Source: Bacillota bacterium (GTDB lineage: Bacteria > Bacillota > Dehalobacteriia > UBA4068 > UBA4997). Taken from it: 64,000 nucleotides of DNA. The notes under the pieces are model-generated. The model saw nothing but the letters and a program-made list of their open reading frames with translations, was not told the origin of the DNA and searched no databases. Shown piece after piece: positions 1-64,000 of this stretch. Position 1 is the stretch's first letter. Each line of letters opens with the position of its first letter. Location: NCBI GenBank assembly GCA_017397935.1, contig JAFQHN010000016.1:1-64000 (forward strand), in the 5' to 3' direction. The position numbers were made by a program, and so were the translations under genes.

Positions 1-70
1 TGTAGCTCAGTGGATAGAGCGTCGGCCTCCGGAGCCGAAAGCGTAGGTTCGATTCCTATCAGGCGTACCA
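1..70 (+). tRNA. tRNA-Arg (anticodon CCG), 5' end cut by the window
   Basis: The D-arm (gctc..gagc), anticodon stem-loop (tcggc/ctccgga/gccga), T-arm (gtagg/ttcgatt/cctat) and the 3' acceptor strand followed by an encoded CCA at 68-70 can all be drawn. The seven-base loop gives anticodon CCG, which reads the Arg codon CGG. About five bases of the 5' acceptor strand lie outside the window. Confidence 0.93.
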
Positions 71-75
71 AAATC

Positions 76-114
76 AGACGTTCAACTTTTCAAAATCGTT
101 GGGCGTCTTTTTTT
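76..114 (+). terminator. Rho-independent terminator after the tRNA
   Basis: Arms agacgttcaac (76-86) and gttgggcgtct (97-107) pair with one mismatch and one wobble. A run of seven or more T follows at 107-114. Confidence 0.85.
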
Positions 115-260
115 ATGTTTGTTTGTCCAAAATTATTACATATTAAATTATAAACTCTAAAATTGAATATGTCCACCCTTTTGCCGCCCTGTCATTATCA
201 AAAATTTTTTTATCATCACAAATATTTGCCTGGGCACATCACATATATGCCGTTTTGCCG
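115..260. other. AT-rich intergenic stretch, nothing recognised
   Basis: With the flanking terminator and promoter this makes a gene-free gap of about 310 bases. I see no ORF with a ribosome-binding site, no repeat and no RNA structure in it. Confidence 0.6.
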
Positions 261-289
261 TTGTTAGAAAGCAGATTTTGTGATATAAT
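261..289 (+). promoter_or_regulatory. Sigma-A-type promoter of the MBL nuclease gene
   Basis: A -35 TTGTTA (261-266), 17-base spacer and perfect -10 TATAAT (284-289) are preceded by TG at 281-282, which makes an extended -10. The start codon is about 95 bases downstream. Confidence 0.8.
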
Positions 290-383
290 GATATAGAAAC
301 AATTTTTGTAAAAACTCAGCAAGCTACACAATTTTCGCTGATATTTTATGATTTTTTCTGCATAACAAAGGAGGTTATGCTAT

Positions 384-1955
384 ATGAAACTGACATTTTT
401 GGGTGCCGCCGGCACCGTTACCGGCTCATGTTATCTGCTGGAACACGAGGGCAGCCGTTTTCTCGTTGATTGCGGTATGTTTCAGGGCAATAAAAAGCTG
501 AAAGAAAACAACTATGCCCCCTTTGCTTTTAACCCCTCTGAAATTGATTTTGTACTGCTTACCCACGCCCACATTGACCACAGCGGTTTGTTGCCCAAGC
601 TGGTTAAGCACGGTTTTGCCGGCCCGATTTACACCACCTCTGCCACTTGCGATTTGTCAGCCGTAATGCTGCCGGACTCTGCCCATATCCAGGAAGCCGA
701 GGTTGAGCGCAAAAACCGCAAGGGTGCGCGAGCCGGTTTGCAGCCCTTAACCCCGATTTACAATATGCAGGACGCTTACAATACCGTGCAGCGCCTGCAA
801 AGCCACGAATACAACCGCAGCTTCTCACCGGCCCCGGACATTACAGCAACTTTTATGGATGCCGGTCACATTTTGGGCTCGGCCATGGTCATGCTGGAAT
901 ATACCGAAAACGGCAAGCCGAAGAAGATGCTGTTCTCCGGTGATTTGGGCCGCTATAACGCCGCCATCGTCAATGACCCCACCCAGGTGGAGGCCGCCGA
1001 TTATCTGGTAATTGAAACCACCTACGGCAACCGCCTGCACCATGATGAGGCCATTGATCTTGACGCCAAGCAGAAATTTCTCGCCGCCACCATCAATGAT
1101 ACCTTCAAGCGCGGCGGCAACGTGATCATCCCTGCCTTTGCGGTGGACCGCTGCCAGGATTTACTGTTGGAGCTGACGGTACTGCAAAACGAGGGTTTGA
1201 TTGGTGACTGCAAAATTTATGTAGACAGTCCGCTGGCCGTAAAAGCCACTACCATTTTTGACAATCACCCGGAATATTTTGATGCCGAAACCAACGCCAT
1301 CATCGCACAATACGGCCGCAGCCCGTTCAGCAACCGCAATATTGTTTACTCACAAACGGTGGCGGAATCGCAGGCCATCAACCAGATCAAAAGCCATGCC
1401 ATTATCATCTCAGCCAGCGGTATGGCTGATGCCGGCCGCATTAAATACCACTTGAAGCATAACCTGTGGCGGCCGGAAAGCACCGTGATTTTTGCAGGTT
1501 ATCAAGCCGAAGGCACGCTGGGACGCCGCTTGATCGAAGGCGAAAAGTTGGTGCGCATCCACGGCGAACAAATTGATGTCAAGGCCAAAATTGTCACGCT
1601 CTCCGGCTACTCGGCCCATGCCGATTATAATGAAATGTGCCGTTGGCTGGAAGGTTTTAAGCAGCTGCCGCAGAAAATCTTTTTGATCCACGGCGAGGAC
1701 GCCGCCCGCAGCCATTTTGCCACCGTGCTGCATGATAAATTCGGTCTGTCTGCCGAAATTCCCAACCACGGTGACAGCTTTGATTTGTCGCGCCCGACGC
1801 TGAAACCCGTGCTGCATCCCAAGCTGCCCGATACCTCGGCGGCCGATTCGATGATGCTCTATCTGGACATCGAGGATGTGCTGCAAGGCATGGCCCGCCG
1901 CGGCGATACCGCCAAATTGCAGCAGATTTTGGATTACCTTTTGCAGCTTGATTAA
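384..1955 (+). CDS. MBL-fold/beta-CASP ribonuclease-like protein
   Basis: The 523-residue protein has a metallo-beta-lactamase domain with the zinc motif HAHIDH at residues 61-66. A beta-CASP and RNA-metabolising C-terminal part follows, with a GYSAHAD motif near residue 410 and IHGE downstream. The family (COG1236, YSH1/CPSF-like) cleaves or trims RNA in the cytoplasm; the actual substrate cannot be read here. The start has a near-perfect ribosome-binding site (AAAGGAGG at 368-375). A small membrane-protein gene follows 45 bases downstream, probably on the same transcript. It is distinct from the RNase J gene at 36-38 kb, which has the bacterial RNase J architecture. Confidence 0.88.
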   Translation: MKLTFLGAAGTVTGSCYLLEHEGSRFLVDCGMFQGNKKLKENNYAPFAFNPSEIDFVLLTHAHIDHSGLLPKLVKHGFAGPIYTTSATCDLSAVMLPDSAHIQEAEVERKNRKGARAGLQPLTPIYNMQDAYNTVQRLQSHEYNRSFSPAPDITATFMDAGHILGSAMVMLEYTENGKPKKMLFSGDLGRYNAAIVNDPTQVEAADYLVIETTYGNRLHHDEAIDLDAKQKFLAATINDTFKRGGNVIIPAFAVDRCQDLLLELTVLQNEGLIGDCKIYVDSPLAVKATTIFDNHPEYFDAETNAIIAQYGRSPFSNRNIVYSQTVAESQAINQIKSHAIIISASGMADAGRIKYHLKHNLWRPESTVIFAGYQAEGTLGRRLIEGEKLVRIHGEQIDVKAKIVTLSGYSAHADYNEMCRWLEGFKQLPQKIFLIHGEDAARSHFATVLHDKFGLSAEIPNHGDSFDLSRPTLKPVLHPKLPDTSAADSMMLYLDIEDVLQGMARRGDTAKLQQILDYLLQLD

Positions 1956-2000
1956 CAACATTAGCTTCAAACTGACTATCTGAAAGGATTTTGCCTGTTT

Positions 2001-2411
2001 ATGAAACTGTTTTTTAAGATACTCGGACGCAGCTTTGCGGTTGTGTTCCTGTTGTCCATCGGCCTCACACTTTTCAGCCTGCTTACGCCCGACGATACGG
2101 CGGCTAAAACGATTTGCGGCAATTATGCGCTGGTCAAGGAAAATTCCCGTTCCACCTACATCATCAACACCGAAAACGGCGAGCAGGCCATTCCCAGCAT
2201 CATCATCTCCTACTCCGATAACCAGAATTTTATCGCCGCCAAGCAAACCGAGGTGCCGCCCAGCGATGTCAAGCCGGATTACACCACTTACAGCTATTGG
2301 CTTATCGACACCGAGAGTGGAGAAATTACCGGCCCTCTGGCCAATGAAGCTGATTTCACCGCCTTTTGCAGCCAACACAACCTGACCTTTGGTGAATGGC
2401 TGGGAAGCTGA
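2001..2411 (+). CDS. Small single-pass membrane or exported protein, function unknown
   Basis: This 136-residue protein starts with a short basic stretch and one hydrophobic segment (about residues 8-28), followed by a roughly 100-residue polar domain. That looks like a membrane-anchored or secreted protein with an outward-facing domain. There is no lipobox cysteine and I recognise no family. A ribosome-binding site (AAAGGA, about 1982-1987) precedes the ATG. It is probably co-transcribed with the upstream nuclease gene and ends just before a terminator. Confidence 0.72.
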   Translation: MKLFFKILGRSFAVVFLLSIGLTLFSLLTPDDTAAKTICGNYALVKENSRSTYIINTENGEQAIPSIIISYSDNQNFIAAKQTEVPPSDVKPDYTTYSYWLIDTESGEITGPLANEADFTAFCSQHNLTFGEWLGS

Positions 2412-2430
2412 AAATTTACCCCAAATAATA

Positions 2431-2471
2431 AACAGGTGAGTAACCGCCAAGGTTGACCCACCTGTTTTTTT
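2431..2471. terminator. Bidirectional terminator between convergent genes
   Basis: Arms aacaggtg (2431-2438) and cacctgtt (2459-2466) are followed by T7 on the plus strand. Read on the minus strand the same hairpin is followed by TTTATTATTT, so it can also end the pdxK-side transcript. Confidence 0.85.
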
Positions 2472-2485
2472 ATGATTTCTTTTTA

Positions 2486-3319
2486 TTAGAGCATTTTCAA
2501 ATACGGCTCAAAATCCAGACCGTCACGGGCCGAACCGCCGGCCGCAGCAGTATTTTTGGCCACCAGATACACAAAAAATGCCGCTTTTTCCAGCGCCTCC
2601 TGCATATTTTGGCCGGCCAGCAGGCTGCCGCACAGCACCGAAGCAAAAACATCACCGGCGCCTGCAAAGCTCACCTCTACCAACGGCTCCTCCACCCAAT
2701 AAAAATGGTTTAACCCGGCATCAAAGGCCAGATTAGCCACGGTATTCGGTTTGGAACGCACACCCGTCAGCACCACTTTGCCTGCCCCCAGCTCCGCCAG
2801 GTCCCTCACGATTTTCAGCGCCTCGGCCTCATCAATCTTCTCGCCGCAATATTCACGCCCCAGCAGCATACAGGCCTCGGTAATGTTCGGGGTTATAACA
2901 TCAGCCTGCGCCACCAGCTTTTTCATCGAGCCGCACAGCGTTGCATCGCAAGCAGAATAAGCCTTGCCGTTATCACCCAGCACAGGGTCAACCAAAACCA
3001 GCCGCAGAGAATCCTCCTGATGCAGTTTGCGGATAATGCCGCTGACAATATCCACCTGCGCCGCCGAGCCCAAAAACCCCGTATAAACACCGGCAAATTG
3101 CAGGTTCAGCTTCTGCCATTCCGCAAAATAAGCCGGCATATCATCGGTAAAATCACGGCAGTAGCAGCTGTCATAGCCCGTGTGATTTGAAAACACCGCC
3201 GTGGGCAGCGGGCAGCATTGAAACCCCATCACCGAAAGAATCGGCAGCGCTGCCGTCAGCGAACAATGGCCAAAACCGGACAAATCATTTATCGCAGCCA
3301 CCAAAGGCGCCTTACGCAT
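2486..3319 (-). CDS. pdxK: Pyridoxal/pyridoxamine kinase (PfkB/ThiD superfamily)
   Basis: The 277-residue protein has the ribokinase-like order of the vitamin B6 kinases. The substrate side is DLSGFGHCS near residue 12, then DPVLGDNGKAY (111-121) and TPNITEA (143-149). The anion-hole/catalytic motif GAGD is at 220-223 with Asp223 as base. The family phosphorylates pyridoxal, pyridoxine or pyridoxamine with ATP in the cytoplasm. The start has AGGAGG (3328-3333) eight bases upstream. It is the last gene of the obg-nadD-yqeK-rsfS run. A hydroxymethylpyrimidine kinase is the nearest alternative, but the N-terminal motif favours a B6 kinase. Confidence 0.85.
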   Translation of the reverse strand: MRKAPLVAAINDLSGFGHCSLTAALPILSVMGFQCCPLPTAVFSNHTGYDSCYCRDFTDDMPAYFAEWQKLNLQFAGVYTGFLGSAAQVDIVSGIIRKLHQEDSLRLVLVDPVLGDNGKAYSACDATLCGSMKKLVAQADVITPNITEACMLLGREYCGEKIDEAEALKIVRDLAELGAGKVVLTGVRSKPNTVANLAFDAGLNHFYWVEEPLVEVSFAGAGDVFASVLCGSLLAGQNMQEALEKAAFFVYLVAKNTAAAGGSARDGLDFEPYLKML

Positions 3320-3343
3320 TTTTCATTCCTCCTAAGGGTCGGT

Positions 3344-3829
3344 TTATTCCACAGGGGTAAAGCGATAAGCAGGTGCATCGCCCCACAAATGTTCCAGATT
3401 ATAATAAGCGCGCTGTTCATCGGCAAAAACATGAACGATCAGCACACCGTAATCCAGCAGCACCCACTCAGCATCATTGTAGCCCTCAATACGCAGCGGA
3501 CGCAGGCCCTGTTCAGCCAGTTTTTCCTCAATATTATCGCTGATAGCGCGAATCTGCGGCTTATTGCTGCCGGACAGCAGCAGGAAATAATCCGCCACCG
3601 GAGAAATTCCGCGCAAATCAATCCCCACAATATCACGGGCTTTTTTGGCATAACCGTAAGCGGCCGCAGCGTGTACCAGCTCGTCCAAATCATCAATATT
3701 CAGCTTGGCAGCCTCGGCCTCATCAGCCGCAAAATCACGGTTTTCCATTTCTTTCTCAGCAGCGTCGGCAGCAGCCTCGCCCATTTCTTCAATATTTTTG
3801 TTCAGCAAATCCTTCAAGTTTTCCGTCAA
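3344..3829 (-). CDS. rsfS: Ribosomal silencing factor RsfS with an acidic N-terminal extension
   Basis: The RsfS/Iojap domain occupies roughly residues 50-161. It has the conserved DIVGIDLRGISPVADYF segment and the C-terminal LDYGVLIVHVF. RsfS binds L14 on the 50S subunit and blocks subunit joining. The family is usually about 110-120 residues; here about 45 extra Glu/Ala-rich residues precede it. I start at a TTG because AAGGAG (3840-3845) lies about ten bases upstream; a TTG at 3847 has no such site. The gene sits in the classic nadD-yqeK-rsfS order. Confidence 0.88.
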   Translation of the reverse strand: MTENLKDLLNKNIEEMGEAAADAAEKEMENRDFAADEAEAAKLNIDDLDELVHAAAAYGYAKKARDIVGIDLRGISPVADYFLLLSGSNKPQIRAISDNIEEKLAEQGLRPLRIEGYNDAEWVLLDYGVLIVHVFADEQRAYYNLEHLWGDAPAYRFTPVE

Positions 3830-3861
3830 AGTAAAGCACTCCTTCAAATTTTCATCAATTT

Positions 3862-4521
3862 TTATAATAAGTTCTTGTAATATTCATATCCTTGGAAGGC
3901 CAGCGGATGAATAAACCGCTGCTGCACCTCCAAAAAGTGAATTGCACCGTACATACAGGCTGCCACACCGGCCGTCAGGCTCTCCTCTGCCGCCGCCCTG
4001 ATATGCGCCAGATCGGGGAAATCCCTCCCCGGCTCAATCAAATCGGCCACAAAAACCAACTGCTCCAACACTGTCATCTGCGGCTTACCCAGCGTGTGCC
4101 ACAGGCAGGACTGCTGAATTTCCTCATCCAGCCGCGGATATTCCGCCGCAAAATCACCCAGCAAAACCGCACCGGCAGGCGCGTGCCACAGCACCTTGTG
4201 CGCCAGCACATCCTCATCCCCGGCCAGCGGAGAACGCAGCAACAGCGTCAGCTGCTCATCACGGGGCAATTCCTTGGCAATATCATGGCATAAACCGGCC
4301 AAATAAGCCTTTTTATCGTCCGCCCCATACTTTTGAGCCAGACGCGCCGCCGTTTGTGCGACCCCCAGCGAATGAAGCAGCCTTGGGGCGCCCAATTTGC
4401 CGGCCACCAACTGGTATTCCGCCGCAAACTGCGTCAGATATACCTCATCGTCAGCCTGAAACTGCCGCAGCAGCTCTTGCTCACGGATGGCAGCATCCTC
4501 AGTTATAATATCTTCACGCAT
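3862..4521 (-). CDS. yqeK: HD-domain Ap4A hydrolase, YqeK family
   Basis: The 219-residue protein carries the HD metal site as H50, the HD pair at 79-80, H108, H113 and the later D160 in ADLIEPGR. These are the YqeK signatures. YqeK enzymes split diadenosine tetraphosphate symmetrically into two ADP in the cytoplasm. About 25 N-terminal residues exceed the usual length, and the ribosome-binding site before this ATG is weak, so the true start could lie further in. It lies between nadD and rsfS, the common Firmicutes order. Confidence 0.88.
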   Translation of the reverse strand: MREDIITEDAAIREQELLRQFQADDEVYLTQFAAEYQLVAGKLGAPRLLHSLGVAQTAARLAQKYGADDKKAYLAGLCHDIAKELPRDEQLTLLLRSPLAGDEDVLAHKVLWHAPAGAVLLGDFAAEYPRLDEEIQQSCLWHTLGKPQMTVLEQLVFVADLIEPGRDFPDLAHIRAAAEESLTAGVAACMYGAIHFLEVQQRFIHPLAFQGYEYYKNLL

Positions 4522-4578
4522 AATCTTAATTTTACACTCTCATATCACAAAATTTTGTATCAAATCACTCGTATTAAA

Positions 4579-5187
4579 TCACTCGCCGTCCCGGTACAGG
4601 CCGTGCTTGGCAATATACATCTCCACCGTCTCCGGCAGCAAATACTTTACCGGCTCACCGCTTTGCACCCTGCGCCGAATATCGCTGGAAGAAATAGCCA
4701 GCGCCGGAACCTCCATAAAATACAGCTTGGCAGCCAGTTTGGGCGGCAGACTGAAATTATCCAGCCGATAACCCGGCCGTGTGGCCGCAATAAAACTGCA
4801 AAAATCCACCAGCTCCTCAATTTTTCGCCATTGCATAATTTCCAGCACCGCATCGGCACCGGTAATAAAAAACAGCTCTGCTTCATCACCGTACTGCTGA
4901 TGAAAAGCCTGCATAGTATCAAATGTGTAGGAAATCTGCGGGCGGCGCACCTCCCAATCCGACACCACAAAATTCTCATTGGCCACCGTGGCCAGCAGCG
5001 TCATCATCAGGCGCTCATCAGGCAAGGTCAGTTTACGCTCCTGCTTATGCGGCGGATGACCGGAGGGCACAAAAATTACCTTATCCAGATTAAAGCGGTG
5101 GCGCGCAGCCTCGGCCGTCACCAAATGCCCGTAATGTATCGGGTCAAAAGTACCGCCCATGATACCCAAACGCTGTTTTTGCTGCAC
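4579..5187 (-). CDS. nadD: Nicotinate-nucleotide adenylyltransferase
   Basis: NadD joins nicotinate mononucleotide and ATP to give deamido-NAD, a step in NAD synthesis. The nucleotidyltransferase motif GGTFDPIHYGH (residues 11-21) and the C-terminal ISSSDIRRR motif are present, and the 202-residue length is normal. I choose a GTG start at 5185-5187 because AGGAGG (5196-5201) is exactly eight bases upstream. The longer ATG and TTG options overlap or precede that site. The stop lies 57 bases before yqeK. Confidence 0.93.
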   Translation of the reverse strand: MQQKQRLGIMGGTFDPIHYGHLVTAEAARHRFNLDKVIFVPSGHPPHKQERKLTLPDERLMMTLLATVANENFVVSDWEVRRPQISYTFDTMQAFHQQYGDEAELFFITGADAVLEIMQWRKIEELVDFCSFIAATRPGYRLDNFSLPPKLAAKLYFMEVPALAISSSDIRRRVQSGEPVKYLLPETVEMYIAKHGLYRDGE

Positions 5188-5195
5188 GGCCATCA

Positions 5196-5201
5196 CCTCC
5201 T
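5196..5201 (-). promoter_or_regulatory. Ribosome-binding site that fixes the nadD GTG start
   Basis: AGGAGGTGAT is a full anti-SD match, but it runs into the ATG at 5191-5193. Only the GTG at 5185-5187 sits at a normal eight-base spacing. Confidence 0.6.
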
Positions 5202-5217
5202 CGCCCAAACATCACCA

Positions 5218-6564
5218 TTACTCCAATGTCCCCAGGAAACCAAAGTCCGGCGGATATTTGTGGCTGCCAAAAGTCACATCCACCGACCACGCAGCCGCCA
5301 TCGCCAGCACCATTTTCTCATCCGGCACCACCGGGCGGAAACCGGGCTGCCTTCTCTCGGCCGCCTCATTGGCAAAGGCAGGATTGATGGCAATTTCCTC
5401 CTCGGTCGGCTCGCCCACAAACCAAATCAGCTCTTGCAGCTCGCCGCTGTACCCATAGGCACGCACAATATTACCGCCACGGATACCAACCCAACCGTGG
5501 TTGCCCAAACCGCGCATGGTAGAGTAAAAGCAGGCGTTGCCAAACAGCCGCCCAACATCCTTCAACCACGGTATATTCTCCGCCGAGCGATTCATGTCCG
5601 CCTTTTGCCACAGCGTTTTGCCGACAACCAGTACCCAACCGGAAAGCGTGGGGGTCACAAAAACCTGATTGTTGTCCGCATAAGCCTCGGTCAGGCCTTT
5701 GGTCCAGTTGGCAGGCTGCACCTGCCCCAAACGCAGCGCCGCGATAACCTCCGACGGCTTGCAGCCGGGGATAGCCAACCACGCCATTTTGGGGCCAAAA
5801 GCCAGCGGAGATTCGGGCAGCAGGCCGTCATCGGCCACATCCAGTCCCGCCTGGCCGGTAAAAAATTCCACCGATTGCTCTGCATTAACCTGCGGCAACG
5901 CATTCAACAGACGGGTTTCCTCCAAGGCGGCTTCATCCAGCAGATTTTCTTCCGTCACCCCGGCCACCGATAGTTTCGGCATCACCACGGTTGCTTCCAT
6001 AGGCTGTTCGGCGTTATCGTTTGCCTTATTATCAGTATCAGCACTCTCTGCCTCGTCAGCCATGATTGCCGCAGTCTCCTCGGGCTGCAAAATTCTGGTA
6101 TTCTCATCATCGTCAGCCACAATTTCAGACGCATCTTCGCCTTCAATTTCAGACACATCTTCGGCTTCACTTTCGGCTTCAATTTTGGTTTCGGTCCGTG
6201 CCGCCTCTTGGGCCTCCAAACCGGCGGTAATACGCTCGATGGCCGCATCAAAATCAAATTCAGCCGCCGGCTTTACCTCCTCGCCCTCCAAAAAGCTCTG
6301 CGCAAAAGCAGGGGGCGCAAATTCGGCAGTCTGCTCCAAATCCGCAGCCGGTACATTATCCAGCAGCAAGCCAATATCCGTGCTCTCTGCCGCAGCATTA
6401 ACCGTTGGTGCAACAGGTGCCTCAGGCTGTTTGGCCGCCGCCTCAGCCGCCGCATAAGCAGACTCTCTGATCGCCCTGCTGCCCCAAACCGCAAACCCCA
6501 ACAAGGCTGTCAGCATCACCAACAGCACCAATCCGGGCCCGAAAAATACCTCTAAATCAAACAC
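5218..6564 (-). CDS. Membrane-anchored acidic protein with a Trp/Gly-rich C-terminal domain, function unknown
   Basis: I do not recognise this 448-residue protein. One hydrophobic segment (about residues 9-28) is followed by about 220 residues very rich in Glu, Asp and Ala, probably disordered. About 190 residues of a globular, Trp/Gly-rich domain follow, with GWVLVVG, GNHGWVGIRGG and VRAYGYSGEL. The domain looks compact and conserved in style, but its fold is unknown to me. GGGAGG (6572-6577) is seven bases from a GTG at 6562-6564, preferred over the TTG two codons earlier. It lies 50 bases after obg and 30 before nadD, inside the same operon. Confidence 0.75.
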   Translation of the reverse strand: MFDLEVFFGPGLVLLVMLTALLGFAVWGSRAIRESAYAAAEAAAKQPEAPVAPTVNAAAESTDIGLLLDNVPAADLEQTAEFAPPAFAQSFLEGEEVKPAAEFDFDAAIERITAGLEAQEAARTETKIEAESEAEDVSEIEGEDASEIVADDDENTRILQPEETAAIMADEAESADTDNKANDNAEQPMEATVVMPKLSVAGVTEENLLDEAALEETRLLNALPQVNAEQSVEFFTGQAGLDVADDGLLPESPLAFGPKMAWLAIPGCKPSEVIAALRLGQVQPANWTKGLTEAYADNNQVFVTPTLSGWVLVVGKTLWQKADMNRSAENIPWLKDVGRLFGNACFYSTMRGLGNHGWVGIRGGNIVRAYGYSGELQELIWFVGEPTEEEIAINPAFANEAAERRQPGFRPVVPDEKMVLAMAAAWSVDVTFGSHKYPPDFGFLGTLE

Positions 6565-6614
6565 AAGCAAACCTCCCCATCATCACCGTCATACACCATA
6601 CCACAAAACGCCTG

Positions 6615-7901
6615 CTATTCGGCGTAATCGAACTCTTTGTCGGCAATCTGCACCAAGTCACCGTCCTGGGCGCCGGCCTTACGCAGGGCGTCATCCAGGC
6701 CAATTTTGGTCAGGATATTTTGCAGGCGGCGCAGCGAATCCTCATGGTCCCAGTTGGTCATAATAACCAACTTTTCCACCTTCTCGCCGGTAACACGCCA
6801 GAGGCCCGGTTCTTCCTCTTTGATCTCAAAATCAGGAGCCGCCGTAACCACCGTGATCTTGGTGTCATCCTGCTTGGCAGGTTCAGGCATCGGGGTATCC
6901 TGCAAAATCTCGTAAACCGTATACATCAACTCATTAAGGCCTTGTCCCGTCAAAGCTGAGATTTCAAAAATCTGATAATCCTCACCGTTGCGGTCTTTGC
7001 CAATGCGTTTTTTGAACTCGGCCAGCTTCTCCTGCGCGTCGGGCATATCCATTTTATTGGCCACCACAATGCGCCGCCGTTCCGCCAAATCAGCACGGTA
7101 CAGCTCCAATTCCCTGTCGATAACCGCAAACTCCTCCCACGGCTCCAACTCGGTCAAGCCACTCATATCCACCAGATGAATAAGCAGACGGGAGCGTTCT
7201 ACATGACGAAGGAAACGATGCCCCAAACCGGCACCGTCGGCCGCACCCTCAATCAAACCGGGAATATCCGCCAGCACAAAGCTCATACCGGGCTCCAACA
7301 TCACCACACCCAGATTGGGATGCAGAGTGGTAAAAGGATAATCGGCAATCTTGGGGCGGCTGCCCGAAACACGGGAAATAACCGTACTTTTGCCGGCATT
7401 GGGCAAACCAACCAGCGCAGCATCCGCCAACAGCTTCAATTCCAGTCGCAGCCAGCGCTCCTGCCCGGGCTCACCGTTTTCGGCAATCTCCGGCGCACGG
7501 TTTCTGGCCGAGTGGAAACGCGCATTACCACGGCCGCCACGGCCACCCTTGGCCACCACCACTCTCTGGTCCTTGTCCACAATATCAGCCAGCACCTCGC
7601 CCGTGGTATCATCACGCACAATGGTACCCACCGGTACCTTTACCAGCAAATCCTGGCCGTTTTTGCCGTGCATATTCTTACGCATACCGTTTTCGCCGCG
7701 CTCCGCCTTGTAATGCTGACGATACTTAAAATCCACCAGCGTACTCAGGCTCTCATCCGCCACAAAAACCACGTCGGCACCGTCACCGCCGTCACCGCCG
7801 GAAGGGCCGCCCATAGCCACATACTTCTCACGGCGAAAAGTTACAATGCCATTACCGCCGTCACCGGCTTTTACAAAAATTTTCACATAATCATAAAACA
7901 T
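6615..7901 (-). CDS. obg: Obg/CgtA GTPase, ribosome assembly and stress
   Basis: The protein has the glycine-rich Obg fold (residues 1-158), then a G domain with GLPNAGKS (165-172), DIPG (212-215), NKMD (282-285) and ISA (314-316). A C-terminal OCT domain (about 345-428) is the arrangement of Firmicutes Obg. It binds the 50S subunit and works in late ribosome assembly. TTGGAG stands eight bases before the ATG. It heads an operon with nadD, yqeK and rsfS, separated from rpmA by a terminator and its own promoter. There is no spo0B-like gene between rpmA and obg, unlike Bacillus. Confidence 0.96.
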   Translation of the reverse strand: MFYDYVKIFVKAGDGGNGIVTFRREKYVAMGGPSGGDGGDGADVVFVADESLSTLVDFKYRQHYKAERGENGMRKNMHGKNGQDLLVKVPVGTIVRDDTTGEVLADIVDKDQRVVVAKGGRGGRGNARFHSARNRAPEIAENGEPGQERWLRLELKLLADAALVGLPNAGKSTVISRVSGSRPKIADYPFTTLHPNLGVVMLEPGMSFVLADIPGLIEGAADGAGLGHRFLRHVERSRLLIHLVDMSGLTELEPWEEFAVIDRELELYRADLAERRRIVVANKMDMPDAQEKLAEFKKRIGKDRNGEDYQIFEISALTGQGLNELMYTVYEILQDTPMPEPAKQDDTKITVVTAAPDFEIKEEEPGLWRVTGEKVEKLVIMTNWDHEDSLRRLQNILTKIGLDDALRKAGAQDGDLVQIADKEFDYAE

Positions 7902-7939
7902 TTACAGTTCTCCAAATTAAAAAATAATTATACAGTTTT

Positions 7940-7968
7940 ATTATATCACAAATTATGCCGCCGGAAAA
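7940..7968 (-). promoter_or_regulatory. Promoter of the obg operon (extended -10)
   Basis: On the minus strand TGA-TATAAT (-10 hexamer 7940-7945) sits 17 bases from a poor -35 (TTTTCC, 7963-7968). The context TTTGTGATATAAT is identical to that of the promoter at 261-289. Confidence 0.7.
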
Positions 7969-8000
7969 GTGTTTTTAGATAAATTACTTTTTATACACAA

Positions 8001-8029
8001 AAAAAGCGGCACAGCCTAAGCCATGCCGC
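8001..8029 (-). terminator. Terminator of the rplU-rpmA operon
   Basis: On the minus strand GCGGCA (8029-8024) pairs with TGCCGC (8011-8006) around an imperfect inner stem. A run of T (A on plus, 7998-8005) follows. Confidence 0.85.
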
Positions 8030-8046
8030 CGATTATGCTTGTTTGA

Positions 8047-8310
8047 CTATGCAGTTTCAACTGCGTAAACGCTAACCTTTTTACGGGTCTTGTCTTTGCG
8101 TTCGTACTTAACAGTACCGTCCACCATAGCGAACAGAGTGTCATCCTTACCCAAACCAACATTGGTGCCGGGATGGAAATGGGTGCCACGCTGACGAACC
8201 AGAATGGAACCTGCGGTTACGAACTGACCATCATGGCGCTTCAAACCAAGTCGTTTCGATTGACTGTCACGACCGTTCTTAGAACTACCGCCAGCTTTCT
8301 TATGTGCCAT
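8047..8310 (-). CDS. rpmA: 50S ribosomal protein L27, no N-terminal propeptide
   Basis: The 87-residue protein begins [17 protein letters not shown], the mature L27 N-terminus that reaches the peptidyl-transferase centre. Firmicutes L27 usually carries a 7-12 residue leader ending in FFA or similar, removed by the protease Prp; none is present. AAGGAGG stands eight bases before the ATG at 8308-8310, which makes the longer in-frame GTG at 8319 unlikely. The gap to rplU is only about 90 bases and holds no prp/ysxB gene. Confidence 0.96.
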
Positions 8311-8402
8311 GAAATCCACCTCCTTTTATTGTGGGAAAAAATCTTATAATTGATTTTGCTTATTTACTATAAAATAGTCAGCACTAAAATAATCAGCACT
8401 GA

Positions 8403-8714
8403 TTAAGCGTTGATAGCTTCAACCTGTACTTTGGTGTAGGGCTGACGATGACCATTCTTCTTACGAATGTTCTTCTTGGCCTTGTAGTGGAAAACTACAA
8501 CCTTTTTGCCCTTGCCGTGTTCCAGAACCTTCAAGCTAACGCTGGCACCGGCAACAACCGGGCTGCCAACCTGCAAAGATTCACCTTCGCCCACAGCCAA
8601 AACCTTAGCAGCCTCAACAACAGAGCCTACCTCAGCGTCCAACAGCTCAACATTCAGAACATCGCCCTGATTAACACGATACTGCTTACCGCCGGTTTCA
8701 ATAATTGCGTACAT
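8403..8714 (-). CDS. rplU: 50S ribosomal protein L21
   Basis: The 103-residue protein begins [14 protein letters not shown] and contains the conserved basic [17 protein letters not shown] segment that contacts 23S rRNA. Length and sequence are standard for L21. It is the first gene of a two-gene ribosomal operon with rpmA, behind a strong promoter and a structured leader. A GGAGGTG ribosome-binding site precedes the ATG. Confidence 0.97.
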
Positions 8715-8826
8715 CTGATTTACACCTCCTATGCCAAAGACTCGCCCCGCCCGGTGGCCCTTGCGGACACTTCTTAACCATGACTAAGTGCGGTTTACCT
8801 ACATAACGGCTTATATACATAAAACC
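8715..8826 (-). ncRNA. Ribosomal protein L21 leader-like 5' UTR
   Basis: About 110 bases separate the promoter from rplU. They can fold: CACTT/AAGTG with inner CTTA/TAAG pairs closes a loop near 8765-8785, and a GC-rich block follows before the ribosome-binding site. Position and size fit the L21 leader family, in which excess L21 is thought to repress its own operon. I compared it from memory only, without a covariance model. Confidence 0.5.
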
Positions 8827-8832
8827 TTTGAT

Positions 8833-8861
8833 ATTTTAGCATAACGGGCAGCAGATGTCAA
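8833..8861 (-). promoter_or_regulatory. Promoter of rplU-rpmA
   Basis: A consensus -35 TTGACA (8856-8861 on minus), 17-base spacer and -10 TAAAAT (8833-8838), with TG one base upstream. It is the best match to sigma-A consensus in the window. Confidence 0.88.
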
Positions 8862-8894
8862 GCATTTTTACTGCATTTTATCGTATAATCAGCC

Positions 8895-8935
8895 AATAAA
8901 AACAAACAACCGGCAGCAAATAACCACCGGCTGTT
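8895..8935 (-). terminator. Terminator after lysC
   Basis: Nine-pair stem AACAGCCGG / CCGGTTGTT (8935-8927 and 8913-8905 on minus) is followed by a T-rich tract, just before the rplU promoter. Confidence 0.85.
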
Positions 8936-8945
8936 TTGATAATTA

Positions 8946-10163
8946 TTACAGGCCAAAATACTCATGCAGACGGCGCACCGCATCCTTGGCGCCCTCCTTC
9001 TGCAAGATACAGGAAACCTTGATCTCCGAAGTGGAAATCATCTCAATATTATAGCCGTTTTCATACAGGCACTTGAACATCTTGGCAGCCACACCGGGGT
9101 TGGTGATCATACCGGCACCCACAATAGACACCTTGGCCACATCTTTTTCCAGCGTAATGCGCTCGGCGTGGATTTTGGCGTTCAGCTCCTCCAAAACCTC
9201 TTCCAGCTTGCCGTCAGCCTCTTTGCCGGTGGTAAAGGAAATATCATTTTTGCCGTCATCATGGCCGCTCTGAATAATCATGTCCACATTGATTTTGGCA
9301 TCAGCCAGCCCACAGAACAGCACGCTGGCAATACCGGGCTGGTCAGGCACACCGTAAACCGTTACTTTAACCACATCATCATCATAAGCCACACCGCTGA
9401 CCAGAACTTCCTGCTCCAACTGCTTCATATCAACAACCTCCTTAACCATGGTACCTTCGTTATCATTAAAACTGGAGCGCACGCAAATCGGCATATTAAA
9501 AGTTTTGGCCACTTCTACGCTGCGCGGCTGCAAAACACCTGCACCCAGGCTGCTCATTTCCAGCATCTCATCAAAAGAAATCTCATCCAGCTTATGCGCA
9601 TCGGGCACAATACGCGGGTCAGCCGTATAAACACCGTCAACATCGGTGTAAATCTCGCACAAATCGGCATTCAAGCCAATCGCCAGCGCCACACCCGATG
9701 TATCAGAACCGCCGCGCCCCAGCGTATGAATTTCACCCAAAGAGTCCACACCCTGGAAACCGGTCACCACCACAATTTTGCCGGATGCCAGCTCGCGCTC
9801 CAAGCGCACCGAGTCAATCGAAATGATTTTGGCGCGGCTGTAAACACGGTCGGTGCGGATACCTGCCTGTTCACCCGTCAGCGAAACAGCCTTATAGCCC
9901 ATGGATTGCAGAGTAATAGCCAAAAGCGCCACACTTTGCTGCTCGCCGGTGGACATCAGCATATCCATCTCTCGCTCGGAAGGGTTGGCAGTTATCTGCC
10001 GGGCCATCGCAATCAAATCATCAGTAGTGTCACCCATCGCCGAAAGTACCACCACCACCTGATTACCGGCGTCTACGGTGCGGGCCACTCTGCGCGCCAC
10101 ATTAGCAATTCTCTCTAAATTGGCCACCGAACTGCCGCCGAATTTCTGCACAATCAATGCCAT
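8946..10163 (-). CDS. lysC: Aspartokinase, monofunctional with two ACT domains
   Basis: Aspartokinase phosphorylates aspartate, the first step to lysine, threonine, methionine and dipicolinate. KFGGSSVA (residues 7-14), FQGVDSLGEIHTLGRGGSDTS and TDVDGVYTADPR show the kinase domain (1 to about 245). Two ACT domains fill about 265-405 and would bind the feedback amino acid. The 405-residue length is that of the LysC/DapG type. GGGAGG stands seven bases before the ATG. It follows thrB by about 100 bases, which favours a role in the threonine branch; feedback specificity cannot be read from sequence. Confidence 0.95.
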   Translation of the reverse strand: MALIVQKFGGSSVANLERIANVARRVARTVDAGNQVVVVLSAMGDTTDDLIAMARQITANPSEREMDMLMSTGEQQSVALLAITLQSMGYKAVSLTGEQAGIRTDRVYSRAKIISIDSVRLERELASGKIVVVTGFQGVDSLGEIHTLGRGGSDTSGVALAIGLNADLCEIYTDVDGVYTADPRIVPDAHKLDEISFDEMLEMSSLGAGVLQPRSVEVAKTFNMPICVRSSFNDNEGTMVKEVVDMKQLEQEVLVSGVAYDDDVVKVTVYGVPDQPGIASVLFCGLADAKINVDMIIQSGHDDGKNDISFTTGKEADGKLEEVLEELNAKIHAERITLEKDVAKVSIVGAGMITNPGVAAKMFKCLYENGYNIEMISTSEIKVSCILQKEGAKDAVRRLHEYFGL

Positions 10164-10178
10164 ATATTTTCCTCCCTC

Positions 10179-10209
10179 AAAATCCGCACATCCATCACTG
10201 CCGGATTTT
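10179..10209 (-). promoter_or_regulatory. Stem-loop in the lysC leader
   Basis: AAAATCCG (10209-10202 on minus) and CGGATTTT (10186-10179) form an eight-pair stem directly upstream of the lysC ribosome-binding site. No T tract follows, so it is not an ordinary terminator. It is far too small for a lysine riboswitch. It may affect translation or mRNA ends. Confidence 0.4.
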
Positions 10210-10265
10210 CTCAGATTTACTTACAATATTTTATGCGTCGCTTTATTTTATGCTTAATTTGATGT

Positions 10266-11180
10266 TTAACAATCCACCGCACCGCAGTTATCCTGCCGCA
10301 GCAACATAACCTTGGCCTGCACGCCGACAGAACCCCATGCTCTCTGCATAGCCTGTTTAATTGCCTCGGCTTTATTATCACGCACATCAACAAAGGCAAT
10401 CAATGTCGGCCCTGCGCCGGATAAACCTGCCGCCAAAGCACCAGCGTTTTTGGCCGCCCGCAGCACCCTTTTAGCCCCTCTAATCAGCTTATAACGCTGC
10501 TCCTGGTGCAATCTGTCATCAAAAGCCGCCGCAAACAGCTCCAAATTACCGGTTGCCATCGCGCCCACCATCATCGAAGCGCATTGGATGTTATGGATAG
10601 CGTCTTCCCGGCTCACTTCCGTCGGCAAAATTTTGCGTGCCTTGCTGGTAGACAAATAAAAATCGGGAATAGCCACCACCGCCGCCAAATCAGCAGGCGG
10701 ATCAAGCCGCAGCACCACCGTTTTACCGTCTCTCTGGCAGGAAGATACAAAACCGCCGAACAGCGCCGGCGCCACATTATCGGAGTGCCCTTCCAAATCC
10801 ACGGCCATCTCCAACAACTGCTGCTTATCCAGCTTATCACCCAGTAAGCGGTTGGCCGCCACCAAACCGCCGATAATGGCCGACGATGAGCTGCCCAAAC
10901 CGCGGGAAACCGGTATTACATTATGCATCTTAAACTCCAGACCGCCAAAAGGCTCACCCAGCGCCTCAAAAACCCTGCGTGCCGCCTTAACCGTCAGATT
11001 ATCCTTAATTTGCCCCATGGATTTGGTATGCTCACCCATGTTTTCCAGCCGGATAGCACGGCCGGGCAGGCGACGCAGCTCCACGGTATTATACATATCA
11101 AAGGCCATACCAAAGGTATCAAAACCGGCGCCCATATTAGCGGTGGTGGCCGGCACCCTTATCTTAACCTCTTGCAGCAT
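10266..11180 (-). CDS. thrB: Homoserine kinase
   Basis: The 304-residue GHMP kinase has VPATTANMGAGFDTFG at its N-terminus and the ATP-binding loop PVSRGLGSSSSA at residues 90-101. The C-terminal GLSGAGPTLIAFV motif is also present. ThrB phosphorylates homoserine, the penultimate step of threonine synthesis. GGAG stands nine bases before the ATG. It follows hom by 32 bases. No thrC is seen in the window, so threonine synthase must be elsewhere. Confidence 0.95.
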   Translation of the reverse strand: MLQEVKIRVPATTANMGAGFDTFGMAFDMYNTVELRRLPGRAIRLENMGEHTKSMGQIKDNLTVKAARRVFEALGEPFGGLEFKMHNVIPVSRGLGSSSSAIIGGLVAANRLLGDKLDKQQLLEMAVDLEGHSDNVAPALFGGFVSSCQRDGKTVVLRLDPPADLAAVVAIPDFYLSTSKARKILPTEVSREDAIHNIQCASMMVGAMATGNLELFAAAFDDRLHQEQRYKLIRGAKRVLRAAKNAGALAAGLSGAGPTLIAFVDVRDNKAEAIKQAMQRAWGSVGVQAKVMLLRQDNCGAVDC

Positions 11181-11212
11181 TACAAAAGACTCCTATCCCC
11201 AATAATTTCGGC

Positions 11213-12529
11213 TTAATCGCCGTTTACACGAATCATGCTGGCCACACAATCCACGCAGGCCAAATGCTGCAAGCGCTCCAATGCCTCCTGTAAATTGGCC
11301 TCCTTAACACTGTGCGTAATCAGCACGATCTCGGCCAGGCCGCTGTCGGTAACCCGCTTTTGGATAACCGAATCCATGCTGATGTCGGAAGTCGCAAAAG
11401 CATCGGCAATCTGAGCCAGCACCTTGGGCTTGTCCTGAACCATCAGGCGGATATAATATTTGTTGATACACTCGGTAATCGGCAGTACCTTTTTATTCTC
11501 AAAGAAGCGAATACCGGATACGCCGCGGGTGTTGTTGATAATTTTTTTGGCAGCGGTGATAACATCGCCGGCAACTGCGCTGGCGGTGGGCAAAGAGCCT
11601 GCACCACGGCCGTAAAACATGGATTGACCCAACGCATCGCCTTCCACAAACACCGCATTAAAAACATCGTTAACCGAGGCCAGAGGATGCTCCTTGGCAA
11701 TCATCAGCGGATATACACATACCGCAATCGAGTTTTCATCACCCGGCGCCGGTTTAGCCAGACCAACCAGTTTAACGGCATAACCCAACTGGTCGGCATA
11801 GGCAATATCAAACTTGGTAATATTGGTAATGCCCTCCACATAAACCATATCCTCGGTGATATTGGAGTTATAGGCAATCGACGCCAAAATAGCCATTTTT
11901 CTGGCCGCGTCAAAGCCCTCAATATCGTTGGTAGGATTAGCCTCGGCATAACCCAGCTCCTGTGCGCGTTTCAGGCAAGGCTCAAAATCGGCACCGTTGC
12001 TGGTCATCTGCGACAAAATATAGTTGGTGGTGCCGTTTACAATACCCATGATCTCCACAATATTATTGGCCGCCAGGCTGTCCTTCAAGGCCTTCAAAAT
12101 CGGGATACCGCCTGCCACGCTGGCCTCAAAGAAGAAATCAACGCCATTATTGTCGGCCAGCTCAAAAAGCTCGGCCCCATGGGAGGCCACCAGATCCTTG
12201 TTGGCGGTCACCACGCTCTTGCCGGCAGCCAACGCCGCCGAAACCATCTCCAACGCAGGATGAATACCACCAATCAGCTCAATTACAATATCAATTTCCG
12301 GGTCATCAATCAAATCGCGGAAGTTGGTGGTGGCAGTAGTCGTACCCTCCAACCCAAGCTCCTTAATACGCTGCTCGGTATAAGCCAAATCCAGATTACA
12401 AATGCGGCTTACCTCAATTTTTACCGCGCGTTTGGCAATAACCTCGCTGTTTTTGGCCAGCACTTCCAGCGTACCGCCGCCCACAGTACCCAAACCAATC
12501 AAACCGACTTTAACAATTTTATTTTCCAT
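11213..12529 (-). CDS. hom: Homoserine dehydrogenase with C-terminal ACT domain
   Basis: Hom reduces aspartate semialdehyde to homoserine. The NAD(P)-binding GLGTVGGG is at residues 12-19. The GTTNYIL and GYAEANPTNDIEGFDAARK segments mark the catalytic domain, and about 85 C-terminal residues form an ACT domain for threonine feedback. I start at the ATG at 12527-12529, where TGAGG is six bases upstream; another ATG four codons earlier has a poorer site. It is the middle gene of pheB-hom-thrB. Confidence 0.95.
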   Translation of the reverse strand: MENKIVKVGLIGLGTVGGGTLEVLAKNSEVIAKRAVKIEVSRICNLDLAYTEQRIKELGLEGTTTATTNFRDLIDDPEIDIVIELIGGIHPALEMVSAALAAGKSVVTANKDLVASHGAELFELADNNGVDFFFEASVAGGIPILKALKDSLAANNIVEIMGIVNGTTNYILSQMTSNGADFEPCLKRAQELGYAEANPTNDIEGFDAARKMAILASIAYNSNITEDMVYVEGITNITKFDIAYADQLGYAVKLVGLAKPAPGDENSIAVCVYPLMIAKEHPLASVNDVFNAVFVEGDALGQSMFYGRGAGSLPTASAVAGDVITAAKKIINNTRGVSGIRFFENKKVLPITECINKYYIRLMVQDKPKVLAQIADAFATSDISMDSVIQKRVTDSGLAEIVLITHSVKEANLQEALERLQHLACVDCVASMIRVNGD

Positions 12530-12557
12530 AACAAACCTCATCCAAATTATTTTTTAT

Positions 12558-13028
12558 TTATTTACTGTTGGCCAACTCGCCGATATAAGTGGCGCTGATA
12601 ATGCCGGGCAGCTCCTGAATTTTACTGAGCAAACTACCCAAAGAAAGCTGTGCCTCCGAAACCTCCATGGTAATGGTGGCCGCCGCAATACCGGAAAGCG
12701 GCATATCCTGATTAAGCGTGTGGATATTACAATGATATTCTGCCAAAATAGCCAGCACCGCCATCAAATGCCCCGGAGTATTATCCATGCGCACATTAAG
12801 CACCACCACACGGTAAGTTTCCTGCTGATAAAACGGGAAAATGCCATCTTTATACTTATAATATACGCTGCGGCTGATGTCCGCCATTTTTACCGCCTCA
12901 TTGATATTTTTCGCCTCGCCGCGGGCCAAAAATTGCTTGGCCTGCGCTGTCCGCTTAATAGCCTCGGGCAAAATATCCTCATAAATAATATAGGCTTCTT
13001 TTCTATTGTTAATGCCACTCATATTCAT
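12558..13028 (-). CDS. pheB: ACT-domain protein, PheB/UPF0735 family
   Basis: About 156 residues. An N-terminal helix-turn-helix-like part (DILPEAIKRTAQAKQFL, then DISRSVYYKYKDGIFPF) is followed by an ACT domain (about 72-150). The match to Bacillus PheB is clear along the length. The function is unsettled; the ACT domain suggests amino-acid sensing and the position in front of hom-thrB suggests regulation of that branch. Three ATGs lie close together (13022, 13028, 13031); AGGGAG spacing favours the middle one. The longer frame upstream of this start runs through promoter sequence and is not coding. Confidence 0.82.
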   Translation of the reverse strand: MNMSGINNRKEAYIIYEDILPEAIKRTAQAKQFLARGEAKNINEAVKMADISRSVYYKYKDGIFPFYQQETYRVVVLNVRMDNTPGHLMAVLAILAEYHCNIHTLNQDMPLSGIAAATITMEVSEAQLSLGSLLSKIQELPGIISATYIGELANSK

Positions 13029-13131
13029 CATTCTCCCTGCTAAACCAGCATATAAACAACATATCAACCAGCACTCCGTGTCCACAATCAGCGGAACAAT
13101 ATCCGCCCACGGAAAACATAACTTGTTTGCA

Positions 13132-13160
13132 ATTATAACAAAAAACCACCGGCATAGCAA
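13132..13160 (-). promoter_or_regulatory. Promoter of pheB-hom-thrB
   Basis: -35 TTGCTA (13155-13160), 17-base spacer and -10 TATAAT (13132-13137), with TG one base upstream, on the minus strand. The leader to pheB is about 95 bases. I find no T-box or other riboswitch in it. Confidence 0.8.
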
Positions 13161-13227
13161 GTATTTTTACAAAAATTTTGCAGAGTATTCTATATACAAT
13201 CACAAATACAATCTGCCGCACCACCGC

Positions 13228-13260
13228 AAAAAAAAGCAAGCCGCAGCACCGGCTGCGGCT
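13228..13260 (-). terminator. Terminator after spoIVA
   Basis: Nine-pair GC-rich stem AGCCGCAGC / GCTGCGGCT with a four-base loop (13239-13260), followed on the minus strand by eight T (13228-13235). Confidence 0.92.
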
Positions 13261-13289
13261 CATCAAACCCCTTCATATAATATTAAAGC

Positions 13290-14771
13290 TTATAAAATTA
13301 TGCAGATAAGTCCGCCGCCGCCCTCATTGACAATGCGCTGCAAAGTCTCCTGCAACTTGGCCTGGGCGTTTTCGGGCATCTTATACAGCTTGCCCTGTAT
13401 GCCCTCCTGCACCAGTTCGTTCAGCGATTTGCCGAAGATGTTAGTCTGCCAGATTTTCTGCGGGTCCTCCTCAAATTCGCTGAGTATGTACCGCACCAGC
13501 TCCTCGCATTGTTTTTCGGTGCCGATAAGCGGCGTGATTTCGGTGGAGATATTGGCCCGCAGCACATGGAAGCTGGGTGCACTGGCCTTCAATCTTACAC
13601 CAAACCGTCCGCCCTGCTTGATAAGCTCCGGCTCTTCCAGATACATCTCGCCCACACGCGGCGTCACCACACCATAACCCTGCTCTCTGGCCTGCTCTAT
13701 CGCCTCGGATACCTTCTCCCATTCGCGGTTGCCGTGGCTGAAATCACGCACAACTTTCAGCAGCGTATGCTCGCCTTCAATCTCCTCGCCGGCATACTCG
13801 GCCAACACCTGATAAAATAGCTCATACGGCGTATCCAACTGCACCCGTGCCTGCCCGCTGCCCAAGTCCATTTCCCAAAGCTCGGCCTGCGCCACATTCT
13901 CGGCAGCAGACAACTCCTCCACCATGGCATCAATATCGCGCACCCGCCGCACGTTGCTCATCGCCCCGCCAATCATGCTCTCCATCTGCTTTTGCAGCCA
14001 ATGTCCGGCAGGCAGCTCCTCAAACCAGCGCGGCAAACTGATGTCGATTTCATTCACGGGGAATTCAAACAGCAATTCCTGCAAAACCGTCAGCACATCA
14101 TTCTGGCTCATCACCGCAACATTCAGGGGCAGCACACAGGCATCATATTCCTCGCGCAGCCGTTCACATTCGGCCATTGTGGCCTCTGCCTGCGGCTCGG
14201 CGGTGTTATATACCAGCAAAAACGGCTTGCCCAATTCTTTCAGCTCTCCCACCACTCTGGCCTCGGCCTCGGCATAATCTGCCCTGTCGATCCCGGTGAT
14301 ACTGCTGTCCGCCGTCACCACCACGCCAATGGTGCTGTGGTCGCTGATAACCTTCTGCGTGCCGATTTCTGCCGCCTGCTGGAAGGGTATGGCCTCCTCA
14401 AACCACGGAGTATTAACCATGCGCGGAATATCCTCCTCCTGGAAGCCCAACGCCCCCGGCACCCCGTATCCCACGCAATCCACCAGCCGCACCTGCGCAC
14501 TAAGACCTTCCTTCACCTCAATCGGCACTGCCTCCGCCGGAATAAACTTCGGCTCGGTGGTCATCACCGTTTTGCCGGCTCCGCTCTGCGGCAGCTCATC
14601 CACCGCCCGCCGCCGTGCCTCATCGTCAGCCATGCCCGGCAGCACCAGCAGCTCCATAAACCGCTTAATAAAGGTTGATTTACCGGTGCGTACCGGCCCC
14701 ACCACCCCCAAATAAATATCACCGTTGGTTCTGGTGGCTATATCTTCAAGTATATCAAACTTTTCCACCAT
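13290..14771 (-). CDS. spoIVA: Stage IV sporulation protein A, spore-coat ATPase
   Basis: The 493-residue protein has Walker A GPVRTGKS at 25-32 and the SpoIVA-specific VDCVGYGVPGALG and DHSTIGVVVTADSSITGI segments. It keeps the hydrophobic C-terminal tail used to bind the forespore membrane. SpoIVA polymerises on the outer forespore membrane with ATP and is the base on which the coat assembles. Length is normal (492 in Bacillus). GGGAGGG is just upstream of the ATG. It is a single-gene unit between terminators. Its presence is strong evidence that the organism forms endospores or descends from a spore former. Confidence 0.97.
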   Translation of the reverse strand: MVEKFDILEDIATRTNGDIYLGVVGPVRTGKSTFIKRFMELLVLPGMADDEARRRAVDELPQSGAGKTVMTTEPKFIPAEAVPIEVKEGLSAQVRLVDCVGYGVPGALGFQEEDIPRMVNTPWFEEAIPFQQAAEIGTQKVISDHSTIGVVVTADSSITGIDRADYAEAEARVVGELKELGKPFLLVYNTAEPQAEATMAECERLREEYDACVLPLNVAVMSQNDVLTVLQELLFEFPVNEIDISLPRWFEELPAGHWLQKQMESMIGGAMSNVRRVRDIDAMVEELSAAENVAQAELWEMDLGSGQARVQLDTPYELFYQVLAEYAGEEIEGEHTLLKVVRDFSHGNREWEKVSEAIEQAREQGYGVVTPRVGEMYLEEPELIKQGGRFGVRLKASAPSFHVLRANISTEITPLIGTEKQCEELVRYILSEFEEDPQKIWQTNIFGKSLNELVQEGIQGKLYKMPENAQAKLQETLQRIVNEGGGGLICIIL

Positions 14772-14810
14772 GCGTTCCCTCCCCTTGGGCCTTTCAGCCG
14801 TTTTGTTTTA

Positions 14811-14848
14811 TAAAAAATAAAAAGTATGGTTCGTTTCCATACTTTTTA
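14811..14848. terminator. Terminator after gpsA
   Basis: Twelve-pair stem TAAAAAGTATGG (14818-14829) / CCATACTTTTTA (14837-14848). On the minus strand it continues into TTTTTT, ending the der-plsY-gpsA transcript before spoIVA. Confidence 0.85.
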
Positions 14849-14914
14849 TGCTTATTCAATTCAATTTATACCCAAGATATTATGACGGGAGCGCAATTTT
14901 TTGTCCGCCCGTGT

Positions 14915-15904
14915 TTATTCCGACTTTTTGTCGCGCTGCATTAAACCGATTTTCAGCTGTTCAATCGGGTAATCCTCATACAGCACACGGTAAATGCTGT
15001 CGGTAATCGGCATCTCCACGCCCTGCTCACGGGCCAGTTCATAAGCTATCCGTGTGGCATTGATACCTTCCACCACCATACCCATCTCGCTCTGAATATC
15101 AGCCAGCTTTTTGCCCTGCCCCAGCATCATGCCGGCGGTACGGTTGCGGCTGTGTCGGCTGCCGCAGGTAACCACCAAATCACCCATGCCGGAAAGACCG
15201 TAGAAGGTGTCAACCCGGGCGCCCATTTTTACGCCCAGCCGCACGATTTCCTTCAAACCGCGGGTCAGCACCGCAGCTTCGGTGTTATCACCGCAGCCCA
15301 GGCCATAACAGATACCGCTGGCCAGCGCAATAATATTTTTCAAGGAGCCGCCCAGCTCCACACCCACCACATCGGGGTTGGCATAAACACGCATATAGCC
15401 GTTGCTGAACAGCTCCTGCACCGCCCGCATAACCTGCTCATCGTCAGCAGCAGCCACCACCGCAGTCGGGATTTTACGGCTTACCTCCTCGGCATGGCTG
15501 GGGCCGGAAAGCACCGCCACCTTATTCTGCGGAAAAGCCGCCTGCAAAAGCTCACTCATCCGCACGTGCGTCTGCAAATCAAAACCCTTGGCCACCGATA
15601 CCAAAATCGTATCAGCCGCCACCAGGCCCTGCAAATTCTGCGATACCGGCCGCATGGCATGGCTGGGCACCGCCATAATCAAAAACTGCTTATCAGCCGC
15701 AGCCTCCGCCAAATCAGAGGTAAACAGCAACCCCTGCGGCAATTTTACCCCCGGCAGAAAAGCGGGATTCTCACCCAACCGCCGCATCTCATCAATATGG
15801 CTTTGCTCCAACGACCACAGCGTTACCTCATGTCCGTTCTCATGCAGCACCAACCCCAGGGCCGTTCCCCAGCTGCCGGCGCCGATAACAGCAACCTTAA
15901 CCAT
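14915..15904 (-). CDS. gpsA: NAD(P)-dependent glycerol-3-phosphate dehydrogenase
   Basis: GpsA reduces dihydroxyacetone phosphate to sn-glycerol-3-phosphate for phospholipids. GAGSWGTAL (residues 8-16) is the nucleotide-binding loop. The ELGGSLKNIIALASG segment carries the catalytic Lys, and GLSGMGDLVVTC follows. I use the ATG at 15902-15904 with GGAGG nine bases upstream, giving 329 residues, the usual size. It follows plsY by 39 bases, so the enzyme that makes glycerol-3-phosphate and the one that acylates it are co-transcribed. Confidence 0.95.
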   Translation of the reverse strand: MVKVAVIGAGSWGTALGLVLHENGHEVTLWSLEQSHIDEMRRLGENPAFLPGVKLPQGLLFTSDLAEAAADKQFLIMAVPSHAMRPVSQNLQGLVAADTILVSVAKGFDLQTHVRMSELLQAAFPQNKVAVLSGPSHAEEVSRKIPTAVVAAADDEQVMRAVQELFSNGYMRVYANPDVVGVELGGSLKNIIALASGICYGLGCGDNTEAAVLTRGLKEIVRLGVKMGARVDTFYGLSGMGDLVVTCGSRHSRNRTAGMMLGQGKKLADIQSEMGMVVEGINATRIAYELAREQGVEMPITDSIYRVLYEDYPIEQLKIGLMQRDKKSE

Positions 15905-15943
15905 CTCCACACACCTCCAACGCACCGAAACTTACGGCGCAGT

Positions 15944-16543
15944 TCATTTATTTTTATAGAATGTCTTGCTCTCGGTACCGTTCAGCAGCCGCTTAATATT
16001 GGCCCGGTGCATAAATAACACAGCACAGGCCATCAGAAGATACAAAACGCGCAGCAGCGTAGGCTCCGGCACCACAAAAACAGTTACAATCAACGCCAAA
16101 CAGGCCATAATGCTGCCCAGCGAAACATAACCGGTCAGCGCAATCGGCAGAATAAAAGCAATCAGCGCCGGTATAAATACCATCGGCGAAAGTGCCAGAC
16201 AGGCACCGGCTCCGCAGGCCACACCCTTGCCGCCGTGGAACTCCAAAAACACTGGGAACATATGCCCCACAATCACAAAAACAAACCCCAGCAGGCCGCC
16301 GGTATCCCCGGCCAGCCACTGGCCAATCAGCACAGCCGCCACGCCTTTCAGAATATCCAGCGCCATAACCACCATCGCCAGCTTTTTGCCCACCGCCCGT
16401 GCAGTGTTGGTGGTGCCGGCGCTGCCGCTGCCTATGGTACGGATATCCTTACCGGTTTTCATTTTGGTGATAATATATGCGAAAGAAACTGATCCCAGCA
16501 GATAAGCGATAAGCACCGCCAGCAAACTGTTCAGCAATTCCAT
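15944..16543 (-). CDS. plsY: Acyl-phosphate:glycerol-3-phosphate acyltransferase
   Basis: The 199-residue membrane protein has several hydrophobic segments and the three PlsY motifs: GSVSFAYII, GSGSAGTTNTARAVGK and FLEFHGGKGVACG. It transfers an acyl group from acyl phosphate to position 1 of glycerol-3-phosphate, the first step of phospholipid synthesis in Firmicutes. GGGAGG is nine bases before the ATG. It lies between der and gpsA, the usual order. Confidence 0.95.
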   Translation of the reverse strand: MELLNSLLAVLIAYLLGSVSFAYIITKMKTGKDIRTIGSGSAGTTNTARAVGKKLAMVVMALDILKGVAAVLIGQWLAGDTGGLLGFVFVIVGHMFPVFLEFHGGKGVACGAGACLALSPMVFIPALIAFILPIALTGYVSLGSIMACLALIVTVFVVPEPTLLRVLYLLMACAVLFMHRANIKRLLNGTESKTFYKNK

Positions 16544-16578
16544 AAGTTAAACCCTCCCAAACAGGCTTATTTGCTTGA

Positions 16579-17976
16579 TCAGCGGCCGTTTTCCGGCTTT
16601 CTATCCGGCTTTTTGTCCTGTTTCTTCTCCGTTTTGTTCAGCGGATTATTTTCTTCTTCCTTCTCGTTGCGGCCGATAACTTTCAGCCAGATGGGCGTGC
16701 CCTCAAAGCCAAAGTTGGTACGCAGCTGGTTTTCCAGATAACGCAGGTAAGAGAAATGCATCAGCTCAGGGTCGTTCACAAAGAACAGGAAGGTCGGAGG
16801 CTTAACACCGGCCTGGGTAACATAAAAAATCTTCAAACGGCGGCCTTTATCACTCGGCAGGGGGTTCAGCAGAATAGCCTCGTTCAGCACCTCATTCAGG
16901 CGGCTGGAAGTCACACGCTTGGTCTGTTCCTCGGCAGCCTGGTCTACCAAATCCATGATCTGGCCAACACGCTGGCCCGTCAGCGCCGACACATAAATCA
17001 CCTTGGCATAGCTCATAAACGCCAGATTCTCGCGCAGCTTGGTTTCATATTCCTTCACAGTGCGATCGTTTTTCTTCAACAAATCCCATTTATTGACCAC
17101 CACCACCAGGCCCTTGCCGGCCTCATGCGCATAACCGGCAATCCGCTGGTCCTGCTCGGTCACGCCATCCTTGGCATCAATCACCATCAGCACCACATCG
17201 CTGCGGTCAACGGCGTGCAGGGCACGCGCCACGCTGTAACGCTCGGTGGTTTCGGCAATTTTACCGCGGCGGCGCATACCGGCGGTGTCGATAATACGGT
17301 ACAGCTCGCCGTTGCGCATAAAATCGCTGTCAATCGCATCACGGGTGGTACCTGCCATATCCGCCACAATGCTGCGTTCCTTGCCCAGCAGGCGGTTGGT
17401 CAGCGATGATTTACCCACATTCGGTCTGCCAATCACCGCAATACTTACAGCCGCCTCATTCTGCTGCAATTCATGCTTCGGCGGAAAATGCTCCACCACA
17501 GCGTCCAGCAAATCGCCGGTGTTCATACCGTGGATAGACGAAATAGCAATCGGCTCACCCAGGCCCAGCTCATAAAACTCAATAATATCGTCGATATGGG
17601 CAAAATTGTCCATCTTGTTAACTGCCAGCACCACAGGCTTGCCGCTGCGGCGCAAAAATTCGGCCGCCTCTCTGTCCTCATAAGTCAGGCCGGTGCGGCT
17701 GTCTGTTACAAAAATAATCACATGGGCCTCTTCAATGGCAATGCTTGCCTGCCGAATAATGCCCGTCAAAATCTGGTCATTTTTATCGCTGAAATCAATG
17801 CCGCCGGTGTCGATAACGGTAAAATCACGGTCCAGCCAGGTAGCGTCACGGTACAATCGGTCACGGGTCACGCCCGACAAATCCTCTACAATGGCGTGAC
17901 GGGCACCGATCAAACGGTTAAACAGGGTACTTTTACCCACATTGGGCCGCCCCACAATAGCTACAATAGGTTTCAT
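16579..17976 (-). CDS. der: Ribosome-assembly GTPase Der (EngA)
   Basis: Two tandem G domains, with P-loops GRPNVGKS at 9-16 and 183-190, plus a KH-like C-terminal domain identify Der, which helps mature the 50S subunit. I start at the ATG at 17974-17976, where AAAGGA is nine bases upstream; a longer upstream frame is leader. The 465-residue protein ends in about 28 Lys/Glu/Asn-rich residues that exceed the core family length and look like a disordered tail. It is the first gene of der-plsY-gpsA. Confidence 0.96.
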
Positions 17977-18057
17977 TAAATCAAATCCTTTCGGTATATC
18001 GCAAAAAAAGCCAAAAATCCATAACGATCCTGCCAACAGGCAGACTTTAACATTTAT

Positions 18058-18085
18058 ATTATACCATATTTAAGCAAATAATCAA
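18058..18085 (-). promoter_or_regulatory. Promoter of der-plsY-gpsA
   Basis: -35 TTGATT (18080-18085), 16-base spacer and -10 TATAAT (18058-18063) with TG one base upstream. A small hairpin (ctgcc/ggcag) lies in the leader. Confidence 0.75.
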
Positions 18086-18114
18086 TATTCTGCCCCAAAT
18101 ACAACCGCAAAAAG

Positions 18115-18159
18115 ACAACAAAAAAGCACCCACCCCGTTTTGCACAGGACAGGTGCTTT
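18115..18159 (-). terminator. Terminator of the hutP-cmk-plsC-ispH/rpsA operon
   Basis: AAAGCACC (18159-18152 on minus) pairs with GGTGCTTT (18130-18123), followed by a T-rich tract. Confidence 0.8.
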
Positions 18160-18189
18160 AATTTACTTATTTAACAGTTTACCGTCTGA

Positions 18190-20262
18190 TTACTCAGCCT
18201 CGGTCTCGGCAGCTTCCTCAGCAGGAGCTTCGTCAACCAGCAGTTCCTTGATGGACAGGCTCAGGCGCTTGTTCTCGGTATCAATAGCCAATACCTTAAC
18301 ATCAACAGTCTGGCCGGGAGTAACAACATCCTCGGTTTTCTCAACGCGCTCAACAGCCAGCTGAGAAATGTGGATCAGGCCTTCTACGCCGGGCTCCAGC
18401 TTGGCAAATGCACCAAAGGGAGCAGTACGCATAATGGTTACGTTTACAACAGAACCAACAGGGTATTTTTCGGCAGCAACAGACCAGGGGTTGGGGATGA
18501 GCTGCTTCAAGCCCAGAGAAATCTTCTTCTTCTCAACATCAACGCCCATTACGTAAACTTCCAGCTCGTCGCCCTCTTTCAGAACGTCGGAAGGATGGTT
18601 GATGCGGAACCAAGCCATCTGAGAAACGTGCAGCAGGCCGTCAACGCCGCCCAAATCAACAAATGCACCAAAGTTGGTCAAGCGGGAAACCACACCCTTG
18701 CGAGTCTGGCCTTCTTCAATCTCGCTCCACAAAGTATCCTGCTGTTTCTGCTGGTCTTCCAGCTTAACAGCCTTGGTGGAAAGCAGCAAACGATTCTTCT
18801 CTTTATCACACTCAATAATCTTGGCAGACATGGTCTGGCCGATGTATTCCTTAACGTTTTCAACAAACTTGGTGTCGATCTGAGAATAAGGAACAAAGCC
18901 GCGGATACCAACATCCATCAGCACGCCGCCCTTAACAGCCTCAACAATCTTACCGGTAACGGTGGTGCCGTTTTCCTTGTATTCGGCCAGCTTATCCCAC
19001 AGCTGAACAACGTCAACCATGCGCTTGGAGAGTACGGGGTAACCTTCCTTGTTTTCCTTGCGGATTACGATAACATCAATTTTATCACCGATGTGGAATT
19101 TCTCTCTGATGTTTTCGGCTTCCTCGGCCAGCAGCTGATTGCTGGGAAGAATACCTTCGGACTTGCTGCCGATGTCAACCAGCAGTTCGTTATCGCGCAC
19201 CTGCACAACAGTGCCCTGTACGCACAAACCGCGGTGAATATCCTTTATACCGTGATTAAAGAATTCCTCAAAAGAAACATCATCGCCCATCTCATCCAAA
19301 GACGGTGCAGCCTCAACCACCTTCTCTGCCTTAGCCTCAGGTGCGGCAGCCACGAAAGACATTTCTGCTGCAAAATTTCTCTTAACTTCCTGTTCCATTA
19401 CTTCGTTCTGTTCAGTCATTTTTACTACTACCTCCTCAATTATCCAATCTGGCGTAGACGCACCGGCGCATACGCCCACGGAGTTTACTCCGTCAAATAA
19501 ATCAGCCGGCAGCTCTTCTGCCCCTTCGACCAGCACCGAGGGCACCGAACTCGCCTGACATATTTGCAATAATTTTTTGGTGTTGGCGCTGTTTCTGCCG
19601 CCGATGATTACCATTAAATCAACCTCGGCCGCCAACTCCGCTGCTGCCCGCTGACGCTCCTGCGTAGCACGGCAAATGGTATTCTCACAATACACCTCGG
19701 CATATTTATCCTGCAAAGCAGCCAAAACCGCCGCAAAATTAGCCTGTGTCTGGGTTGTCTGCGCCACCACACCAATTTTCTCGCTCATCGGAAGATTGGG
19801 CAGATTTTTTACCTCATCGGCCGAGGACACCACCCAGGCAGCATCCGCCGTCCAGCTTTTAATACCACAAACCTCAGGATGCGTGGGGTCTCCCACGATA
19901 ACTACCTGAAATCCTTGCTCATAGAGATTTTTGGCGGCCTGCTGCACCCTGGCCACAAAAGGACAGGTTGCATCGATCAGTTCAATTTCCAGCTCTTTGG
20001 CGCGGGCGTAAACCTGCGGCCCCACCCCATGAGAGCGAATGATCACCCGGGGAGATTTTTCACTCAACGATTTATCGGCAACAGCCTCATCCAAATCATT
20101 GATAACGCCCACCTTATCAGCCAGACGCACAATTTCCCGGGGATTATGTATCAACGGGCCCAGCGAGTATACCTTACCCTCTGCCGCCGAATTAACCGCC
20201 AACTGCACGGCACGCTTAACGCCGAAACAAAAACCGGAATGTTCAGCCACCCGAATTCGCAT
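18190..20262 (-). CDS. ispH-rpsA: Fused IspH (HMBPP reductase) and ribosomal protein S1
   Basis: Residues 1 to about 282 are IspH, with the three [4Fe-4S] cysteines C12, C100 and C197 and the RSHGVGP motif. This enzyme makes isopentenyl and dimethylallyl diphosphate. After a linker of about 50 residues come four S1 RNA-binding repeats, starting near 338, 430, 515 and 600; the rest resembles bacterial S1. The 690-residue fusion is known from Clostridia and Negativicutes. AAGGTGG precedes the ATG. It is the last gene of an operon with plsC, cmk and hutP; cmk next to rpsA is widely conserved. Confidence 0.95.
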   Translation of the reverse strand: MRIRVAEHSGFCFGVKRAVQLAVNSAAEGKVYSLGPLIHNPREIVRLADKVGVINDLDEAVADKSLSEKSPRVIIRSHGVGPQVYARAKELEIELIDATCPFVARVQQAAKNLYEQGFQVVIVGDPTHPEVCGIKSWTADAAWVVSSADEVKNLPNLPMSEKIGVVAQTTQTQANFAAVLAALQDKYAEVYCENTICRATQERQRAAAELAAEVDLMVIIGGRNSANTKKLLQICQASSVPSVLVEGAEELPADLFDGVNSVGVCAGASTPDWIIEEVVVKMTEQNEVMEQEVKRNFAAEMSFVAAAPEAKAEKVVEAAPSLDEMGDDVSFEEFFNHGIKDIHRGLCVQGTVVQVRDNELLVDIGSKSEGILPSNQLLAEEAENIREKFHIGDKIDVIVIRKENKEGYPVLSKRMVDVVQLWDKLAEYKENGTTVTGKIVEAVKGGVLMDVGIRGFVPYSQIDTKFVENVKEYIGQTMSAKIIECDKEKNRLLLSTKAVKLEDQQKQQDTLWSEIEEGQTRKGVVSRLTNFGAFVDLGGVDGLLHVSQMAWFRINHPSDVLKEGDELEVYVMGVDVEKKKISLGLKQLIPNPWSVAAEKYPVGSVVNVTIMRTAPFGAFAKLEPGVEGLIHISQLAVERVEKTEDVVTPGQTVDVKVLAIDTENKRLSLSIKELLVDEAPAEEAAETEAE

Positions 20263-20346
20263 AGATTAACCACCTTAAAATTAAAAGCTTAAAGCAATTT
20301 TTACAGACACAAACTTATGCCAATTTTATAATATTCTACGCTTACT

Positions 20347-20955
20347 TTATAATTCCTGCTTGGTCTGCAACATTTTTTCCATTCTCTGTTTGGCCGCGTT
20401 TGATGCCGCCAAAGCGTCCGGCCGCCCCTTCTCGTTGACAAAGCCGTCCAGATCCATGGCCTCGCCCACCAACACCCGCGGGTTGGGTTTGCCCAATTTC
20501 AAATAACGCTTGGCATCAAAAAACGCCATGGGCACCACCCGCGCCTTGCCGCGCGCCGCAATCATAAACGCACCCTCCTTAAAGGGCAGCAGCGTTTCCT
20601 CGGTGCGGTTTCTCGTCCCCTCCGGAAAGATACCCACAACCTCACCCTGCTTTAAGTAACCCAGCGCCGTCTTTATCGCCTTAATATCAGCCTCTCCGCG
20701 TTCCACCGTAAAGCTGCCCAGATGATAAATCAGCCAGTTAAGCAGCTTAATGTTGCCATACTCACTTTTGGCCATAAAATGCACCCGTCTGGGGTGGACC
20801 GCCAGCGCCATCAAAATAATGTCGGTCCAGCAGCGATGATTGGCCACCACCACCACCGCACCCTCGGCAGGGATGTTCTCCCGGCCGCTGATTTTTACGC
20901 CCAGCAACCTGGATATACCCCCAAGCAACCATACCAAAAACTTATACAATCTCAT
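20347..20955 (-). CDS. plsC: 1-acyl-glycerol-3-phosphate acyltransferase
   Basis: The catalytic H-X4-D motif reads NHRCWTD (H40, D45), and FPEGTRNR is at 110-117; both define the PlsC family. The protein of 202 residues has a hydrophobic N-terminus and acts at the inner face of the membrane, adding the second acyl chain to give phosphatidic acid. The ATG is only four bases after the cmk stop, and its AGGAG site lies inside the end of cmk, so translation is probably coupled. Confidence 0.93.
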   Translation of the reverse strand: MRLYKFLVWLLGGISRLLGVKISGRENIPAEGAVVVVANHRCWTDIILMALAVHPRRVHFMAKSEYGNIKLLNWLIYHLGSFTVERGEADIKAIKTALGYLKQGEVVGIFPEGTRNRTEETLLPFKEGAFMIAARGKARVVPMAFFDAKRYLKLGKPNPRVLVGEAMDLDGFVNEKGRPDALAASNAAKQRMEKMLQTKQEL

Positions 20956-20959
20956 ATTA

Positions 20960-21619
20960 TCAAGCTCCTGCCAAACGACGTACCTCGACCAGCACCGCCT
21001 TAATACTCATGCCGGTGGAATCCAACAGCACCGCATCATCCGCCTGTTTAAGCGGCGAAGTTTCCCGGTGAGAATCCCGATAATCGCGGGTAGAAATATC
21101 CTCTCGCACCGCCTCGCGCGTCGTGGGCAGCCCTTTGGCCCGCAGCTCCTCATAGCGGCGGTTTACCCGCTCATCCAGGCTGGCCGTCAGGAAGATTTTA
21201 CAATCGGCATCAGGCAGCACCACGGTGCCAATATCACGGCCGTCCATCACCACATTACCGCGCGCCGCCAGCTTTCTCTGCTGCGCCACCAAATGCTCAC
21301 GCACCCCGGCCACCGCCGATACCGGGGAAGCAGCCGCCCCCACCTCCGGCTGACGAATAGCCTCGGTCACGTCCTCCTGCCCCAGCAAAATGCGGTTTAC
21401 GCCGCCCTCGGCCCGCATATCCAGCTCAATTTTGGCAGCCAGGGCAGTCAGGGCCGGTGCATCATCCACCGCCACCCCGGCACGGATAGCAGTAAGTGCC
21501 ACCGCACGGTACATCGCACCGGTATCAATATAAATATAACCCAACTGTTCGGCCAAAGCCTTGGCAATGGTACTTTTGCCGGCCCCTGCCGGTCCGTCTA
21601 TCGCAATAACCTTTTTCAT
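20960..21619 (-). CDS. cmk: Cytidylate kinase
   Basis: The P-loop GPAGAGKS is at 9-16, followed by DTGAMYRAVALTAI, the VMDGRDIGTVVLPDA segment and the LID region. The 219-residue length is normal. Cmk phosphorylates CMP and dCMP. It directly precedes plsC and the ispH-rpsA fusion. Confidence 0.96.
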   Translation of the reverse strand: MKKVIAIDGPAGAGKSTIAKALAEQLGYIYIDTGAMYRAVALTAIRAGVAVDDAPALTALAAKIELDMRAEGGVNRILLGQEDVTEAIRQPEVGAAASPVSAVAGVREHLVAQQRKLAARGNVVMDGRDIGTVVLPDADCKIFLTASLDERVNRRYEELRAKGLPTTREAVREDISTRDYRDSHRETSPLKQADDAVLLDSTGMSIKAVLVEVRRLAGA

Positions 21620-21665
21620 TATATACCAAATCCTTATTCCAAATTATCTAAAAATATATCATGGT

Positions 21666-22100
21666 TTAAACAGCACGGTGCGCCATACCCACCGCTACCT
21701 CATTAAGATGCAGCAGACCGATTTCCATCACCATCGCCACCGTAATGTGGTCATGGTAACGGGCAATACCGATTTTACCGCCGATATTCAAACCGATGGC
21801 CTTGGTCAAAATCTGGTTCAGCGCCTCATGCGCCGCACCGGCCACCGCGCCCTCCTCATTATGCACATCAATGATAACGCCTTCACGCTTGGCCGCCACC
21901 ACTGCGCGCTCCACAACCTTGGTAACCGAAGCCACAGCTTGTCCGCCGTAATTTACCGCCGCCACCGTCAACCCCTGCTGCTGATAATCCTGTTTCAGGC
22001 GCATTTCATCCTCGCGCCCCTCCGATAACGCCATATACAGCGCCGCACGGGCCACAAATTTACTGTTAGGCTCAACATTCGCCTTAACCTCTCCCATCAT
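21666..22100 (-). CDS. hutP: HutP-family RNA-binding protein
   Basis: About 144 residues with the HutP signature: VARAALYMALSEGRE at the N-terminus, then EGVIIDVHNEEGAVAGAAHEAL and IGLLHLNEVAVGMAHRAV. In Bacillus subtilis HutP binds histidine and Mg2+ and prevents termination in the hut leader. The histidines in the last two segments fall where the metal ligands of HutP are expected. No histidine-use genes are near; the gene instead leads cmk-plsC-ispH/rpsA. AGGAGG touches an upstream ATG, so the third or fourth Met codon (22100 or 22097) is the likely start. Confidence 0.85.
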   Translation of the reverse strand: MMGEVKANVEPNSKFVARAALYMALSEGREDEMRLKQDYQQQGLTVAAVNYGGQAVASVTKVVERAVVAAKREGVIIDVHNEEGAVAGAAHEALNQILTKAIGLNIGGKIGIARYHDHITVAMVMEIGLLHLNEVAVGMAHRAV

Positions 22101-22172
22101 AGCCATCCTCCTTAGGCCGCAGAATACTCATTTTAATATCACTACATAACAAAACTACGGCATACCATATCA

Positions 22173-22201
22173 ATTATACTTTGCTTTTGCAGATTTTACA
22201 A
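22173..22201 (-). promoter_or_regulatory. Promoter of the hutP-cmk-plsC-ispH/rpsA operon
   Basis: -35 TTGTAA (22196-22201), 17-base spacer, -10 TATAAT (22173-22178). This is the only promoter in the set without TG upstream of the -10. The leader to hutP is about 65 bases. Confidence 0.7.
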
Positions 22202-22270
22202 CATTTTTCTGTTTTTATTACTCCGCCAGCCAATCAATCCTACCAAATTGTAAATTTTCACTGCCGGGTT

Positions 22271-22299
22271 GAGACAAACAGACCGAAATATGCTATAAT
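22271..22299 (+). promoter_or_regulatory. Promoter of the plus-strand membrane-protein cassette
   Basis: -35 GAGACA (22271-22276), 17-base spacer, -10 TATAAT (22294-22299) with TG one base upstream. Confidence 0.7.
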
Positions 22300-22362
22300 T
22301 TAACCATAGTTTAGAACTTTTTGACGAAACAACAAAACTGTTTGTTAAAGGAGGAAGAACCT

Positions 22363-22511
22363 ATGTTAAGGAACAAAAGCATATTTGGATCGATGATAAC
22401 GAGTCGCGAGGATTCTTTATATTGGCTATGTTAATGCACCTTGCAATCGTTATCATCTTGACTGCGATTGCTTATTTGGCAGCCTACATACTTAAACGAA
22501 AGCAGAGGTAA
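22363..22511 (+). pseudogene. Small membrane protein with a frameshift just after its start
   Basis: AAAGGAGG lies eight bases before the ATG at 22363, but that frame stops after 23 codons. The frame one base back, from 22365 to TAA at 22509-22511, reads as a plausible 49-residue protein: a charged start VKEQKHIWIDDNESRG, one hydrophobic segment beginning FFILAMLMHLAIVIIL, and a basic tail KRKQR. It has no start codon of its own before the hydrophobic segment. One missing base directly after the ATG would explain this, either a real mutation or a sequencing error. No classical slippery heptamer is seen. The gene shares its promoter with the next ORF. Confidence 0.55.
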
Positions 22512-22544
22512 ACCAATCCAACTTTGTTAAAGGAGTGTGATTGT

Positions 22545-22853
22545 ATGTTTGATGTTTGGATGGGCGATATAGAACTTACTGCATTCGTCCTGATTTTCTC
22601 CATTATTGTACTTTTACCAATCCAACTTTTGCTCTGCTTCAAAGCCAGAAACAAAGCAATTCGCTTATTTCCTGTTATCCTGCTTTCCATATCTGCAATT
22701 ACCCTTTATTGTATGGGAATGACAAGCACCGATTGGGATGGTCTTGGTTATCTGTTCCTTGCCATTTTCTCAGGCTTCATGTTGCTTATGTGTGGTATGG
22801 GTTGGGGAATTTGGGCTATTACAAGACTTACAAAAAAAGAAAAAAGGCAGTAA
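22545..22853 (+). CDS. Small polytopic membrane protein, function unknown
   Basis: The 102-residue protein has three hydrophobic segments (about residues 10-30, 38-56 and 68-92) and a basic end (TKKEKRQ), so the C-terminus is probably cytoplasmic. I recognise no family. AAAGGAG is nine bases before the ATG at 22545; a TTG seven codons earlier overlaps that site and is rejected. The region is more AT-rich than its neighbours and is transcribed opposite to them, consistent with a later insertion between the hutP operon and the flavoprotein gene. Confidence 0.72.
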   Translation: MFDVWMGDIELTAFVLIFSIIVLLPIQLLLCFKARNKAIRLFPVILLSISAITLYCMGMTSTDWDGLGYLFLAIFSGFMLLMCGMGWGIWAITRLTKKEKRQ

Positions 22854-22911
22854 CCAGCTGACCTAATAAAATCCCACCTTAATAAACCAAACAGCACATA
22901 TTATACGACAA

Positions 22912-22944
22912 GAGCAAGGTTGAAACATACCTTGCTCCTTTTTT
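22912..22944 (+). terminator. Terminator of the plus-strand cassette
   Basis: Nine-pair stem GAGCAAGGT (22912-22920) / ACCTTGCTC (22929-22937), then T6 at 22939-22944. Confidence 0.9.
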
Positions 22945-22970
22945 ATTAAGATTGTTTTTATACACCGTTT

Positions 22971-23450
22971 TTATTCAAAGACAATTTTGCCCAGCTGCAA
23001 ACACTCGCCGCACAGGCCCAGCTCTCGCAGCAAATAACTGCGGTCAATGCCCGATGATGCCTGTTGCAGCTTTAAGCGCACCGGCCGCTGATATGCAGTG
23101 GCGTCAATCTCCAAAACATCGCCGTCGGCTACACGCAGCCGCACCTCCGCCGAGGTAAAGCGCCCTGCCTCATACCCGTTTTTCAGCAGCCGCAGTTCCT
23201 CCAAGCAGCTGTAATCCGTCAGCCGCCAAACAACCGTGCCCGTAAGTCCCGTTGTCTGCGCTGTTACAGCGGCCACCTCGCCGTCCCGATATTCCGCACC
23301 TCGCCAGCTGCCCACCGGCTGTAATCGCCCCTGATACATCCCCAGCTGACACACCAGCAGCGCCGCCAGCAGCAAAAAAATTACTGCCGCCAGCAAGCGG
23401 TTAAACCAACAACCGCCCGATAAAGCAGTCTCTTTATTTTTATCCGACAA
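22971..23450 (-). CDS. Single-pass membrane protein, function unknown
   Basis: The 159-residue protein has a short polar start, one hydrophobic segment (about 17-38) and a roughly 115-residue polar domain with four Cys (in the DYSCLEEL and LGLCGECLQ regions among others). The orientation suggests an external domain. The only usable start is a TTG at 23448-23450; GGAGGGTGG lies 8-12 bases upstream and an in-frame stop precedes it. It follows the flavoprotein gene by 65 bases. I recognise no family. Confidence 0.62.
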   Translation of the reverse strand: MSDKNKETALSGGCWFNRLLAAVIFLLLAALLVCQLGMYQGRLQPVGSWRGAEYRDGEVAAVTAQTTGLTGTVVWRLTDYSCLEELRLLKNGYEAGRFTSAEVRLRVADGDVLEIDATAYQRPVRLKLQQASSGIDRSYLLRELGLCGECLQLGKIVFE

Positions 23451-23515
23451 TTAACCGCACCACCCTCCAAATCTTTGGCTGATAATGCGGTTATTATGCC
23501 CCAATTTTATTCGGT

Positions 23516-24787
23516 TTATATTGTTTTGGCTGCCTCAGCCGCCGCCAAACCTGCCGCCCTGCCGCTGCTGAAAGCCACCTGCAAATTATAACCGCCGGTC
23601 AGCGCGTCAACATCCAGCAGCTCACCCACGATATACAGTCCGCCGCATTTTTTGGAGGCAAAAGTTTTGGGCTCCACCTCTTTTACCGAAACACCGCCGC
23701 AGGTCACAATACCCTCGTTCAGCGAACGCGTACCGCATAAATTTACCGGCAGCGCCTGCATCAGCCGCACAATCTCCGCCTTCTCACGGTGCAGCAGAGT
23801 GTTCACGGCCCGGTCTGCCGCCAGCCCTGCCAGCCTGATAAACGGCTCAATCAATGATTTGGGCAGCAGTTCTTCCAGCGCATTGTGCAGATGACGCTTA
23901 GGCGCGGCCGCAAAGTCACGCTCCAAACGCTGGGCCAGCTGCTCAGCGGAAAGGGCCGGCTTCAAATTTATCAACGCCAAAATGGGTGCACCGGGGTTAT
24001 CCCGCCAGAATATAGCCGCCTTGCGGGACGCCGTAAGCACCAGCGGGCCGGATATACCGAAATGCGTGAACAGCATCTCTCCGAAACCGCTGTCCAGCAG
24101 TTGCTTTTTGCCCACCTGTCCATGCTTATACAGCTTCAATTCCACATTCCGCAGCGACAATCCTGAGCATTCAGCCACCCACTCATCGTTGGATACCAGC
24201 GGCACCAGCGCAGGCAGCGGCTCAATCACCGTATGCCCTGCCTCCGCCGCCAGCTTGTAGCCGTCGCCGTTGCTGCCCGTCGCCTGATAGGTTGCACCGC
24301 CGCAGGCCAAAATCACCGCCGCCGCAGTTTCACGCTCTCCCCGTGTGGATACGGCACCAACCAAGGCGCCATCCCTAAACAGCAGATGTCTGGCCGAGGT
24401 ATTGTAGCAGATCCGCACCTTTTGGCGCAGCAATTCCGCCGCCAACGCCTCGGTCACATCAGCAGCGCGGTCCGATTGCGGAAAAACCCTCTGGCCGCGC
24501 TCCACTTTCAGCGGCACACCCAGCTCCTCAAAAAAATCCATCACCGCCAGATTATCAAAGGCCGCAAAAGAGCTGTGCATAAACCGCCCGTTGCCGGGAA
24601 TATTGCGGATAAGCTCATCCACGGGGGCCGCATTGGTCACATTACAGCGCCCCTTGCCGGTAATCGCCAGTTTGCGCCCCAGACGGTCTTTTTTCTCCCA
24701 CAGCGTAACCTTGCAGCCGGCCCTGGCCGCCCAAATTGCCGCCATACAGCCTGCCGCACCGCCGCCGATAACCAAAACATCTGCCAT
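23516..24787 (-). CDS. FAD-dependent oxidoreductase of the HI0933/YhiN (BaiN-like) family
   Basis: The dinucleotide motif VIGGGAAGCMAAIWAA is at the N-terminus. The family-specific KLAITGKGRCNVTN motif follows, and the C-terminal GELLDVDALTGGYNLQVAFSSG completes the FAD site. Substrates of most members are unknown; one gut member was linked to bile-acid reduction, but that cannot be inferred here. I start at the ATG at 24785-24787 with GGGGAG eight bases upstream (423 residues). An extra 12 upstream codons in frame are unlikely to be coding. Confidence 0.9.
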   Translation of the reverse strand: MADVLVIGGGAAGCMAAIWAARAGCKVTLWEKKDRLGRKLAITGKGRCNVTNAAPVDELIRNIPGNGRFMHSSFAAFDNLAVMDFFEELGVPLKVERGQRVFPQSDRAADVTEALAAELLRQKVRICYNTSARHLLFRDGALVGAVSTRGERETAAAVILACGGATYQATGSNGDGYKLAAEAGHTVIEPLPALVPLVSNDEWVAECSGLSLRNVELKLYKHGQVGKKQLLDSGFGEMLFTHFGISGPLVLTASRKAAIFWRDNPGAPILALINLKPALSAEQLAQRLERDFAAAPKRHLHNALEELLPKSLIEPFIRLAGLAADRAVNTLLHREKAEIVRLMQALPVNLCGTRSLNEGIVTCGGVSVKEVEPKTFASKKCGGLYIVGELLDVDALTGGYNLQVAFSSGRAAGLAAAEAAKTI

Positions 24788-24832
24788 AAAAATTTCTCCC
24801 CAAAACAAATTCCAAACAAACATCTGTCAAAC

Positions 24833-24868
24833 AAAATCCTCTCCGCCATAACGCACGAAGAGGATTTT
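24833..24868 (-). terminator. Terminator after cobO
   Basis: Ten-pair stem AAAATCCTCT / AGAGGATTTT on the minus strand, with the T tract TTTTGTTTG following. Confidence 0.85.
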
Positions 24869-24887
24869 TGCAAGCCAATTTTTCTGA

Positions 24888-25433
24888 TTAAAACTCAATA
24901 CCGCGGCGTACCGGCACACCCTTGGTGTAATAATGCTTGATTTCACGCATTTCGGTCACCAAATCAGCCGCCTCCATAATTGCCTCGGGAGCGTTGCGGC
25001 CGGTCAGCACCAGCTCGATATTGGGCAGGCGGTCTTTGATCAGCGCCAGCACTTCCTCCTCGGTTACCAGCTCAAACCACAGCGCATTGTTGATCTCATC
25101 CAAAATTACCAAATCAACATCGGGGTCCTGCAATACCTCGCGGGCCTTCTCCATACCGGCCTTGGCCTGTGCATAGTCAGCCTCGGTTCCCTGGCCCTTC
25201 TTCACCCAGCCGGGGTTGCCAAAGGTGTAATGCTCCACGGTCTCGCCCAGACGACGGATGCCCTCATCCTCGGCATAATGGCCGCTTACCTTCATAAACT
25301 GAATAATTACCACGTGCATATTGCAGCCGGCCGCCCGCAGCGCCAAACCAAAAGACGCGGTGGTTTTGCCCTTGCCGTTGCCGGTATATACCTGTACTTG
25401 ACCCTGTTTTAATCTTGTTCTCTTTTGTTCCAT
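24888..25433 (-). CDS. cobO: Cob(I)yrinic acid a,c-diamide adenosyltransferase
   Basis: The 181-residue protein has the CobA/CobO P-loop GNGKGKTT (18-25), the VILDEINNAL Walker B-like segment and the C-terminal KHYYTKGVPVRRGIEF. It adds the adenosyl group to corrinoids, giving coenzyme B12. AAGGAG is nine bases before the ATG. No other cobalamin gene and no B12 riboswitch are near; it follows rluB by about 130 bases and ends at a terminator. Its role may be salvage of corrinoids, which I infer only from the isolated position. Confidence 0.93.
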   Translation of the reverse strand: MEQKRTRLKQGQVQVYTGNGKGKTTASFGLALRAAGCNMHVVIIQFMKVSGHYAEDEGIRRLGETVEHYTFGNPGWVKKGQGTEADYAQAKAGMEKAREVLQDPDVDLVILDEINNALWFELVTEEEVLALIKDRLPNIELVLTGRNAPEAIMEAADLVTEMREIKHYYTKGVPVRRGIEF

Positions 25434-25564
25434 AAATTACCACTCCTTGTCTGACTTTTCAGCCATTAAATTTATATTTCCCCTTTTATCTTCTCTAAAT
25501 TTTTATCATCTCAAAATTTATCTGAACACACCAAACAGCTTATGCCCCAACAGCACAAAATGTT

Positions 25565-26302
25565 TTAAGGCAGCAGCGTCCGCAGCTTTTCCAGCTCAGC
25601 CTCCGTCAGTTTTCGGCTTTCTCCCGGCCGCAAGCCCTGCAAATCAAGGCCCGCAAAAGAAATGCGTTTCAGCCAGATAACCTCCAAGCCAAGTGCCGCC
25701 ATCATGCGCCGCACCTGTCGGTTGCGTCCCTCATGGATAGCCAGCTCCACCACCGTATTCGCTGCCCCACGGCTGCTGTCTTTGCGTTTGCGGCGTGCTT
25801 TGGCCGGTGCCGTCATCCCATCAGAGAGCATTATGCCTTTTTCCAGCTTTTGCAGCTGCGCCGCTGAAACTTCGCCCTTAACCGCACACTCATAAACCTT
25901 GGTAACCTCGCCTTTGGGGTGCAGCAGGCCGTTGGCCAGCTCGCCGTCATTGGTCAGCAGCAAAATGCCCGATGTAGCGTAATCCAGGCGTCCCACAGGG
26001 TAAATGCGCTCACCCTGCGGCAGCTTGTCCTTCACCAGATCAATCACCGTACGGCGGCCTCTGGGGTCTCCCACGCTGGTGATAAATCCGGCCGGCTTAT
26101 ACAGCAGCAGATAAGTCAACCCTGCCAACGGCGGCAAAGCCTTGCCGTCCAGCAAAATCTCGTCCTGCTCAGGGTCTGCCTTATCACCCAGCACCGCCAC
26201 ACGCCCGTTCAGGCTTACCCGCCCGTCGGCAATCATCTGCTCTACCGCACGGCGTGATGCCACATTGTGCTTGGCCAGAATTTTCTGCAATCTCTCCTGC
26301 AT
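25565..26302 (-). CDS. rluB: rRNA pseudouridine synthase, RsuA/RluB family
   Basis: An N-terminal S4 RNA-binding domain (about 1-48) precedes the synthase domain with the catalytic Asp107 in GRLDYATSGILLLTNDG and the HEGRNRQVRRM motif. The 245-residue protein converts uridine to pseudouridine in 23S rRNA; position 2605 is expected for RluB, but I cannot confirm the site. The order spmA-spmB-rluB matches Bacillus, supporting the RluB call over RsuA. The ribosome-binding site is weak. Confidence 0.9.
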   Translation of the reverse strand: MQERLQKILAKHNVASRRAVEQMIADGRVSLNGRVAVLGDKADPEQDEILLDGKALPPLAGLTYLLLYKPAGFITSVGDPRGRRTVIDLVKDKLPQGERIYPVGRLDYATSGILLLTNDGELANGLLHPKGEVTKVYECAVKGEVSAAQLQKLEKGIMLSDGMTAPAKARRKRKDSSRGAANTVVELAIHEGRNRQVRRMMAALGLEVIWLKRISFAGLDLQGLRPGESRKLTEAELEKLRTLLP

Positions 26303-26409
26303 GGTTCACGCTCTTTCATCCAAAAATCATCCGATAAAATTTTACAACTATAACCAATTATTATTATAGCAGAGTAAACAGCCGTTAGCAAGAAATTTTA
26401 TCAGCCAAA

Positions 26410-26922
26410 TTACGATTTACACAACACAAAAGCCGCAGCAAAAGCCGCCAGATCCGCCAGCAAACCCACCGCCAGCGCATGACGCTGCCGCACCACCCCC
26501 ACTGCGCCAAAATATACCGTCAGCACATACAGCGTGGTATCCGTACTGCCCTGCATCGTCGCCGCCAACCGCCCGATGAACGAATCCGCCCCATATTCGA
26601 CAATCAACTGCGATGTTAAGGACAGGGCACCGCTGCCGGAGAGGGAACGCAGTAACCCCAGCGGTATGATCTCGGCAGGCAGGCCCAGATACGCCGCCAG
26701 CGGTGACATACATCCCAGCAAAATATCCATGGCCCCACTCGCTGCAAAAACCTCCAACGCCACCAGCATCCCCAATATAAACGGCAAAATATTCAGCAGC
26801 AGGCCGATCCCCTCGGCCGCCCCCTGACAAAACACCGCATAAACATCCACCCGCCGCCACAGCGCATAAAGCGGCACCAGCACCAAAATCAACGGTACCA
26901 GCCAGACAACCGCCTCTGTCAT
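26410..26922 (-). CDS. spmB: Spore maturation protein B
   Basis: A nucleoside-transporter-gate-type membrane protein of about 170 residues, with the SpmB signatures LLRSLSGSGALSLT and the near-invariant DSFIGRLAATMQGSTDTTLYVLTVYFG region. SpmA and SpmB are needed for proper core dehydration of spores in Bacillus and Clostridium. Two candidate starts exist (26946 and 26922); the later ATG matches the family N-terminus better. It follows spmA by 44 bases. Confidence 0.93.
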   Translation of the reverse strand: MTEAVVWLVPLILVLVPLYALWRRVDVYAVFCQGAAEGIGLLLNILPFILGMLVALEVFAASGAMDILLGCMSPLAAYLGLPAEIIPLGLLRSLSGSGALSLTSQLIVEYGADSFIGRLAATMQGSTDTTLYVLTVYFGAVGVVRQRHALAVGLLADLAAFAAAFVLCKS

Positions 26923-26966
26923 CACAACACCCCCATCACCAATCATCCTCAATCACCAAACACTAA

Positions 26967-27539
26967 TCACCGCCGCCGCAAACACCAATGAACCGCCAGC
27001 CCCACCAGCATCCCAAAGCAGGAAGCCGCCGCACACAGCGGCACGACCTCTGCCGGGCTGGCCGAACCTGCCGCCCCACGCAGCGCAAGAATCGTGGTGG
27101 GCAGCAGGGTGGGCGCCGTGGTGTTTAACACCAACAGCGTTATCATGCTGTCCGTTGCCTCATCAGGCTGCGGATTTTGCCGCTGCAACTCCTGCATCGC
27201 CTTCAAGCCAAAGGGTGTGGCCGCATTACCCAAGCCCAGCAAATTGGCGCTGAAATTAAGCACAATATTGCCAAAAGCCTCGCTCTCGCGGTCAACCTCC
27301 GGGAACAGCCTTGAAAGCAGCGGTGCGATCAGCCCTGCCAGTTTTTGCAGCAAACCGCTTTCCCTCAGCAGCGCCAGCAACCCCATCCACAGCAGCATCC
27401 CCGCCGCCAGCTGCCATATCAAATCCAGACTTTTGGCCGCCCCGTTAAGTGCTGCCGTCTGCACCGCCTCTATATTCCCCTGTAACGCCGCAGCCACCAC
27501 ACCGGCCGCCAGCAGCAGCACCCAAATCAAATTCAGCAT
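26967..27539 (-). CDS. spmA: Spore maturation protein A
   Basis: The 190-residue polytopic membrane protein has the SpmA segments GIVLNF-like FGNIVLNFSANLLGLGNAATPFGLKAM (positions about 90-116) and LNTTAPTLLPTTILALR. It works with SpmB in spore dehydration. A GGTGG site lies close to the ATG. The gene opens the spmA-spmB-rluB-cobO run and has a sigma-E-like site upstream. In Bacillus dacB precedes spmA; here no carboxypeptidase gene is adjacent. Confidence 0.93.
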   Translation of the reverse strand: MLNLIWVLLLAAGVVAAALQGNIEAVQTAALNGAAKSLDLIWQLAAGMLLWMGLLALLRESGLLQKLAGLIAPLLSRLFPEVDRESEAFGNIVLNFSANLLGLGNAATPFGLKAMQELQRQNPQPDEATDSMITLLVLNTTAPTLLPTTILALRGAAGSASPAEVVPLCAAASCFGMLVGLAVHWCLRRR

Positions 27540-27569
27540 CCAACCACCACCGTCACTTTTTTTATCACC

Positions 27570-27598
27570 AGCTTATGCACCGCCGCCCACCAAAATGA
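27570..27598 (-). promoter_or_regulatory. Possible sigma-E promoter of spmA
   Basis: On the minus strand TCATTTT (27592-27598) is 14 bases from CATAAGCT (27570-27577). Against the Bacillus sigma-E consensus (KMATATT, CATACAMT) that is 6 of 7 and 6 of 8. It lies about 30 bases before the spmA start, downstream of the previous operon's terminator. Bacillus spmA is under sigma-E. Confidence 0.4.
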
Positions 27599-27622
27599 CA
27601 AGCCCCCTGCCGTATTTTGCCG

Positions 27623-27660
27623 CAAAAAAATGCCACAGACACCGCAGCGACCATGGCATT
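27623..27660 (-). terminator. Terminator after the pncC-lipoprotein genes
   Basis: AATGCCA (27660-27654 on minus) pairs with TGGCATT (27635-27629), followed by T7. Confidence 0.85.
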
Positions 27661-27705
27661 ATCATTCACATTAAATTTTATTCAGCAAATTTTATTTGTC
27701 AGCAC

Positions 27706-28332
27706 TTATTCAGCAGCTTCCTGCTCCCGCAATTTCTCGGCCAGCGGGGCCAGCTGTTCATAAATTTCATCCTCGGTTTTGTTCAGCGCAAAGCCGGTGT
27801 AAATTTCTTCCAGCAGCTGTTGATTTTCACGGTAAGCATCAGCCTCGGCCACCACCACCGCAAAATACCTCACCGCCGCCAGCGGACTGAACACCGCCAC
27901 CTCGCACACAGCCGCACCGCCATCATCGGGCAGCTCTCCTGCCGCCGTCACCAGCACCGTGCCGTCAGGCTTGCGCAGTCCCACGCTCTGCAAGATTTTC
28001 GGCTCGGTCAACACGCCGCCGATCAGCTCCTCGGCCAACTCCGCCAACCCCTCAGGAGAGTAATAGCTGAAACCGGCCAGCTCCCGCAGCAGAGAGAACG
28101 AAATCGTATTCTCCGCATCGGCAAAAACCGTTGCCTCGTCCACCTCGGATAACATCTCCCACTCTGCCGGCAGGGTCAATGTCGCCCCATTGGTCGGGTG
28201 GGCATATTGCTGCACCTCAATGTCCGCCAAAGATTTTCCGCCGTCCTGCTGGCCACACGCCGCCAGCCACAGCAGCGCCAGCAAACACACAATTAACAGT
28301 TTAATTTTACCCGTTTTACCAGTTCTCACCAT
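27706..28332 (-). CDS. Predicted lipoprotein, function unknown
   Basis: The 208-residue protein has a basic start, a hydrophobic stretch and the lipobox LAAC (cysteine at about residue 26), so it should be lipid-anchored outside the cytoplasmic membrane. The mature part is acidic, with a compact alpha/beta pattern (ATLTLPAEWEM, NTISFSLL, VLVTAAGEL). It loosely recalls the PsbP/DcrB type, though I am not sure of that. Its ATG overlaps the pncC stop (TGATG), with GAGG upstream, so translation is coupled. It ends the tepA-ftsK-rimO operon. Confidence 0.75.
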   Translation of the reverse strand: MVRTGKTGKIKLLIVCLLALLWLAACGQQDGGKSLADIEVQQYAHPTNGATLTLPAEWEMLSEVDEATVFADAENTISFSLLRELAGFSYYSPEGLAELAEELIGGVLTEPKILQSVGLRKPDGTVLVTAAGELPDDGGAAVCEVAVFSPLAAVRYFAVVVAEADAYRENQQLLEEIYTGFALNKTEDEIYEQLAPLAEKLREQEAAE

Positions 28333-28850
28333 CACACCTCACTATAATTTTTTACAGCCTCATTAGCCAGACGGTAAGCCGTCAGCGCCGCCTGCAAACG
28401 CACCATATCACGCCCGCCGGCAAATTGGCAGCGATAAGCCTTGACGCTTCCGCCCACCGCCACACCGATAAAAACCAGACCAACCGGCTGTTCTGCCGTA
28501 CCGCCGCCGGGGCCGGCCAACCCCGTCACCGAGATTGCCACATCAGCCTTGGCTTTTTCTGCCGCACCCCTGGCCATTTCCGCCGCCGTTTGGGCCGAAA
28601 CCGCCGTGCAGGCCGCCAAAGTCTGTGTTGATACCCCCAGCAGCAGCGCCTTGGCATCATCACAATAAGTAACATACGCCTGCCGCAGCGCCGCCGATGC
28701 CCCGTCATTGGCCGTAAAAGCCGCCGCCAGCATACCGCCCGTACAGGATTCGGCAAAGGTCACCGTCCGCCCGTTATCGGCCAGCCATGCCAGCAATTCA
28801 GCCGCCTCAGAGGCAATTTTTCTGCTAATATATGCCTTGATCCGCACCAT
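28332..28850 (-). CDS. pncC: Nicotinamide-nucleotide amidase (CinA C-terminal domain family)
   Basis: PncC converts NMN to nicotinate mononucleotide and ammonia, recycling NMN made by DNA ligase. The catalytic motif TFAESCTGGMLAA is at about 31-43. ISVTGLAGPGGGT and KPVGLVFIG-like segments follow. Only the C-terminal CinA domain is present (172 residues); the N-terminal MoCF-like half is missing. I start at the ATG at 28848-28850 with GAGG six bases upstream. It lies between pgsA and the lipoprotein gene, in the usual pgsA-cinA order; no recA follows. Confidence 0.9.
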   Translation of the reverse strand: MVRIKAYISRKIASEAAELLAWLADNGRTVTFAESCTGGMLAAAFTANDGASAALRQAYVTYCDDAKALLLGVSTQTLAACTAVSAQTAAEMARGAAEKAKADVAISVTGLAGPGGGTAEQPVGLVFIGVAVGGSVKAYRCQFAGGRDMVRLQAALTAYRLANEAVKNYSEV

Positions 28851-28884
28851 ATTCCGCCTCAAAATCAATAAATTACATATCAAA

Positions 28885-29451
28885 TTACATATCACTCAGC
28901 ATTTGCTTGCAACCCTTCAAATAATCCCAGCCGGAAAGCAAAGTCAGCACCAGCGCCGCATACATCAAAATCTGCCCCAGCACATAAACCAAGGTATTGG
29001 GCAGCACCGGCCAGGTATACACCAGCAGCAGCGCAATCGCCACCATCTGGCAGGTGGTTTTCAGCTTGCCAAGCGGAGACGCCGCAATCACCACGCCCTC
29101 GCTTACTGCCACGGTACGCAGGCCGGTAATCGCAAACTCCCGTGCCAAAATCAGCACCACCACCCACGCAGGAGTACGCCCCAGCGCCACCAGCGCCACC
29201 ATGGCCGCCGTCACCAGAATTTTATCCACCAGCGGGTCCATAAACTTGCCGAAGGTGGTCACCAAACCGCGGCTGCGCGCAATATGCCCGTCGATAAAAT
29301 CGGTGCAGGCCGCCACCACAAACACCAAACCGGCCGTCAAATCGGCACCCCAGCCTTCAAACAGCGTTACCAGCAGGATAAACACCGGCACCAGCATAAA
29401 ACGCACCATGGTAATCTTGTTGGCCAAATTCATCTTCTGCCATACATTCAT
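28885..29451 (-). CDS. pgsA: CDP-diacylglycerol--glycerol-3-phosphate 3-phosphatidyltransferase
   Basis: The CDP-alcohol phosphotransferase motif D-G-x2-A-R-x8-G-x3-D-x3-D is complete (D54, G55, A58, R59, G68, D72, D76) in a 188-residue polytopic membrane protein. PgsA makes phosphatidylglycerol phosphate. The ATG at 29449-29451 has AAGGAGG eight bases upstream, better than the earlier GTG/ATG in frame. It sits 40 bases after rimO. Confidence 0.95.
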   Translation of the reverse strand: MNVWQKMNLANKITMVRFMLVPVFILLVTLFEGWGADLTAGLVFVVAACTDFIDGHIARSRGLVTTFGKFMDPLVDKILVTAAMVALVALGRTPAWVVVLILAREFAITGLRTVAVSEGVVIAASPLGKLKTTCQMVAIALLLVYTWPVLPNTLVYVLGQILMYAALVLTLLSGWDYLKGCKQMLSDM

Positions 29452-29491
29452 CGTCTGCTCCTCCTTTTGCCTTACCATAACCTCACATTAT

Positions 29492-30829
29492 TTATTTTAC
29501 GGGCACGGCAATCAAATCATAAGCCGCCGCCTCGCAAATCTCCGCCAAAACAATACTGCCAATGTGCTGCTCACCAAAACGCTCATCGGTATTTTCCAGA
29601 TAAACCACACCGTCAACCTCAGGCGCATGATACTGAGAGCGCGCCTCAAAATAACGGGGGAAGTCCAACGAAGGCTGCTCCAAAATCACCGGCAGACACT
29701 TGCCCACCAGCTGTTCGCGGCGTCGGGCGCTGCCGTCGGCCAGCACCGCCATCAGCTGATTATAACGCCGTGCTTTCACATCCTCATCCACCTGGTCGGG
29801 CATATCAGCCGCAGGTGTGTCCTCCTCCTGCGAGTATTGGAAAACGCCTGCCCAATCCAGCTCCGCCTCAGCTGCAAAATCCAGCAGCTCGGCAAAATCC
29901 TCATCCGTCTCCCCGGGGAAGCCCACCATAAATGTCGTACGGATGGCGGCATCAGGCAGGTATTCGCGGATTTTCGCCAGCAGCGTCTCAATCCCGGCCC
30001 GCCCCAGACGGCGGTTCATGCGGCTTACCACCGGCTGGCTCACGTGCTGCATCGGTATGTCCAGATAATGACAGAAGGTTTTGCAATCACGCATCACCGC
30101 CAGCAATTCATCATTTATCCCCTCGGGGTAAGCGTACAGTACACGCAGCATGGCAAACCCCAGCTTGTCCATCTCACGCAGCAGTTCCGCCAGCAGCGGC
30201 CGCCCGGCCAGATCCTGCCCGTAAGCGGTGGTATCCTGCGCGATCAGGCACAACTCCTTAACACCGGCGGCCTTCATCTCGGCAGCCTCGGCCAGCAGCT
30301 CATCCATCGGACGGCTGTGCAGCGGCCCACGGATGTTGGGAATAGCACAAAAAGTACAATGATTGTTGCAGCCTTCGGCAATCTTCAAATAAGCGGTGTA
30401 CGGCGGTGTCAACTGCACCCGTCCGCAGGCAGGCGGCAATTTTTTGGGCCGGCGCTTACCTGCCTGCTCGGCCAGCTTTTCCCACAGCAGATACGGCAGT
30501 TCGGCGTAATCCTCGGTGCCCAGCAGCAAATCGATCTCCGGCATTTCCATGGCCAGCTCCTCACCGTAACGCTGCGTCAAACAGCCGGTGGCCACCAACA
30601 GCAGCAGCTCACCCTGCTCTTTCAGCTCGGCCAGCTCCAAAATCCGTTCAATGGATTCCTGTTTGGCATCGTTGATAAAACCGCAGGTATTCACCACCAC
30701 GATCTGCGCCTCAAACGGATCCTCTGTCAGCGCAAACCCCGCCGAAACCAGGCCGCCCAGGGCATACTCGCTGTCGGCCAGATTTTTGGCACAACCCATA
30801 GTATCAAAATAAATTTTTACAGCATCCAC
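29492..30829 (-). CDS. rimO: Ribosomal protein S12 methylthiotransferase
   Basis: RimO adds a methylthio group to an Asp of S12. The N-terminal UPF0004 domain with Cys (FDTMGCAKN, VNTCGFIND, ATGCLTQRYG), a radical-SAM motif CNNHCTFC and a C-terminal TRAM domain are all present in 445 residues. The DTMGCAKN start favours RimO over MiaB. The start is GTG (30827-30829) with GAGGT eight bases upstream. A long ORF lies antisense to it but shows no independent coding evidence. Confidence 0.95.
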   Translation of the reverse strand: MDAVKIYFDTMGCAKNLADSEYALGGLVSAGFALTEDPFEAQIVVVNTCGFINDAKQESIERILELAELKEQGELLLLVATGCLTQRYGEELAMEMPEIDLLLGTEDYAELPYLLWEKLAEQAGKRRPKKLPPACGRVQLTPPYTAYLKIAEGCNNHCTFCAIPNIRGPLHSRPMDELLAEAAEMKAAGVKELCLIAQDTTAYGQDLAGRPLLAELLREMDKLGFAMLRVLYAYPEGINDELLAVMRDCKTFCHYLDIPMQHVSQPVVSRMNRRLGRAGIETLLAKIREYLPDAAIRTTFMVGFPGETDEDFAELLDFAAEAELDWAGVFQYSQEEDTPAADMPDQVDEDVKARRYNQLMAVLADGSARRREQLVGKCLPVILEQPSLDFPRYFEARSQYHAPEVDGVVYLENTDERFGEQHIGSIVLAEICEAAAYDLIAVPVK

Positions 30830-30858
30830 AAGAATTTACCTCATTCTATGTAATATTT

Positions 30859-31737
30859 TTATTCGGTCGGCTGGTCGGCATAGCCGGCATAATCATCGGG
30901 ATAAAAATTGATGTTCCAAATATCATAACCGCCGCTGAAATCTTCCAGCACCTCGCCGTTATATTCCACCCGTGTTTTGGTGGCCTTGTTAAACCGCAGG
31001 TACAGGTGTTCATCGGCCACCAGCCCCTGCGATAACCCCGGCGCCAGCGTTACCTGCTTATTCTCACCGCCGTCAGCCTTGTATCCCAGCCAAACTTCCT
31101 CATCACCGGCCGTCACGATAACCGTCACCGGGGCTGCCGCCACCTCATTATCCGCAACCGGCGGCGGGTTATTACCACCCATAAAACCGGGCAGCTGCGG
31201 GTTATCCTGCAACAAATACAGCATCAACAGCAGCACCACCACCAAGCTGCCCAGCAAAATCCACAAAAACCGCTTGCCAAAGCTGCGGTTGCGGGTACGC
31301 AGCGGCCGTCCCATCGCCACATTAGAGTACGCCGAGGCCCTGAGCCGGTTGGCATTTTCCGCCTTGGCGTTACGGTCAGTCAGGCGGGTGGCCGCCTTAT
31401 TCTTAGCCTCGTGCCATTGTTCGGGCGTACCACCCTCGGTCACGGTCTGCACCACCTTTTTGCCGGATATATAAGTCTCAAAACCGGTATCTGCGCTAAG
31501 TCCGGCATAATACTCCTTAACATCGGCCACAAAAGGCGCAGTATCAAGGCCCAAAAACTTAGCATAACTCTCCACAAAGCCAATCGCATAGATACGCCCC
31601 GGCAGCTCGGCCAAATTTCCTTCTTCCAGCTTTTGCAGATAAAACTCCCGCACCTTGGTGGCATCCTCCACCTCGGCATAGCTCAAACCCATAGCCTCTC
31701 TGGTAACTTTCAGCAAGCGGCCGTTTTCTTCCAACAT
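30859..31737 (-). CDS. rodZ: RodZ-like protein: HTH, one membrane segment, C-terminal beta domain
   Basis: An Xre-type helix-turn-helix (about residues 5-70), a long linker, one transmembrane segment (about 157-176) and a C-terminal DUF4115-like domain match RodZ/YmfM. RodZ couples MreB filaments to the cell-wall machinery. The ATG at 31735-31737 has GGAGG five bases upstream (292 residues). It lies between ftsK and rimO, where ymfM lies in Bacillus. Confidence 0.88.
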   Translation of the reverse strand: MLEENGRLLKVTREAMGLSYAEVEDATKVREFYLQKLEEGNLAELPGRIYAIGFVESYAKFLGLDTAPFVADVKEYYAGLSADTGFETYISGKKVVQTVTEGGTPEQWHEAKNKAATRLTDRNAKAENANRLRASAYSNVAMGRPLRTRNRSFGKRFLWILLGSLVVVLLLMLYLLQDNPQLPGFMGGNNPPPVADNEVAAAPVTVIVTAGDEEVWLGYKADGGENKQVTLAPGLSQGLVADEHLYLRFNKATKTRVEYNGEVLEDFSGGYDIWNINFYPDDYAGYADQPTE

Positions 31738-31806
31738 CGACACCTCCGCCTTTCCCTAAATCCATCCATTACCCTGTATTCAGTCTGCCATCACAGCATA
31801 AATTGC

Positions 31807-34614
31807 TTATAAATCCTCATTCCGTCTGGCTTCGGCCGCCTCCGCCGCCGATACCGCCTCATCCACCGCCGCTGCAAACTCATCAAAGCCGATCTGCTCA
31901 TATTTATCAGTCTGCTCAGTCTGCCCGTTTGGCTCATTACCTTCGGCAGCTTGTTCATCCGCCAACGGCTGCTGCAAATAAAGCGACGCAAAGGTAGGCA
32001 TATTCATCAGCACCGTGCGCTTGTTGCCCTCCGGTGCGCTGACGATACCCAACTCCTGCATGGTTTCAATCAGCCGCGCCGCGCGGTTATATCCAATGCG
32101 GAAGCGCCGCTGCAAAGAGGATGCCGAGGCCTGTCCGCTGGTGATAACCTGCTGGCAGGCGTCAAAAAACAACTCATCCTGTGCATCCTTCTCCGGCTCA
32201 GCCTGCTCCTCCTGCGCTTCGGGCAGCGGCAGCTCCAAATATTCCGGCTCAGCCTGCTGCTTGCAGTACGCCACCAAATCGTGAATTTCCTCCTCGGTCA
32301 AAAACGCACCCTGCACACGCAGCGGCTTTTGCATACCGATGGGGAAATACAGCATATCGCCCTTGCCCAGCAGCTTTTCCGCACCGCCCATATCCAAAAT
32401 GGTGCGGGAGTCGATCTGCGATGATACCGCAAAAGCAATTCGCGAGGGAATGTTGGCCTTGATAAGACCGGTAATTACATCCACCGACGGACGCTGCGTG
32501 GCGATAACCAGATGAATACCCGCCGCACGGGCCATCTGCGCCAGACGGCAGATAGAATCCTCCACATCATGCGATGCCACCATCATCAAATCGGCCAACT
32601 CATCAATCAGCACCACGATCTGCGGCATCTTCTGCACATCGGGCAGTTCATTGTACGCCGTAAAATTCTTAACACCGGCAGTTACAAAGACCAGATACCG
32701 CCGTTCCATCTCGCTGACAACCTCTTTCAGCACCTGAGAGGCTTTTTTGGCATCGGTGACCACCGGGCGGCCCAGGTGTGGCAGGCCCACATAACCCGTC
32801 AGTTCCACCTTCTTGGGGTCCACCATAATAAACTTCACTTCATCGGGCTTGGCCTTGTATAAAATACTGCAAATCAGCGTGTTCATGCACACACTCTTAC
32901 CGCTGCCGGTCGCACCGGCAATCATCAGGTGCGGCATATCGGCCAGATTACCCACAATCGCGCTGCCGTTAATATCCACACCAAAAGCAATACTCAGCTT
33001 GGATTTACTCTTGGCAAAGGTCTCGCTGGCCAGCACATCCTTAAAATACACCGGGCTGGTTTCCTCACGCGCCACCTCAATGCCCACCACCGATTTACCC
33101 GGTACAGGAGCCTCAATTCTAAGCCCCCGTGCCGCCAGCGCCAGCGCAATATCGTCCGCCAGACTGACAATGCGTGAAATTTTTACGCCCGGTGCCGGCT
33201 GCAATTCATAGCGGATAATCGCCGGCCCGCAGACCACCTCCACCACCTTGGTTTTAACGCCAAAGCTGGCCAGCACATTCTCCAAAGCCACGCTGTCATC
33301 CATAATCCGCTGGTTGATGCGGGGGTTACGCACGGTAATGCCGCCCTTCATCAAGGATACCGGCGGCAGCTGATAATCCACCACACGTTTCAGCTCGGTA
33401 TGGATATGCTCATCGCCGTCAATATTTTCATTCGTATTTTCATTCGTATTTTCATTAGCATTTTCCGTTGCCTTCTCAGCCGTATTTCCCGCAGCAGCAG
33501 CCGTTTCCATGCCTTTTTGCGGCTCATTTACGGCCTTCTCTGCCGCTTTTTCCGCCGATACCACACTCTGTTCCTCCGCTGCGGCAACTTCCCTCTGCGG
33601 CTCTGTTTCGGCCGGTGTCGGCGCCCCCGCAATATTGATTTTCGGCGGCTCACGGTGGCTGTTGGCCCAAGCTGCGGCAGCTTGCTTCTGCGCCTGCAAA
33701 CGCTCGGCCTCATTTTGCTCATCCTGGCGGCTGTAATGCAGCACACCGGCCATCTCCGGCCCGGCTGCTGAATTATCCCCCAACATCTGCCCCACCGTCA
33801 CCTTATCATAATCACTCTTGGGTGTTTCCTCAAAACGCCGTCCGCTGTATTCAGTGATCACCGGCGGCAGCTTGATCTCCGGCTGCGGTTTAGCCATCAC
33901 CTGCTGTCTGGTAATTTCCGTATCAGCAGACTTTTCCGCCTGTGCGGCCCTGGCAGCCTCCTGTTTTTCGGCAGCGGCAGCAGCCATATTCTTCGGTACC
34001 GCCGCCAATGCCCCAAACATCTTCACAAAAACCTGCAAATCAACGGCCAAAATCAGACCCAACAGCAAAAATGCCGCCAGAACTATGTACTGCGCGGTGT
34101 TGCTGGGCAGCCAAAACAGCGGCAGGCAGGCCACAAAACCGCAGATACTGCCGCCGAAGCCGTCCAGAGCCACCTGCATGGCCGCCGCAAAACCGCCCGC
34201 AAAGTGGTGGATGTGCAGCAAACCGGCCAGCGCCATAAAAAACAGACACCATCCCACCACCTGCCAGGAATCAAAACGCCCCTTGCGCTCGCTATACAGG
34301 CCATAACCCAGGTACAGCAGCACCGCCGCCATACCCATGTTGGCCACCGCCGCCGGAATATCCGCTGCCGCCTGCGCCACCGTCGGCTTGTTAAGCAGCA
34401 CGCCCACTGCCAGCACCAAAAACCACAGCCCCAGCAGCAGACCCAGCAGCATCAACCCCACACCCAAAGAGCGAAACTGCTCGGCTGTTTGCTGTGCCGT
34501 TGCCTTTTTGCCCTTGGCCGCAGGCTTGCGGCTGCTTGGTTTTCCGGTATTCTTATTGGTTGTTTTACCGGTTGTTTTACCGTTTTTATTACTCGTCTTA
34601 TTTTCCGTTGCCAT
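31807..34614 (-). CDS. ftsK: DNA translocase FtsK/SpoIIIE
   Basis: The 935-residue protein has four or five N-terminal membrane segments (about 51-193) and a long disordered Ala/Glu/Gln-rich linker (about 210-405). The motor domain has Walker A GATGSGKS at 567-574 and a VLIDELADLM Walker B, and a winged-helix gamma domain (about 800-865) reads the polarity sequences. It pumps chromosomal DNA through the septum at division or into the forespore. An extra acidic tail of about 45 residues follows gamma. The linker contains a short NENT repeat. GAGG is just upstream of the ATG. Confidence 0.96.
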   Translation of the reverse strand: MATENKTSNKNGKTTGKTTNKNTGKPSSRKPAAKGKKATAQQTAEQFRSLGVGLMLLGLLLGLWFLVLAVGVLLNKPTVAQAAADIPAAVANMGMAAVLLYLGYGLYSERKGRFDSWQVVGWCLFFMALAGLLHIHHFAGGFAAAMQVALDGFGGSICGFVACLPLFWLPSNTAQYIVLAAFLLLGLILAVDLQVFVKMFGALAAVPKNMAAAAAEKQEAARAAQAEKSADTEITRQQVMAKPQPEIKLPPVITEYSGRRFEETPKSDYDKVTVGQMLGDNSAAGPEMAGVLHYSRQDEQNEAERLQAQKQAAAAWANSHREPPKINIAGAPTPAETEPQREVAAAEEQSVVSAEKAAEKAVNEPQKGMETAAAAGNTAEKATENANENTNENTNENIDGDEHIHTELKRVVDYQLPPVSLMKGGITVRNPRINQRIMDDSVALENVLASFGVKTKVVEVVCGPAIIRYELQPAPGVKISRIVSLADDIALALAARGLRIEAPVPGKSVVGIEVAREETSPVYFKDVLASETFAKSKSKLSIAFGVDINGSAIVGNLADMPHLMIAGATGSGKSVCMNTLICSILYKAKPDEVKFIMVDPKKVELTGYVGLPHLGRPVVTDAKKASQVLKEVVSEMERRYLVFVTAGVKNFTAYNELPDVQKMPQIVVLIDELADLMMVASHDVEDSICRLAQMARAAGIHLVIATQRPSVDVITGLIKANIPSRIAFAVSSQIDSRTILDMGGAEKLLGKGDMLYFPIGMQKPLRVQGAFLTEEEIHDLVAYCKQQAEPEYLELPLPEAQEEQAEPEKDAQDELFFDACQQVITSGQASASSLQRRFRIGYNRAARLIETMQELGIVSAPEGNKRTVLMNMPTFASLYLQQPLADEQAAEGNEPNGQTEQTDKYEQIGFDEFAAAVDEAVSAAEAAEARRNEDL
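33424..33471. repeat. Four tandem 12-bp units in the ftsK linker
   Basis: Units attttcattcgt, attttcattcgt, attttcattagc and attttccgttgc encode the Asn/Glu/Thr-rich run at FtsK residues about 383-398. The first two units are identical. The repeat keeps frame, so length changes would be tolerated. Confidence 0.8.
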
Positions 34615-34742
34615 TCAGTTATCCTCACCCAAATTTCTCAGTTAATCTTCGCTTAAAAATCCTCGCTAAACCATATCTTAACCATATCACAAAAAGCAAA
34701 TTACTTAACTGTTAATAGTTCGTCAGGATAACTGCAAATCCT

Positions 34743-34952
34743 TTATTTCGGCAGAAAAATTCTCCGCCCCGGCTGCAAGCCGCTGTTCAAAAAATCCTTC
34801 GGGTCGGTGCTGGTCAGCGCCTCAATGCTGAAAAATCCGTCACCTGCACTCCGCAGACGGCAGGGGCAATTCTCCACCTGCCCGTCAATCAGGCTGATAG
34901 CCTCCTCCATGCCGCTTAATACCACGGCTTCGGGTATCACACTCCACAGCAA
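34743..34952 (-). CDS. ylzJ: YlzJ-like small protein
   Basis: A 69-residue protein with the YlzJ pattern: an N-terminal SVIPEAVVLSG, a central acidic and Cys stretch and a C-terminal basic LQPGRRIFLPK. Its position between tepA and ftsK is exactly that of ylzJ in Bacillus and many Clostridia. Function is unknown. The start is TTG with AAGGGGG eight bases upstream, right after the tepA stop. Confidence 0.72.
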   Translation of the reverse strand: MLWSVIPEAVVLSGMEEAISLIDGQVENCPCRLRSAGDGFFSIEALTSTDPKDFLNSGLQPGRRIFLPK

Positions 34953-34973
34953 TCACTTCGCCCCCTTGTCTTT

Positions 34974-35762
34974 TCAATTTATCTGATTTTTGTTTTCGTC
35001 AATCATGCGGTGCAGCTCCCGCAAAGCGTCCTGCAAACTGCCCACCTCGTCAATCAAGCCGCATTTTACGGCGTCCTCGCCGGCCAAAACCGTACCGATG
35101 TCCCTCGCCAGCTCGCCGGTGTTCATCATAAATTTACGCACCTGCTTGTCCGAAATTTTGGAGTGCGCCGTGATAAACCCAATCACCCGGTCCTGCATAC
35201 GCTCCAAATAATCAAAGCTCTGCTGCACACCCAGCACCATGCCCGTCATCCGTATGGGGTGAATAGTCATGGTAGCCGTCGGCGCAATATAGGATTTCTT
35301 CGCCGCCACGGCAATCGGCACACCAATACTGTGCCCGCCGCCCAGCACCAGCGATACCACCGGCTTGCTCATACCGGCCATCATCTCGGCAATCGCCAAA
35401 CCGCCCTCCACATCACCGCCCACGGTGTTCAATATCACCAGCAGGCCCTTGATGTCGGGGCTTTCCTCCACTGCCACCAGCTGGGGCATAATATGCTCAT
35501 ACTTGGTGGTTTTGTTCTGCGGCGGCAGCACCAAATGCCCCTCCACCTGCCCGATAATCGTCAGCACATGGATCTCGCTCACCAGCTCCGGCACCTTGGC
35601 CGTACCCAGCTCGCTTATCACATCCGAGCGGTCAACATCCTGCTGCGTTTGCTCCTCCTGCCGATTTTCGTTTTCTTCCGCCGTTTTATCAGCCTGATTA
35701 TCCGCAATCTCGTTTTTATATGCCGCATTTTGGCGGCGATTTTCCTGTTGTCCGGTCAACAC
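34974..35762 (-). CDS. tepA: ClpP-like serine protease TepA
   Basis: A ClpP-fold protein: [10 protein letters not shown] at about 112-121 forms the oxyanion region and GGGHSIG carries the nucleophile Ser (about 145). In Bacillus TepA (YmfB) is tied to protein export and spore protein turnover. About 60 Gln/Asn/Glu-rich residues precede the domain. The furthest upstream start is a TTG with no ribosome site; AAGGGAG six bases before the GTG at 35760-35762 favours a 262-residue product. It opens the tepA-ylzJ-ftsK run. Confidence 0.88.
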
Positions 35763-35848
35763 ACGCATCTCCCTTAATTTATTTTGCCAATTAAACTTTA
35801 TCAATTAAGCTTATATCTGCTGCGGCTTATTCTGCCCAATATGTCCAC

Positions 35849-35890
35849 TTTTAATGCACAATATTTAATGCATAATATCTAATGCATAAT
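35849..35890. repeat. Three tandem 14-bp repeats upstream of tepA
   Basis: ttttaatgcacaat, atttaatgcataat and atctaatgcataat follow one another without gap. The core taatgcataat includes the palindrome atgcat. They lie between the rnj terminator and tepA, about 90 bases before the tepA start. Confidence 0.85.
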
Positions 35891-35899
35891 TTTATGACA

Positions 35900-35944
35900 G
35901 AAAAAAACGCCCTGCTCCACGGATTTCTCCACAGAACAAAGCGT
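35900..35944 (-). terminator. Terminator after the RNase J gene
   Basis: A 17-position stem (35907-35923 with 35928-35944), mostly Watson-Crick with several G-U pairs on the minus strand, followed by T7. Confidence 0.85.
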
Positions 35945-35970
35945 CTTAATTCAATTTTAATTAAATTGCC

Positions 35971-38010
35971 TTAAATCTCATTGATGATCGGCACAATAAT
36001 CGGCTTGCGGCCGGTACGCTCAAAGCACAGCTTGGCAATAGCCGTTTTAATGCTGCTCTTCATGGCGGATTGGCTGTATTCCTTATCGGCAAAGCTCTCC
36101 ACAATGGTCACAATGCGCTTTTCAGCCTCACGGAAGATAGTATCGTTGCCCTTCTCATACACAAACCCACGGGAGAAAATGTACGGCATACTGTTCAGGC
36201 GGCACTCGTTGCGGTCAATCACAATGCTGGCGATCACAATGCCGTCCTGAGAAAGCTGCTTGCGGTCTTTCAGCACGGTGGTACCCACGTCACCGATACC
36301 GCGGCCGTCAATCAAAATCTGGCCGGCGTGTACCTTGCCGTTTACCTTGCCGCTGCGCGCTGTCAGCTCCAACACCTGTCCGTTTTCCATAATGAACACA
36401 TTTTTGCCCGGCACACCCATACGCTCGGCCAGCTTACCGTGCTCACACAGCATACGGTACTCGCCGTGCACCGGCATAAAGAATTTGGGCCGCACCAGAT
36501 TAAAAATCAGCTTCAAATCCTCCTGGCTGGCGTGGCCGGAAACATGAATCCCCAGGCTGCGGCCATAAGCCACATCAACCCCCAGATGATACAGGTTATC
36601 CACCGTTTTGGAAATCATCTTCTCATTACCGGGGATGGGGTTGGCCGAGATAACCACCAAATCACCGGGGCGCAAATGCACCTGTCGGTGTTCGCCCTGC
36701 GACATTCTGGTAAGACCAGCCAAGGTTTCGCCCTGGCTGCCGGTGGTCAAAATGGCCAGCTTGCGGTCGGGATATTTTTTAATATCATTGATGTCAATAA
36801 AAGTGCTGGCTTTGGCCTTCAAATAGCCCAGCTCGGTGGCGATACCCACCACATTGTTCATGCCGCGGCCCACCACGGCCACCTTGCGGCCGGTACGCTC
36901 CGCCGCCCAAATAGCCTGCTGAATACGATGCACATTAGAGGCAAAAGTGGTCACAATAATGCGGCCGGTAGCATTCAAAAAGATGGTATCCAGCGACTGA
37001 CCGACCGTTTTCTCCGATGCCGTAAAGCCCGGACGCTCAACATTGGTACTGTCCGCCATCAGCAGCAGTACGCCCTCCTGTCCCAGCTCAGAGATTCTGT
37101 TCAAATCCATAAACTGGTCATCGATCGGCGACATATCGATCTTAAAGTCACCCGTATGCAGGCACACACCCACCGGCGTATGGATAGCCAGCGCCATCGA
37201 ATCGGGGATACTGTGAGATACGTGGATAAACTCGATCTTAAACGGGCCGGCCGTAATCACATCACGCGACGATACCTCATGCAGGTTGTTGCTGCTCAGG
37301 TTATGCTCTTTCAGCTTACCTTTCAGCAAACCCAGCGTCAGGCGGCTGCCGTAAACCGGCACCTTCAAATCCTTCAAAACATAAGGCAGGGCGCCGATAT
37401 GGTCCTCATGCCCGTGCGTCACAAAAATACCGCGCACCATGCTGCGGTTTTCCAGCAAATAATTATAATCAGGTATTACCAAATCAATACCCAGCTGTTC
37501 CTCGTCAGGGAAGGTCATGCCGCTGTCCACCACAATAATATTGTTGCCGAACTTAAACGCGGTCATGTTTTTGCCAACCTCACCCAAGCCGCCCAGCGGA
37601 ATAACCGTCAGCTTTTGGCGGGATGAAGCATCTTTATGCGCGGTTTCCTTGGCGGCTGTCTGCTCGCTCAATTTCATCTCTGCGCTTTTCTCCGAATTAA
37701 ATTTGCGGCTATCTACCTGCGCACGGGTTTTGGTGCCCTTGCCGGCGGAATTACTTTTGCTGTTTTTGGTTGCCGGGCGGCTGTTTCTGCTGCGGCTGCC
37801 GGCCGGCTTGGCGGTCTGCTCGGTCGGGGCAGCTTCCTCCGCCTTGGGGGCAGCCTTCACGGCTGCGGCCTCCGGCTTCTTGGTGCCGGCGGCTTTTTTG
37901 GCGCTGCGGGCCAGATTTTTTATCACATCTGCGGCGGCGCTCTTCAAACTGATACCTGCCGGTTCAGCAACTTCTACCCTGGCAGTATCATTTATATTTT
38001 GCTTGGCCAT
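35971..38010 (-). CDS. rnj: Ribonuclease J with a long basic N-terminal extension
   Basis: A metallo-beta-lactamase/beta-CASP nuclease with the zinc motif HGHEDH at 199-204 and the RNase J C-terminal domain. It degrades and matures RNA as a 5' exonuclease and endonuclease in the cytoplasm. The catalytic core starts near residue 132. The first 130 residues are rich in Lys, Ala, Ser and Pro and are absent from the usual 555-residue enzyme, so they may bind RNA or a partner. The ATG at 38008-38010 has AAGGAG seven bases upstream. The locus (before tepA) is that of rnjB in Bacillus, but whether a second RNase J exists cannot be told. Confidence 0.94.
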   Translation of the reverse strand: MAKQNINDTARVEVAEPAGISLKSAAADVIKNLARSAKKAAGTKKPEAAAVKAAPKAEEAAPTEQTAKPAGSRSRNSRPATKNSKSNSAGKGTKTRAQVDSRKFNSEKSAEMKLSEQTAAKETAHKDASSRQKLTVIPLGGLGEVGKNMTAFKFGNNIIVVDSGMTFPDEEQLGIDLVIPDYNYLLENRSMVRGIFVTHGHEDHIGALPYVLKDLKVPVYGSRLTLGLLKGKLKEHNLSSNNLHEVSSRDVITAGPFKIEFIHVSHSIPDSMALAIHTPVGVCLHTGDFKIDMSPIDDQFMDLNRISELGQEGVLLLMADSTNVERPGFTASEKTVGQSLDTIFLNATGRIIVTTFASNVHRIQQAIWAAERTGRKVAVVGRGMNNVVGIATELGYLKAKASTFIDINDIKKYPDRKLAILTTGSQGETLAGLTRMSQGEHRQVHLRPGDLVVISANPIPGNEKMISKTVDNLYHLGVDVAYGRSLGIHVSGHASQEDLKLIFNLVRPKFFMPVHGEYRMLCEHGKLAERMGVPGKNVFIMENGQVLELTARSGKVNGKVHAGQILIDGRGIGDVGTTVLKDRKQLSQDGIVIASIVIDRNECRLNSMPYIFSRGFVYEKGNDTIFREAEKRIVTIVESFADKEYSQSAMKSSIKTAIAKLCFERTGRKPIIVPIINEI

Positions 38011-38204
38011 AATCACACTCCTTTTTTCTTTTAATAATCAAAATAATAGTTTAGATTTAATTTCTTCTTTAATTTCTTCCGGCTGTCATCCGGATTCTCT
38101 TGCAGCAAATTTTCTTCGGATGTATTTATAACTTATATTTATTATTTAAGCGTATTTAAGCGGCTTGTCCTGCCCGATTACAAAGCAAACAGGCTGCTAC
38201 ACTT

Positions 38205-38233
38205 ATTATAGCAGCTTATTGCCTGCTGATAAA
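38205..38233 (-). promoter_or_regulatory. Possible promoter of the RNase J gene
   Basis: TATAAT (38205-38210 on minus) with TG one base upstream; the -35 (TTTATC, 38228-38233) is weak. The resulting leader would be about 190 bases, AT-rich, with no structure I can name. Confidence 0.5.
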
Positions 38234-38282
38234 CCAGCGATATACACCAAATCTCGGCAAATACAACCAATTTACACCAATA

Positions 38283-39167
38283 TTATGCCAACAAACCGTA
38301 TTTTTTCAGCAATTCGGTCAGCACAGCGGTCTCCTGCTCGCTCGGCGGGGCAAGCGGCAGACGGCAATCACCCATATCCCAGCCCAGCAGATTCAGGCAA
38401 GCCTTTACCGGCACAGGGTTGGTGGTGATGAACAGCTTTTTGAACATCTCAAAATAATGCAGGTGCAATTCCAGCGCCCGCGCCACATCACCGGCCTGAT
38501 AAGCATTGATCATCGCCGCAATTTCGTTGCCGATAAGATGCGAAGCCACGCTGATAACACCGTCACCGCCCACCGACATTACCGGCAGAGTCAGCGAATC
38601 ATCACCGCTGTAAACCGCAAAATCACGGGGCAGCATGGTACGCAGCACACTCACCGAATCCAAACTGCCGGTTGCGTCCTTGATCGCCACAATATTCGGG
38701 CAATCGTTGGCCAGGCGCAGTACGGTCTCCGGCTGAATATTCACACCGGTACGGCCGGGAATATTATACAGAACAATCGGAATATCGGCGCTGGCCGCAA
38801 TTTTGGCAAAATGCAGATACAACCCCTCCTGAGAAGGCTTGTTGTAATACGGCGCCACCGCCAGCAGAGCATCGGCACCGGCCTGCTGCGCTTTTTTGGC
38901 CACCTCACAAGAGTAAGCGGTTTCATTATCGGTGGTACCCAAAATCAGCTTGCCTTCTGTACCCACGGCCTCCCTGGCCGCTGCCCACAGATTGGCACGC
39001 TCATCCAAAGAAAGGCAGGGACTCTCACCCGTGGTACCGCAAACCAGCACCGCGTCCGAGCCGTTATGCAACAGGTGCTGTGTCAGTTTCTGTACTTTGG
39101 CATAATCCACCTCTCCTGCTTTATTGTACGGAGTTACCATCGCAGTTATAACCTTACCAAAATTCAT
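38283..39167 (-). CDS. dapA: 4-hydroxy-tetrahydrodipicolinate synthase
   Basis: DapA condenses pyruvate with aspartate semialdehyde, the first step of the lysine and dipicolinate branch. The Schiff-base Lys163 in AIKDATGSL, Tyr134 in VLYNIPGRTG and the GTTGES loop at 44-49 are present in a 294-residue protein. AAGGGG is eight bases before the ATG. It follows asd by 64 bases. The family also holds aldolases, but the motifs and the neighbours fit DapA. Confidence 0.95.
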   Translation of the reverse strand: MNFGKVITAMVTPYNKAGEVDYAKVQKLTQHLLHNGSDAVLVCGTTGESPCLSLDERANLWAAAREAVGTEGKLILGTTDNETAYSCEVAKKAQQAGADALLAVAPYYNKPSQEGLYLHFAKIAASADIPIVLYNIPGRTGVNIQPETVLRLANDCPNIVAIKDATGSLDSVSVLRTMLPRDFAVYSGDDSLTLPVMSVGGDGVISVASHLIGNEIAAMINAYQAGDVARALELHLHYFEMFKKLFITTNPVPVKACLNLLGWDMGDCRLPLAPPSEQETAVLTELLKKYGLLA

Positions 39168-39231
39168 CGGACACGCCCCTTTGCTTGTTTAATTTCGTTT
39201 ATTTTTTAAGTCATGCTTTAATTATCTTTGC

Positions 39232-40242
39232 TTAAACCAAACCTTCGGCCACCAGCAGCTGGGCAATCTGCACAGCGTTGGTTGCGGCACCCTTGCGGAT
39301 CTGGTCAGCCACCACAAACAGCGACAACCCATTATCCACCGCAATATCCTTACGGATACGGCCCACATAAACCTCATCGGTGTCCGAGCTGTAAAGCGGC
39401 ATGGGGTACAGCTTCTCGGCCGGGTCATCCTGGATAACCACACCGGGCGCAGCAGCCAGCACGGCTCTTGCCTCCTCAGCGGTCACCGGCTTTTCGGTTT
39501 CGATATGAATAGCCTCGGCATGGCTGCGGTAAACAGGCACACGCACCGCCGTTGCCGAAAGCAAAATATCCTCGTTGTGCAGCATCTTCTGGGTTTCCCA
39601 GGTCATCTTCATCTCTTCCTTGGTATAGTCGTTATCCAGGAAGATGTCAATATGCGGAATTACGTTGCAGGCGATCTGGTGCTGAAAAGCCTCAATCTTC
39701 AACTCATTACCGGCAGCCATATCCTTGATCTGCTGCTGCAATTCGTCCAGGCCCTCTTTACCTGCGCCGGAAACTGCCTGATAGGTGGCCACCACCACAC
39801 GCTTAATGCCAAAAGCATCATACAGCGGTTTCAGCGCCACCACCATCTGGATGGTAGAGCAGTTGGGGTTGGCAATAATACCCTTGTGCCAACGCACATC
39901 CTCCGGGTTAACCTCCGGCACCACCAGCGGAACCTCAGGGTCATAGCGGAAGGTACTGCTGTTATCAATGCAGACAGCACCGCGCTTCACAGCCTCGGGT
40001 GCCAGTGTTTTACTGATGTTGCCGCCGGCAAAAAGCACAATGTCCACACCCTCAAAGCTCTCCGGCTTGGCCTCATGCACGGTATAATCCTGCCCCTGCC
40101 AGTTGATAATTTTACCCTCAGAGCGGGCAGATGCCAACAAAACCAAATTATTTATCGGGAAATCACGCTCAGCCAGCACCTTCAACAGCTCATGGCCCAC
40201 GGCACCGGTTGCGCCAACGATTGCGACATTATACTTCTTCAT
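39232..40242 (-). CDS. asd: Aspartate-semialdehyde dehydrogenase
   Basis: Asd reduces aspartyl phosphate to the semialdehyde, the branch point for threonine, lysine and dipicolinate. GATGAVG is at 10-16 and the catalytic Cys128 in NPNCST. The 336-residue length is usual. GGAGG stands ten bases before the ATG. With dapA it forms a two-gene unit behind its own promoter. Confidence 0.96.
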   Translation of the reverse strand: MKKYNVAIVGATGAVGHELLKVLAERDFPINNLVLLASARSEGKIINWQGQDYTVHEAKPESFEGVDIVLFAGGNISKTLAPEAVKRGAVCIDNSSTFRYDPEVPLVVPEVNPEDVRWHKGIIANPNCSTIQMVVALKPLYDAFGIKRVVVATYQAVSGAGKEGLDELQQQIKDMAAGNELKIEAFQHQIACNVIPHIDIFLDNDYTKEEMKMTWETQKMLHNEDILLSATAVRVPVYRSHAEAIHIETEKPVTAEEARAVLAAAPGVVIQDDPAEKLYPMPLYSSDTDEVYVGRIRKDIAVDNGLSLFVVADQIRKGAATNAVQIAQLLVAEGLV

Positions 40243-40275
40243 TTTTATGCAGCCTCCAACATTATAATTCTCTAT

Positions 40276-40304
40276 ATTTTAACATTATTTTCCCCTCAAT
40301 GCAA
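40276..40304 (-). promoter_or_regulatory. Promoter of asd-dapA
   Basis: -35 TTGCAT (40299-40304), 17-base spacer, -10 TAAAAT (40276-40281), TG one base upstream. It lets vegetative cells express asd-dapA independently of the sporulation genes upstream. Confidence 0.7.
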
Positions 40305-40359
40305 TAAAAAGTTATGTATAATACAATGTGCAATTACAATCCACCCCAAATTTTCGCCC

Positions 40360-40986
40360 TTAATACTGCCGCAGTATCGGCTGAATCTGCCGCCCCTGCA
40401 CCGCCAGACCCAGCGCCGGCAGCAGCATTTGGGCATCGAATATCAAAGACGTCGGCTTTCGCTCAGGGTCATCCTGCCCCATCGGCACAAAAAACACATT
40501 TTTACTGTTCAGCAGCATCCCCAGATTTTTAGCATTGGCCGCCAGCGCATCATTACTGGCCGGCGCAATCAGCAGCGGCTTTTGGTTCCTTAAATGCGCC
40601 TTGGCAGCCATCAGCACCGGCCCATCGGTAATACCGCAAGCCAGTTTGGCCATCGTATTACCGGTACACGGCGCCAGCATCAGCACATCCAGGCAGGCAC
40701 TCGGCCCAATCGGCTCGGCCTGCGGTATTGTCAAAATCGGCTCCCTCGCCCCCATGGCCGCCAACGCCTCACGCCACTCTGCCGCCCGCCCGAATTTAGA
40801 ATCCAGCCGCTGCACATTCTCCGATAAAATCGGCACCAATTCCACTCCCGGCACGCTTTTCAGCCGCTTTAATTCATCCAGTACCTTGCGCATGGTGCAA
40901 AAGGAGCCGGTCAACCCCACACCCACCGTTTTGCCGCGCAAACTCTCCTGCCAACTGCCGTTTTCCGCAAAATCCACCGCCGTCAT
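40360..40986 (-). CDS. spoVFB: Dipicolinate synthase subunit B
   Basis: A flavoprotein-like (DFP/HFCD fold) protein of 208 residues with GVGLTGSFCTMRKV near the N-terminus, VLMLAPCTGNTMAKLACGITDGPVLMAAKAH and NDALAANAKNLG. With SpoVFA it oxidises the DapA product to dipicolinic acid in the mother cell; the acid is then packed into the spore core with calcium. Its ATG overlaps the spoVFA stop (ATGA), so the two are translationally coupled. Confidence 0.94.
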   Translation of the reverse strand: MTAVDFAENGSWQESLRGKTVGVGLTGSFCTMRKVLDELKRLKSVPGVELVPILSENVQRLDSKFGRAAEWREALAAMGAREPILTIPQAEPIGPSACLDVLMLAPCTGNTMAKLACGITDGPVLMAAKAHLRNQKPLLIAPASNDALAANAKNLGMLLNSKNVFFVPMGQDDPERKPTSLIFDAQMLLPALGLAVQGRQIQPILRQY

Positions 40987-41951
40987 ATCCTCACCGCCTT
41001 TTCCGTTATATTATCTTCTGTATTTTCGGACTTTTCATACTTCTTATCCTTCTTATCTTTGCCGTCATCATCCCAGCCGCAAATGGTGGCCAGCAGCCGT
41101 GGATAAACACGCCCCAAAATCCGCCCGGCACTCAGCGGCGCCGCCTTGCCCGGCAGAGAAATCGCATGAATAGCGCGGATGCCCAGCTCCCCGGCCGCCA
41201 CAAAATCAGTTCCCCCCGCACCGGATGCCAGATCCACCACCAAACAGCCGCTGTTCAGCCGCCGCAGCAGCCGCTTATCCAGCACCGCCGTGGGCACCGT
41301 ATTCACCACCACATCACATTCCGCCAGAGCCGTCGGCAAATCCGCCCAGCCACACAGCGCAAAACCATGGCTTCGTGCCAGCTGCCGCCGCCTCTCGCCC
41401 CGATTAACCACCAAAACCTCCGCACCCAGCGCTCTCAGCCGCAGACAAAGAGCCTCTCCCACGCGGCCAAACCCCAGCACCAGCGCTTTCAGGCCGCTCA
41501 CCGTCACCTCAGTCTCCCGCATGATGATTTCCAGCGCACCCTCGGCGGTGGGCACGGCATTGGGTATAGCCACCAGATCCTGTTCGGCCACCTCAAACAG
41601 CGGCAGGCTCAAATCCCGGCACATCCCGCTAAGATAAGCCGAGGCCACCCCAACCAGCACCGGCGTACCCGCTTTCAGCAGAGAAAACTCATCCGGGCCA
41701 ACTGCCACATCACCCACCAGCGGCGAGTACAGCAGGCCATTCTCCCGCACACCGGCCATCGGCAGCAGCACCGCCTGCGCTCCGCTCAGCGCCTCGGCCA
41801 CCGACGCACAGCAGCAAATATTTCTTTGATCACACGGCAGCAGGTTCCGCGGCAGACCAAAGCACCGTAGCCTGAATTCCCCGGCCAGCATTTTGGCCAC
41901 CTCAATTTCCCGTTTATCACCGCCCAGCAGCGCCACAATTTTCTCAGCCAT
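40983..41951 (-). CDS. spoVFA: Dipicolinate synthase subunit A
   Basis: The 322-residue protein has an N-terminal dipicolinate-synthase domain (LLGGDKREIEVAKML, ICCCASVAEALSGAQAVLLP) and an NAD(P)-binding domain with VLGFGRVGEAL. It is the dehydrogenase partner of SpoVFB. GGTGAG lies close to the ATG but the ribosome site is modest. It stands between a terminator and spoVFB with a sigma-K-like site just upstream, which would limit it to the late mother cell. Confidence 0.94.
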   Translation of the reverse strand: MAEKIVALLGGDKREIEVAKMLAGEFRLRCFGLPRNLLPCDQRNICCCASVAEALSGAQAVLLPMAGVRENGLLYSPLVGDVAVGPDEFSLLKAGTPVLVGVASAYLSGMCRDLSLPLFEVAEQDLVAIPNAVPTAEGALEIIMRETEVTVSGLKALVLGFGRVGEALCLRLRALGAEVLVVNRGERRRQLARSHGFALCGWADLPTALAECDVVVNTVPTAVLDKRLLRRLNSGCLVVDLASGAGGTDFVAAGELGIRAIHAISLPGKAAPLSAGRILGRVYPRLLATICGWDDDGKDKKDKKYEKSENTEDNITEKAVRI

Positions 41952-41982
41952 AATCTCACCGTCCGCAATTCTCAGGTTGCTA

Positions 41983-42011
41983 TATCTTATTCCGTGGGGC
42001 AGGTCTTGGTC
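41983..42011 (-). promoter_or_regulatory. Possible sigma-K promoter of spoVFA-spoVFB
   Basis: GAC (42009-42011), 17 bases, AATAAGATA (41983-41991) compares with the Bacillus sigma-K pattern AC / CATAnnnTA, missing only the first C of the -10. The site is 32 bases before the spoVFA start and downstream of the dapB terminator. Bacillus spoVF is under sigma-K. Confidence 0.35.
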
Positions 42012-42029
42012 AAAATTTTTTCTCCGTAT

Positions 42030-42065
42030 AAAACAAAAGCAGCCGAGGATCTCTCCCCGACCGCT
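42030..42065 (-). terminator. Terminator after dapB
   Basis: Twelve-position stem (42054-42065 with 42038-42049), several G-U pairs on the minus strand, then TTTTGTTTT. It separates dapB from the dipicolinate genes. Confidence 0.8.
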
Positions 42066-42083
42066 TCATAAGCAATTATTTCT

Positions 42084-42890
42084 TTACAGCAGGCTCTCCA
42101 AGCCATGTACCAGCTCGCCCTTGTTCATAGCGGCCATTTTCTCCACCGCCAGCGCCACACCGGGCACATAAGCCTCACGGGAAAGCGCATCGTGGCGAAT
42201 ACACAACACCTGCCCCGCCGCCCCAAAGACGACCTCCTGCGTAGCTACATACCCCGGCAGACGCACACTATGCACCCGCATACCGTCCACCTCGGCGCCG
42301 CGGCTGCCCGTCAGGCGCTCAAACTCCTGCGGATTGCCCTGCGACATAGGTTGGCGCACCTCACCGATCATCTCCAAGGTGGTCACCGCCGTACCGCTGG
42401 GCGCATCCAGCTTTTGGTCATGGTGGCGCTCAATCACCTCAACATAGGGCATATATCGGGCGGCTTCCTTGGCAAAACGCATCATCAGCACCGCCCCCAG
42501 CGCAAAGTTAGAGGCGATGAAAACAGGCGTATCAAACTCGGCGCACCATTTGCTGATCTGCTTGTAATCTGCCTCGGTAAAACCGGTTGTGCCCACCACA
42601 ATCGGCGTATGCAGCTCCACCGCCGTGCGGATATTCTTCATCACCACCGCCGGGTTGGTAAAATCCACCACCACATCCGGCTTGGATTCGGTAATCGCCG
42701 CCGCCAAATCGGTTTGCAGGCCAAAGCCAACCTCACCCATGCCGCAGAGAAAACCGTAATCCACCTCGCTGCTCTTAATATCCACCGCCGCACAAATCTG
42801 CATATTCGGCAGCGCCGCCAAACCGAGGGATAAGGCCCGTCCCATCTTGCCGGCTGCGCCGTTCATCAAAACTCTGATATTTTCAGACAT
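42084..42890 (-). CDS. dapB: 4-hydroxy-tetrahydrodipicolinate reductase
   Basis: DapB reduces dihydrodipicolinate precursor for lysine and diaminopimelate and thereby competes with SpoVFA/B. GAAGKMGR (11-18) binds NAD(P)H, and the ERHHDQKLDAPSGTA motif carries His156/His157 and Lys160. I start at the ATG at 42888-42890 (268 residues, family length) with GGGAGG nine bases upstream; earlier in-frame ATGs lie on or before that site. It lies between the ymxH-lipoprotein terminator and its own terminator. Confidence 0.95.
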   Translation of the reverse strand: MSENIRVLMNGAAGKMGRALSLGLAALPNMQICAAVDIKSSEVDYGFLCGMGEVGFGLQTDLAAAITESKPDVVVDFTNPAVVMKNIRTAVELHTPIVVGTTGFTEADYKQISKWCAEFDTPVFIASNFALGAVLMMRFAKEAARYMPYVEVIERHHDQKLDAPSGTAVTTLEMIGEVRQPMSQGNPQEFERLTGSRGAEVDGMRVHSVRLPGYVATQEVVFGAAGQVLCIRHDALSREAYVPGVALAVEKMAAMNKGELVHGLESLL

Positions 42891-42997
42891 CGTCATAATC
42901 CTCCCAAATCTCCGCATAATTATACCAATTTTCATTATATTTCGCTGTAATTTATTCTACTATACCCAGGCGGCGGCGGTCAACCCCCAATATTAAA

Positions 42998-43021
42998 GGC
43001 CCCGGCTGCAACACCGAGGCC
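42998..43021 (-). terminator. Probable terminator after the ymxG operon
   Basis: GGCCTCGG (43021-43014 on minus) pairs with CCGGGGCC (43005-42998) with one G-U. Only TTTAATATT follows, so it is a weak terminator. Confidence 0.5.
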
Positions 43022-43042
43022 CCCAAATATGCACTTTTGCCG

Positions 43043-43552
43043 TTACTCCTGCGGCAAGTCCTCAAACACAAAATTCGTTTCCATTCCGTCATCAGAGCGC
43101 GAGTAGCTGACCTTCATCAAATACGGCTTGCCCTCATCCGTCTGCACACCAAAGGTCACCACGCCGTCGCCCAGATAAGTCAGTTCAGGCTCATCTGCCA
43201 GCTTGGCGTATGTTCCGCACACCGCATAAAACCCTTCGGCGTTCATAAAGCCCAGATAAGATACCTCATCGTCCTCTTTGGCAAACAGCACCACGCCCAC
43301 GCGCTCATAAGCGCCGTCATCGGCCACCACACACTCGATGATACTCTCATCATTCGCCTGCTTGTCCGCAAAAAGCTGCCGCACATCCCGCTCGGTCCAT
43401 ACTTTTTCCTCGGTATCTTCGGTATCTGCCGCATTATCCTCCACAACCCCGCTGATAACCTCGGTAGTCGAAACCTCCGTCTTATTCTCTGCCACACAGC
43501 CGCCAAACACCATCGGCAGCACCAGCAGCAACAGCAACGCCATTTTCCGCAT
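43043..43552 (-). CDS. Predicted lipoprotein, function unknown
   Basis: The 169-residue protein starts MRKMALLLLLVLPMVFGGC; the lipobox cysteine (about residue 19) follows FGG. A Thr/Glu/Asp-rich spacer leads to a domain of about 110 residues (VWTERDVRQLFADKQ, YERVGVVLFAKEDD, YLMKVSYSR). I do not recognise it. The ATG at 43550-43552 has AGGAAG eight bases upstream. It follows ymxH by 33 bases and ends the ymxG-dut-ymxH run. Confidence 0.75.
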   Translation of the reverse strand: MRKMALLLLLVLPMVFGGCVAENKTEVSTTEVISGVVEDNAADTEDTEEKVWTERDVRQLFADKQANDESIIECVVADDGAYERVGVVLFAKEDDEVSYLGFMNAEGFYAVCGTYAKLADEPELTYLGDGVVTFGVQTDEGKPYLMKVSYSRSDDGMETNFVFEDLPQE

Positions 43553-43585
43553 AAAAACCACTTCCTCACACCATTATAACGCCTA

Positions 43586-43849
43586 TTACAACGCCTGTGG
43601 GTCAACATCCACCACAATAACCTCGCTGCCCACCTTGCATACCTTCTCCCACGGAATTTGCAGCAGGTGCGGCTCCGCACCAAAGCGTTTTTTTTCGCCC
43701 GTCAATCGCTCGCCGCGGCTCGGTATAATCAGCGCTTCAATCAGGCCGGTGTCGGGGTTTACCACCAAATCGGCATCCCCCACCAAACCCAAAATCTCGC
43801 CGTCAAAAATGTTGATTATCCGTTTCCCCAAAAGCTGACTCAGCCGCAT
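43586..43849 (-). CDS. ymxH: YlmC/YmxH family PRC-barrel sporulation protein
   Basis: An 87-residue PRC-barrel protein (RLSQLLGKRIINIFDGEILG, DADLVVNPDTGLIEALIIP, IPWEKVCKVGSEVIVVD). The YlmC/YmxH family is conserved in spore formers and its role is unclear. Position between ymxG/dut and the dipicolinate genes matches ymxH in Bacillus and Clostridia. A GGAG lies close to the ATG. Confidence 0.88.
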   Translation of the reverse strand: MRLSQLLGKRIINIFDGEILGLVGDADLVVNPDTGLIEALIIPSRGERLTGEKKRFGAEPHLLQIPWEKVCKVGSEVIVVDVDPQAL

Positions 43850-43925
43850 ATTCTCCGCCCCCCGCTCATCACTTTACAGACAAGTTTATGCAGGTGCGCC
43901 GCAAATATTACCGCTTATAGTCCGC

Positions 43926-44381
43926 TTATAATCCGCTGTGTCCAAAGCCGCCGTCACCGCGTTCAGTCTCAGTCAAATCCGCTGTGATTTCCCACTCGGC
44001 ACGGCAAAATTTAGCCAGCACCATCTGGGCAATACGCATACCGCGGCTGATAACAAACGGCTCATCACCCAAATTTATCAGCACCACGCCCACCTCGCCG
44101 CGATAATCGGCGTCCACCGTACCGGGGCTGTTCAGCACCGTCACCCCGTGTTTCAGCGCCAGTCCGCTGCGGGGCCGCACCTGCACCTCACAATCGGGCG
44201 GCAGCTCCAAAAACAGGCCGGTGGGGATCAGTTTTCTCTCTCCCGGCCGCAGAATTATGTCCTCATCAATGCAGGCTGCCAAATCCATACCGGCCGCCTG
44301 TGCCGATTCATAGGCCGGCAATTTCAAGCCCTCAAACTTCGGCGAGGTTTTAATTTTCACCTTAATTTTATTGTTCAGCAT
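43926..44381 (-). CDS. dut: dUTP diphosphatase
   Basis: A trimeric-type dUTPase of 151 residues with motif I (GMDLAA), motif III ([26 protein letters not shown], about 68-93) and motif V ([10 protein letters not shown]). It cleaves dUTP to dUMP, keeping uracil out of DNA. The ATG overlaps the end of ymxG by seven bases, so translation is coupled. The pairing with an M16 peptidase is common in Clostridia. Confidence 0.96.
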
Positions 44382-45640
44382 GACAACAACCCCTGCAAAT
44401 CAACCTGCGGCTCGTTGGGCCCAACCATAGAAAGCACCAGCTTGTTCGGCTGCAACAATTCCCCGGCCAGCCTCTGCACCGCCGCACAATCCACCTGCAT
44501 AATCTCCGCCACCTGCTCGTCCACCGTCTGCACACGGCCATAAACGGTTTCGGTACGGCCCAGGCGCACCATCACATTGGCCGAGCTTTCCAGGCCCATC
44601 AGCAGACCGGCCTTAAACTGGGCCTGCGCCCGTGCCAATTCCTCCTCGGTCACACCGTCAGCCGCAATCTTGGCCATCTCATAACCCAGCACCTTCAAAA
44701 GCTCGTCCACACGCTTGGGGCTGGTGGAGGCATAAGCCGAAAAGCTGCCGCCAAAGGCCTGCGCCGCCACGCTGGAATACACGCTGTAAGTCAATCCCCG
44801 CTTTTCCCGAACCTCCTGGAACAAACGGGAGGACACACCGCCGCCCAAAATGCTGTTCAGCAGGTTCAGCGCATAAATATCCTCATCATCCCCTGCCAAA
44901 CCGGGCACACCCAGCGTAATATGTATCTGCTCAATATCCTTATGCACATAGGTCAGCCCTGCGCCGTATTCGGGGGCAGTCAGCTTCGGCTTGTCCCAGG
45001 CCTCGGCCGTAAATTTGCCGCCCGCCAGATATTTTTCGGCCTGCCGCATAACATCTTCATGCGGCACATTACCGGCCACCGCCAAAACCGTATGCTGCGG
45101 TGCATAATGGCTGCGGCAGTAAGCATCAATGTGCTCACGGGTAAAAGAGCTTACCGACTCCGCCGTGCCGATGACCGGCAGCCCGTAAGGATGCGTGGGC
45201 AGCAGCTTGCGGTTGAACATCTCGCCTACCAAATCGTCCGGCGTATCCTCATACATATTGATTTCTTCTAAGATAACGCCCTTTTCCTTGGCCCACTCCT
45301 CCGCCGGGAATTGCGAGTCAAGGTACATATCGCTCAAAATATCCAGGCACAGCTCAAAATTCTCACCCAGAGAACGGGTGTAATAACAGGTATACTCCCG
45401 AGAGGTAAAAGCGTTCATCTGGCCGCCCACATCCTCCAAAATATGGGCAATCTGCTGATAATTACGCTTATTTGTGCCCTTAAACAGCATATGCTCCACC
45501 ACATGAGAAATCCCGCCCAAATGCGCCTCCTCATACGCCGAGCCGGTACCGGCCCACAGAGAAGTCGTCACCGAGTAAGCGTCGGGCATATAATCGGTCA
45601 CCACACGCAGACCGTTGCTTAAAACATCTTTACGAATCAT
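44375..45640 (-). CDS. ymxG: M16 zinc peptidase (YmxG/MlpA family)
   Basis: The inverted zinc motif HxxEH is HVVEH at 46-50, with the downstream acidic ligand region ([19 protein letters not shown]). The second half is the inactive M16 repeat. The family cuts peptides in a closed chamber; in Bacillus the gene lies beside the dipicolinate locus. The ATG at 45638-45640 has GGAG seven bases upstream (421 residues); a longer frame upstream lacks a site. Confidence 0.93.
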
Positions 45641-45806
45641 AATTTCACTCCATCTATTAAATATTTCTGATATTTTCAATAAAACAACTGTAAATTATGA
45701 TAATTCGCCGCCCGGCCGCAAAATCCTTTTTGCCACACTTTTCCATTAAGATTTTCTATGCCCCAGCATCGCGGTCAATTTTCCATCCAGCCTTTTGTTC
45801 AAATTA

Positions 45807-45835
45807 TTGCGGTTTAAGCAGGCATTTGATATAAT
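45807..45835 (+). promoter_or_regulatory. Promoter of the plus-strand membrane protein gene
   Basis: -35 TTGCGG (45807-45812), 17-base spacer, -10 TATAAT (45830-45835), TG one base upstream. Confidence 0.8.
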
Positions 45836-45872
45836 ATGATGAACAAAAAGCATTAAATTAGGAGAATAATTT

Positions 45873-46256
45873 ATGCATATTAAAAAACTGCTGATTACAG
45901 CTTTGTCAGCCCTTATTCTTGCGTTAATTCTAATTGCCGGGATTATGTGGCGCACCACTTCTGCCCCAACCGAAATCCTGACTTCTTCCTCGGAAGATGG
46001 CAATTATAGCTTAACTATTTATATGATTGGAGAACCGGAGTGGCCGTTTGGCCCAACCCATTGTCGTTGTGATTTATTCCTCAATGACAAGAAACTTATT
46101 GAGCATCAGTTTTCGATTCAAAATGATGGTGCAATTGCCAACGAAAGCAATTTTGAAATCATCTGGAATACTGATAGCGCATTGCTAATTGTATCCGGTT
46201 CCGAACAAAGTGACGCAGTTCATCTATTAAATTTCGACGGAACAATTGAACAGTAA
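45873..46256 (+). CDS. Small exported or membrane-anchored protein, function unknown
   Basis: The 127-residue protein has one N-terminal hydrophobic segment (about 6-26) and a beta-rich outer domain (NYSLTIYMIG, EPEWPFGPTHCRCDLFLN, NFEIIWNTDSALLIVSG). I recognise the style from small secreted Firmicutes proteins but no function. AGGAG is eight bases before the ATG and a good promoter precedes it. It is AT-rich, on the opposite strand to about 20 kb of neighbours, and splits the carboxypeptidase and ymxG genes, so it may be an insertion. Confidence 0.75.
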   Translation: MHIKKLLITALSALILALILIAGIMWRTTSAPTEILTSSSEDGNYSLTIYMIGEPEWPFGPTHCRCDLFLNDKKLIEHQFSIQNDGAIANESNFEIIWNTDSALLIVSGSEQSDAVHLLNFDGTIEQ

Positions 46257-46297
46257 CAGTCACCACTCCAATTCTTCACTCCATTCCGCCCAACGCA

Positions 46298-46330
46298 AAC
46301 CTCCCTCTGCCATTTAGACAAAGGGAGGTT
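46298..46330. terminator. Stem-loop between convergent genes, possible terminator
   Basis: Nine-pair stem AACCTCCCT (46298-46306) / AGGGAGGTT (46322-46330). Neither side is followed by a clear T tract, so termination is uncertain. Confidence 0.45.
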
Positions 46331-46349
46331 CTGCTATACCCCAAATCCG

Positions 46350-46431
46350 GCCGCCGCCATCCTAAACAACTCTCCCTCACGATAACACCGGCCGCACTTC
46401 TCCTTGCCAACTTTCCATTACGATAACACCG
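46350..46431. repeat. Two tandem 41-bp imperfect repeats
   Basis: Copies at 46350-46390 and 46391-46431 agree at about 30 of 41 positions, with the ends gccgc and acgataacaccg identical. They lie just downstream of the carboxypeptidase stop. Confidence 0.75.
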
Positions 46432-46445
46432 ATTGCCGTTCTTTT

Positions 46446-47588
46446 TTATTTAACTTCTCCCGTCAGCCGCCCCCAAAACATCTGCCATCTGCTTGGTTGA
46501 TATTCCGCTGCCGCCAGCAAATTTACCTGCCCCAGGCACTCCTCATCACCGTAAAAATACACCGTACCCAACACATCGCCCACCTTTATCGGGGATAACT
46601 CCGGCAGCTTGCACCATGCAAATTCCGTCCGCAGTTCAACATCGGGCGTACCGTTATCCACCGGCAAAGTCAGCCACAAATCCGTCGCCGCCTGCACCGC
46701 AATCTCCTCCCCGTCAGCCGTCGGCCATGCTCCCAAAACCTGCCCCTGCCGCACCACACAGCAGTTAACAAACCGGTCCACTCCCCAATTCAGCAGCCGC
46801 AGAGAATCCTCGTAACGGTCGCCGCTATGCAGCACCACGGCAATCAGGCTGCGCCCGTCACGCTCCATAGAGCTCACCAGACAGGCCCCCGCCGCATCGG
46901 TTGTGCCGGTTTTTATCCCCGTAATATGTTTGTCCATTTGCAGCAGCTTGTTGGTGTTTTTCAGTTTGCGGTTATAGCTGCCGCCCTCCATCACGCCGTA
47001 AACGCTGCCCACGCGCGCCGCAAAATTCGGGTTCTGCATAGCCACCCGCGCCAGCACAGCCAAATCATAACAGCTCATGCTGTGCCCCTCGGCCGGCAGT
47101 CCGTTGGTGTTCAGCAGGTTTGCCCCTGCCGCCCCCAAAACCGCCGCTTTCAGGTTCATCAGCCGCACAAAAAAAGGCTCGCTGCCCACCGCCCCCTCGG
47201 CCAGCGCAAAACACGCATCATTGGCCGATTTAAGCAGCGCCGCATCCAACAACTCGCCCATGGCAAAACGCTCACCGGCCAACAGGCCTGCGCTGCTTTC
47301 GCCCACCGCCGCTGCCTGCGCCGTCACCTCCGCCACCCGGTCCGGCGGCGCAATATCCAAACACAGCAGCGCCGTCAAAATCTTGGTGGTGCTGGCCGGC
47401 GGCAGCTGCTCATAACCGTCCTTCTGCCACAAAACCTGCCCCGTTTGCGCGTCCAGCAGCAACGCCGCCTTGGCGCTCACCTTTACTGCCGATTCCTCCT
47501 CGGCTGCCCACACCTCAGACGGCAACGAAAAGCACAATATTACCACAATTGCCGCCCAAAACCCTGACTTTCTCAATATTATCACCAC
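46446..47588 (-). CDS. dacF: D-alanyl-D-alanine carboxypeptidase (PBP5/DacF type)
   Basis: A serine DD-peptidase with SxxK S66-K69 (STTK), SxN S121-N123 (SAN) and KTG 226-228. An N-terminal signal peptide ends near VWA (residue 28), and a C-terminal domain may hold it at the membrane. It trims the terminal D-Ala from peptidoglycan stem peptides outside the membrane. The start is a GTG at 47586-47588; a TTG four codons later is also possible. A sigma-F-like site upstream and the sporulation neighbours favour DacF over a vegetative DacA, but this is inference. Confidence 0.88.
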   Translation of the reverse strand: MVIILRKSGFWAAIVVILCFSLPSEVWAAEEESAVKVSAKAALLLDAQTGQVLWQKDGYEQLPPASTTKILTALLCLDIAPPDRVAEVTAQAAAVGESSAGLLAGERFAMGELLDAALLKSANDACFALAEGAVGSEPFFVRLMNLKAAVLGAAGANLLNTNGLPAEGHSMSCYDLAVLARVAMQNPNFAARVGSVYGVMEGGSYNRKLKNTNKLLQMDKHITGIKTGTTDAAGACLVSSMERDGRSLIAVVLHSGDRYEDSLRLLNWGVDRFVNCCVVRQGQVLGAWPTADGEEIAVQAATDLWLTLPVDNGTPDVELRTEFAWCKLPELSPIKVGDVLGTVYFYGDEECLGQVNLLAAAEYQPSRWQMFWGRLTGEVK

Positions 47589-47646
47589 TTTTATCCAATT
47601 TGAGCCATATATTTTGTCCTAATCCCCCACCAGACACATCTTCACA

Positions 47647-47676
47647 CATTTTCCCCACGATTGCCAACCCTTACCC
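47647..47676 (-). promoter_or_regulatory. Possible sigma-F promoter of the dacF-like gene
   Basis: On the minus strand GGGTA (47672-47676), 15 bases, GGGGAAAATG (47647-47656). The -10 fits the Bacillus sigma-F pattern GGnnAnAnTR completely; the -35 fits GywTA at three of five. The rest of the 47.59-47.81 kb gap shows nothing else. Confidence 0.3.
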
Positions 47677-47805
47677 ATTTCCTCCACGCCACTTCCGCTT
47701 GCGATAACCACCTATCCACAGAAAATCCGCCGATTTCTCAACATCAACACCACTTACACCTAATTTTCTCTTAAAATCCCGTCACATTACCCCACCACAT
47801 ACACA

Positions 47806-48537
47806 TTATTCACTTTTCTGCCGTGTCAGATTTTCCGCCACCGTGCAGCAGCTTAACCCCTTCGCCGCCAGCTCCGGCAGCAATACTTTCAGCGCCGCCA
47901 CCGAAATCTCAGTCGGGCTTATCGTCACAAAACTGCCGGCCTCGGCCTGCTGCAAAACCTCCGCAATAATCTCCTCGGCCTTTTCCGCCTGCCAGTCCCC
48001 GGAATCCACACCGCCCAGCACAAAAATCAAGCCCAGTTCGGCCGCCGCCTTACGCACATCATCGGCCGCCACACCGTTCTCCGGCAAAAATAACAGCGGC
48101 ACCTCGCCCGTCGCCTCGGTCAGCAAGGCAGCAGCCTCCGCCATATCCGCCTTAACATCATCCCCGTCACCGGATGCCCCCAGCACCCCCAACTGATGCC
48201 CGCCTGCCTGCAAAGACAGCAACAATTCGTTCTGCCTGGCCGCAAACTCCCGCCCGATGAAGAAAGTCGCCTTGGCGTGGTTTTCCGCCAGCACCGATAA
48301 CATCTGCCGCAAAATTTGTTCATCAGCCTCAGCCGGCACCTGCACCAGCCAACTTACCGCCCCATTCTCCGCCTCGCCGGACGAAAAAACCGGCGCACCG
48401 CCATCCAAACCGGCACTCACCCACTCACTCACCTGCTCATTTTGCCCCAAAAGCTGCGCCGTAGCCAAAATCATCAACACCACCGCCAGCGCCGATAATC
48501 TGACCAGCCACCGCCGTGGCAGAAAAAAAGTCCTCAT
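47806..48537 (-). CDS. Degenerate polysaccharide-deacetylase-fold protein (YlxY position)
   Basis: A 243-residue protein with an N-terminal membrane segment (about 12-32) and a NodB-like domain recognisable by ATFFIGREFAARQNELLLSL, AGGHQLG and LFLPENGV. The catalytic motifs are lost: the TFDDGP segment is replaced by SWLVQVP, the metal-binding HSxxH is replaced by GVLGASGD, and the RPPYG loop by LPENG. It should not be an active metal deacetylase. It stands next to pnp where ylxY lies in other spore formers. The ATG at 48535-48537 has a GGGGGTGG site; a longer upstream start overlaps the pnp terminator. Confidence 0.72.
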   Translation of the reverse strand: MRTFFLPRRWLVRLSALAVVLMILATAQLLGQNEQVSEWVSAGLDGGAPVFSSGEAENGAVSWLVQVPAEADEQILRQMLSVLAENHAKATFFIGREFAARQNELLLSLQAGGHQLGVLGASGDGDDVKADMAEAAALLTEATGEVPLLFLPENGVAADDVRKAAAELGLIFVLGGVDSGDWQAEKAEEIIAEVLQQAEAGSFVTISPTEISVAALKVLLPELAAKGLSCCTVAENLTRQKSE

Positions 48538-48554
48538 CCAAGCCACCCCCAAGC

Positions 48555-48599
48555 ACAAAAAAACTCTCATAAGCCTTGTATCAAAGCCTATGAGAGTTT
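48555..48599 (-). terminator. Terminator after pnp
   Basis: A long stem (AAACTCTCATAGGC / GCTTATGAGAGTTT on minus, 48561-48599) is followed by T7. The plus strand also reads into T7, so it may work both ways. Confidence 0.9.
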
Positions 48600-48630
48600 G
48601 TATTTTTTTATGCTTTTTCAGCCTGCCAAA

Positions 48631-50757
48631 TTACAGGGTGGCCTTGCGGGACAGCTTGATCTTGCCCTGCTGGTCGATACCGATAACCTTAACGGTCAGC
48701 ATATCGCCCTCATTACAAATATCCTCAACCTTGCCCACGCGGGACTTGTCCAGCTCAGAGATATGAACCATACCCTCTTTGCCCTTGCCGCCAAACACAC
48801 CGGGCAAAATTTCCACAAAAGCGCCAAATTCCTTAATGCCAACCACCTTGCCGGTGTAAACCTCACCCACCACGGGCTCGGCCACAATCGCCTCAATGAT
48901 CTGCTTGGCCTTCAAGCCGGCCTCAGAATCCACACTGGCAATAGCAACAGTGCCGTTATCGTCAATATCCACCTGGGCACCGGTTTCCTCCACGATCTTC
49001 TTGATAACCTTGCCGCCCGAACCAATAACCTCACGGATTTTATCGGGATGAATAGACATCGAGATAATTCTGGGAGCATTCTTGGAAATATCTTTTCTGG
49101 GTTCGGCAATGCATTCCAGCATCTTACCCAGAATAAACGCTCTGCCTTCCTTGGCCTGTGCCAATGCGACAGTCAGAATTTCCTTGTTGATACCGGCAAT
49201 CTTAATGTCCATCTGGATAGCGGTCACGCCGTTTTTGGTACCGGCAACCTTAAAGTCCATATCGCCCAAAAAGTCTTCCATGCCCTGAATATCGGTCAGA
49301 ATAGTCATATTCTCGCCGTCGCTGATAAGGCCCATCGCCACACCGGAAACAGGCGCGGAAATCGGCACACCGGCAGCCATCAGGCTCATGGTGCTGGAAC
49401 ATACAGACGCCATAGAGGTAGAGCCGTTGCTCTCAATAGCCTCGGATACCATACGCAGGGTATAAGGGAACTCCTCAGGTCCGGGGATAACAGGCTCCAA
49501 AGCGCGTTCAGCCAGCGCACCGTGGCCAATCTCACGACGGCCGGGACCACGCATGGGGCGAGTTTCGCCGGTGCTGTACGGCGGGAAGTTGTACTGATGC
49601 ATATAACGCTTGGAGGTTTCCAGACCCAAACCGTCCAAAGTCTGCGCCTCGCTCAAAGTGCCCAGAGTACAAATGTTCAGCACCTGCGTCTGGCCGCGGG
49701 TGAACAGAGAAGAACCGTGTACCTTGCCCAGAATATCCACCTCACAGGTGATGGGGCGTACTTCGTTCAGCGCACGGCCGTCAATACGCAGCTTGTCGCG
49801 CGCAATCATGGTGCGGAAGACATCCTTCTCCATCTTATCAATAAATTTAGCAATTACGCCCTGCACATCGGCATATTCCTCGCCGGAGAAACGCTCGGCA
49901 ATAGCAGCCTTGGTGCCTTCCAGCAAATCTTCACGCTCCTGCTTGGGCAATTTCTCAACAGCGCACTTGGTTACGGCAGCAGCCAGCTCGTCCTTATAAG
50001 CCATAATGGCGGCTTCCAGCTCGGCGTTCACGTGCTCTTCCTCAAAAACTTCCTTCTCCTTGGCCAGACCCATAGCCAGCGCCTCGGCACGGAACTCCTC
50101 GATGAAAGCAACAATGCGCTTAATTTCCTCATGTGCGGTCAAAATAGCATCCAGAATAGTTTCTTCCGGAATCTCGGCAGCACCTGCCTCCACCATCATA
50201 ATGGCATCTTTGGTACCGGCCACCGCAATATGCATTACGCTGCGTTCCTTCTGCTCAACGGTGGGGTTGATAACAAACTCGCCGTCCACCATACCCATAA
50301 TAACGCCGGCAATCGGGCCGTTAAAGGGTGCGTGAGAGATATGCAAAGCCGCAGATGCGCCGCACATAGCGGTAATTTCCGGCGGGCAATCCTGCTCCAC
50401 CGAAAGAATGGTGGCAATAACCTGAACATCCTTGCGATAAGCCTTGGGGAACAAGGGGCGCAGCGGACGGTCAATCAAGCGGGCGTTCAAAATCGCCTGA
50501 TTGCTGGCGCGGCCTTCGCGGCGGATAAAACCACCGGGAATTTTACCCACGGCGTACATTTTCTCTTCATAATCAACAGTCAGCGGGAAGAAGTCAATAC
50601 CGTCCTTGGCTTTGGCAGCCACGGTAGCGGTCGCCAAAACAGCAGTTTCGCCATAAGTTACAAAAACCGCACCGCTGGCCTGTTTGGCCATTCTGCCTGT
50701 TTCAAAGGTCAGCGTTCTGCCGCCGACTTCCAGGCTTTTTCTCAAAATTTCTGTCAT
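48631..50757 (-). CDS. pnp: Polynucleotide phosphorylase
   Basis: Two RNase PH domains, a KH domain ([21 protein letters not shown]) and a C-terminal S1 domain ([18 protein letters not shown]) make the standard 708-residue enzyme. It degrades RNA 3' to 5' using phosphate. Two adjacent ATGs follow AGGAGG; the second (50755-50757) has the better spacing. In most relatives rpsO lies just before pnp; here frr does, so rpsO is elsewhere. Confidence 0.97.
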
Positions 50758-50867
50758 CATTTCCTCCTGAAAATCTCTGCATATATACCTTGTAGTTTAC
50801 CAGAATTCATTTCGACATATAGTTGGGTTTTCCTGCCATAAGCAGCATTTTTTCTCGCCCGGGCGGC

Positions 50868-50902
50868 AGAAAAAAGCCGGCTCACCCCTCCGGTTTGCCG
50901 GC
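50868..50902 (-). terminator. Terminator after frr
   Basis: GCCGGC (50902-50897 on minus) pairs with GCCGGC (50881-50876), followed by T6. Confidence 0.85.
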
Positions 50903-50948
50903 CCAATCTTCAAATCATGCAATTCCTCAGGCAAAAGTCAGGCGGAGA

Positions 50949-51509
50949 TTAAACCTCCATAATGTCCTTTTCCTTTTTCTTCAAGGTTTCGTCAATTTTC
51001 TTAACAATATCGTCGGTCAGCTTCTGGGATTTTTCCAGTGCCTTCTTCACATCGTCCTCCGATACCTCGCCCTGCTTCTCCACCGCTTTCAGCTTATCAT
51101 TGATGTCACGGCGAATATTACGCACGGCAACCTTGGCCTCCTCAGCACGTTTGCCACAGTTCTTAACCAGCTCCTTGCGGCGCTCCTCGGTCAGCGGCGG
51201 AATAGCCAAACGAATAACCACACCGTCATTGGTGGGGTTGATGCCCAAATCCGAGGTATTGATAGCCTTCTCAATAGCGGAAATCATGCTGCGGTCCCAA
51301 GGCTGAACAGCCAGCAGTCTGGCCTCCGGCACCGAGATAGTAGCCATCTGCGCAATCGGGGTGGGAGAACCGTAATAATCTACGGTAATTTTCTCCAAAA
51401 TTGCAGGGTCGGCACGGCCCACACGCATTACCGAGAAATCATGGCACATATTCTCATAAGTTTTGTGCATTTTTTCTTCCGAAGTTTTCAAAAGTTCACT
51501 GATTGGCAT
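50949..51509 (-). CDS. frr: Ribosome recycling factor
   Basis: The 186-residue protein has the RRF signatures VMRVGRADPAILEKITVDYYG and LAIPPLTEERRKELVK. With EF-G it splits the post-termination ribosome. Its ATG overlaps the pyrH stop by one base (TAATG), so translation is coupled. In relatives uppS normally follows; here the terminator and then pnp follow. Confidence 0.97.
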   Translation of the reverse strand: MPISELLKTSEEKMHKTYENMCHDFSVMRVGRADPAILEKITVDYYGSPTPIAQMATISVPEARLLAVQPWDRSMISAIEKAINTSDLGINPTNDGVVIRLAIPPLTEERRKELVKNCGKRAEEAKVAVRNIRRDINDKLKAVEKQGEVSEDDVKKALEKSQKLTDDIVKKIDETLKKKEKDIMEV

Positions 51510-52234
51510 TACTTTGCACCTCCAACAATCGTACCTATCCGTTCGCCCTTAACCACGCGCATGATATTACCGGGTGTCTCCAAATTGAAAACCACCAGCG
51601 GAATACCGTTATCCATGCACAACGATGCCGCCGTGCTGTCCATAACCTGCAAGCCCTGATTAAGCACTTCCAGAAAATCCAGAGTTTCATATTTTTTGGC
51701 GTTGGGGTTCAGCTTCGGGTCGCTGTCATAAACCCCGTCCACGCCTTTTTTAGCCATCAAAATCGCATCGGCCTCCATCTCGGCTGCCCGCAAAGCCGCG
51801 GTAGTATCAGTAGAGAAATACGGGTTGCCGGTGCCGGCCGCAAAAATCACCACGCGGCCCTTCTCCAAATGCCTGATTGCACGGCGGCGAATATAAGGCT
51901 CAGCAAACTGGCGCATCTCCACCGAGGACTGCACACGGGTCACCACATCAATGCCCTCCAACGCATCCTGCAAAGCCAAAGCGTTCATCACCGTGGCCAA
52001 CATACCCATATAATCGGCAGTTGCTCTGTCCATACCCTTGGCCGATCCGGAAGCACCACGCCAAATGTTGCCGCCGCCCACCACCAGGGCAACCTCCAAA
52101 CCCAGCGCACACACATCCTTAATCTGCTGTGCAATAGATTGAATGGTCTCCGGGTCAATACCAAAACCCTGTGCGCCGGCCAAAGCCTCGCCCGAGAGTT
52201 TCAGCACCACTCTGTTGTATTTCAAATTAGTCAT
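51509..52234 (-). CDS. pyrH: UMP kinase
   Basis: An amino-acid-kinase-fold UMP kinase of 241 residues with [21 protein letters not shown] and the [13 protein letters not shown] segment. It makes UDP. The ATG at 52232-52234 has GGAGG six bases upstream; the 33 codons further upstream in frame run through the promoter. It is the first gene of pyrH-frr. Confidence 0.97.
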
Positions 52235-52291
52235 AATAATCCTCCATCTGCCCAATCCACGGGGCAAATTCAGCATCATATTTTCTATCGC

Positions 52292-52321
52292 ATTATAGCA
52301 TATTTGGCAGTTATTTGGCAA
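52292..52321 (-). promoter_or_regulatory. Promoter of pyrH-frr
   Basis: -35 TTGCCA (52316-52321), 18-base spacer, -10 TATAAT (52292-52297), TG one base upstream. Confidence 0.8.
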
Positions 52322-52370
52322 GGTGCAAAACAAATATCTTCATAATTATGTGCGTACAAAAATCTGCATA

Positions 52371-52400
52371 CAAAAAAGGCGCAGGATACCCCACGCCTTT
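52371..52400 (-). terminator. Terminator after tsf
   Basis: AAAGGCG (52400-52394 on minus) pairs with CGCCTTT (52381-52375), followed by T6. Confidence 0.85.
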
Positions 52401-52446
52401 CTCAGTACATTTTAATAAGCCTTAGTGATAAGCCTTGGTGATAAGC

Positions 52447-53358
52447 TTACTGAGCGGTCATCTTGGCAACCTCGGCAGCCAAGTCGTCAACCTTCTTCTC
52501 AATGCCTTCGCCAACTTCGTATCTTACGAAGCTCTTAACAGCCAGCTCGCAGCCGGCAGCTTTGGCAATCTGCTTAACATATTCAGCAACGGTGATGTCG
52601 CCGTCCTTAACAAATTTCTGCTCCATCAGGCAGGTTTCCTTCAATTCTTTCTTCAAACGGCCAACCACCATCTTCTCAACGATTTCGGCGGGTTTGCCTT
52701 CGTTCAAGGCCTGCTGAACCAGGATTTTCTTTTCGCGTTCCAGATATTCCGGATCAACGCCGCTTTCATCAACAAACTGGGGGTTCATGGATGCAACCTG
52801 CATAGCCACGTCACGACCCATAGCCTTGATTACCTCAACGTCGCCGCCAACAGCAGCAAACTCAACCAAAGCACCGATTCTGCTGTTGCCATGAACATAG
52901 CCGGCAGCTACGCTGTCAGCAGCATCAATCTTGGCAAAACGACGCAGAGTCATGTTCTCGCCAATCTTGGCGATCTTAGCGGTCAATTCATCCTTAACGG
53001 TGCCTTCGCCCAGCTTGCATTCCAGCAGCTCGTCCACAGCAGCAACTTCGTTTTCCAAAGCAGCCTGTGCAATAGCGTCTACCATGCCAACAAACTCATC
53101 GTTCTTGGCAACAAAGTCGGTCTCGGCGTTAACCTCAACAATTACGCCCTGCTTGCCGTCAGCGGAGTATTTAATGGTAACAATACCCTCGGCAGCGATA
53201 CGGCCGGATTTCTTGGCAGCCTGAGACAGGCCCTTTTCACGCAGGAAATCAATAGCAGCTTCAAAATCACCGTTGGTTTCGGTCAAAGCCTTTTTGCAGT
53301 CCATCATGCCTGCGCCGGTTCTCTCACGCAGTTCTTTTACCATTGCTGCACTAATCAT
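52447..53358 (-). CDS. tsf: Elongation factor Ts
   Basis: The N-terminal UBA-like MVKELRERTGAGMMDCKKAL and the core dimerisation domain give a 303-residue EF-Ts, which recycles EF-Tu-GDP. AAGGAGG is nine bases before the ATG. It follows rpsB, but a strong hairpin-T terminator lies between the two, so it may depend on readthrough or an unseen promoter. Confidence 0.97.
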   Translation of the reverse strand: MISAAMVKELRERTGAGMMDCKKALTETNGDFEAAIDFLREKGLSQAAKKSGRIAAEGIVTIKYSADGKQGVIVEVNAETDFVAKNDEFVGMVDAIAQAALENEVAAVDELLECKLGEGTVKDELTAKIAKIGENMTLRRFAKIDAADSVAAGYVHGNSRIGALVEFAAVGGDVEVIKAMGRDVAMQVASMNPQFVDESGVDPEYLEREKKILVQQALNEGKPAEIVEKMVVGRLKKELKETCLMEQKFVKDGDITVAEYVKQIAKAAGCELAVKSFVRYEVGEGIEKKVDDLAAEVAKMTAQ

Positions 53359-53422
53359 TTGTAAATTCCTCCTTAGGTCAGTTATTTTATCAGTTATTTT
53401 CGGTTTTTTGCCGTAATCTTAT

Positions 53423-53459
53423 AAAAAAGAGGCAGCGAGGCAAGCCTCCCTACCTCTTT
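53423..53459 (-). terminator. Terminator or attenuator between rpsB and tsf
   Basis: A 14-position stem AGAGGTAGGGAGGC / GCCTCGCTGCCTCT with one mismatch and one wobble, two-base loop, then T6 on the minus strand. It would cut rpsB-tsf transcription unless read through. Confidence 0.8.
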
Positions 53460-53525
53460 TGCAAGGTTTATTGCAAGATCATTTACAATCCACGGCAAAA
53501 ATCACCGTTAAAACGCAATCAATGC

Positions 53526-54263
53526 TTACTCAGCAGCGGGTGCTTCCTCAACAGCCTCAGCCGGAGCCTCAGCCATGGATACGCCCTGGTTGCCTTCGAT
53601 AACAGCGTCAGCCATCTTACCGGTCAACAGTCTTACAGCGCGGATAGCGTCGTCGTTGCCGGGGATGGGATAATCGATTTCATCGGGGTCGCAGTTGGTG
53701 TCAACAATAGCCACAATCGGGATATTCAGGCGCTTTGCCTCAGCAACGGCAATGCGTTCCTTTCTGGGGTCAACGATGAACATAGCACCGGGCTGGCCCT
53801 TCATATCCTTAATACCACCCAGGAAGCGCTCCAATTTTTCCATTTCGTTCTTCAAAACAGAAACTTCCTTCTTGGGCAGCTTTTCAAAGGTGCCGTCCTC
53901 CTGCATTCTTTCCAGCTCACGCAGACGACGAATACGGGTCTGAATGGTCTTGAAGTTGGTCAGCATACCGCCCAGCCAACGCTCGTTAACATAATACATA
54001 CCGGCGCGCAAAGCTTCGTCCTTAATAGCCTCCTGAGCCTGCTTTTTGGTACCAACGAACAAAATGTCCTTGCCCTCAGCAGCCACAGACTTAATGAAAT
54101 TGTAAGCCTCGTCTACCTTGTGTACGGTCTTCTGCAAGTCGATGATGTAGATACCGTTTCTTTCGGTGAAGATGAAACGGGACATTTTGGGGTTCCATCT
54201 TCTGGTCTGGTGGCCGAAGTGTACGCCGGCCTCCAACAGCTGTTTCATAGAAATTACTGCCAT
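53526..54263 (-). CDS. rpsB: 30S ribosomal protein S2
   Basis: The 245-residue protein begins [19 protein letters not shown], with [17 protein letters not shown] and the [21 protein letters not shown] segment, all standard for S2. It ends in an acidic Ala/Glu tail. AAGGAGG is eight bases before the ATG at 54261-54263; an upstream in-frame stretch is leader. Confidence 0.97.
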
Positions 54264-54386
54264 TTTTTCTTCCTCCTTTTGTTTAGCCTTCCGGCAGCTT
54301 CCAAAGCCCCGCATCCGCCACAAATTCATCATGCCGGACACTGGCGCGGCCAATTCGCCACCGTGATTATTTTTAAGCCGTTTGCT

Positions 54387-54415
54387 ATTATACCACATAA
54401 AAAGCCGCACCGCAA
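54387..54415 (-). promoter_or_regulatory. Promoter of rpsB, -35 inside the upstream terminator
   Basis: -35 TTGCGG (54410-54415), 17-base spacer, -10 TATAAT (54387-54392), TG one base upstream. The -35 and half the spacer are also the 3' arm and T tract of the terminator at 54399-54455. Confidence 0.82.
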
Positions 54416-54455
54416 GCATTTTTTTGCCAAATTTGCCTGCAATACGGCTTTTTTT
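54399..54455 (-). terminator. Terminator after the small ORF downstream of hslU
   Basis: On the minus strand AAAAGCCG pairs with CGGCTTTT, with an inner GCAGGCA / TGCTTGC stem, followed by T5 (54403-54399). The plus strand also ends in T7. Confidence 0.8.
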
Positions 54456-54461
54456 CAGATT

Positions 54462-54599
54462 TTATTCAGCAGTTTCCCGCACGGGAGCAAAGTCAAACAC
54501 TTCGCCGCCCATATAACAAACCAGATACTTCCACGTGTCAGCGTTCTCCATCGGCTCAGGGTTTATCACCGCACCCAACACCAGCACAATCTCGCTCAC
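54462..54599 (-). CDS. Overlooked 45-codon ORF after hslU, function unknown
   Basis: A GTG at 54597-54599 with GGAG five bases upstream opens 45 codons that begin MSEIVLVLGAVINPEPM and end FDFAPVRETAE. The composition is protein-like: a hydrophobic start, then TWKYLVCYMGGEVFDF. A good terminator follows the stop at once. The frame stays open for 24 more codons upstream, through the 3' arm of the inverted repeat at 54609-54733, but has no AUG, GUG or UUG there. It may be a real small gene, part of a repeated element, or a decayed remnant. I recognise no family. Confidence 0.5.
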   Translation of the reverse strand: MSEIVLVLGAVINPEPMENADTWKYLVCYMGGEVFDFAPVRETAE

Positions 54600-54608
54600 T
54601 CCAACTCC

Positions 54609-54733
54609 AAGGAAGTGCGCGAGTGCGCCAGATGCAAGGAAACGAATTTTGAGTCGCAGGAGGCGTATTCAATATACGCCGACAAGCGAGAAATTCGATG
54701 ACACCGCAGATGGCGTGCTCCCGTCACTTCCTT
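54609..54733. repeat. 125-nt imperfect inverted repeat starting at the hslU stop
   Basis: Outer arms AAGGAAGTG (54609-54617) and CACTTCCTT (54725-54733) pair perfectly. A second broken stem of GC-rich bases follows on each side. Further in are CGAATTT / AAATTCG and TCGC / GCGA, and a central perfect seven-pair hairpin GGCGTAT/ATACGCC near 54660-54678. The right arm overlaps the hslU stop codon. It could be a structured RNA, a MITE/REP-like element or a processing site. Confidence 0.7.
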
Positions 54734-56105
54734 ACAGGATGTAGCGGCTCAGGTCCTCGTTGTCCGCCAACGCCCCCAATTTATTCTCCACATAAGCACG
54801 GTCAATAACCACTTTTTCCAGCGAAGCATCGGGCGCAATAAACAGCAGATCCTCCAACACCTTTTCCAGCACGGTATGCAGGCGGCGCGCACCGATGTTT
54901 TCAGTGCTGGCATTCACCTGATAAGAAATTCTGGCCAGCGCATCCACGCCGTCCTCCGCAAAGGTTACCTCCACGCCGTCAGCCTGCAACAGTGCCATAT
55001 ACTGCTTCACCAGTGAGTTCTGAGGTTCCAGCAAAATTCGCTTAAAATCCTCCTCGGTCAGGCTCTCCAACTCCACACGGATGGGGAAACGCCCCTGCAA
55101 TTCGGGGATAAGATCAGAAGGCTTGCTCATCGAGAACGCCCCCGCCGCAATAAACAAAATATAGTCGGTTTTCACCTGGCCGTATTTGGTCATCACGGTG
55201 CTGCCCTCCACAATAGGCAGAATATCACGCTGCACACCGTCACGGGAAACAGCAGCAGAGTTGTTGCTGCGGCCGGCAATTTTGTCGATCTCATCAATAA
55301 ACACAATACCGCTTTGCTCGGCGCGCTCAATGGCTCTGGTGGTCACATCGTCCATATCCACCAACTTGGCGCTCTCCTCCTGCACCAGAATTTTTCGGGC
55401 CTCACGCACACTCAGCTTCCGCTTGTGGGTTTTCCTGGGCATCATACTGCCCAGCATATCCTGTATGTTAATGCCCATCTCGTCCATGCCGCCGGGCTGC
55501 ATCATCGGCTGCTCCTCCACCTCGATTTCCACCAGGTGGTCCTCCATCTCGCCCAGCTCCAGCATACGGCGCACCTGCTCACGGCGGTTTTTGTTATCCT
55601 CCAAATACTGTCTGTCCTCATCAGAGGGGGTGTCATCACCGCCACCGCCAAAGAACATTTCCATCGGGTTTTTAACCTTGCGCTCACGTTTGGTCGGCGC
55701 CAGCAATTCCACCAATCTGTCCTGGGCAGCGGCCTCACCCTGCGGACGCACCTTCTCCATCTGCTCGGCCTTCACCATACGCACGGCGGTCTCGGTCAAA
55801 TCACGGATGATACCCTCCACATCACGGCCCACATAACCAACCTCGGTGTACTTGGTGGCCTCCACCTTAATAAACGGCGCGTTGACCAGCTTGGCCAGTC
55901 GGCGGGCGATTTCGGTTTTACCCACACCCGTAGGCCCAATCATAATAATATTTTTGGGCATGATCTCGTCCTGAATAGCCGCCCCCAAACACTTGCGGCG
56001 ATACCGGTTGCGCAGCGCCACGGCCACACTTTTCTTGGCATTCAACTGGCCGACAATATATTTATCCAGCTCGGCCACGATTTGTCTCGGTGTCAGTTCA
56101 TGCAT
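54732..56105 (-). CDS. hslU: ATP-dependent protease ATPase subunit HslU
   Basis: An AAA+ unfoldase with [17 protein letters not shown] at the start, Walker A GPTGVGKT (about 57-64), Walker [12 protein letters not shown] and the C-terminal LSRYIL that docks into HslV. The acidic, Met-rich I domain (about 140-235) is present. I start at the ATG at 56103-56105; a GTG two codons earlier is also possible. It follows hslV by about 15 bases. The stop codon lies in the arm of the inverted repeat. Confidence 0.96.
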
Positions 56106-56120
56106 CTTCACATAGCCTCC

Positions 56121-56657
56121 CTATGCTTCTTCCACAATAATATTTTTATTGGTAAACACACAAATATCCGAGGCCACATCAATAGCCTCTTTGGCAATCT
56201 CCGCCGCGGTCATCTCGGTATGCTTCATCAGCGCCCGTGCCGCAGCCAGCGCATACGCACCGCCGCTGCCAATGGCCGCAATCCCGTCGTCCGGCTCAAT
56301 AACCTCGCCGTTACCGGATAAAATCAGCAAATCGCTGCCGCCGGCCACCACCATCATGGCCTCCAAATTCCGCAGAATTTTGTCGGTGCGCCATTCCTTG
56401 GCCAGCGATACCGCCGCCCGTGTCAGATTACCGTTGTACTGCTCCAAATAGCCTTCAAATTTCTCGCTCAGCGTAAAAGCATCGGCCACCGCGCCCGCAA
56501 ACCCGATCACCACCTGGTTTTTATACAGGCGGCGCACCTTACGCGCACCGTTTTTCATCACAATGCTCTGGCCCAGCGTCACCTGCCCGTCACCGGCCAC
56601 CGCCACTTTGCCGTTGCGCTTCACGCCGCAAATCGTTGTTCCCCGCAATTCCACCAT
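56121..56657 (-). CDS. hslV: ATP-dependent protease subunit HslV
   Basis: A proteasome-like threonine peptidase of 178 residues. The catalytic Thr is in RGTTICGV, so the first six residues must be removed to expose Thr7. GDGQVTLGQ and the [14 protein letters not shown] segment are typical. With HslU it degrades unfolded and regulatory proteins. AAGGAGG is seven bases before the ATG. No xerC precedes it, unlike many relatives. The 180-base gap upstream holds short ATTTACTCAA-type repeats but no promoter I can call. Confidence 0.96.
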
Positions 56658-56836
56658 CAGCCATCCTCCTTAATTTTCAACTGATTTTCACAAATTTTTA
56701 CCGCAATATGCAACCGTCATTATCACATTTTATGATTATGAATTTACTGTTTATAATTCCAACTTTACCGCTTTTTCACTCATCACAGCTTACGATAATT
56801 TACTCAATAATTCACCCAAAAATTTACTCAAAAATT

Positions 56837-58213
56837 TTACTCGTTACCCTCGGCGTTCTCCTCTGCCGCCTCTGCTTGATTATATTGGTACAAAGGACTG
56901 TTTTCGGCCAGCCAGGCCAGCGCCCTCTCGGCAATCTTGGCATTTTTCAGCTGTTTGCCGCGCACCTTATAACCCAGCGGTTCAATCAGGCCAAAGGTCA
57001 CATTCATCGGCTGAAAATCCGCCGTCGGCGTCTGCAAATGTGCCAGCAAACCGCCCATGGCCGTCACCGTGTCCCAGGCAAAAGGCGCCTCTCCCCTGGC
57101 AATCCGTGCCGCGTTATAGCCCACCGCCAGGCCGCAGGCCGCGCTCTCCACATAACCCTCCACACCGGTAATCTGCCCGGCAAAGAAAATTCGCTCATCA
57201 CTTTTCAGGCACAGTTCCGGCTTCAACAAATCCGGAGAATTGATAAAGGTGTTGCGGTGCATCACGCCATAGCGCAAAATTTCCGCATTCTCCAAACCGG
57301 GGATAAGTCCAAACACCCGTTTTTGCTCGCCCCACAGCAGCCTCGTCTGGAAGCCCACCAGATTAAACATACTGCCGGCCGCATTATCCTGCCGCAGCTG
57401 CACCACGGCATAAGCCTCTCGCCCCTCATCGTGCGGATTAGGCAGGCCCACCGGCTTCATCGGGCCAAAACGCATGGTGTCCTCGCCACGGCGTGCCATG
57501 CTCTCAATAGGCATACAGCCCTCAAAATCCTTCTCGCTCTCAAAATCGTGCAGCGGCGCGCGTTCTGCCGCCACCAGCTCATTATAAAAGCGCAGGTATT
57601 CCTCCTTATTCATCGGGCAGTTGATGTAATCACCCTGCTCGCTTTCGCCCTTGCCCCAGCGTGATGCCCAGTACGCCTTGCTCATATCAATAGTCGCACC
57701 GTCCACAATCGGCGCCACCGCATCGTGGAAGTGCAGATATTCGGCCCCCAGCCGCCCCTGCAAATCAGCCGCCAGCTTATCGGCCAGCAGCGGCCCTGCC
57801 GCCACAATAACCAGCGATTCATCATCCAGCAAATCGTCAAGATTAGTCACCTCGGTGCGGATAACCTCAATATTGGGGTGATCTTCCACCTCCTCGGTCA
57901 CCATACGGGCAAAACCCTCACGGTCAACCGCCAGCGCACCACCGGCCGGCACCCGTGTCGCATCGGCACAGCGCATTATCAGCGAACCCTGCCGCCGCAT
58001 TTCCTCCTTCAACAGGCCCACGGCATTGGTAACGCCTGCCGCCCGCAAAGAGTTGCTGCACACCAGCTCAGCAAAATCACTCGTCTTATGCACCGGCGAT
58101 TTCGCCTCCGGCCGCATTTCGTATAAGGTCACAGAGAGGCCCTGTTCCGCCGCCTGCCAGGCCGCCTCGGCACCGGCCAACCCTGCCCCGATAATTTTAA
58201 TTTTCTTATTCAT
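56837..58213 (-). CDS. trmFO: tRNA (uracil-54,C5) methyltransferase, folate/FAD-dependent
   Basis: TrmFO makes ribothymidine at tRNA position 54 using methylenetetrahydrofolate and FADH2. The FAD motif GAGLAGAEAAWQAAEQGLSV is at 7-26, followed by ELVCSNSLRA and GVEGYVESAACGLAVG. Length of 458 is typical. The ribosome-binding site is weak. It follows topA by 24 bases, the usual order. Confidence 0.96.
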   Translation of the reverse strand: MNKKIKIIGAGLAGAEAAWQAAEQGLSVTLYEMRPEAKSPVHKTSDFAELVCSNSLRAAGVTNAVGLLKEEMRRQGSLIMRCADATRVPAGGALAVDREGFARMVTEEVEDHPNIEVIRTEVTNLDDLLDDESLVIVAAGPLLADKLAADLQGRLGAEYLHFHDAVAPIVDGATIDMSKAYWASRWGKGESEQGDYINCPMNKEEYLRFYNELVAAERAPLHDFESEKDFEGCMPIESMARRGEDTMRFGPMKPVGLPNPHDEGREAYAVVQLRQDNAAGSMFNLVGFQTRLLWGEQKRVFGLIPGLENAEILRYGVMHRNTFINSPDLLKPELCLKSDERIFFAGQITGVEGYVESAACGLAVGYNAARIARGEAPFAWDTVTAMGGLLAHLQTPTADFQPMNVTFGLIEPLGYKVRGKQLKNAKIAERALAWLAENSPLYQYNQAEAAEENAEGNE

Positions 58214-58237
58214 CAGCTTAATTCCAATACTAAATAC

Positions 58238-60400
58238 TTATTTATTTTTGGCTTTTTCCGCCTGTTTGGCTGCTTTCTTGGCCGCCCGCTGCATCGTCGC
58301 ATCATTGGATTGCTTTTTGGCCTTCTTGGCGTTGGCGTTGGTCGGGCAATCCATATTCGGGCACAACACCACCCGCTGGCCGGAGCGGAAAATCTTCTCC
58401 GTCATCTGTGTGCCGCAAGCCTCACAGGCCTGCTCGATCGGCTTGTCCCAGGATACATACTTACATTCGGGATAATTGCTGCACCCAAAGAAAACTCTGC
58501 CGCCGCGGCTTTTCCGCTGAATAATCTCGCCGCCGCAGGCCATACATTTTACCCCCGCGTTGATAACAATGGCCTTGGTGTTGCGGCAATCCGGGAACCC
58601 CGAACACGCCAGGAATTTACCGTATCGGCCCAGCTTATACACCATCGGTTTGCCGCACAGCTCGCAGGTATCGCCGCTGTATTCCGGAGTCAGGCTCACC
58701 TTTTCCAGCTCAGCCTCGGCCTTCTTCAACTCCTCGGCAAAGGGGTGATAAAAGTCGCTGACGATCTGCCGCCAATCACGGCTGCCCATCTCAACATCAT
58801 CCAGATTAGCCTCCATATCGGCGGTAAAGTCAATATCAATAATGTCCGGGAAGCCTTCTTTCAGCATATTCACCACCACTGTGCCCAGCTCGGTGGAATA
58901 AAAATGCTTATCCTCACGCACCACATAACCGCGGCCCAAAATGGTATCCACAATCGGCGCATAGGTGCTGGGGCGGCCAATGCCCTTTTCTTCCAGCGTC
59001 TTTACCAGCATAGCCTCGGTATAGCGCGGCGGCGGTGCGGTAAAATGCTGCTTCGGCTCCAAGTCGCTGCAAGTCAGCTCCTGCCCCTCCTGCAAGGCCG
59101 GCAGCAAACCCAAATTCTCCTTATCACCGTCATCGTCCTGGCTCTCAATATAGATCCGCATAAAACCGGGGAAGCGTATCTGAGAACCCGATGCGCGGAA
59201 GGTATAACGCCCGTTGCTTATATCCACGGTGGTCGTGTCGATAACAGCAGACGCCATCTGGCTGGCCAAAAAGCGCTCCCAAATCAGCTTATACAGCTTG
59301 TACTGCTGAGGGCTCAAAAAAGGCTTAACATCCTCAGGGCGGCGGGTAATATCCGTCGGGCGGATGCCTTCATGCGCGTCCTGAATTTTACCCTTGCTGT
59401 GATACACTCTCGGCTTCTCCGGCAGATACTCCTTGCCGTAATTTTCGGCAATGTATGCGGTTGCCGCAGCCTGTGCCTCCGGCGAAATTCTGGTAGAGTC
59501 GGTACGCATATAGCTGATGATACCGACTACACCGGCCTTGCCCAAATCAATGCCCTCATAAAGCTGCTGGGCCAGCTGCATGGTCTTTTTGGTCAATATG
59601 CCGTACTTGCGGTAGGCCTCCTGCTGCATACTGCTGGTAGTAAACGGCGCCACCGGGTTACGCTCGCGCGAGCGCTTGCTGATGCTCTCGATCTTGTAAG
59701 GCTGGCCTTCAATATCCGTCAAAATCTCATTTATCTGTTCTTCATTGGCAATATGCGCTTTTTTGCCGTCGATGCGCACCAACTGCGTGTTCAACAGACC
59801 TTCCTCGGTTTGCAGGTTAGCATTCAGCGTCCAGTATTCCTCCGGCACAAAGGCGTTTATCTCCTCCTCGCGGTCACAAATCATACGGATGGCCACCGAT
59901 TGCACCCGCCCGGCCGAAAGACCCTTCTTTACCTTGGCCCACAGCAGCGGAGAAAGCTTATACCCCACCAAACGGTCCAGCACACGGCGCGCCTGCTGGG
60001 CATAAATTCGGTCCATATCCAGCTCACGCGGCGTCTTTACGGCCTTCTTTACGGTGTCCTTGGTGATCTCATGGAACTCCACACGGCACTTATCGTTAAC
60101 ATTCTGCAAATACCCCTTCAAATGATACGCAATCATTTCGCCCTCGCGGTCAGGGTCGCTGGCCAGCAAAACACGGTCGGCCTTCTTGGCCTCATCCTTC
60201 AATCCCTTAATAATGCTGCCCTTGCCGCGGATAGTAATGTAACGCGGCTCAAAATCATTCTCCACATCCACGCCCAAATCACTCTTGGGTAAATCACGCA
60301 CATGGCCCATGGATGACATCACCACATAATTACTGCCCAGATATTTGCCAATCGTCTTGGCTTTGGTGGGCGATTCCACAACTATCAGAGTTTTACCCAT
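58238..60400 (-). CDS. topA: DNA topoisomerase I
   Basis: A type IA topoisomerase of 720 residues. The Toprim domain has VVESPTKAKTIGKYLG (catalytic E9) and the SDPDREGE motif (81-88); the active-site Tyr297 is in GIISYMRTDSTRIS. Three C-terminal four-Cys zinc ribbons begin near residues 585, 628 and 666, followed by a Lys/Ala-rich tail. It relaxes negative supercoils. AAGGAG is eight bases before the ATG. Confidence 0.97.
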   Translation of the reverse strand: MGKTLIVVESPTKAKTIGKYLGSNYVVMSSMGHVRDLPKSDLGVDVENDFEPRYITIRGKGSIIKGLKDEAKKADRVLLASDPDREGEMIAYHLKGYLQNVNDKCRVEFHEITKDTVKKAVKTPRELDMDRIYAQQARRVLDRLVGYKLSPLLWAKVKKGLSAGRVQSVAIRMICDREEEINAFVPEEYWTLNANLQTEEGLLNTQLVRIDGKKAHIANEEQINEILTDIEGQPYKIESISKRSRERNPVAPFTTSSMQQEAYRKYGILTKKTMQLAQQLYEGIDLGKAGVVGIISYMRTDSTRISPEAQAAATAYIAENYGKEYLPEKPRVYHSKGKIQDAHEGIRPTDITRRPEDVKPFLSPQQYKLYKLIWERFLASQMASAVIDTTTVDISNGRYTFRASGSQIRFPGFMRIYIESQDDDGDKENLGLLPALQEGQELTCSDLEPKQHFTAPPPRYTEAMLVKTLEEKGIGRPSTYAPIVDTILGRGYVVREDKHFYSTELGTVVVNMLKEGFPDIIDIDFTADMEANLDDVEMGSRDWRQIVSDFYHPFAEELKKAEAELEKVSLTPEYSGDTCELCGKPMVYKLGRYGKFLACSGFPDCRNTKAIVINAGVKCMACGGEIIQRKSRGGRVFFGCSNYPECKYVSWDKPIEQACEACGTQMTEKIFRSGQRVVLCPNMDCPTNANAKKAKKQSNDATMQRAAKKAAKQAEKAKNK

Positions 60401-60516
60401 AATAATTACTCCTTGCCAAATTTAACCTTACACAACCAAAAAAACCAAACCGTAAACTTAAACAACCTTATTTCCTATATCGTATTCTTGCATCCTCGGC
60501 GGGCAACCAAACCGCG

Positions 60517-61617
60517 TCAGATGTTCTTGCGTATATAATATTGGCCGTCCAGCCGCTTAATAAACCCTTTAAGCTCGCCAATCGTCAGCAGCGCCGCCAA
60601 TCCGGCCGAATCCAATCCCAGCTCTCGCGCAATATCGTTAAAATGCCGCTGCTCTGCCAGATAATCAAACAACCGCTGCTCATCATTATTCAAATCCGGC
60701 GTCTGCGCCGGGAACAAAGTCTGCTGCACACTTTGGGCCACCCCATCCGTCAGGGGAAAATCCTCCAAAACATCCTCCGTCGAGGCCACCGGCTTCACAC
60801 CGCAATCCTTAATCAAACGGTGAGTGCCCGCACTTGCCGGGCTGAAAATACTGCCGGGCACGGCGTAGAGATTCCTGCCCTGCTCCAAGGCGTAATCCAC
60901 GGTGATTTGGGTGCCGCTTTTCAAGCCGGCCTCCACCACAATAACCCCACGGCTAAGCCCGCTGATAACACGGTTACGAATAGGGAAGTTCATGGCCAGC
61001 GGCTGCATCCCCAAAGGGTACTCGCTGATAACACAGCCATTAGCCGCCACCTCGGCAAAAAGCTGCCGATTTTCCCGTGGATACACCACATCAATGCCGC
61101 AGCCCAGCACGCCGATAGTCTTGCCGCCGGCATCCAGCGCCGCCTTATGGCCGCAGGTGTCAATACCCCGCGCCAGGCCGCCCACAATCCAGGCCCCGGC
61201 CTTGGCCAAACCGCCGGCCAGATAAGCTGCCGCCTCCCGTCCGTAGGCCGTCGCCTTACGGGAGCCGATTATGGCCAGCGTCAGGTCGTTCTCACCCGGC
61301 AGCTCTCCACGATAAAACAGCAGGTAAGGCGGCTCATCTATCTCCCTCAGCAGCTTGGGATAATGCGGCTCGGCCAGCGTTACCACCTTGGCGTCAGAGC
61401 GCAGAAACTGCTCATACAACGCCGGCAGGTCTGCCTTCTGCATCTCCTGCCGCATGGTGGCGTAAGCAGGGCCGTTGCCCAAAACCTGCCGCCATTCGTC
61501 AAAATTCAGCCACGCATCCTCGGCATCGCCAAAATAATCCAGCAACGCCTTCAACCGCACGCTGCCAATATCCGATAAACTGTGCAGCGCCAGCAAATGC
61601 ATCATTCCCAACTGCAT
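60517..61617 (-). CDS. dprA: DNA-processing protein DprA/Smf
   Basis: A SAM-like N-terminal part, a Rossmann-fold core with GSRKATAYG (118-126) and GGLARGIDT (146-154), and a C-terminal winged helix (about 300-366) give the full-length 366-residue family member. DprA loads RecA on incoming single-stranded DNA in transformation. The start is uncertain: AGGGGG is only two bases from this ATG and fits a TTG two codons later better. It lies between ddl and topA. Confidence 0.94.
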   Translation of the reverse strand: MQLGMMHLLALHSLSDIGSVRLKALLDYFGDAEDAWLNFDEWRQVLGNGPAYATMRQEMQKADLPALYEQFLRSDAKVVTLAEPHYPKLLREIDEPPYLLFYRGELPGENDLTLAIIGSRKATAYGREAAAYLAGGLAKAGAWIVGGLARGIDTCGHKAALDAGGKTIGVLGCGIDVVYPRENRQLFAEVAANGCVISEYPLGMQPLAMNFPIRNRVISGLSRGVIVVEAGLKSGTQITVDYALEQGRNLYAVPGSIFSPASAGTHRLIKDCGVKPVASTEDVLEDFPLTDGVAQSVQQTLFPAQTPDLNNDEQRLFDYLAEQRHFNDIARELGLDSAGLAALLTIGELKGFIKRLDGQYYIRKNI

Positions 61618-61654
61618 AACCCCCTGCCGCCAATTTCTTAATCAAATCAAAAGC

Positions 61655-62911
61655 TTAAAATTTGGCACCTTTTGTGCCTTTGGTACCGGCTGCACCACCC
61701 TTGGCAAAGGATGCCAAAATGTTGGTGTCATAAGAGAATGTCAGCTTATCCTTGGTGCGCTGCCGCCAAAGTGCCGCCTCCACCAGCTCATCAATCAAGC
61801 CGGCAAAGTCCAGACCGCTGGCCTGCCACAGATAAAAAGACAGCGAACCGGGGATGGTGTTGATCTCGTTAATGTAAATTTTGTCGTCGCGTCCGTCAAT
61901 CATCACGTCAATGCGGGCCACACCGCAGCCGTCCAGCGCCACAAAAGTCTTTTGCACCAGCCGCTGAATTTCCTCCGACATCTCCGCCGGCAAATCCGCA
62001 GGTACCTGCCGTTTCGAGCTGCCCATACCGGCCTTGGCACCGCCCGTTTTGCTGCCAAGCTTACTGTTATCGGCCGCCATTTTGCCGCCCTTGCCGCCAC
62101 CTCCGCTCATATATTTGTCCTGATATGTCAGAAAGGCGTGGTCGGTCAACGGCTCCTCGCACACACTGGCACGGGTGTTGGCCCCATACCCCAGCACCGA
62201 GCAGTTGATCTCCCGGCGTACATCCAGGCAGGGCTCAATCAGCAGGCGGTTACTGAAACCTGCCGCCTCATTCAGCGCCGCCGCCAGTTCATTCTCATCC
62301 GCAGCCCGTGCAATACCCACGCTGCTGCCCAGATTTGCCGGTTTAACAATCACCGGAAAGCCCAGCTCAGAGGCCACATCTGCCAGCTTTTGCTCCGGGT
62401 TGGCATACCATTCATCAGCCGTAAACCAAACCGCCGGCAGCACCGGCAAACCGTTGGCGGCCAGCACATTCTTCATCATTATCTTATCCATGCCGACGGC
62501 GGCGGCCAGCACACCCGGCCCTGCATAAGGGATATTCAGCAGCTCCATGAAGCCTTGCAGGCAGCCGTCCTCGCCGTGGGCGCCGTGCATAACCGGCAGC
62601 AGCACATCCAAGGCAATCTCCTGCTGCTTGGCAAAGAGGCCTTTGGGGCGGTATGTCAGCTTATGGCAACCCCTGTCCGCCGTCATACGCACCTGTTGGC
62701 ATTTGGACAAAAGCCCAGCTAAATCGGCGTATTCTGCCATATCTTTCAGCGCATCACCGGTGTACCACAGACCCTGCTTGCTGATATAAACGGGGATGAC
62801 CTCATACTTGGTTTCATCGGCGGCAGACATGGCCTGCACCGCCGAAATAACGGCAATTTCATGCTCGACGGACGGGCCGCCGTAGATTACACCCAAACGA
62901 ATTTTCTGCAT
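61655..62911 (-). CDS. ddl: D-alanine--D-alanine ligase with a Gly/Ser/Lys insertion
   Basis: An ATP-grasp ligase with GGPSVEHEIAVIS at the N-terminus, the ATP loop VKPANLGSSVGI and the metal motif INEINTIPGSL. It makes the D-Ala-D-Ala end of peptidoglycan precursors. At 418 residues it is long: a low-complexity Gly/Lys/Ser stretch (about 269-300) sits in the loop after LTYQDKY that covers the active site. The C-terminus ends in a GTKGTKGAKF tail. AGGGG is seven bases before the ATG. It stands after a murF-type gene, so both steps of D-Ala-D-Ala use are together. Confidence 0.93.
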   Translation of the reverse strand: MQKIRLGVIYGGPSVEHEIAVISAVQAMSAADETKYEVIPVYISKQGLWYTGDALKDMAEYADLAGLLSKCQQVRMTADRGCHKLTYRPKGLFAKQQEIALDVLLPVMHGAHGEDGCLQGFMELLNIPYAGPGVLAAAVGMDKIMMKNVLAANGLPVLPAVWFTADEWYANPEQKLADVASELGFPVIVKPANLGSSVGIARAADENELAAALNEAAGFSNRLLIEPCLDVRREINCSVLGYGANTRASVCEEPLTDHAFLTYQDKYMSGGGGKGGKMAADNSKLGSKTGGAKAGMGSSKRQVPADLPAEMSEEIQRLVQKTFVALDGCGVARIDVMIDGRDDKIYINEINTIPGSLSFYLWQASGLDFAGLIDELVEAALWRQRTKDKLTFSYDTNILASFAKGGAAGTKGTKGAKF

Positions 62912-62964
62912 TTTGCAGCCCCTTTCATCTATAAATTTATACTTAATTTTCTTGATTTTGCTTA

Positions 62965-63001
62965 AATGAGTGTAAGAAAAAGCTCAGTTTACACTCATTT
63001 T
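62965..63001. repeat. Perfect 12-bp inverted repeat between ddl and murF
   Basis: AAATGAGTGTAA (62965-62976) and TTACACTCATTT (62990-63001) with a 13-base spacer. Neither side is followed by a strong T tract. It may be a weak terminator for murF or an operator for ddl. The rest of the 240-base gap is AT-rich, with TGTAAT-type direct repeats near 63140, and no gene. Confidence 0.7.
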
Positions 63002-63151
63002 CGGCCAAATTCATTGCAAAATCGTCTTAAATTTTACGGTTTTAATGCTGATTTGGCGCAAATTTTAGCTCATCTGCCACCCAAACAGGAATTGTTTACG
63101 CGAGTATGGGCGTTTGGTTGACAATTACTGCTTGATTTTACAAATTACAGA

Positions 63152-64000
63152 TTACAAATAACTGTCGGGCAAATCGTTCTCAAACAGCACATAATCACCC
63201 GGACGCACCCAACCGCGCATAAACGCCGTTGCCTCGGCCAAATTCGCAGCCACCAGATAACGCTCGGGCGGGAGGCCTGCGTCCTGCAAACCTGCCAGCA
63301 GCGGCTCGCTCTGCTTTTGGCCCACGATGACCACGAAATCCACCCGTGCCGCCGCATAAGCCGCAAACTCGCGATTCAGACGGAACTGCTCATCACCCAG
63401 CTCTACCATGCCGGGAGTGATGATCAGCTTGCGGCCGCCGGGCATAGCCGCCAGCACATCCACCGCCGCCTTGGAGCCGGAGGGGTTGGAGTTGAAGGCG
63501 TCGTCGATAATCGTGAAGCCGCCTGCGTTTTTGGCCACCAGACGATGCTCCACCGGGGGCACCTGCGCCACCGCCCGCGCGATTTGCGAGAGCGTCAGCC
63601 CCTGCATATCGGCCACGGCAGCCGCAGCCAGAATGTTGTAAATATTGTGCCGCCCCAGCAGGCGTGTGTGCATGGGCACCTGCCCCTGCGGCGTGCAGAG
63701 CGTAAAGCTCATGCCCTGCGGCGTAAATCGAATGTCGCGCGCGGCATAATCGACGTCATCACGCTCCAAGCCGTAAGACAGCACCTTAACGGGCACGGTC
63801 TGCGCCTTCTCGGCGATGATTTTATCGTCAAAATTCAGTACAGCCACGCCGTCCGGCGGCAGGCTGTCTACCAGCTCGAACTTGGTGGCGGCGACGGTTT
63901 CAATATTTTTGAAGGTTTCCAGATGCTGCGGGCCAATGGCGGTGACGATGGCAATTTGCGGCTGCACGATGTCGCACAGCTCTTTGATGTCACCTTTTTG
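63152..64000 (-). CDS. murF: MurF-type Mur ligase, 3' part only
   Basis: The frame is open to the window edge, so the N-terminal substrate and P-loop region is missing. What is present is the central domain with TAIGPQHLETF and NSNPSGSKAA, and the C-terminal Rossmann domain ending VLFENDLPDSYL. MurF adds D-Ala-D-Ala to UDP-MurNAc-tripeptide. The Mur ligase family is certain; MurF is supported by the motifs and the adjacent ddl. A dedicated second ligase paired with this ddl, apart from a main murF in the dcw cluster, remains possible. Confidence 0.85.
   Translation of the reverse strand, partial: QKGDIKELCDIVQPQIAIVTAIGPQHLETFKNIETVAATKFELVDSLPPDGVAVLNFDDKIIAEKAQTVPVKVLSYGLERDDVDYAARDIRFTPQGMSFTLCTPQGQVPMHTRLLGRHNIYNILAAAAVADMQGLTLSQIARAVAQVPPVEHRLVAKNAGGFTIIDDAFNSNPSGSKAAVDVLAAMPGGRKLIITPGMVELGDEQFRLNREFAAYAAARVDFVVIVGQKQSEPLLAGLQDAGLPPERYLVAANLAEATAFMRGWVRPGDYVLFENDLPDSYL

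Follow-up and report, generated by a model that had tools for sequence, protein, structure and literature searches.

Extragenic palindromes of the REP/REPIN type are associated with the RAYT (Y1) transposase. Among the dispersed hairpins of bacteria, the ERIC/IRU (RU-1) element of enterobacteria is a 127-bp imperfect palindrome (PMC2229807; PMC2759123; PMC2267715), which the literature drawn on here places at the 3' ends of genes and for which effects on the upstream mRNA that depend on its orientation are reported in Yersinia (PMC2229807; PMC10969869). Similarly, the QMITE2 element of Coxiella burnetii is described, in the portion of its account used here, as overlapping gene 3' ends (PMC5896051). 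The locus considered in this work lies in a window of 64,000 nucleotides (the whole stretch of DNA analyzed, to which all positions refer) and brings such a hairpin together with a short ORF between hslU and rpsB. We argue that this ORF is very probably what decay has left of a predicted lipoprotein gene resident in that interval, namely its 3' end.

The genome containing the window (G000, a 1.59-Mb assembly) was compared with eight genomes of the same genus. Six of these (G001, G002, G004, G005, G006, and G007) carry an intact ORF of 234-256 aa in the hslU-rpsB interval (the G004 version being counted as 253 aa from the aligned start codon, with the longest ORF there reaching 272 aa). These ORFs display an N-terminal hydrophobic stretch and a lipobox-like cysteine, 'lipobox' being a reading by eye, and are hence predicted to encode lipoproteins. 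The MAG contig L050, from goat caecum, carries a seventh member upstream of rpsB; hslU was not found on the examined stretch of this contig, and the same coordinates in the profile search indicate that it probably belongs to the G003 genome. In G008, the contig end cuts hslU, and the lipoprotein profile matches listed there are N-terminal only. Distant members adjoin hslU in G018 and G020, and G009, from another genus of the same family, has no gene of at least 60 codons between hslU and rpsB. Many further matches, present in all 35 genomes, cover only the N-terminal part of the profile; these reflect signal-peptide similarity and were left out of the member count. The first member studied matched no Pfam or NCBIfam family above its cut-off, and the tallies for the members consist mostly of weak lipoprotein, DUF, and signal-peptide-like matches (cut-offs not shown), the best being NF058647, 'acidic lipoprotein' (4e-8, three of six members). 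Searching PDB chains with a profile returned a single chance-level N-terminal match (E 0.82), and single-sequence structure prediction of the L050 protein was uninformative (pLDDT 40.9).

The 45-codon ORF at 54,462-54,599 (minus strand) holds the place of this gene in the window, and its relationship to it emerges from tblastn, synteny, alignment, and dN. When its 45 residues were searched by tblastn in 61 genomes, 14 of these, counting its own, had a match at E ≤ 10. Most of the matches are noise; those in G002 (E 0.011) and G004 (E 0.059, per genome) fall on the lipoprotein C-terminus within the hslU-rpsB interval. The protein-level homologues on which the initial annotation had made its gene call depend therefore exist, and they are full-length genes. 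The alignment is in register, with the stop codon of the ORF at the stop position of the family, and identity reaches 12/29 residues against both G002 and G004 and 8/29 against G005. In full-length local alignments, none of 5000 shuffles did as well against G002 or against G004; the corresponding shuffle p is about 0.01 for G005 and G007, 0.03 for G001, 0.08 for G006, where the tail alone is significant (p 0.016), and 0.38, not significant, for L050.

An ORF that arose by chance and was never coding would be consistent with the DNA-level alignments to relatives, none of which shows significant similarity (shuffle p ≥ 0.156 in all seven comparisons), and with a lipoprotein profile match that is weak by itself: using the seven-member profile, the frame of the ORF ranks second among the 1614 frames of the window at E 0.48, the first-ranked frame matching the N-terminal part of the profile only. 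However, chance accounts poorly for an ORF that shares its place and register with the resident lipoprotein gene and resembles its C-terminus, or for a codon-usage score, 0.286 per codon and equal to that of the window's typical genes, which only 0.7% of 153 spurious ORFs (38-60 aa) attain. As this score is so rare among spurious ORFs, the coding-like composition goes beyond chance, and we consider a purely accidental origin very improbable. To that extent the protein-like composition noted in the initial annotation, and the protein-coding origin that it implied, are supported by both codon usage and homologues.

The case for decay of the lipoprotein gene, as opposed to its mere presence, comes from what the ORF lacks and how it has changed. 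About 650 bp of the 5' part of the gene, including the signal peptide, is missing from the window. The ORF thus shares with the family its place, its frame, the position of its stop, and the sequence of its C-terminus, but retains the last 45 codons only, with neither signal peptide nor lipobox. Because nothing more of the gene is left and the upstream frame is repeat-derived, the ORF is a remnant rather than a member of the lipoprotein family. Of the nine tail residues invariant in six relatives, four are kept and five lost, as read by eye. Its dN to G002 is 0.47, versus 0.25 for the intact pair G002-G005 and 0.05 for G002-G004, in a comparison limited to 29 codons with saturated dS. The hslU genes of G000-G002 and G002-G005 are similarly related (91.9 and 93.6% identity), and amino-acid change in the ORF appears accelerated relative to the intact lipoprotein pair. 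The compared stretch of the ORF and its relatives contains one internal indel, of three codons.

Several features of the ORF would suit a C-terminal piece that has become a separate short gene encoding a genuine translated small protein. As initially annotated, it starts with GTG, and a GGAG lies 5 nt before this codon in the upstream sequence CGCACTTCCTTGGAGTTGGA; a comparable Shine-Dalgarno match is seen in 7% of the same 153 spurious ORFs. Further, the 45 codons are free of stops and frameshifts and have the gene-like codon usage noted above, so that they may still be translated. Yet no stand-alone 45-aa form is recognizable by tblastn in any other of the 61 genomes, the hits being full-length tails or noise; more than half of the invariant tail residues are gone; and the ORF is devoid of a signal peptide while its parent is a predicted lipoprotein. 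We accordingly regard a functional small protein as unlikely, and what had been presented as an unannotated 45-codon gene turns out to align with the C-terminal end of a far longer lipoprotein gene in relatives. The reading frame was further said to run upstream through the inverted repeat without a start. It does enter the repeat without a start codon, but extends for only 23 codons, being closed by a stop inside the repeat at 54,669-54,671. Nor is there support for the repeat having once encoded the N-terminus: it belongs to an unrelated, dispersed hairpin element that recurs at many other loci, and the N-terminus missing from the ORF went with the 5' part that the lipoprotein gene has lost. 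The absence of codY is upheld, with no PF06018 (CodY) match in the window's own genome at E ≤ 10 in a search whose controls gave signal and in which 2 of 14 were over the cut-off; a CodY remnant was accordingly dropped as an identity for the ORF. Elsewhere in the window, an 87-codon ORF at 43,586-43,849 (minus strand), lying outside larger ORFs, combines a gene-like codon score of 0.36 with a Shine-Dalgarno match and is a better small-gene candidate than the 45-codon ORF.

On its rpsB side, the ORF is followed by an inverted repeat (54,399-54,453, minus strand) that had been called its own terminator. The hairpin and the T residues after it are real, but its 3' arm holds the -35 element of the promoter of rpsB (53,526-54,263, minus strand), which reads by eye as TTGCGG, a 17-nt spacer, and an extended -10, TGGTATAAT (54,387-54,415, minus strand). 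Throughout the genus the hairpin aligns together with the TTGC-, TATAAT-like promoter, and G009 and L050 share the promoter portion. Since this portion is conserved even in G009, which lacks an hslU-rpsB gene, the hairpin/promoter module belongs to rpsB and not to the ORF. A simple consensus scan of the 54,399-54,453 region found neither promoter nor terminator; the terminator-like hairpin/promoter arrangement as a whole (54,387-54,453, minus strand) is conserved in the genus. Ahead of rpsB lies a conserved leader (54,264-54,386, minus strand) with the genus-conserved blocks CACGG... and ATGCGGGGCTTTGGAA..C..CCGGAGG and without an Rfam match, which, judging from its sequence, may be an S2 autoregulatory leader.

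On the hslU side lies a copy of a dispersed imperfect hairpin element of ~128 nt (54,606-54,733, minus strand), which abuts the end of hslU (54,732-56,111, minus strand) such that the hslU TAA at 54,732-54,734 overlaps the first bases of the element. The 132 nt at 54,604-54,735 (minus strand) fold as one long imperfect hairpin with an MFE of -56.4 versus -36.3 kcal/mol for shuffled sequences (z -6.0). A covariance model built from 12 copies and run on 35 genomes of the order listed 83 matches in 10 of them; copies are present in eight of the nine genomes of the genus, with 1-21 each, two marginal matches occur elsewhere in the order, and G003 and G009 gave none. From the 53 stretches analyzed around the stronger matches (some weak matches being left out) together with the window, we obtained 68 copies at E ≤ 1e-6. 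Using the structure from individual folds, 80.3% of cells pair versus 64.4% in shuffled and 33-41% in slid controls, and the arms covary strongly, with changes on both sides in 492 cells versus 186 shuffled, figures that lean towards structure in that the alignment was fitted to a model holding part of the structure tested. Tandem arrays of ~130-150 bp per unit are seen at L210:4293-4700, L214:2487-2820, L213:5288-5640, and L209:2396-2669 (G005 and G000). No Rfam covariance model matched 54,250-54,800 at E ≤ 1, the whole window having just a tRNA at gathering score, and relatives of the hairpin were absent from phage and plasmid collections and viral contigs at the sensitivities used.

A notable property of this family is its placement. 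Of the 68 copies, which are not independent, some being orthologous (four genomes sharing purC, two sharing hslU and a number of further sites) and some tandem, 35 start no more than 20 nt from the stop codon of a co-oriented ORF of at least 100 codons. Among 20,000 random positions drawn from the same loci outside ORFs, the share is 9.05%; three of the 68 copies show the mirror arrangement. With a looser limit, the stop lying anywhere from -60 to +44 nt, 46 of 68 copies count as sense and 17 of 68 as antisense, 13 counting as both. Several host genes terminate at a TAG that the element itself supplies (model positions 14-16); judging from their sequences, the host genes appear to include groL, tuf, rplL, purC, argF, glmM, and flagellin. 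Such tight, strand-specific placement, the strong covariation of the arms, and the sharing of some sites by several species, as at purC, would suit a regulatory RNA in the 3'-UTR of hslU and of other genes, for example a stability or processing signal, as an alternative to a mobile element. Against this stand the diversity of the host genes and the base-pair counts: G-U pairs number 148 versus 234 expected, and A-C mismatches 125 versus 212 expected. As G-U is not favored over A-C, there is no sign that one-strand RNA pairing is what is kept, and selection on the RNA strand is not supported.

Sites that are empty or scarred in close relatives also run counter to a 3'-UTR signal. At purC, copies are present in G002, G005, G006, and G008 and absent in G004; G001 retains just the two ends of the element (L265) and G007 apparently a short scar (L263), remains that suggest loss of the hairpin tip. 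The groL end is without an element in G000, G001, G004, G005, G006, and G007. Downstream of groL in G006, G007, and G001 (L274, L275, and L276), a different repeated sequence family is found. At hslU, an element occupies the stop codon in G006 as in G000, there ahead of an intact lipoprotein gene, and G007, with an hslU 99.3% identical to that of G006, has none. The G000 and G006 copies share 56% identity and fall into different subtypes; their divergence and the empty site in G007 point to what were probably two independent arrivals. Taken together, we hold the 3'-UTR interpretation possible but doubtful. It need not exclude mobility, and we put forward, as a rather long shot, a genus-specific mobile element whose sense insertion is directed to stop codons via a folded single-stranded DNA intermediate, which carries its own stop codon, and which would have hit hslU twice independently at the same stop codon. 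By bringing this codon along, the proposed element could land harmlessly at essential genes, presumably groL, tuf, rplL, hslU, and purC. A REP-associated Y1 transposase is not supported as the mobilizer: PF01797 has no match in G000 at E ≤ 0.01 and was over the cut-off in one of seven relatives searched.

Returning to the decayed lipoprotein gene, these observations can be arranged into a plausible sequence of events. In the genus, the gene has its place between hslU and rpsB. In the window, a mobile-looking hairpin copy adjoins the hslU stop codon, and both the intergenic stretch and the first ~650 bp of the gene are missing; the order of insertion and deletion is one that we infer. With this 5' loss went the signal peptide, the lipobox, and the greater part of the protein, leaving the ORF as the probable surviving 3' end, with its GTG and GGAG as likely by-products of the junction. 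A tail once under constraint would thus now be decaying, presumably as a non-functional fragment, its frame and codon bias being preserved because the loss is probably fairly recent.

These findings remove a false small-gene call, the ORF at 54,462-54,599 being in all likelihood an ordinary remnant. More generally, decayed gene tails can mimic new small proteins, down to a ribosome-binding site and gene-like codon usage. The hairpin family, with its unusually tight, strand-specific placement at the stop codons of housekeeping genes, can be used to ask how short mobile hairpins select gene ends and whether they alter mRNA stability.

Among known systems, REP/REPIN sequences share with this family the character of extragenic palindromes, but the hairpin here is much longer. 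ERIC/IRU is a close parallel: as in the published descriptions drawn on, we find an imperfect palindrome of ~127 bp that forms a single long stem, copies scattered over the genome at sites that are filled in some genomes and empty in others (hslU, purC, and groL), and location at gene 3' ends, a likeness of architecture and placement. The differences are that our family belongs to another bacterial group and that its tight stop-codon placement has been measured; as for the TA target duplication of ERIC, the hairpin flanks were read by eye, those of relatives being too diverged. QMITE2, as far as the account used goes, likewise lies at gene 3' ends with short overlaps with C-terminal codons, but has a GTAG REP together with direct repeats of variable length (7-11 nt), neither of which is seen in the hairpin. 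To judge from the literature searched, the family is apparently undescribed in print. It resembles ERIC and QMITE2 in placement, and we claim membership in neither; it is a new family of a known, ERIC/QMITE2-like kind, putative in its mobility and function and notably strict in its position.
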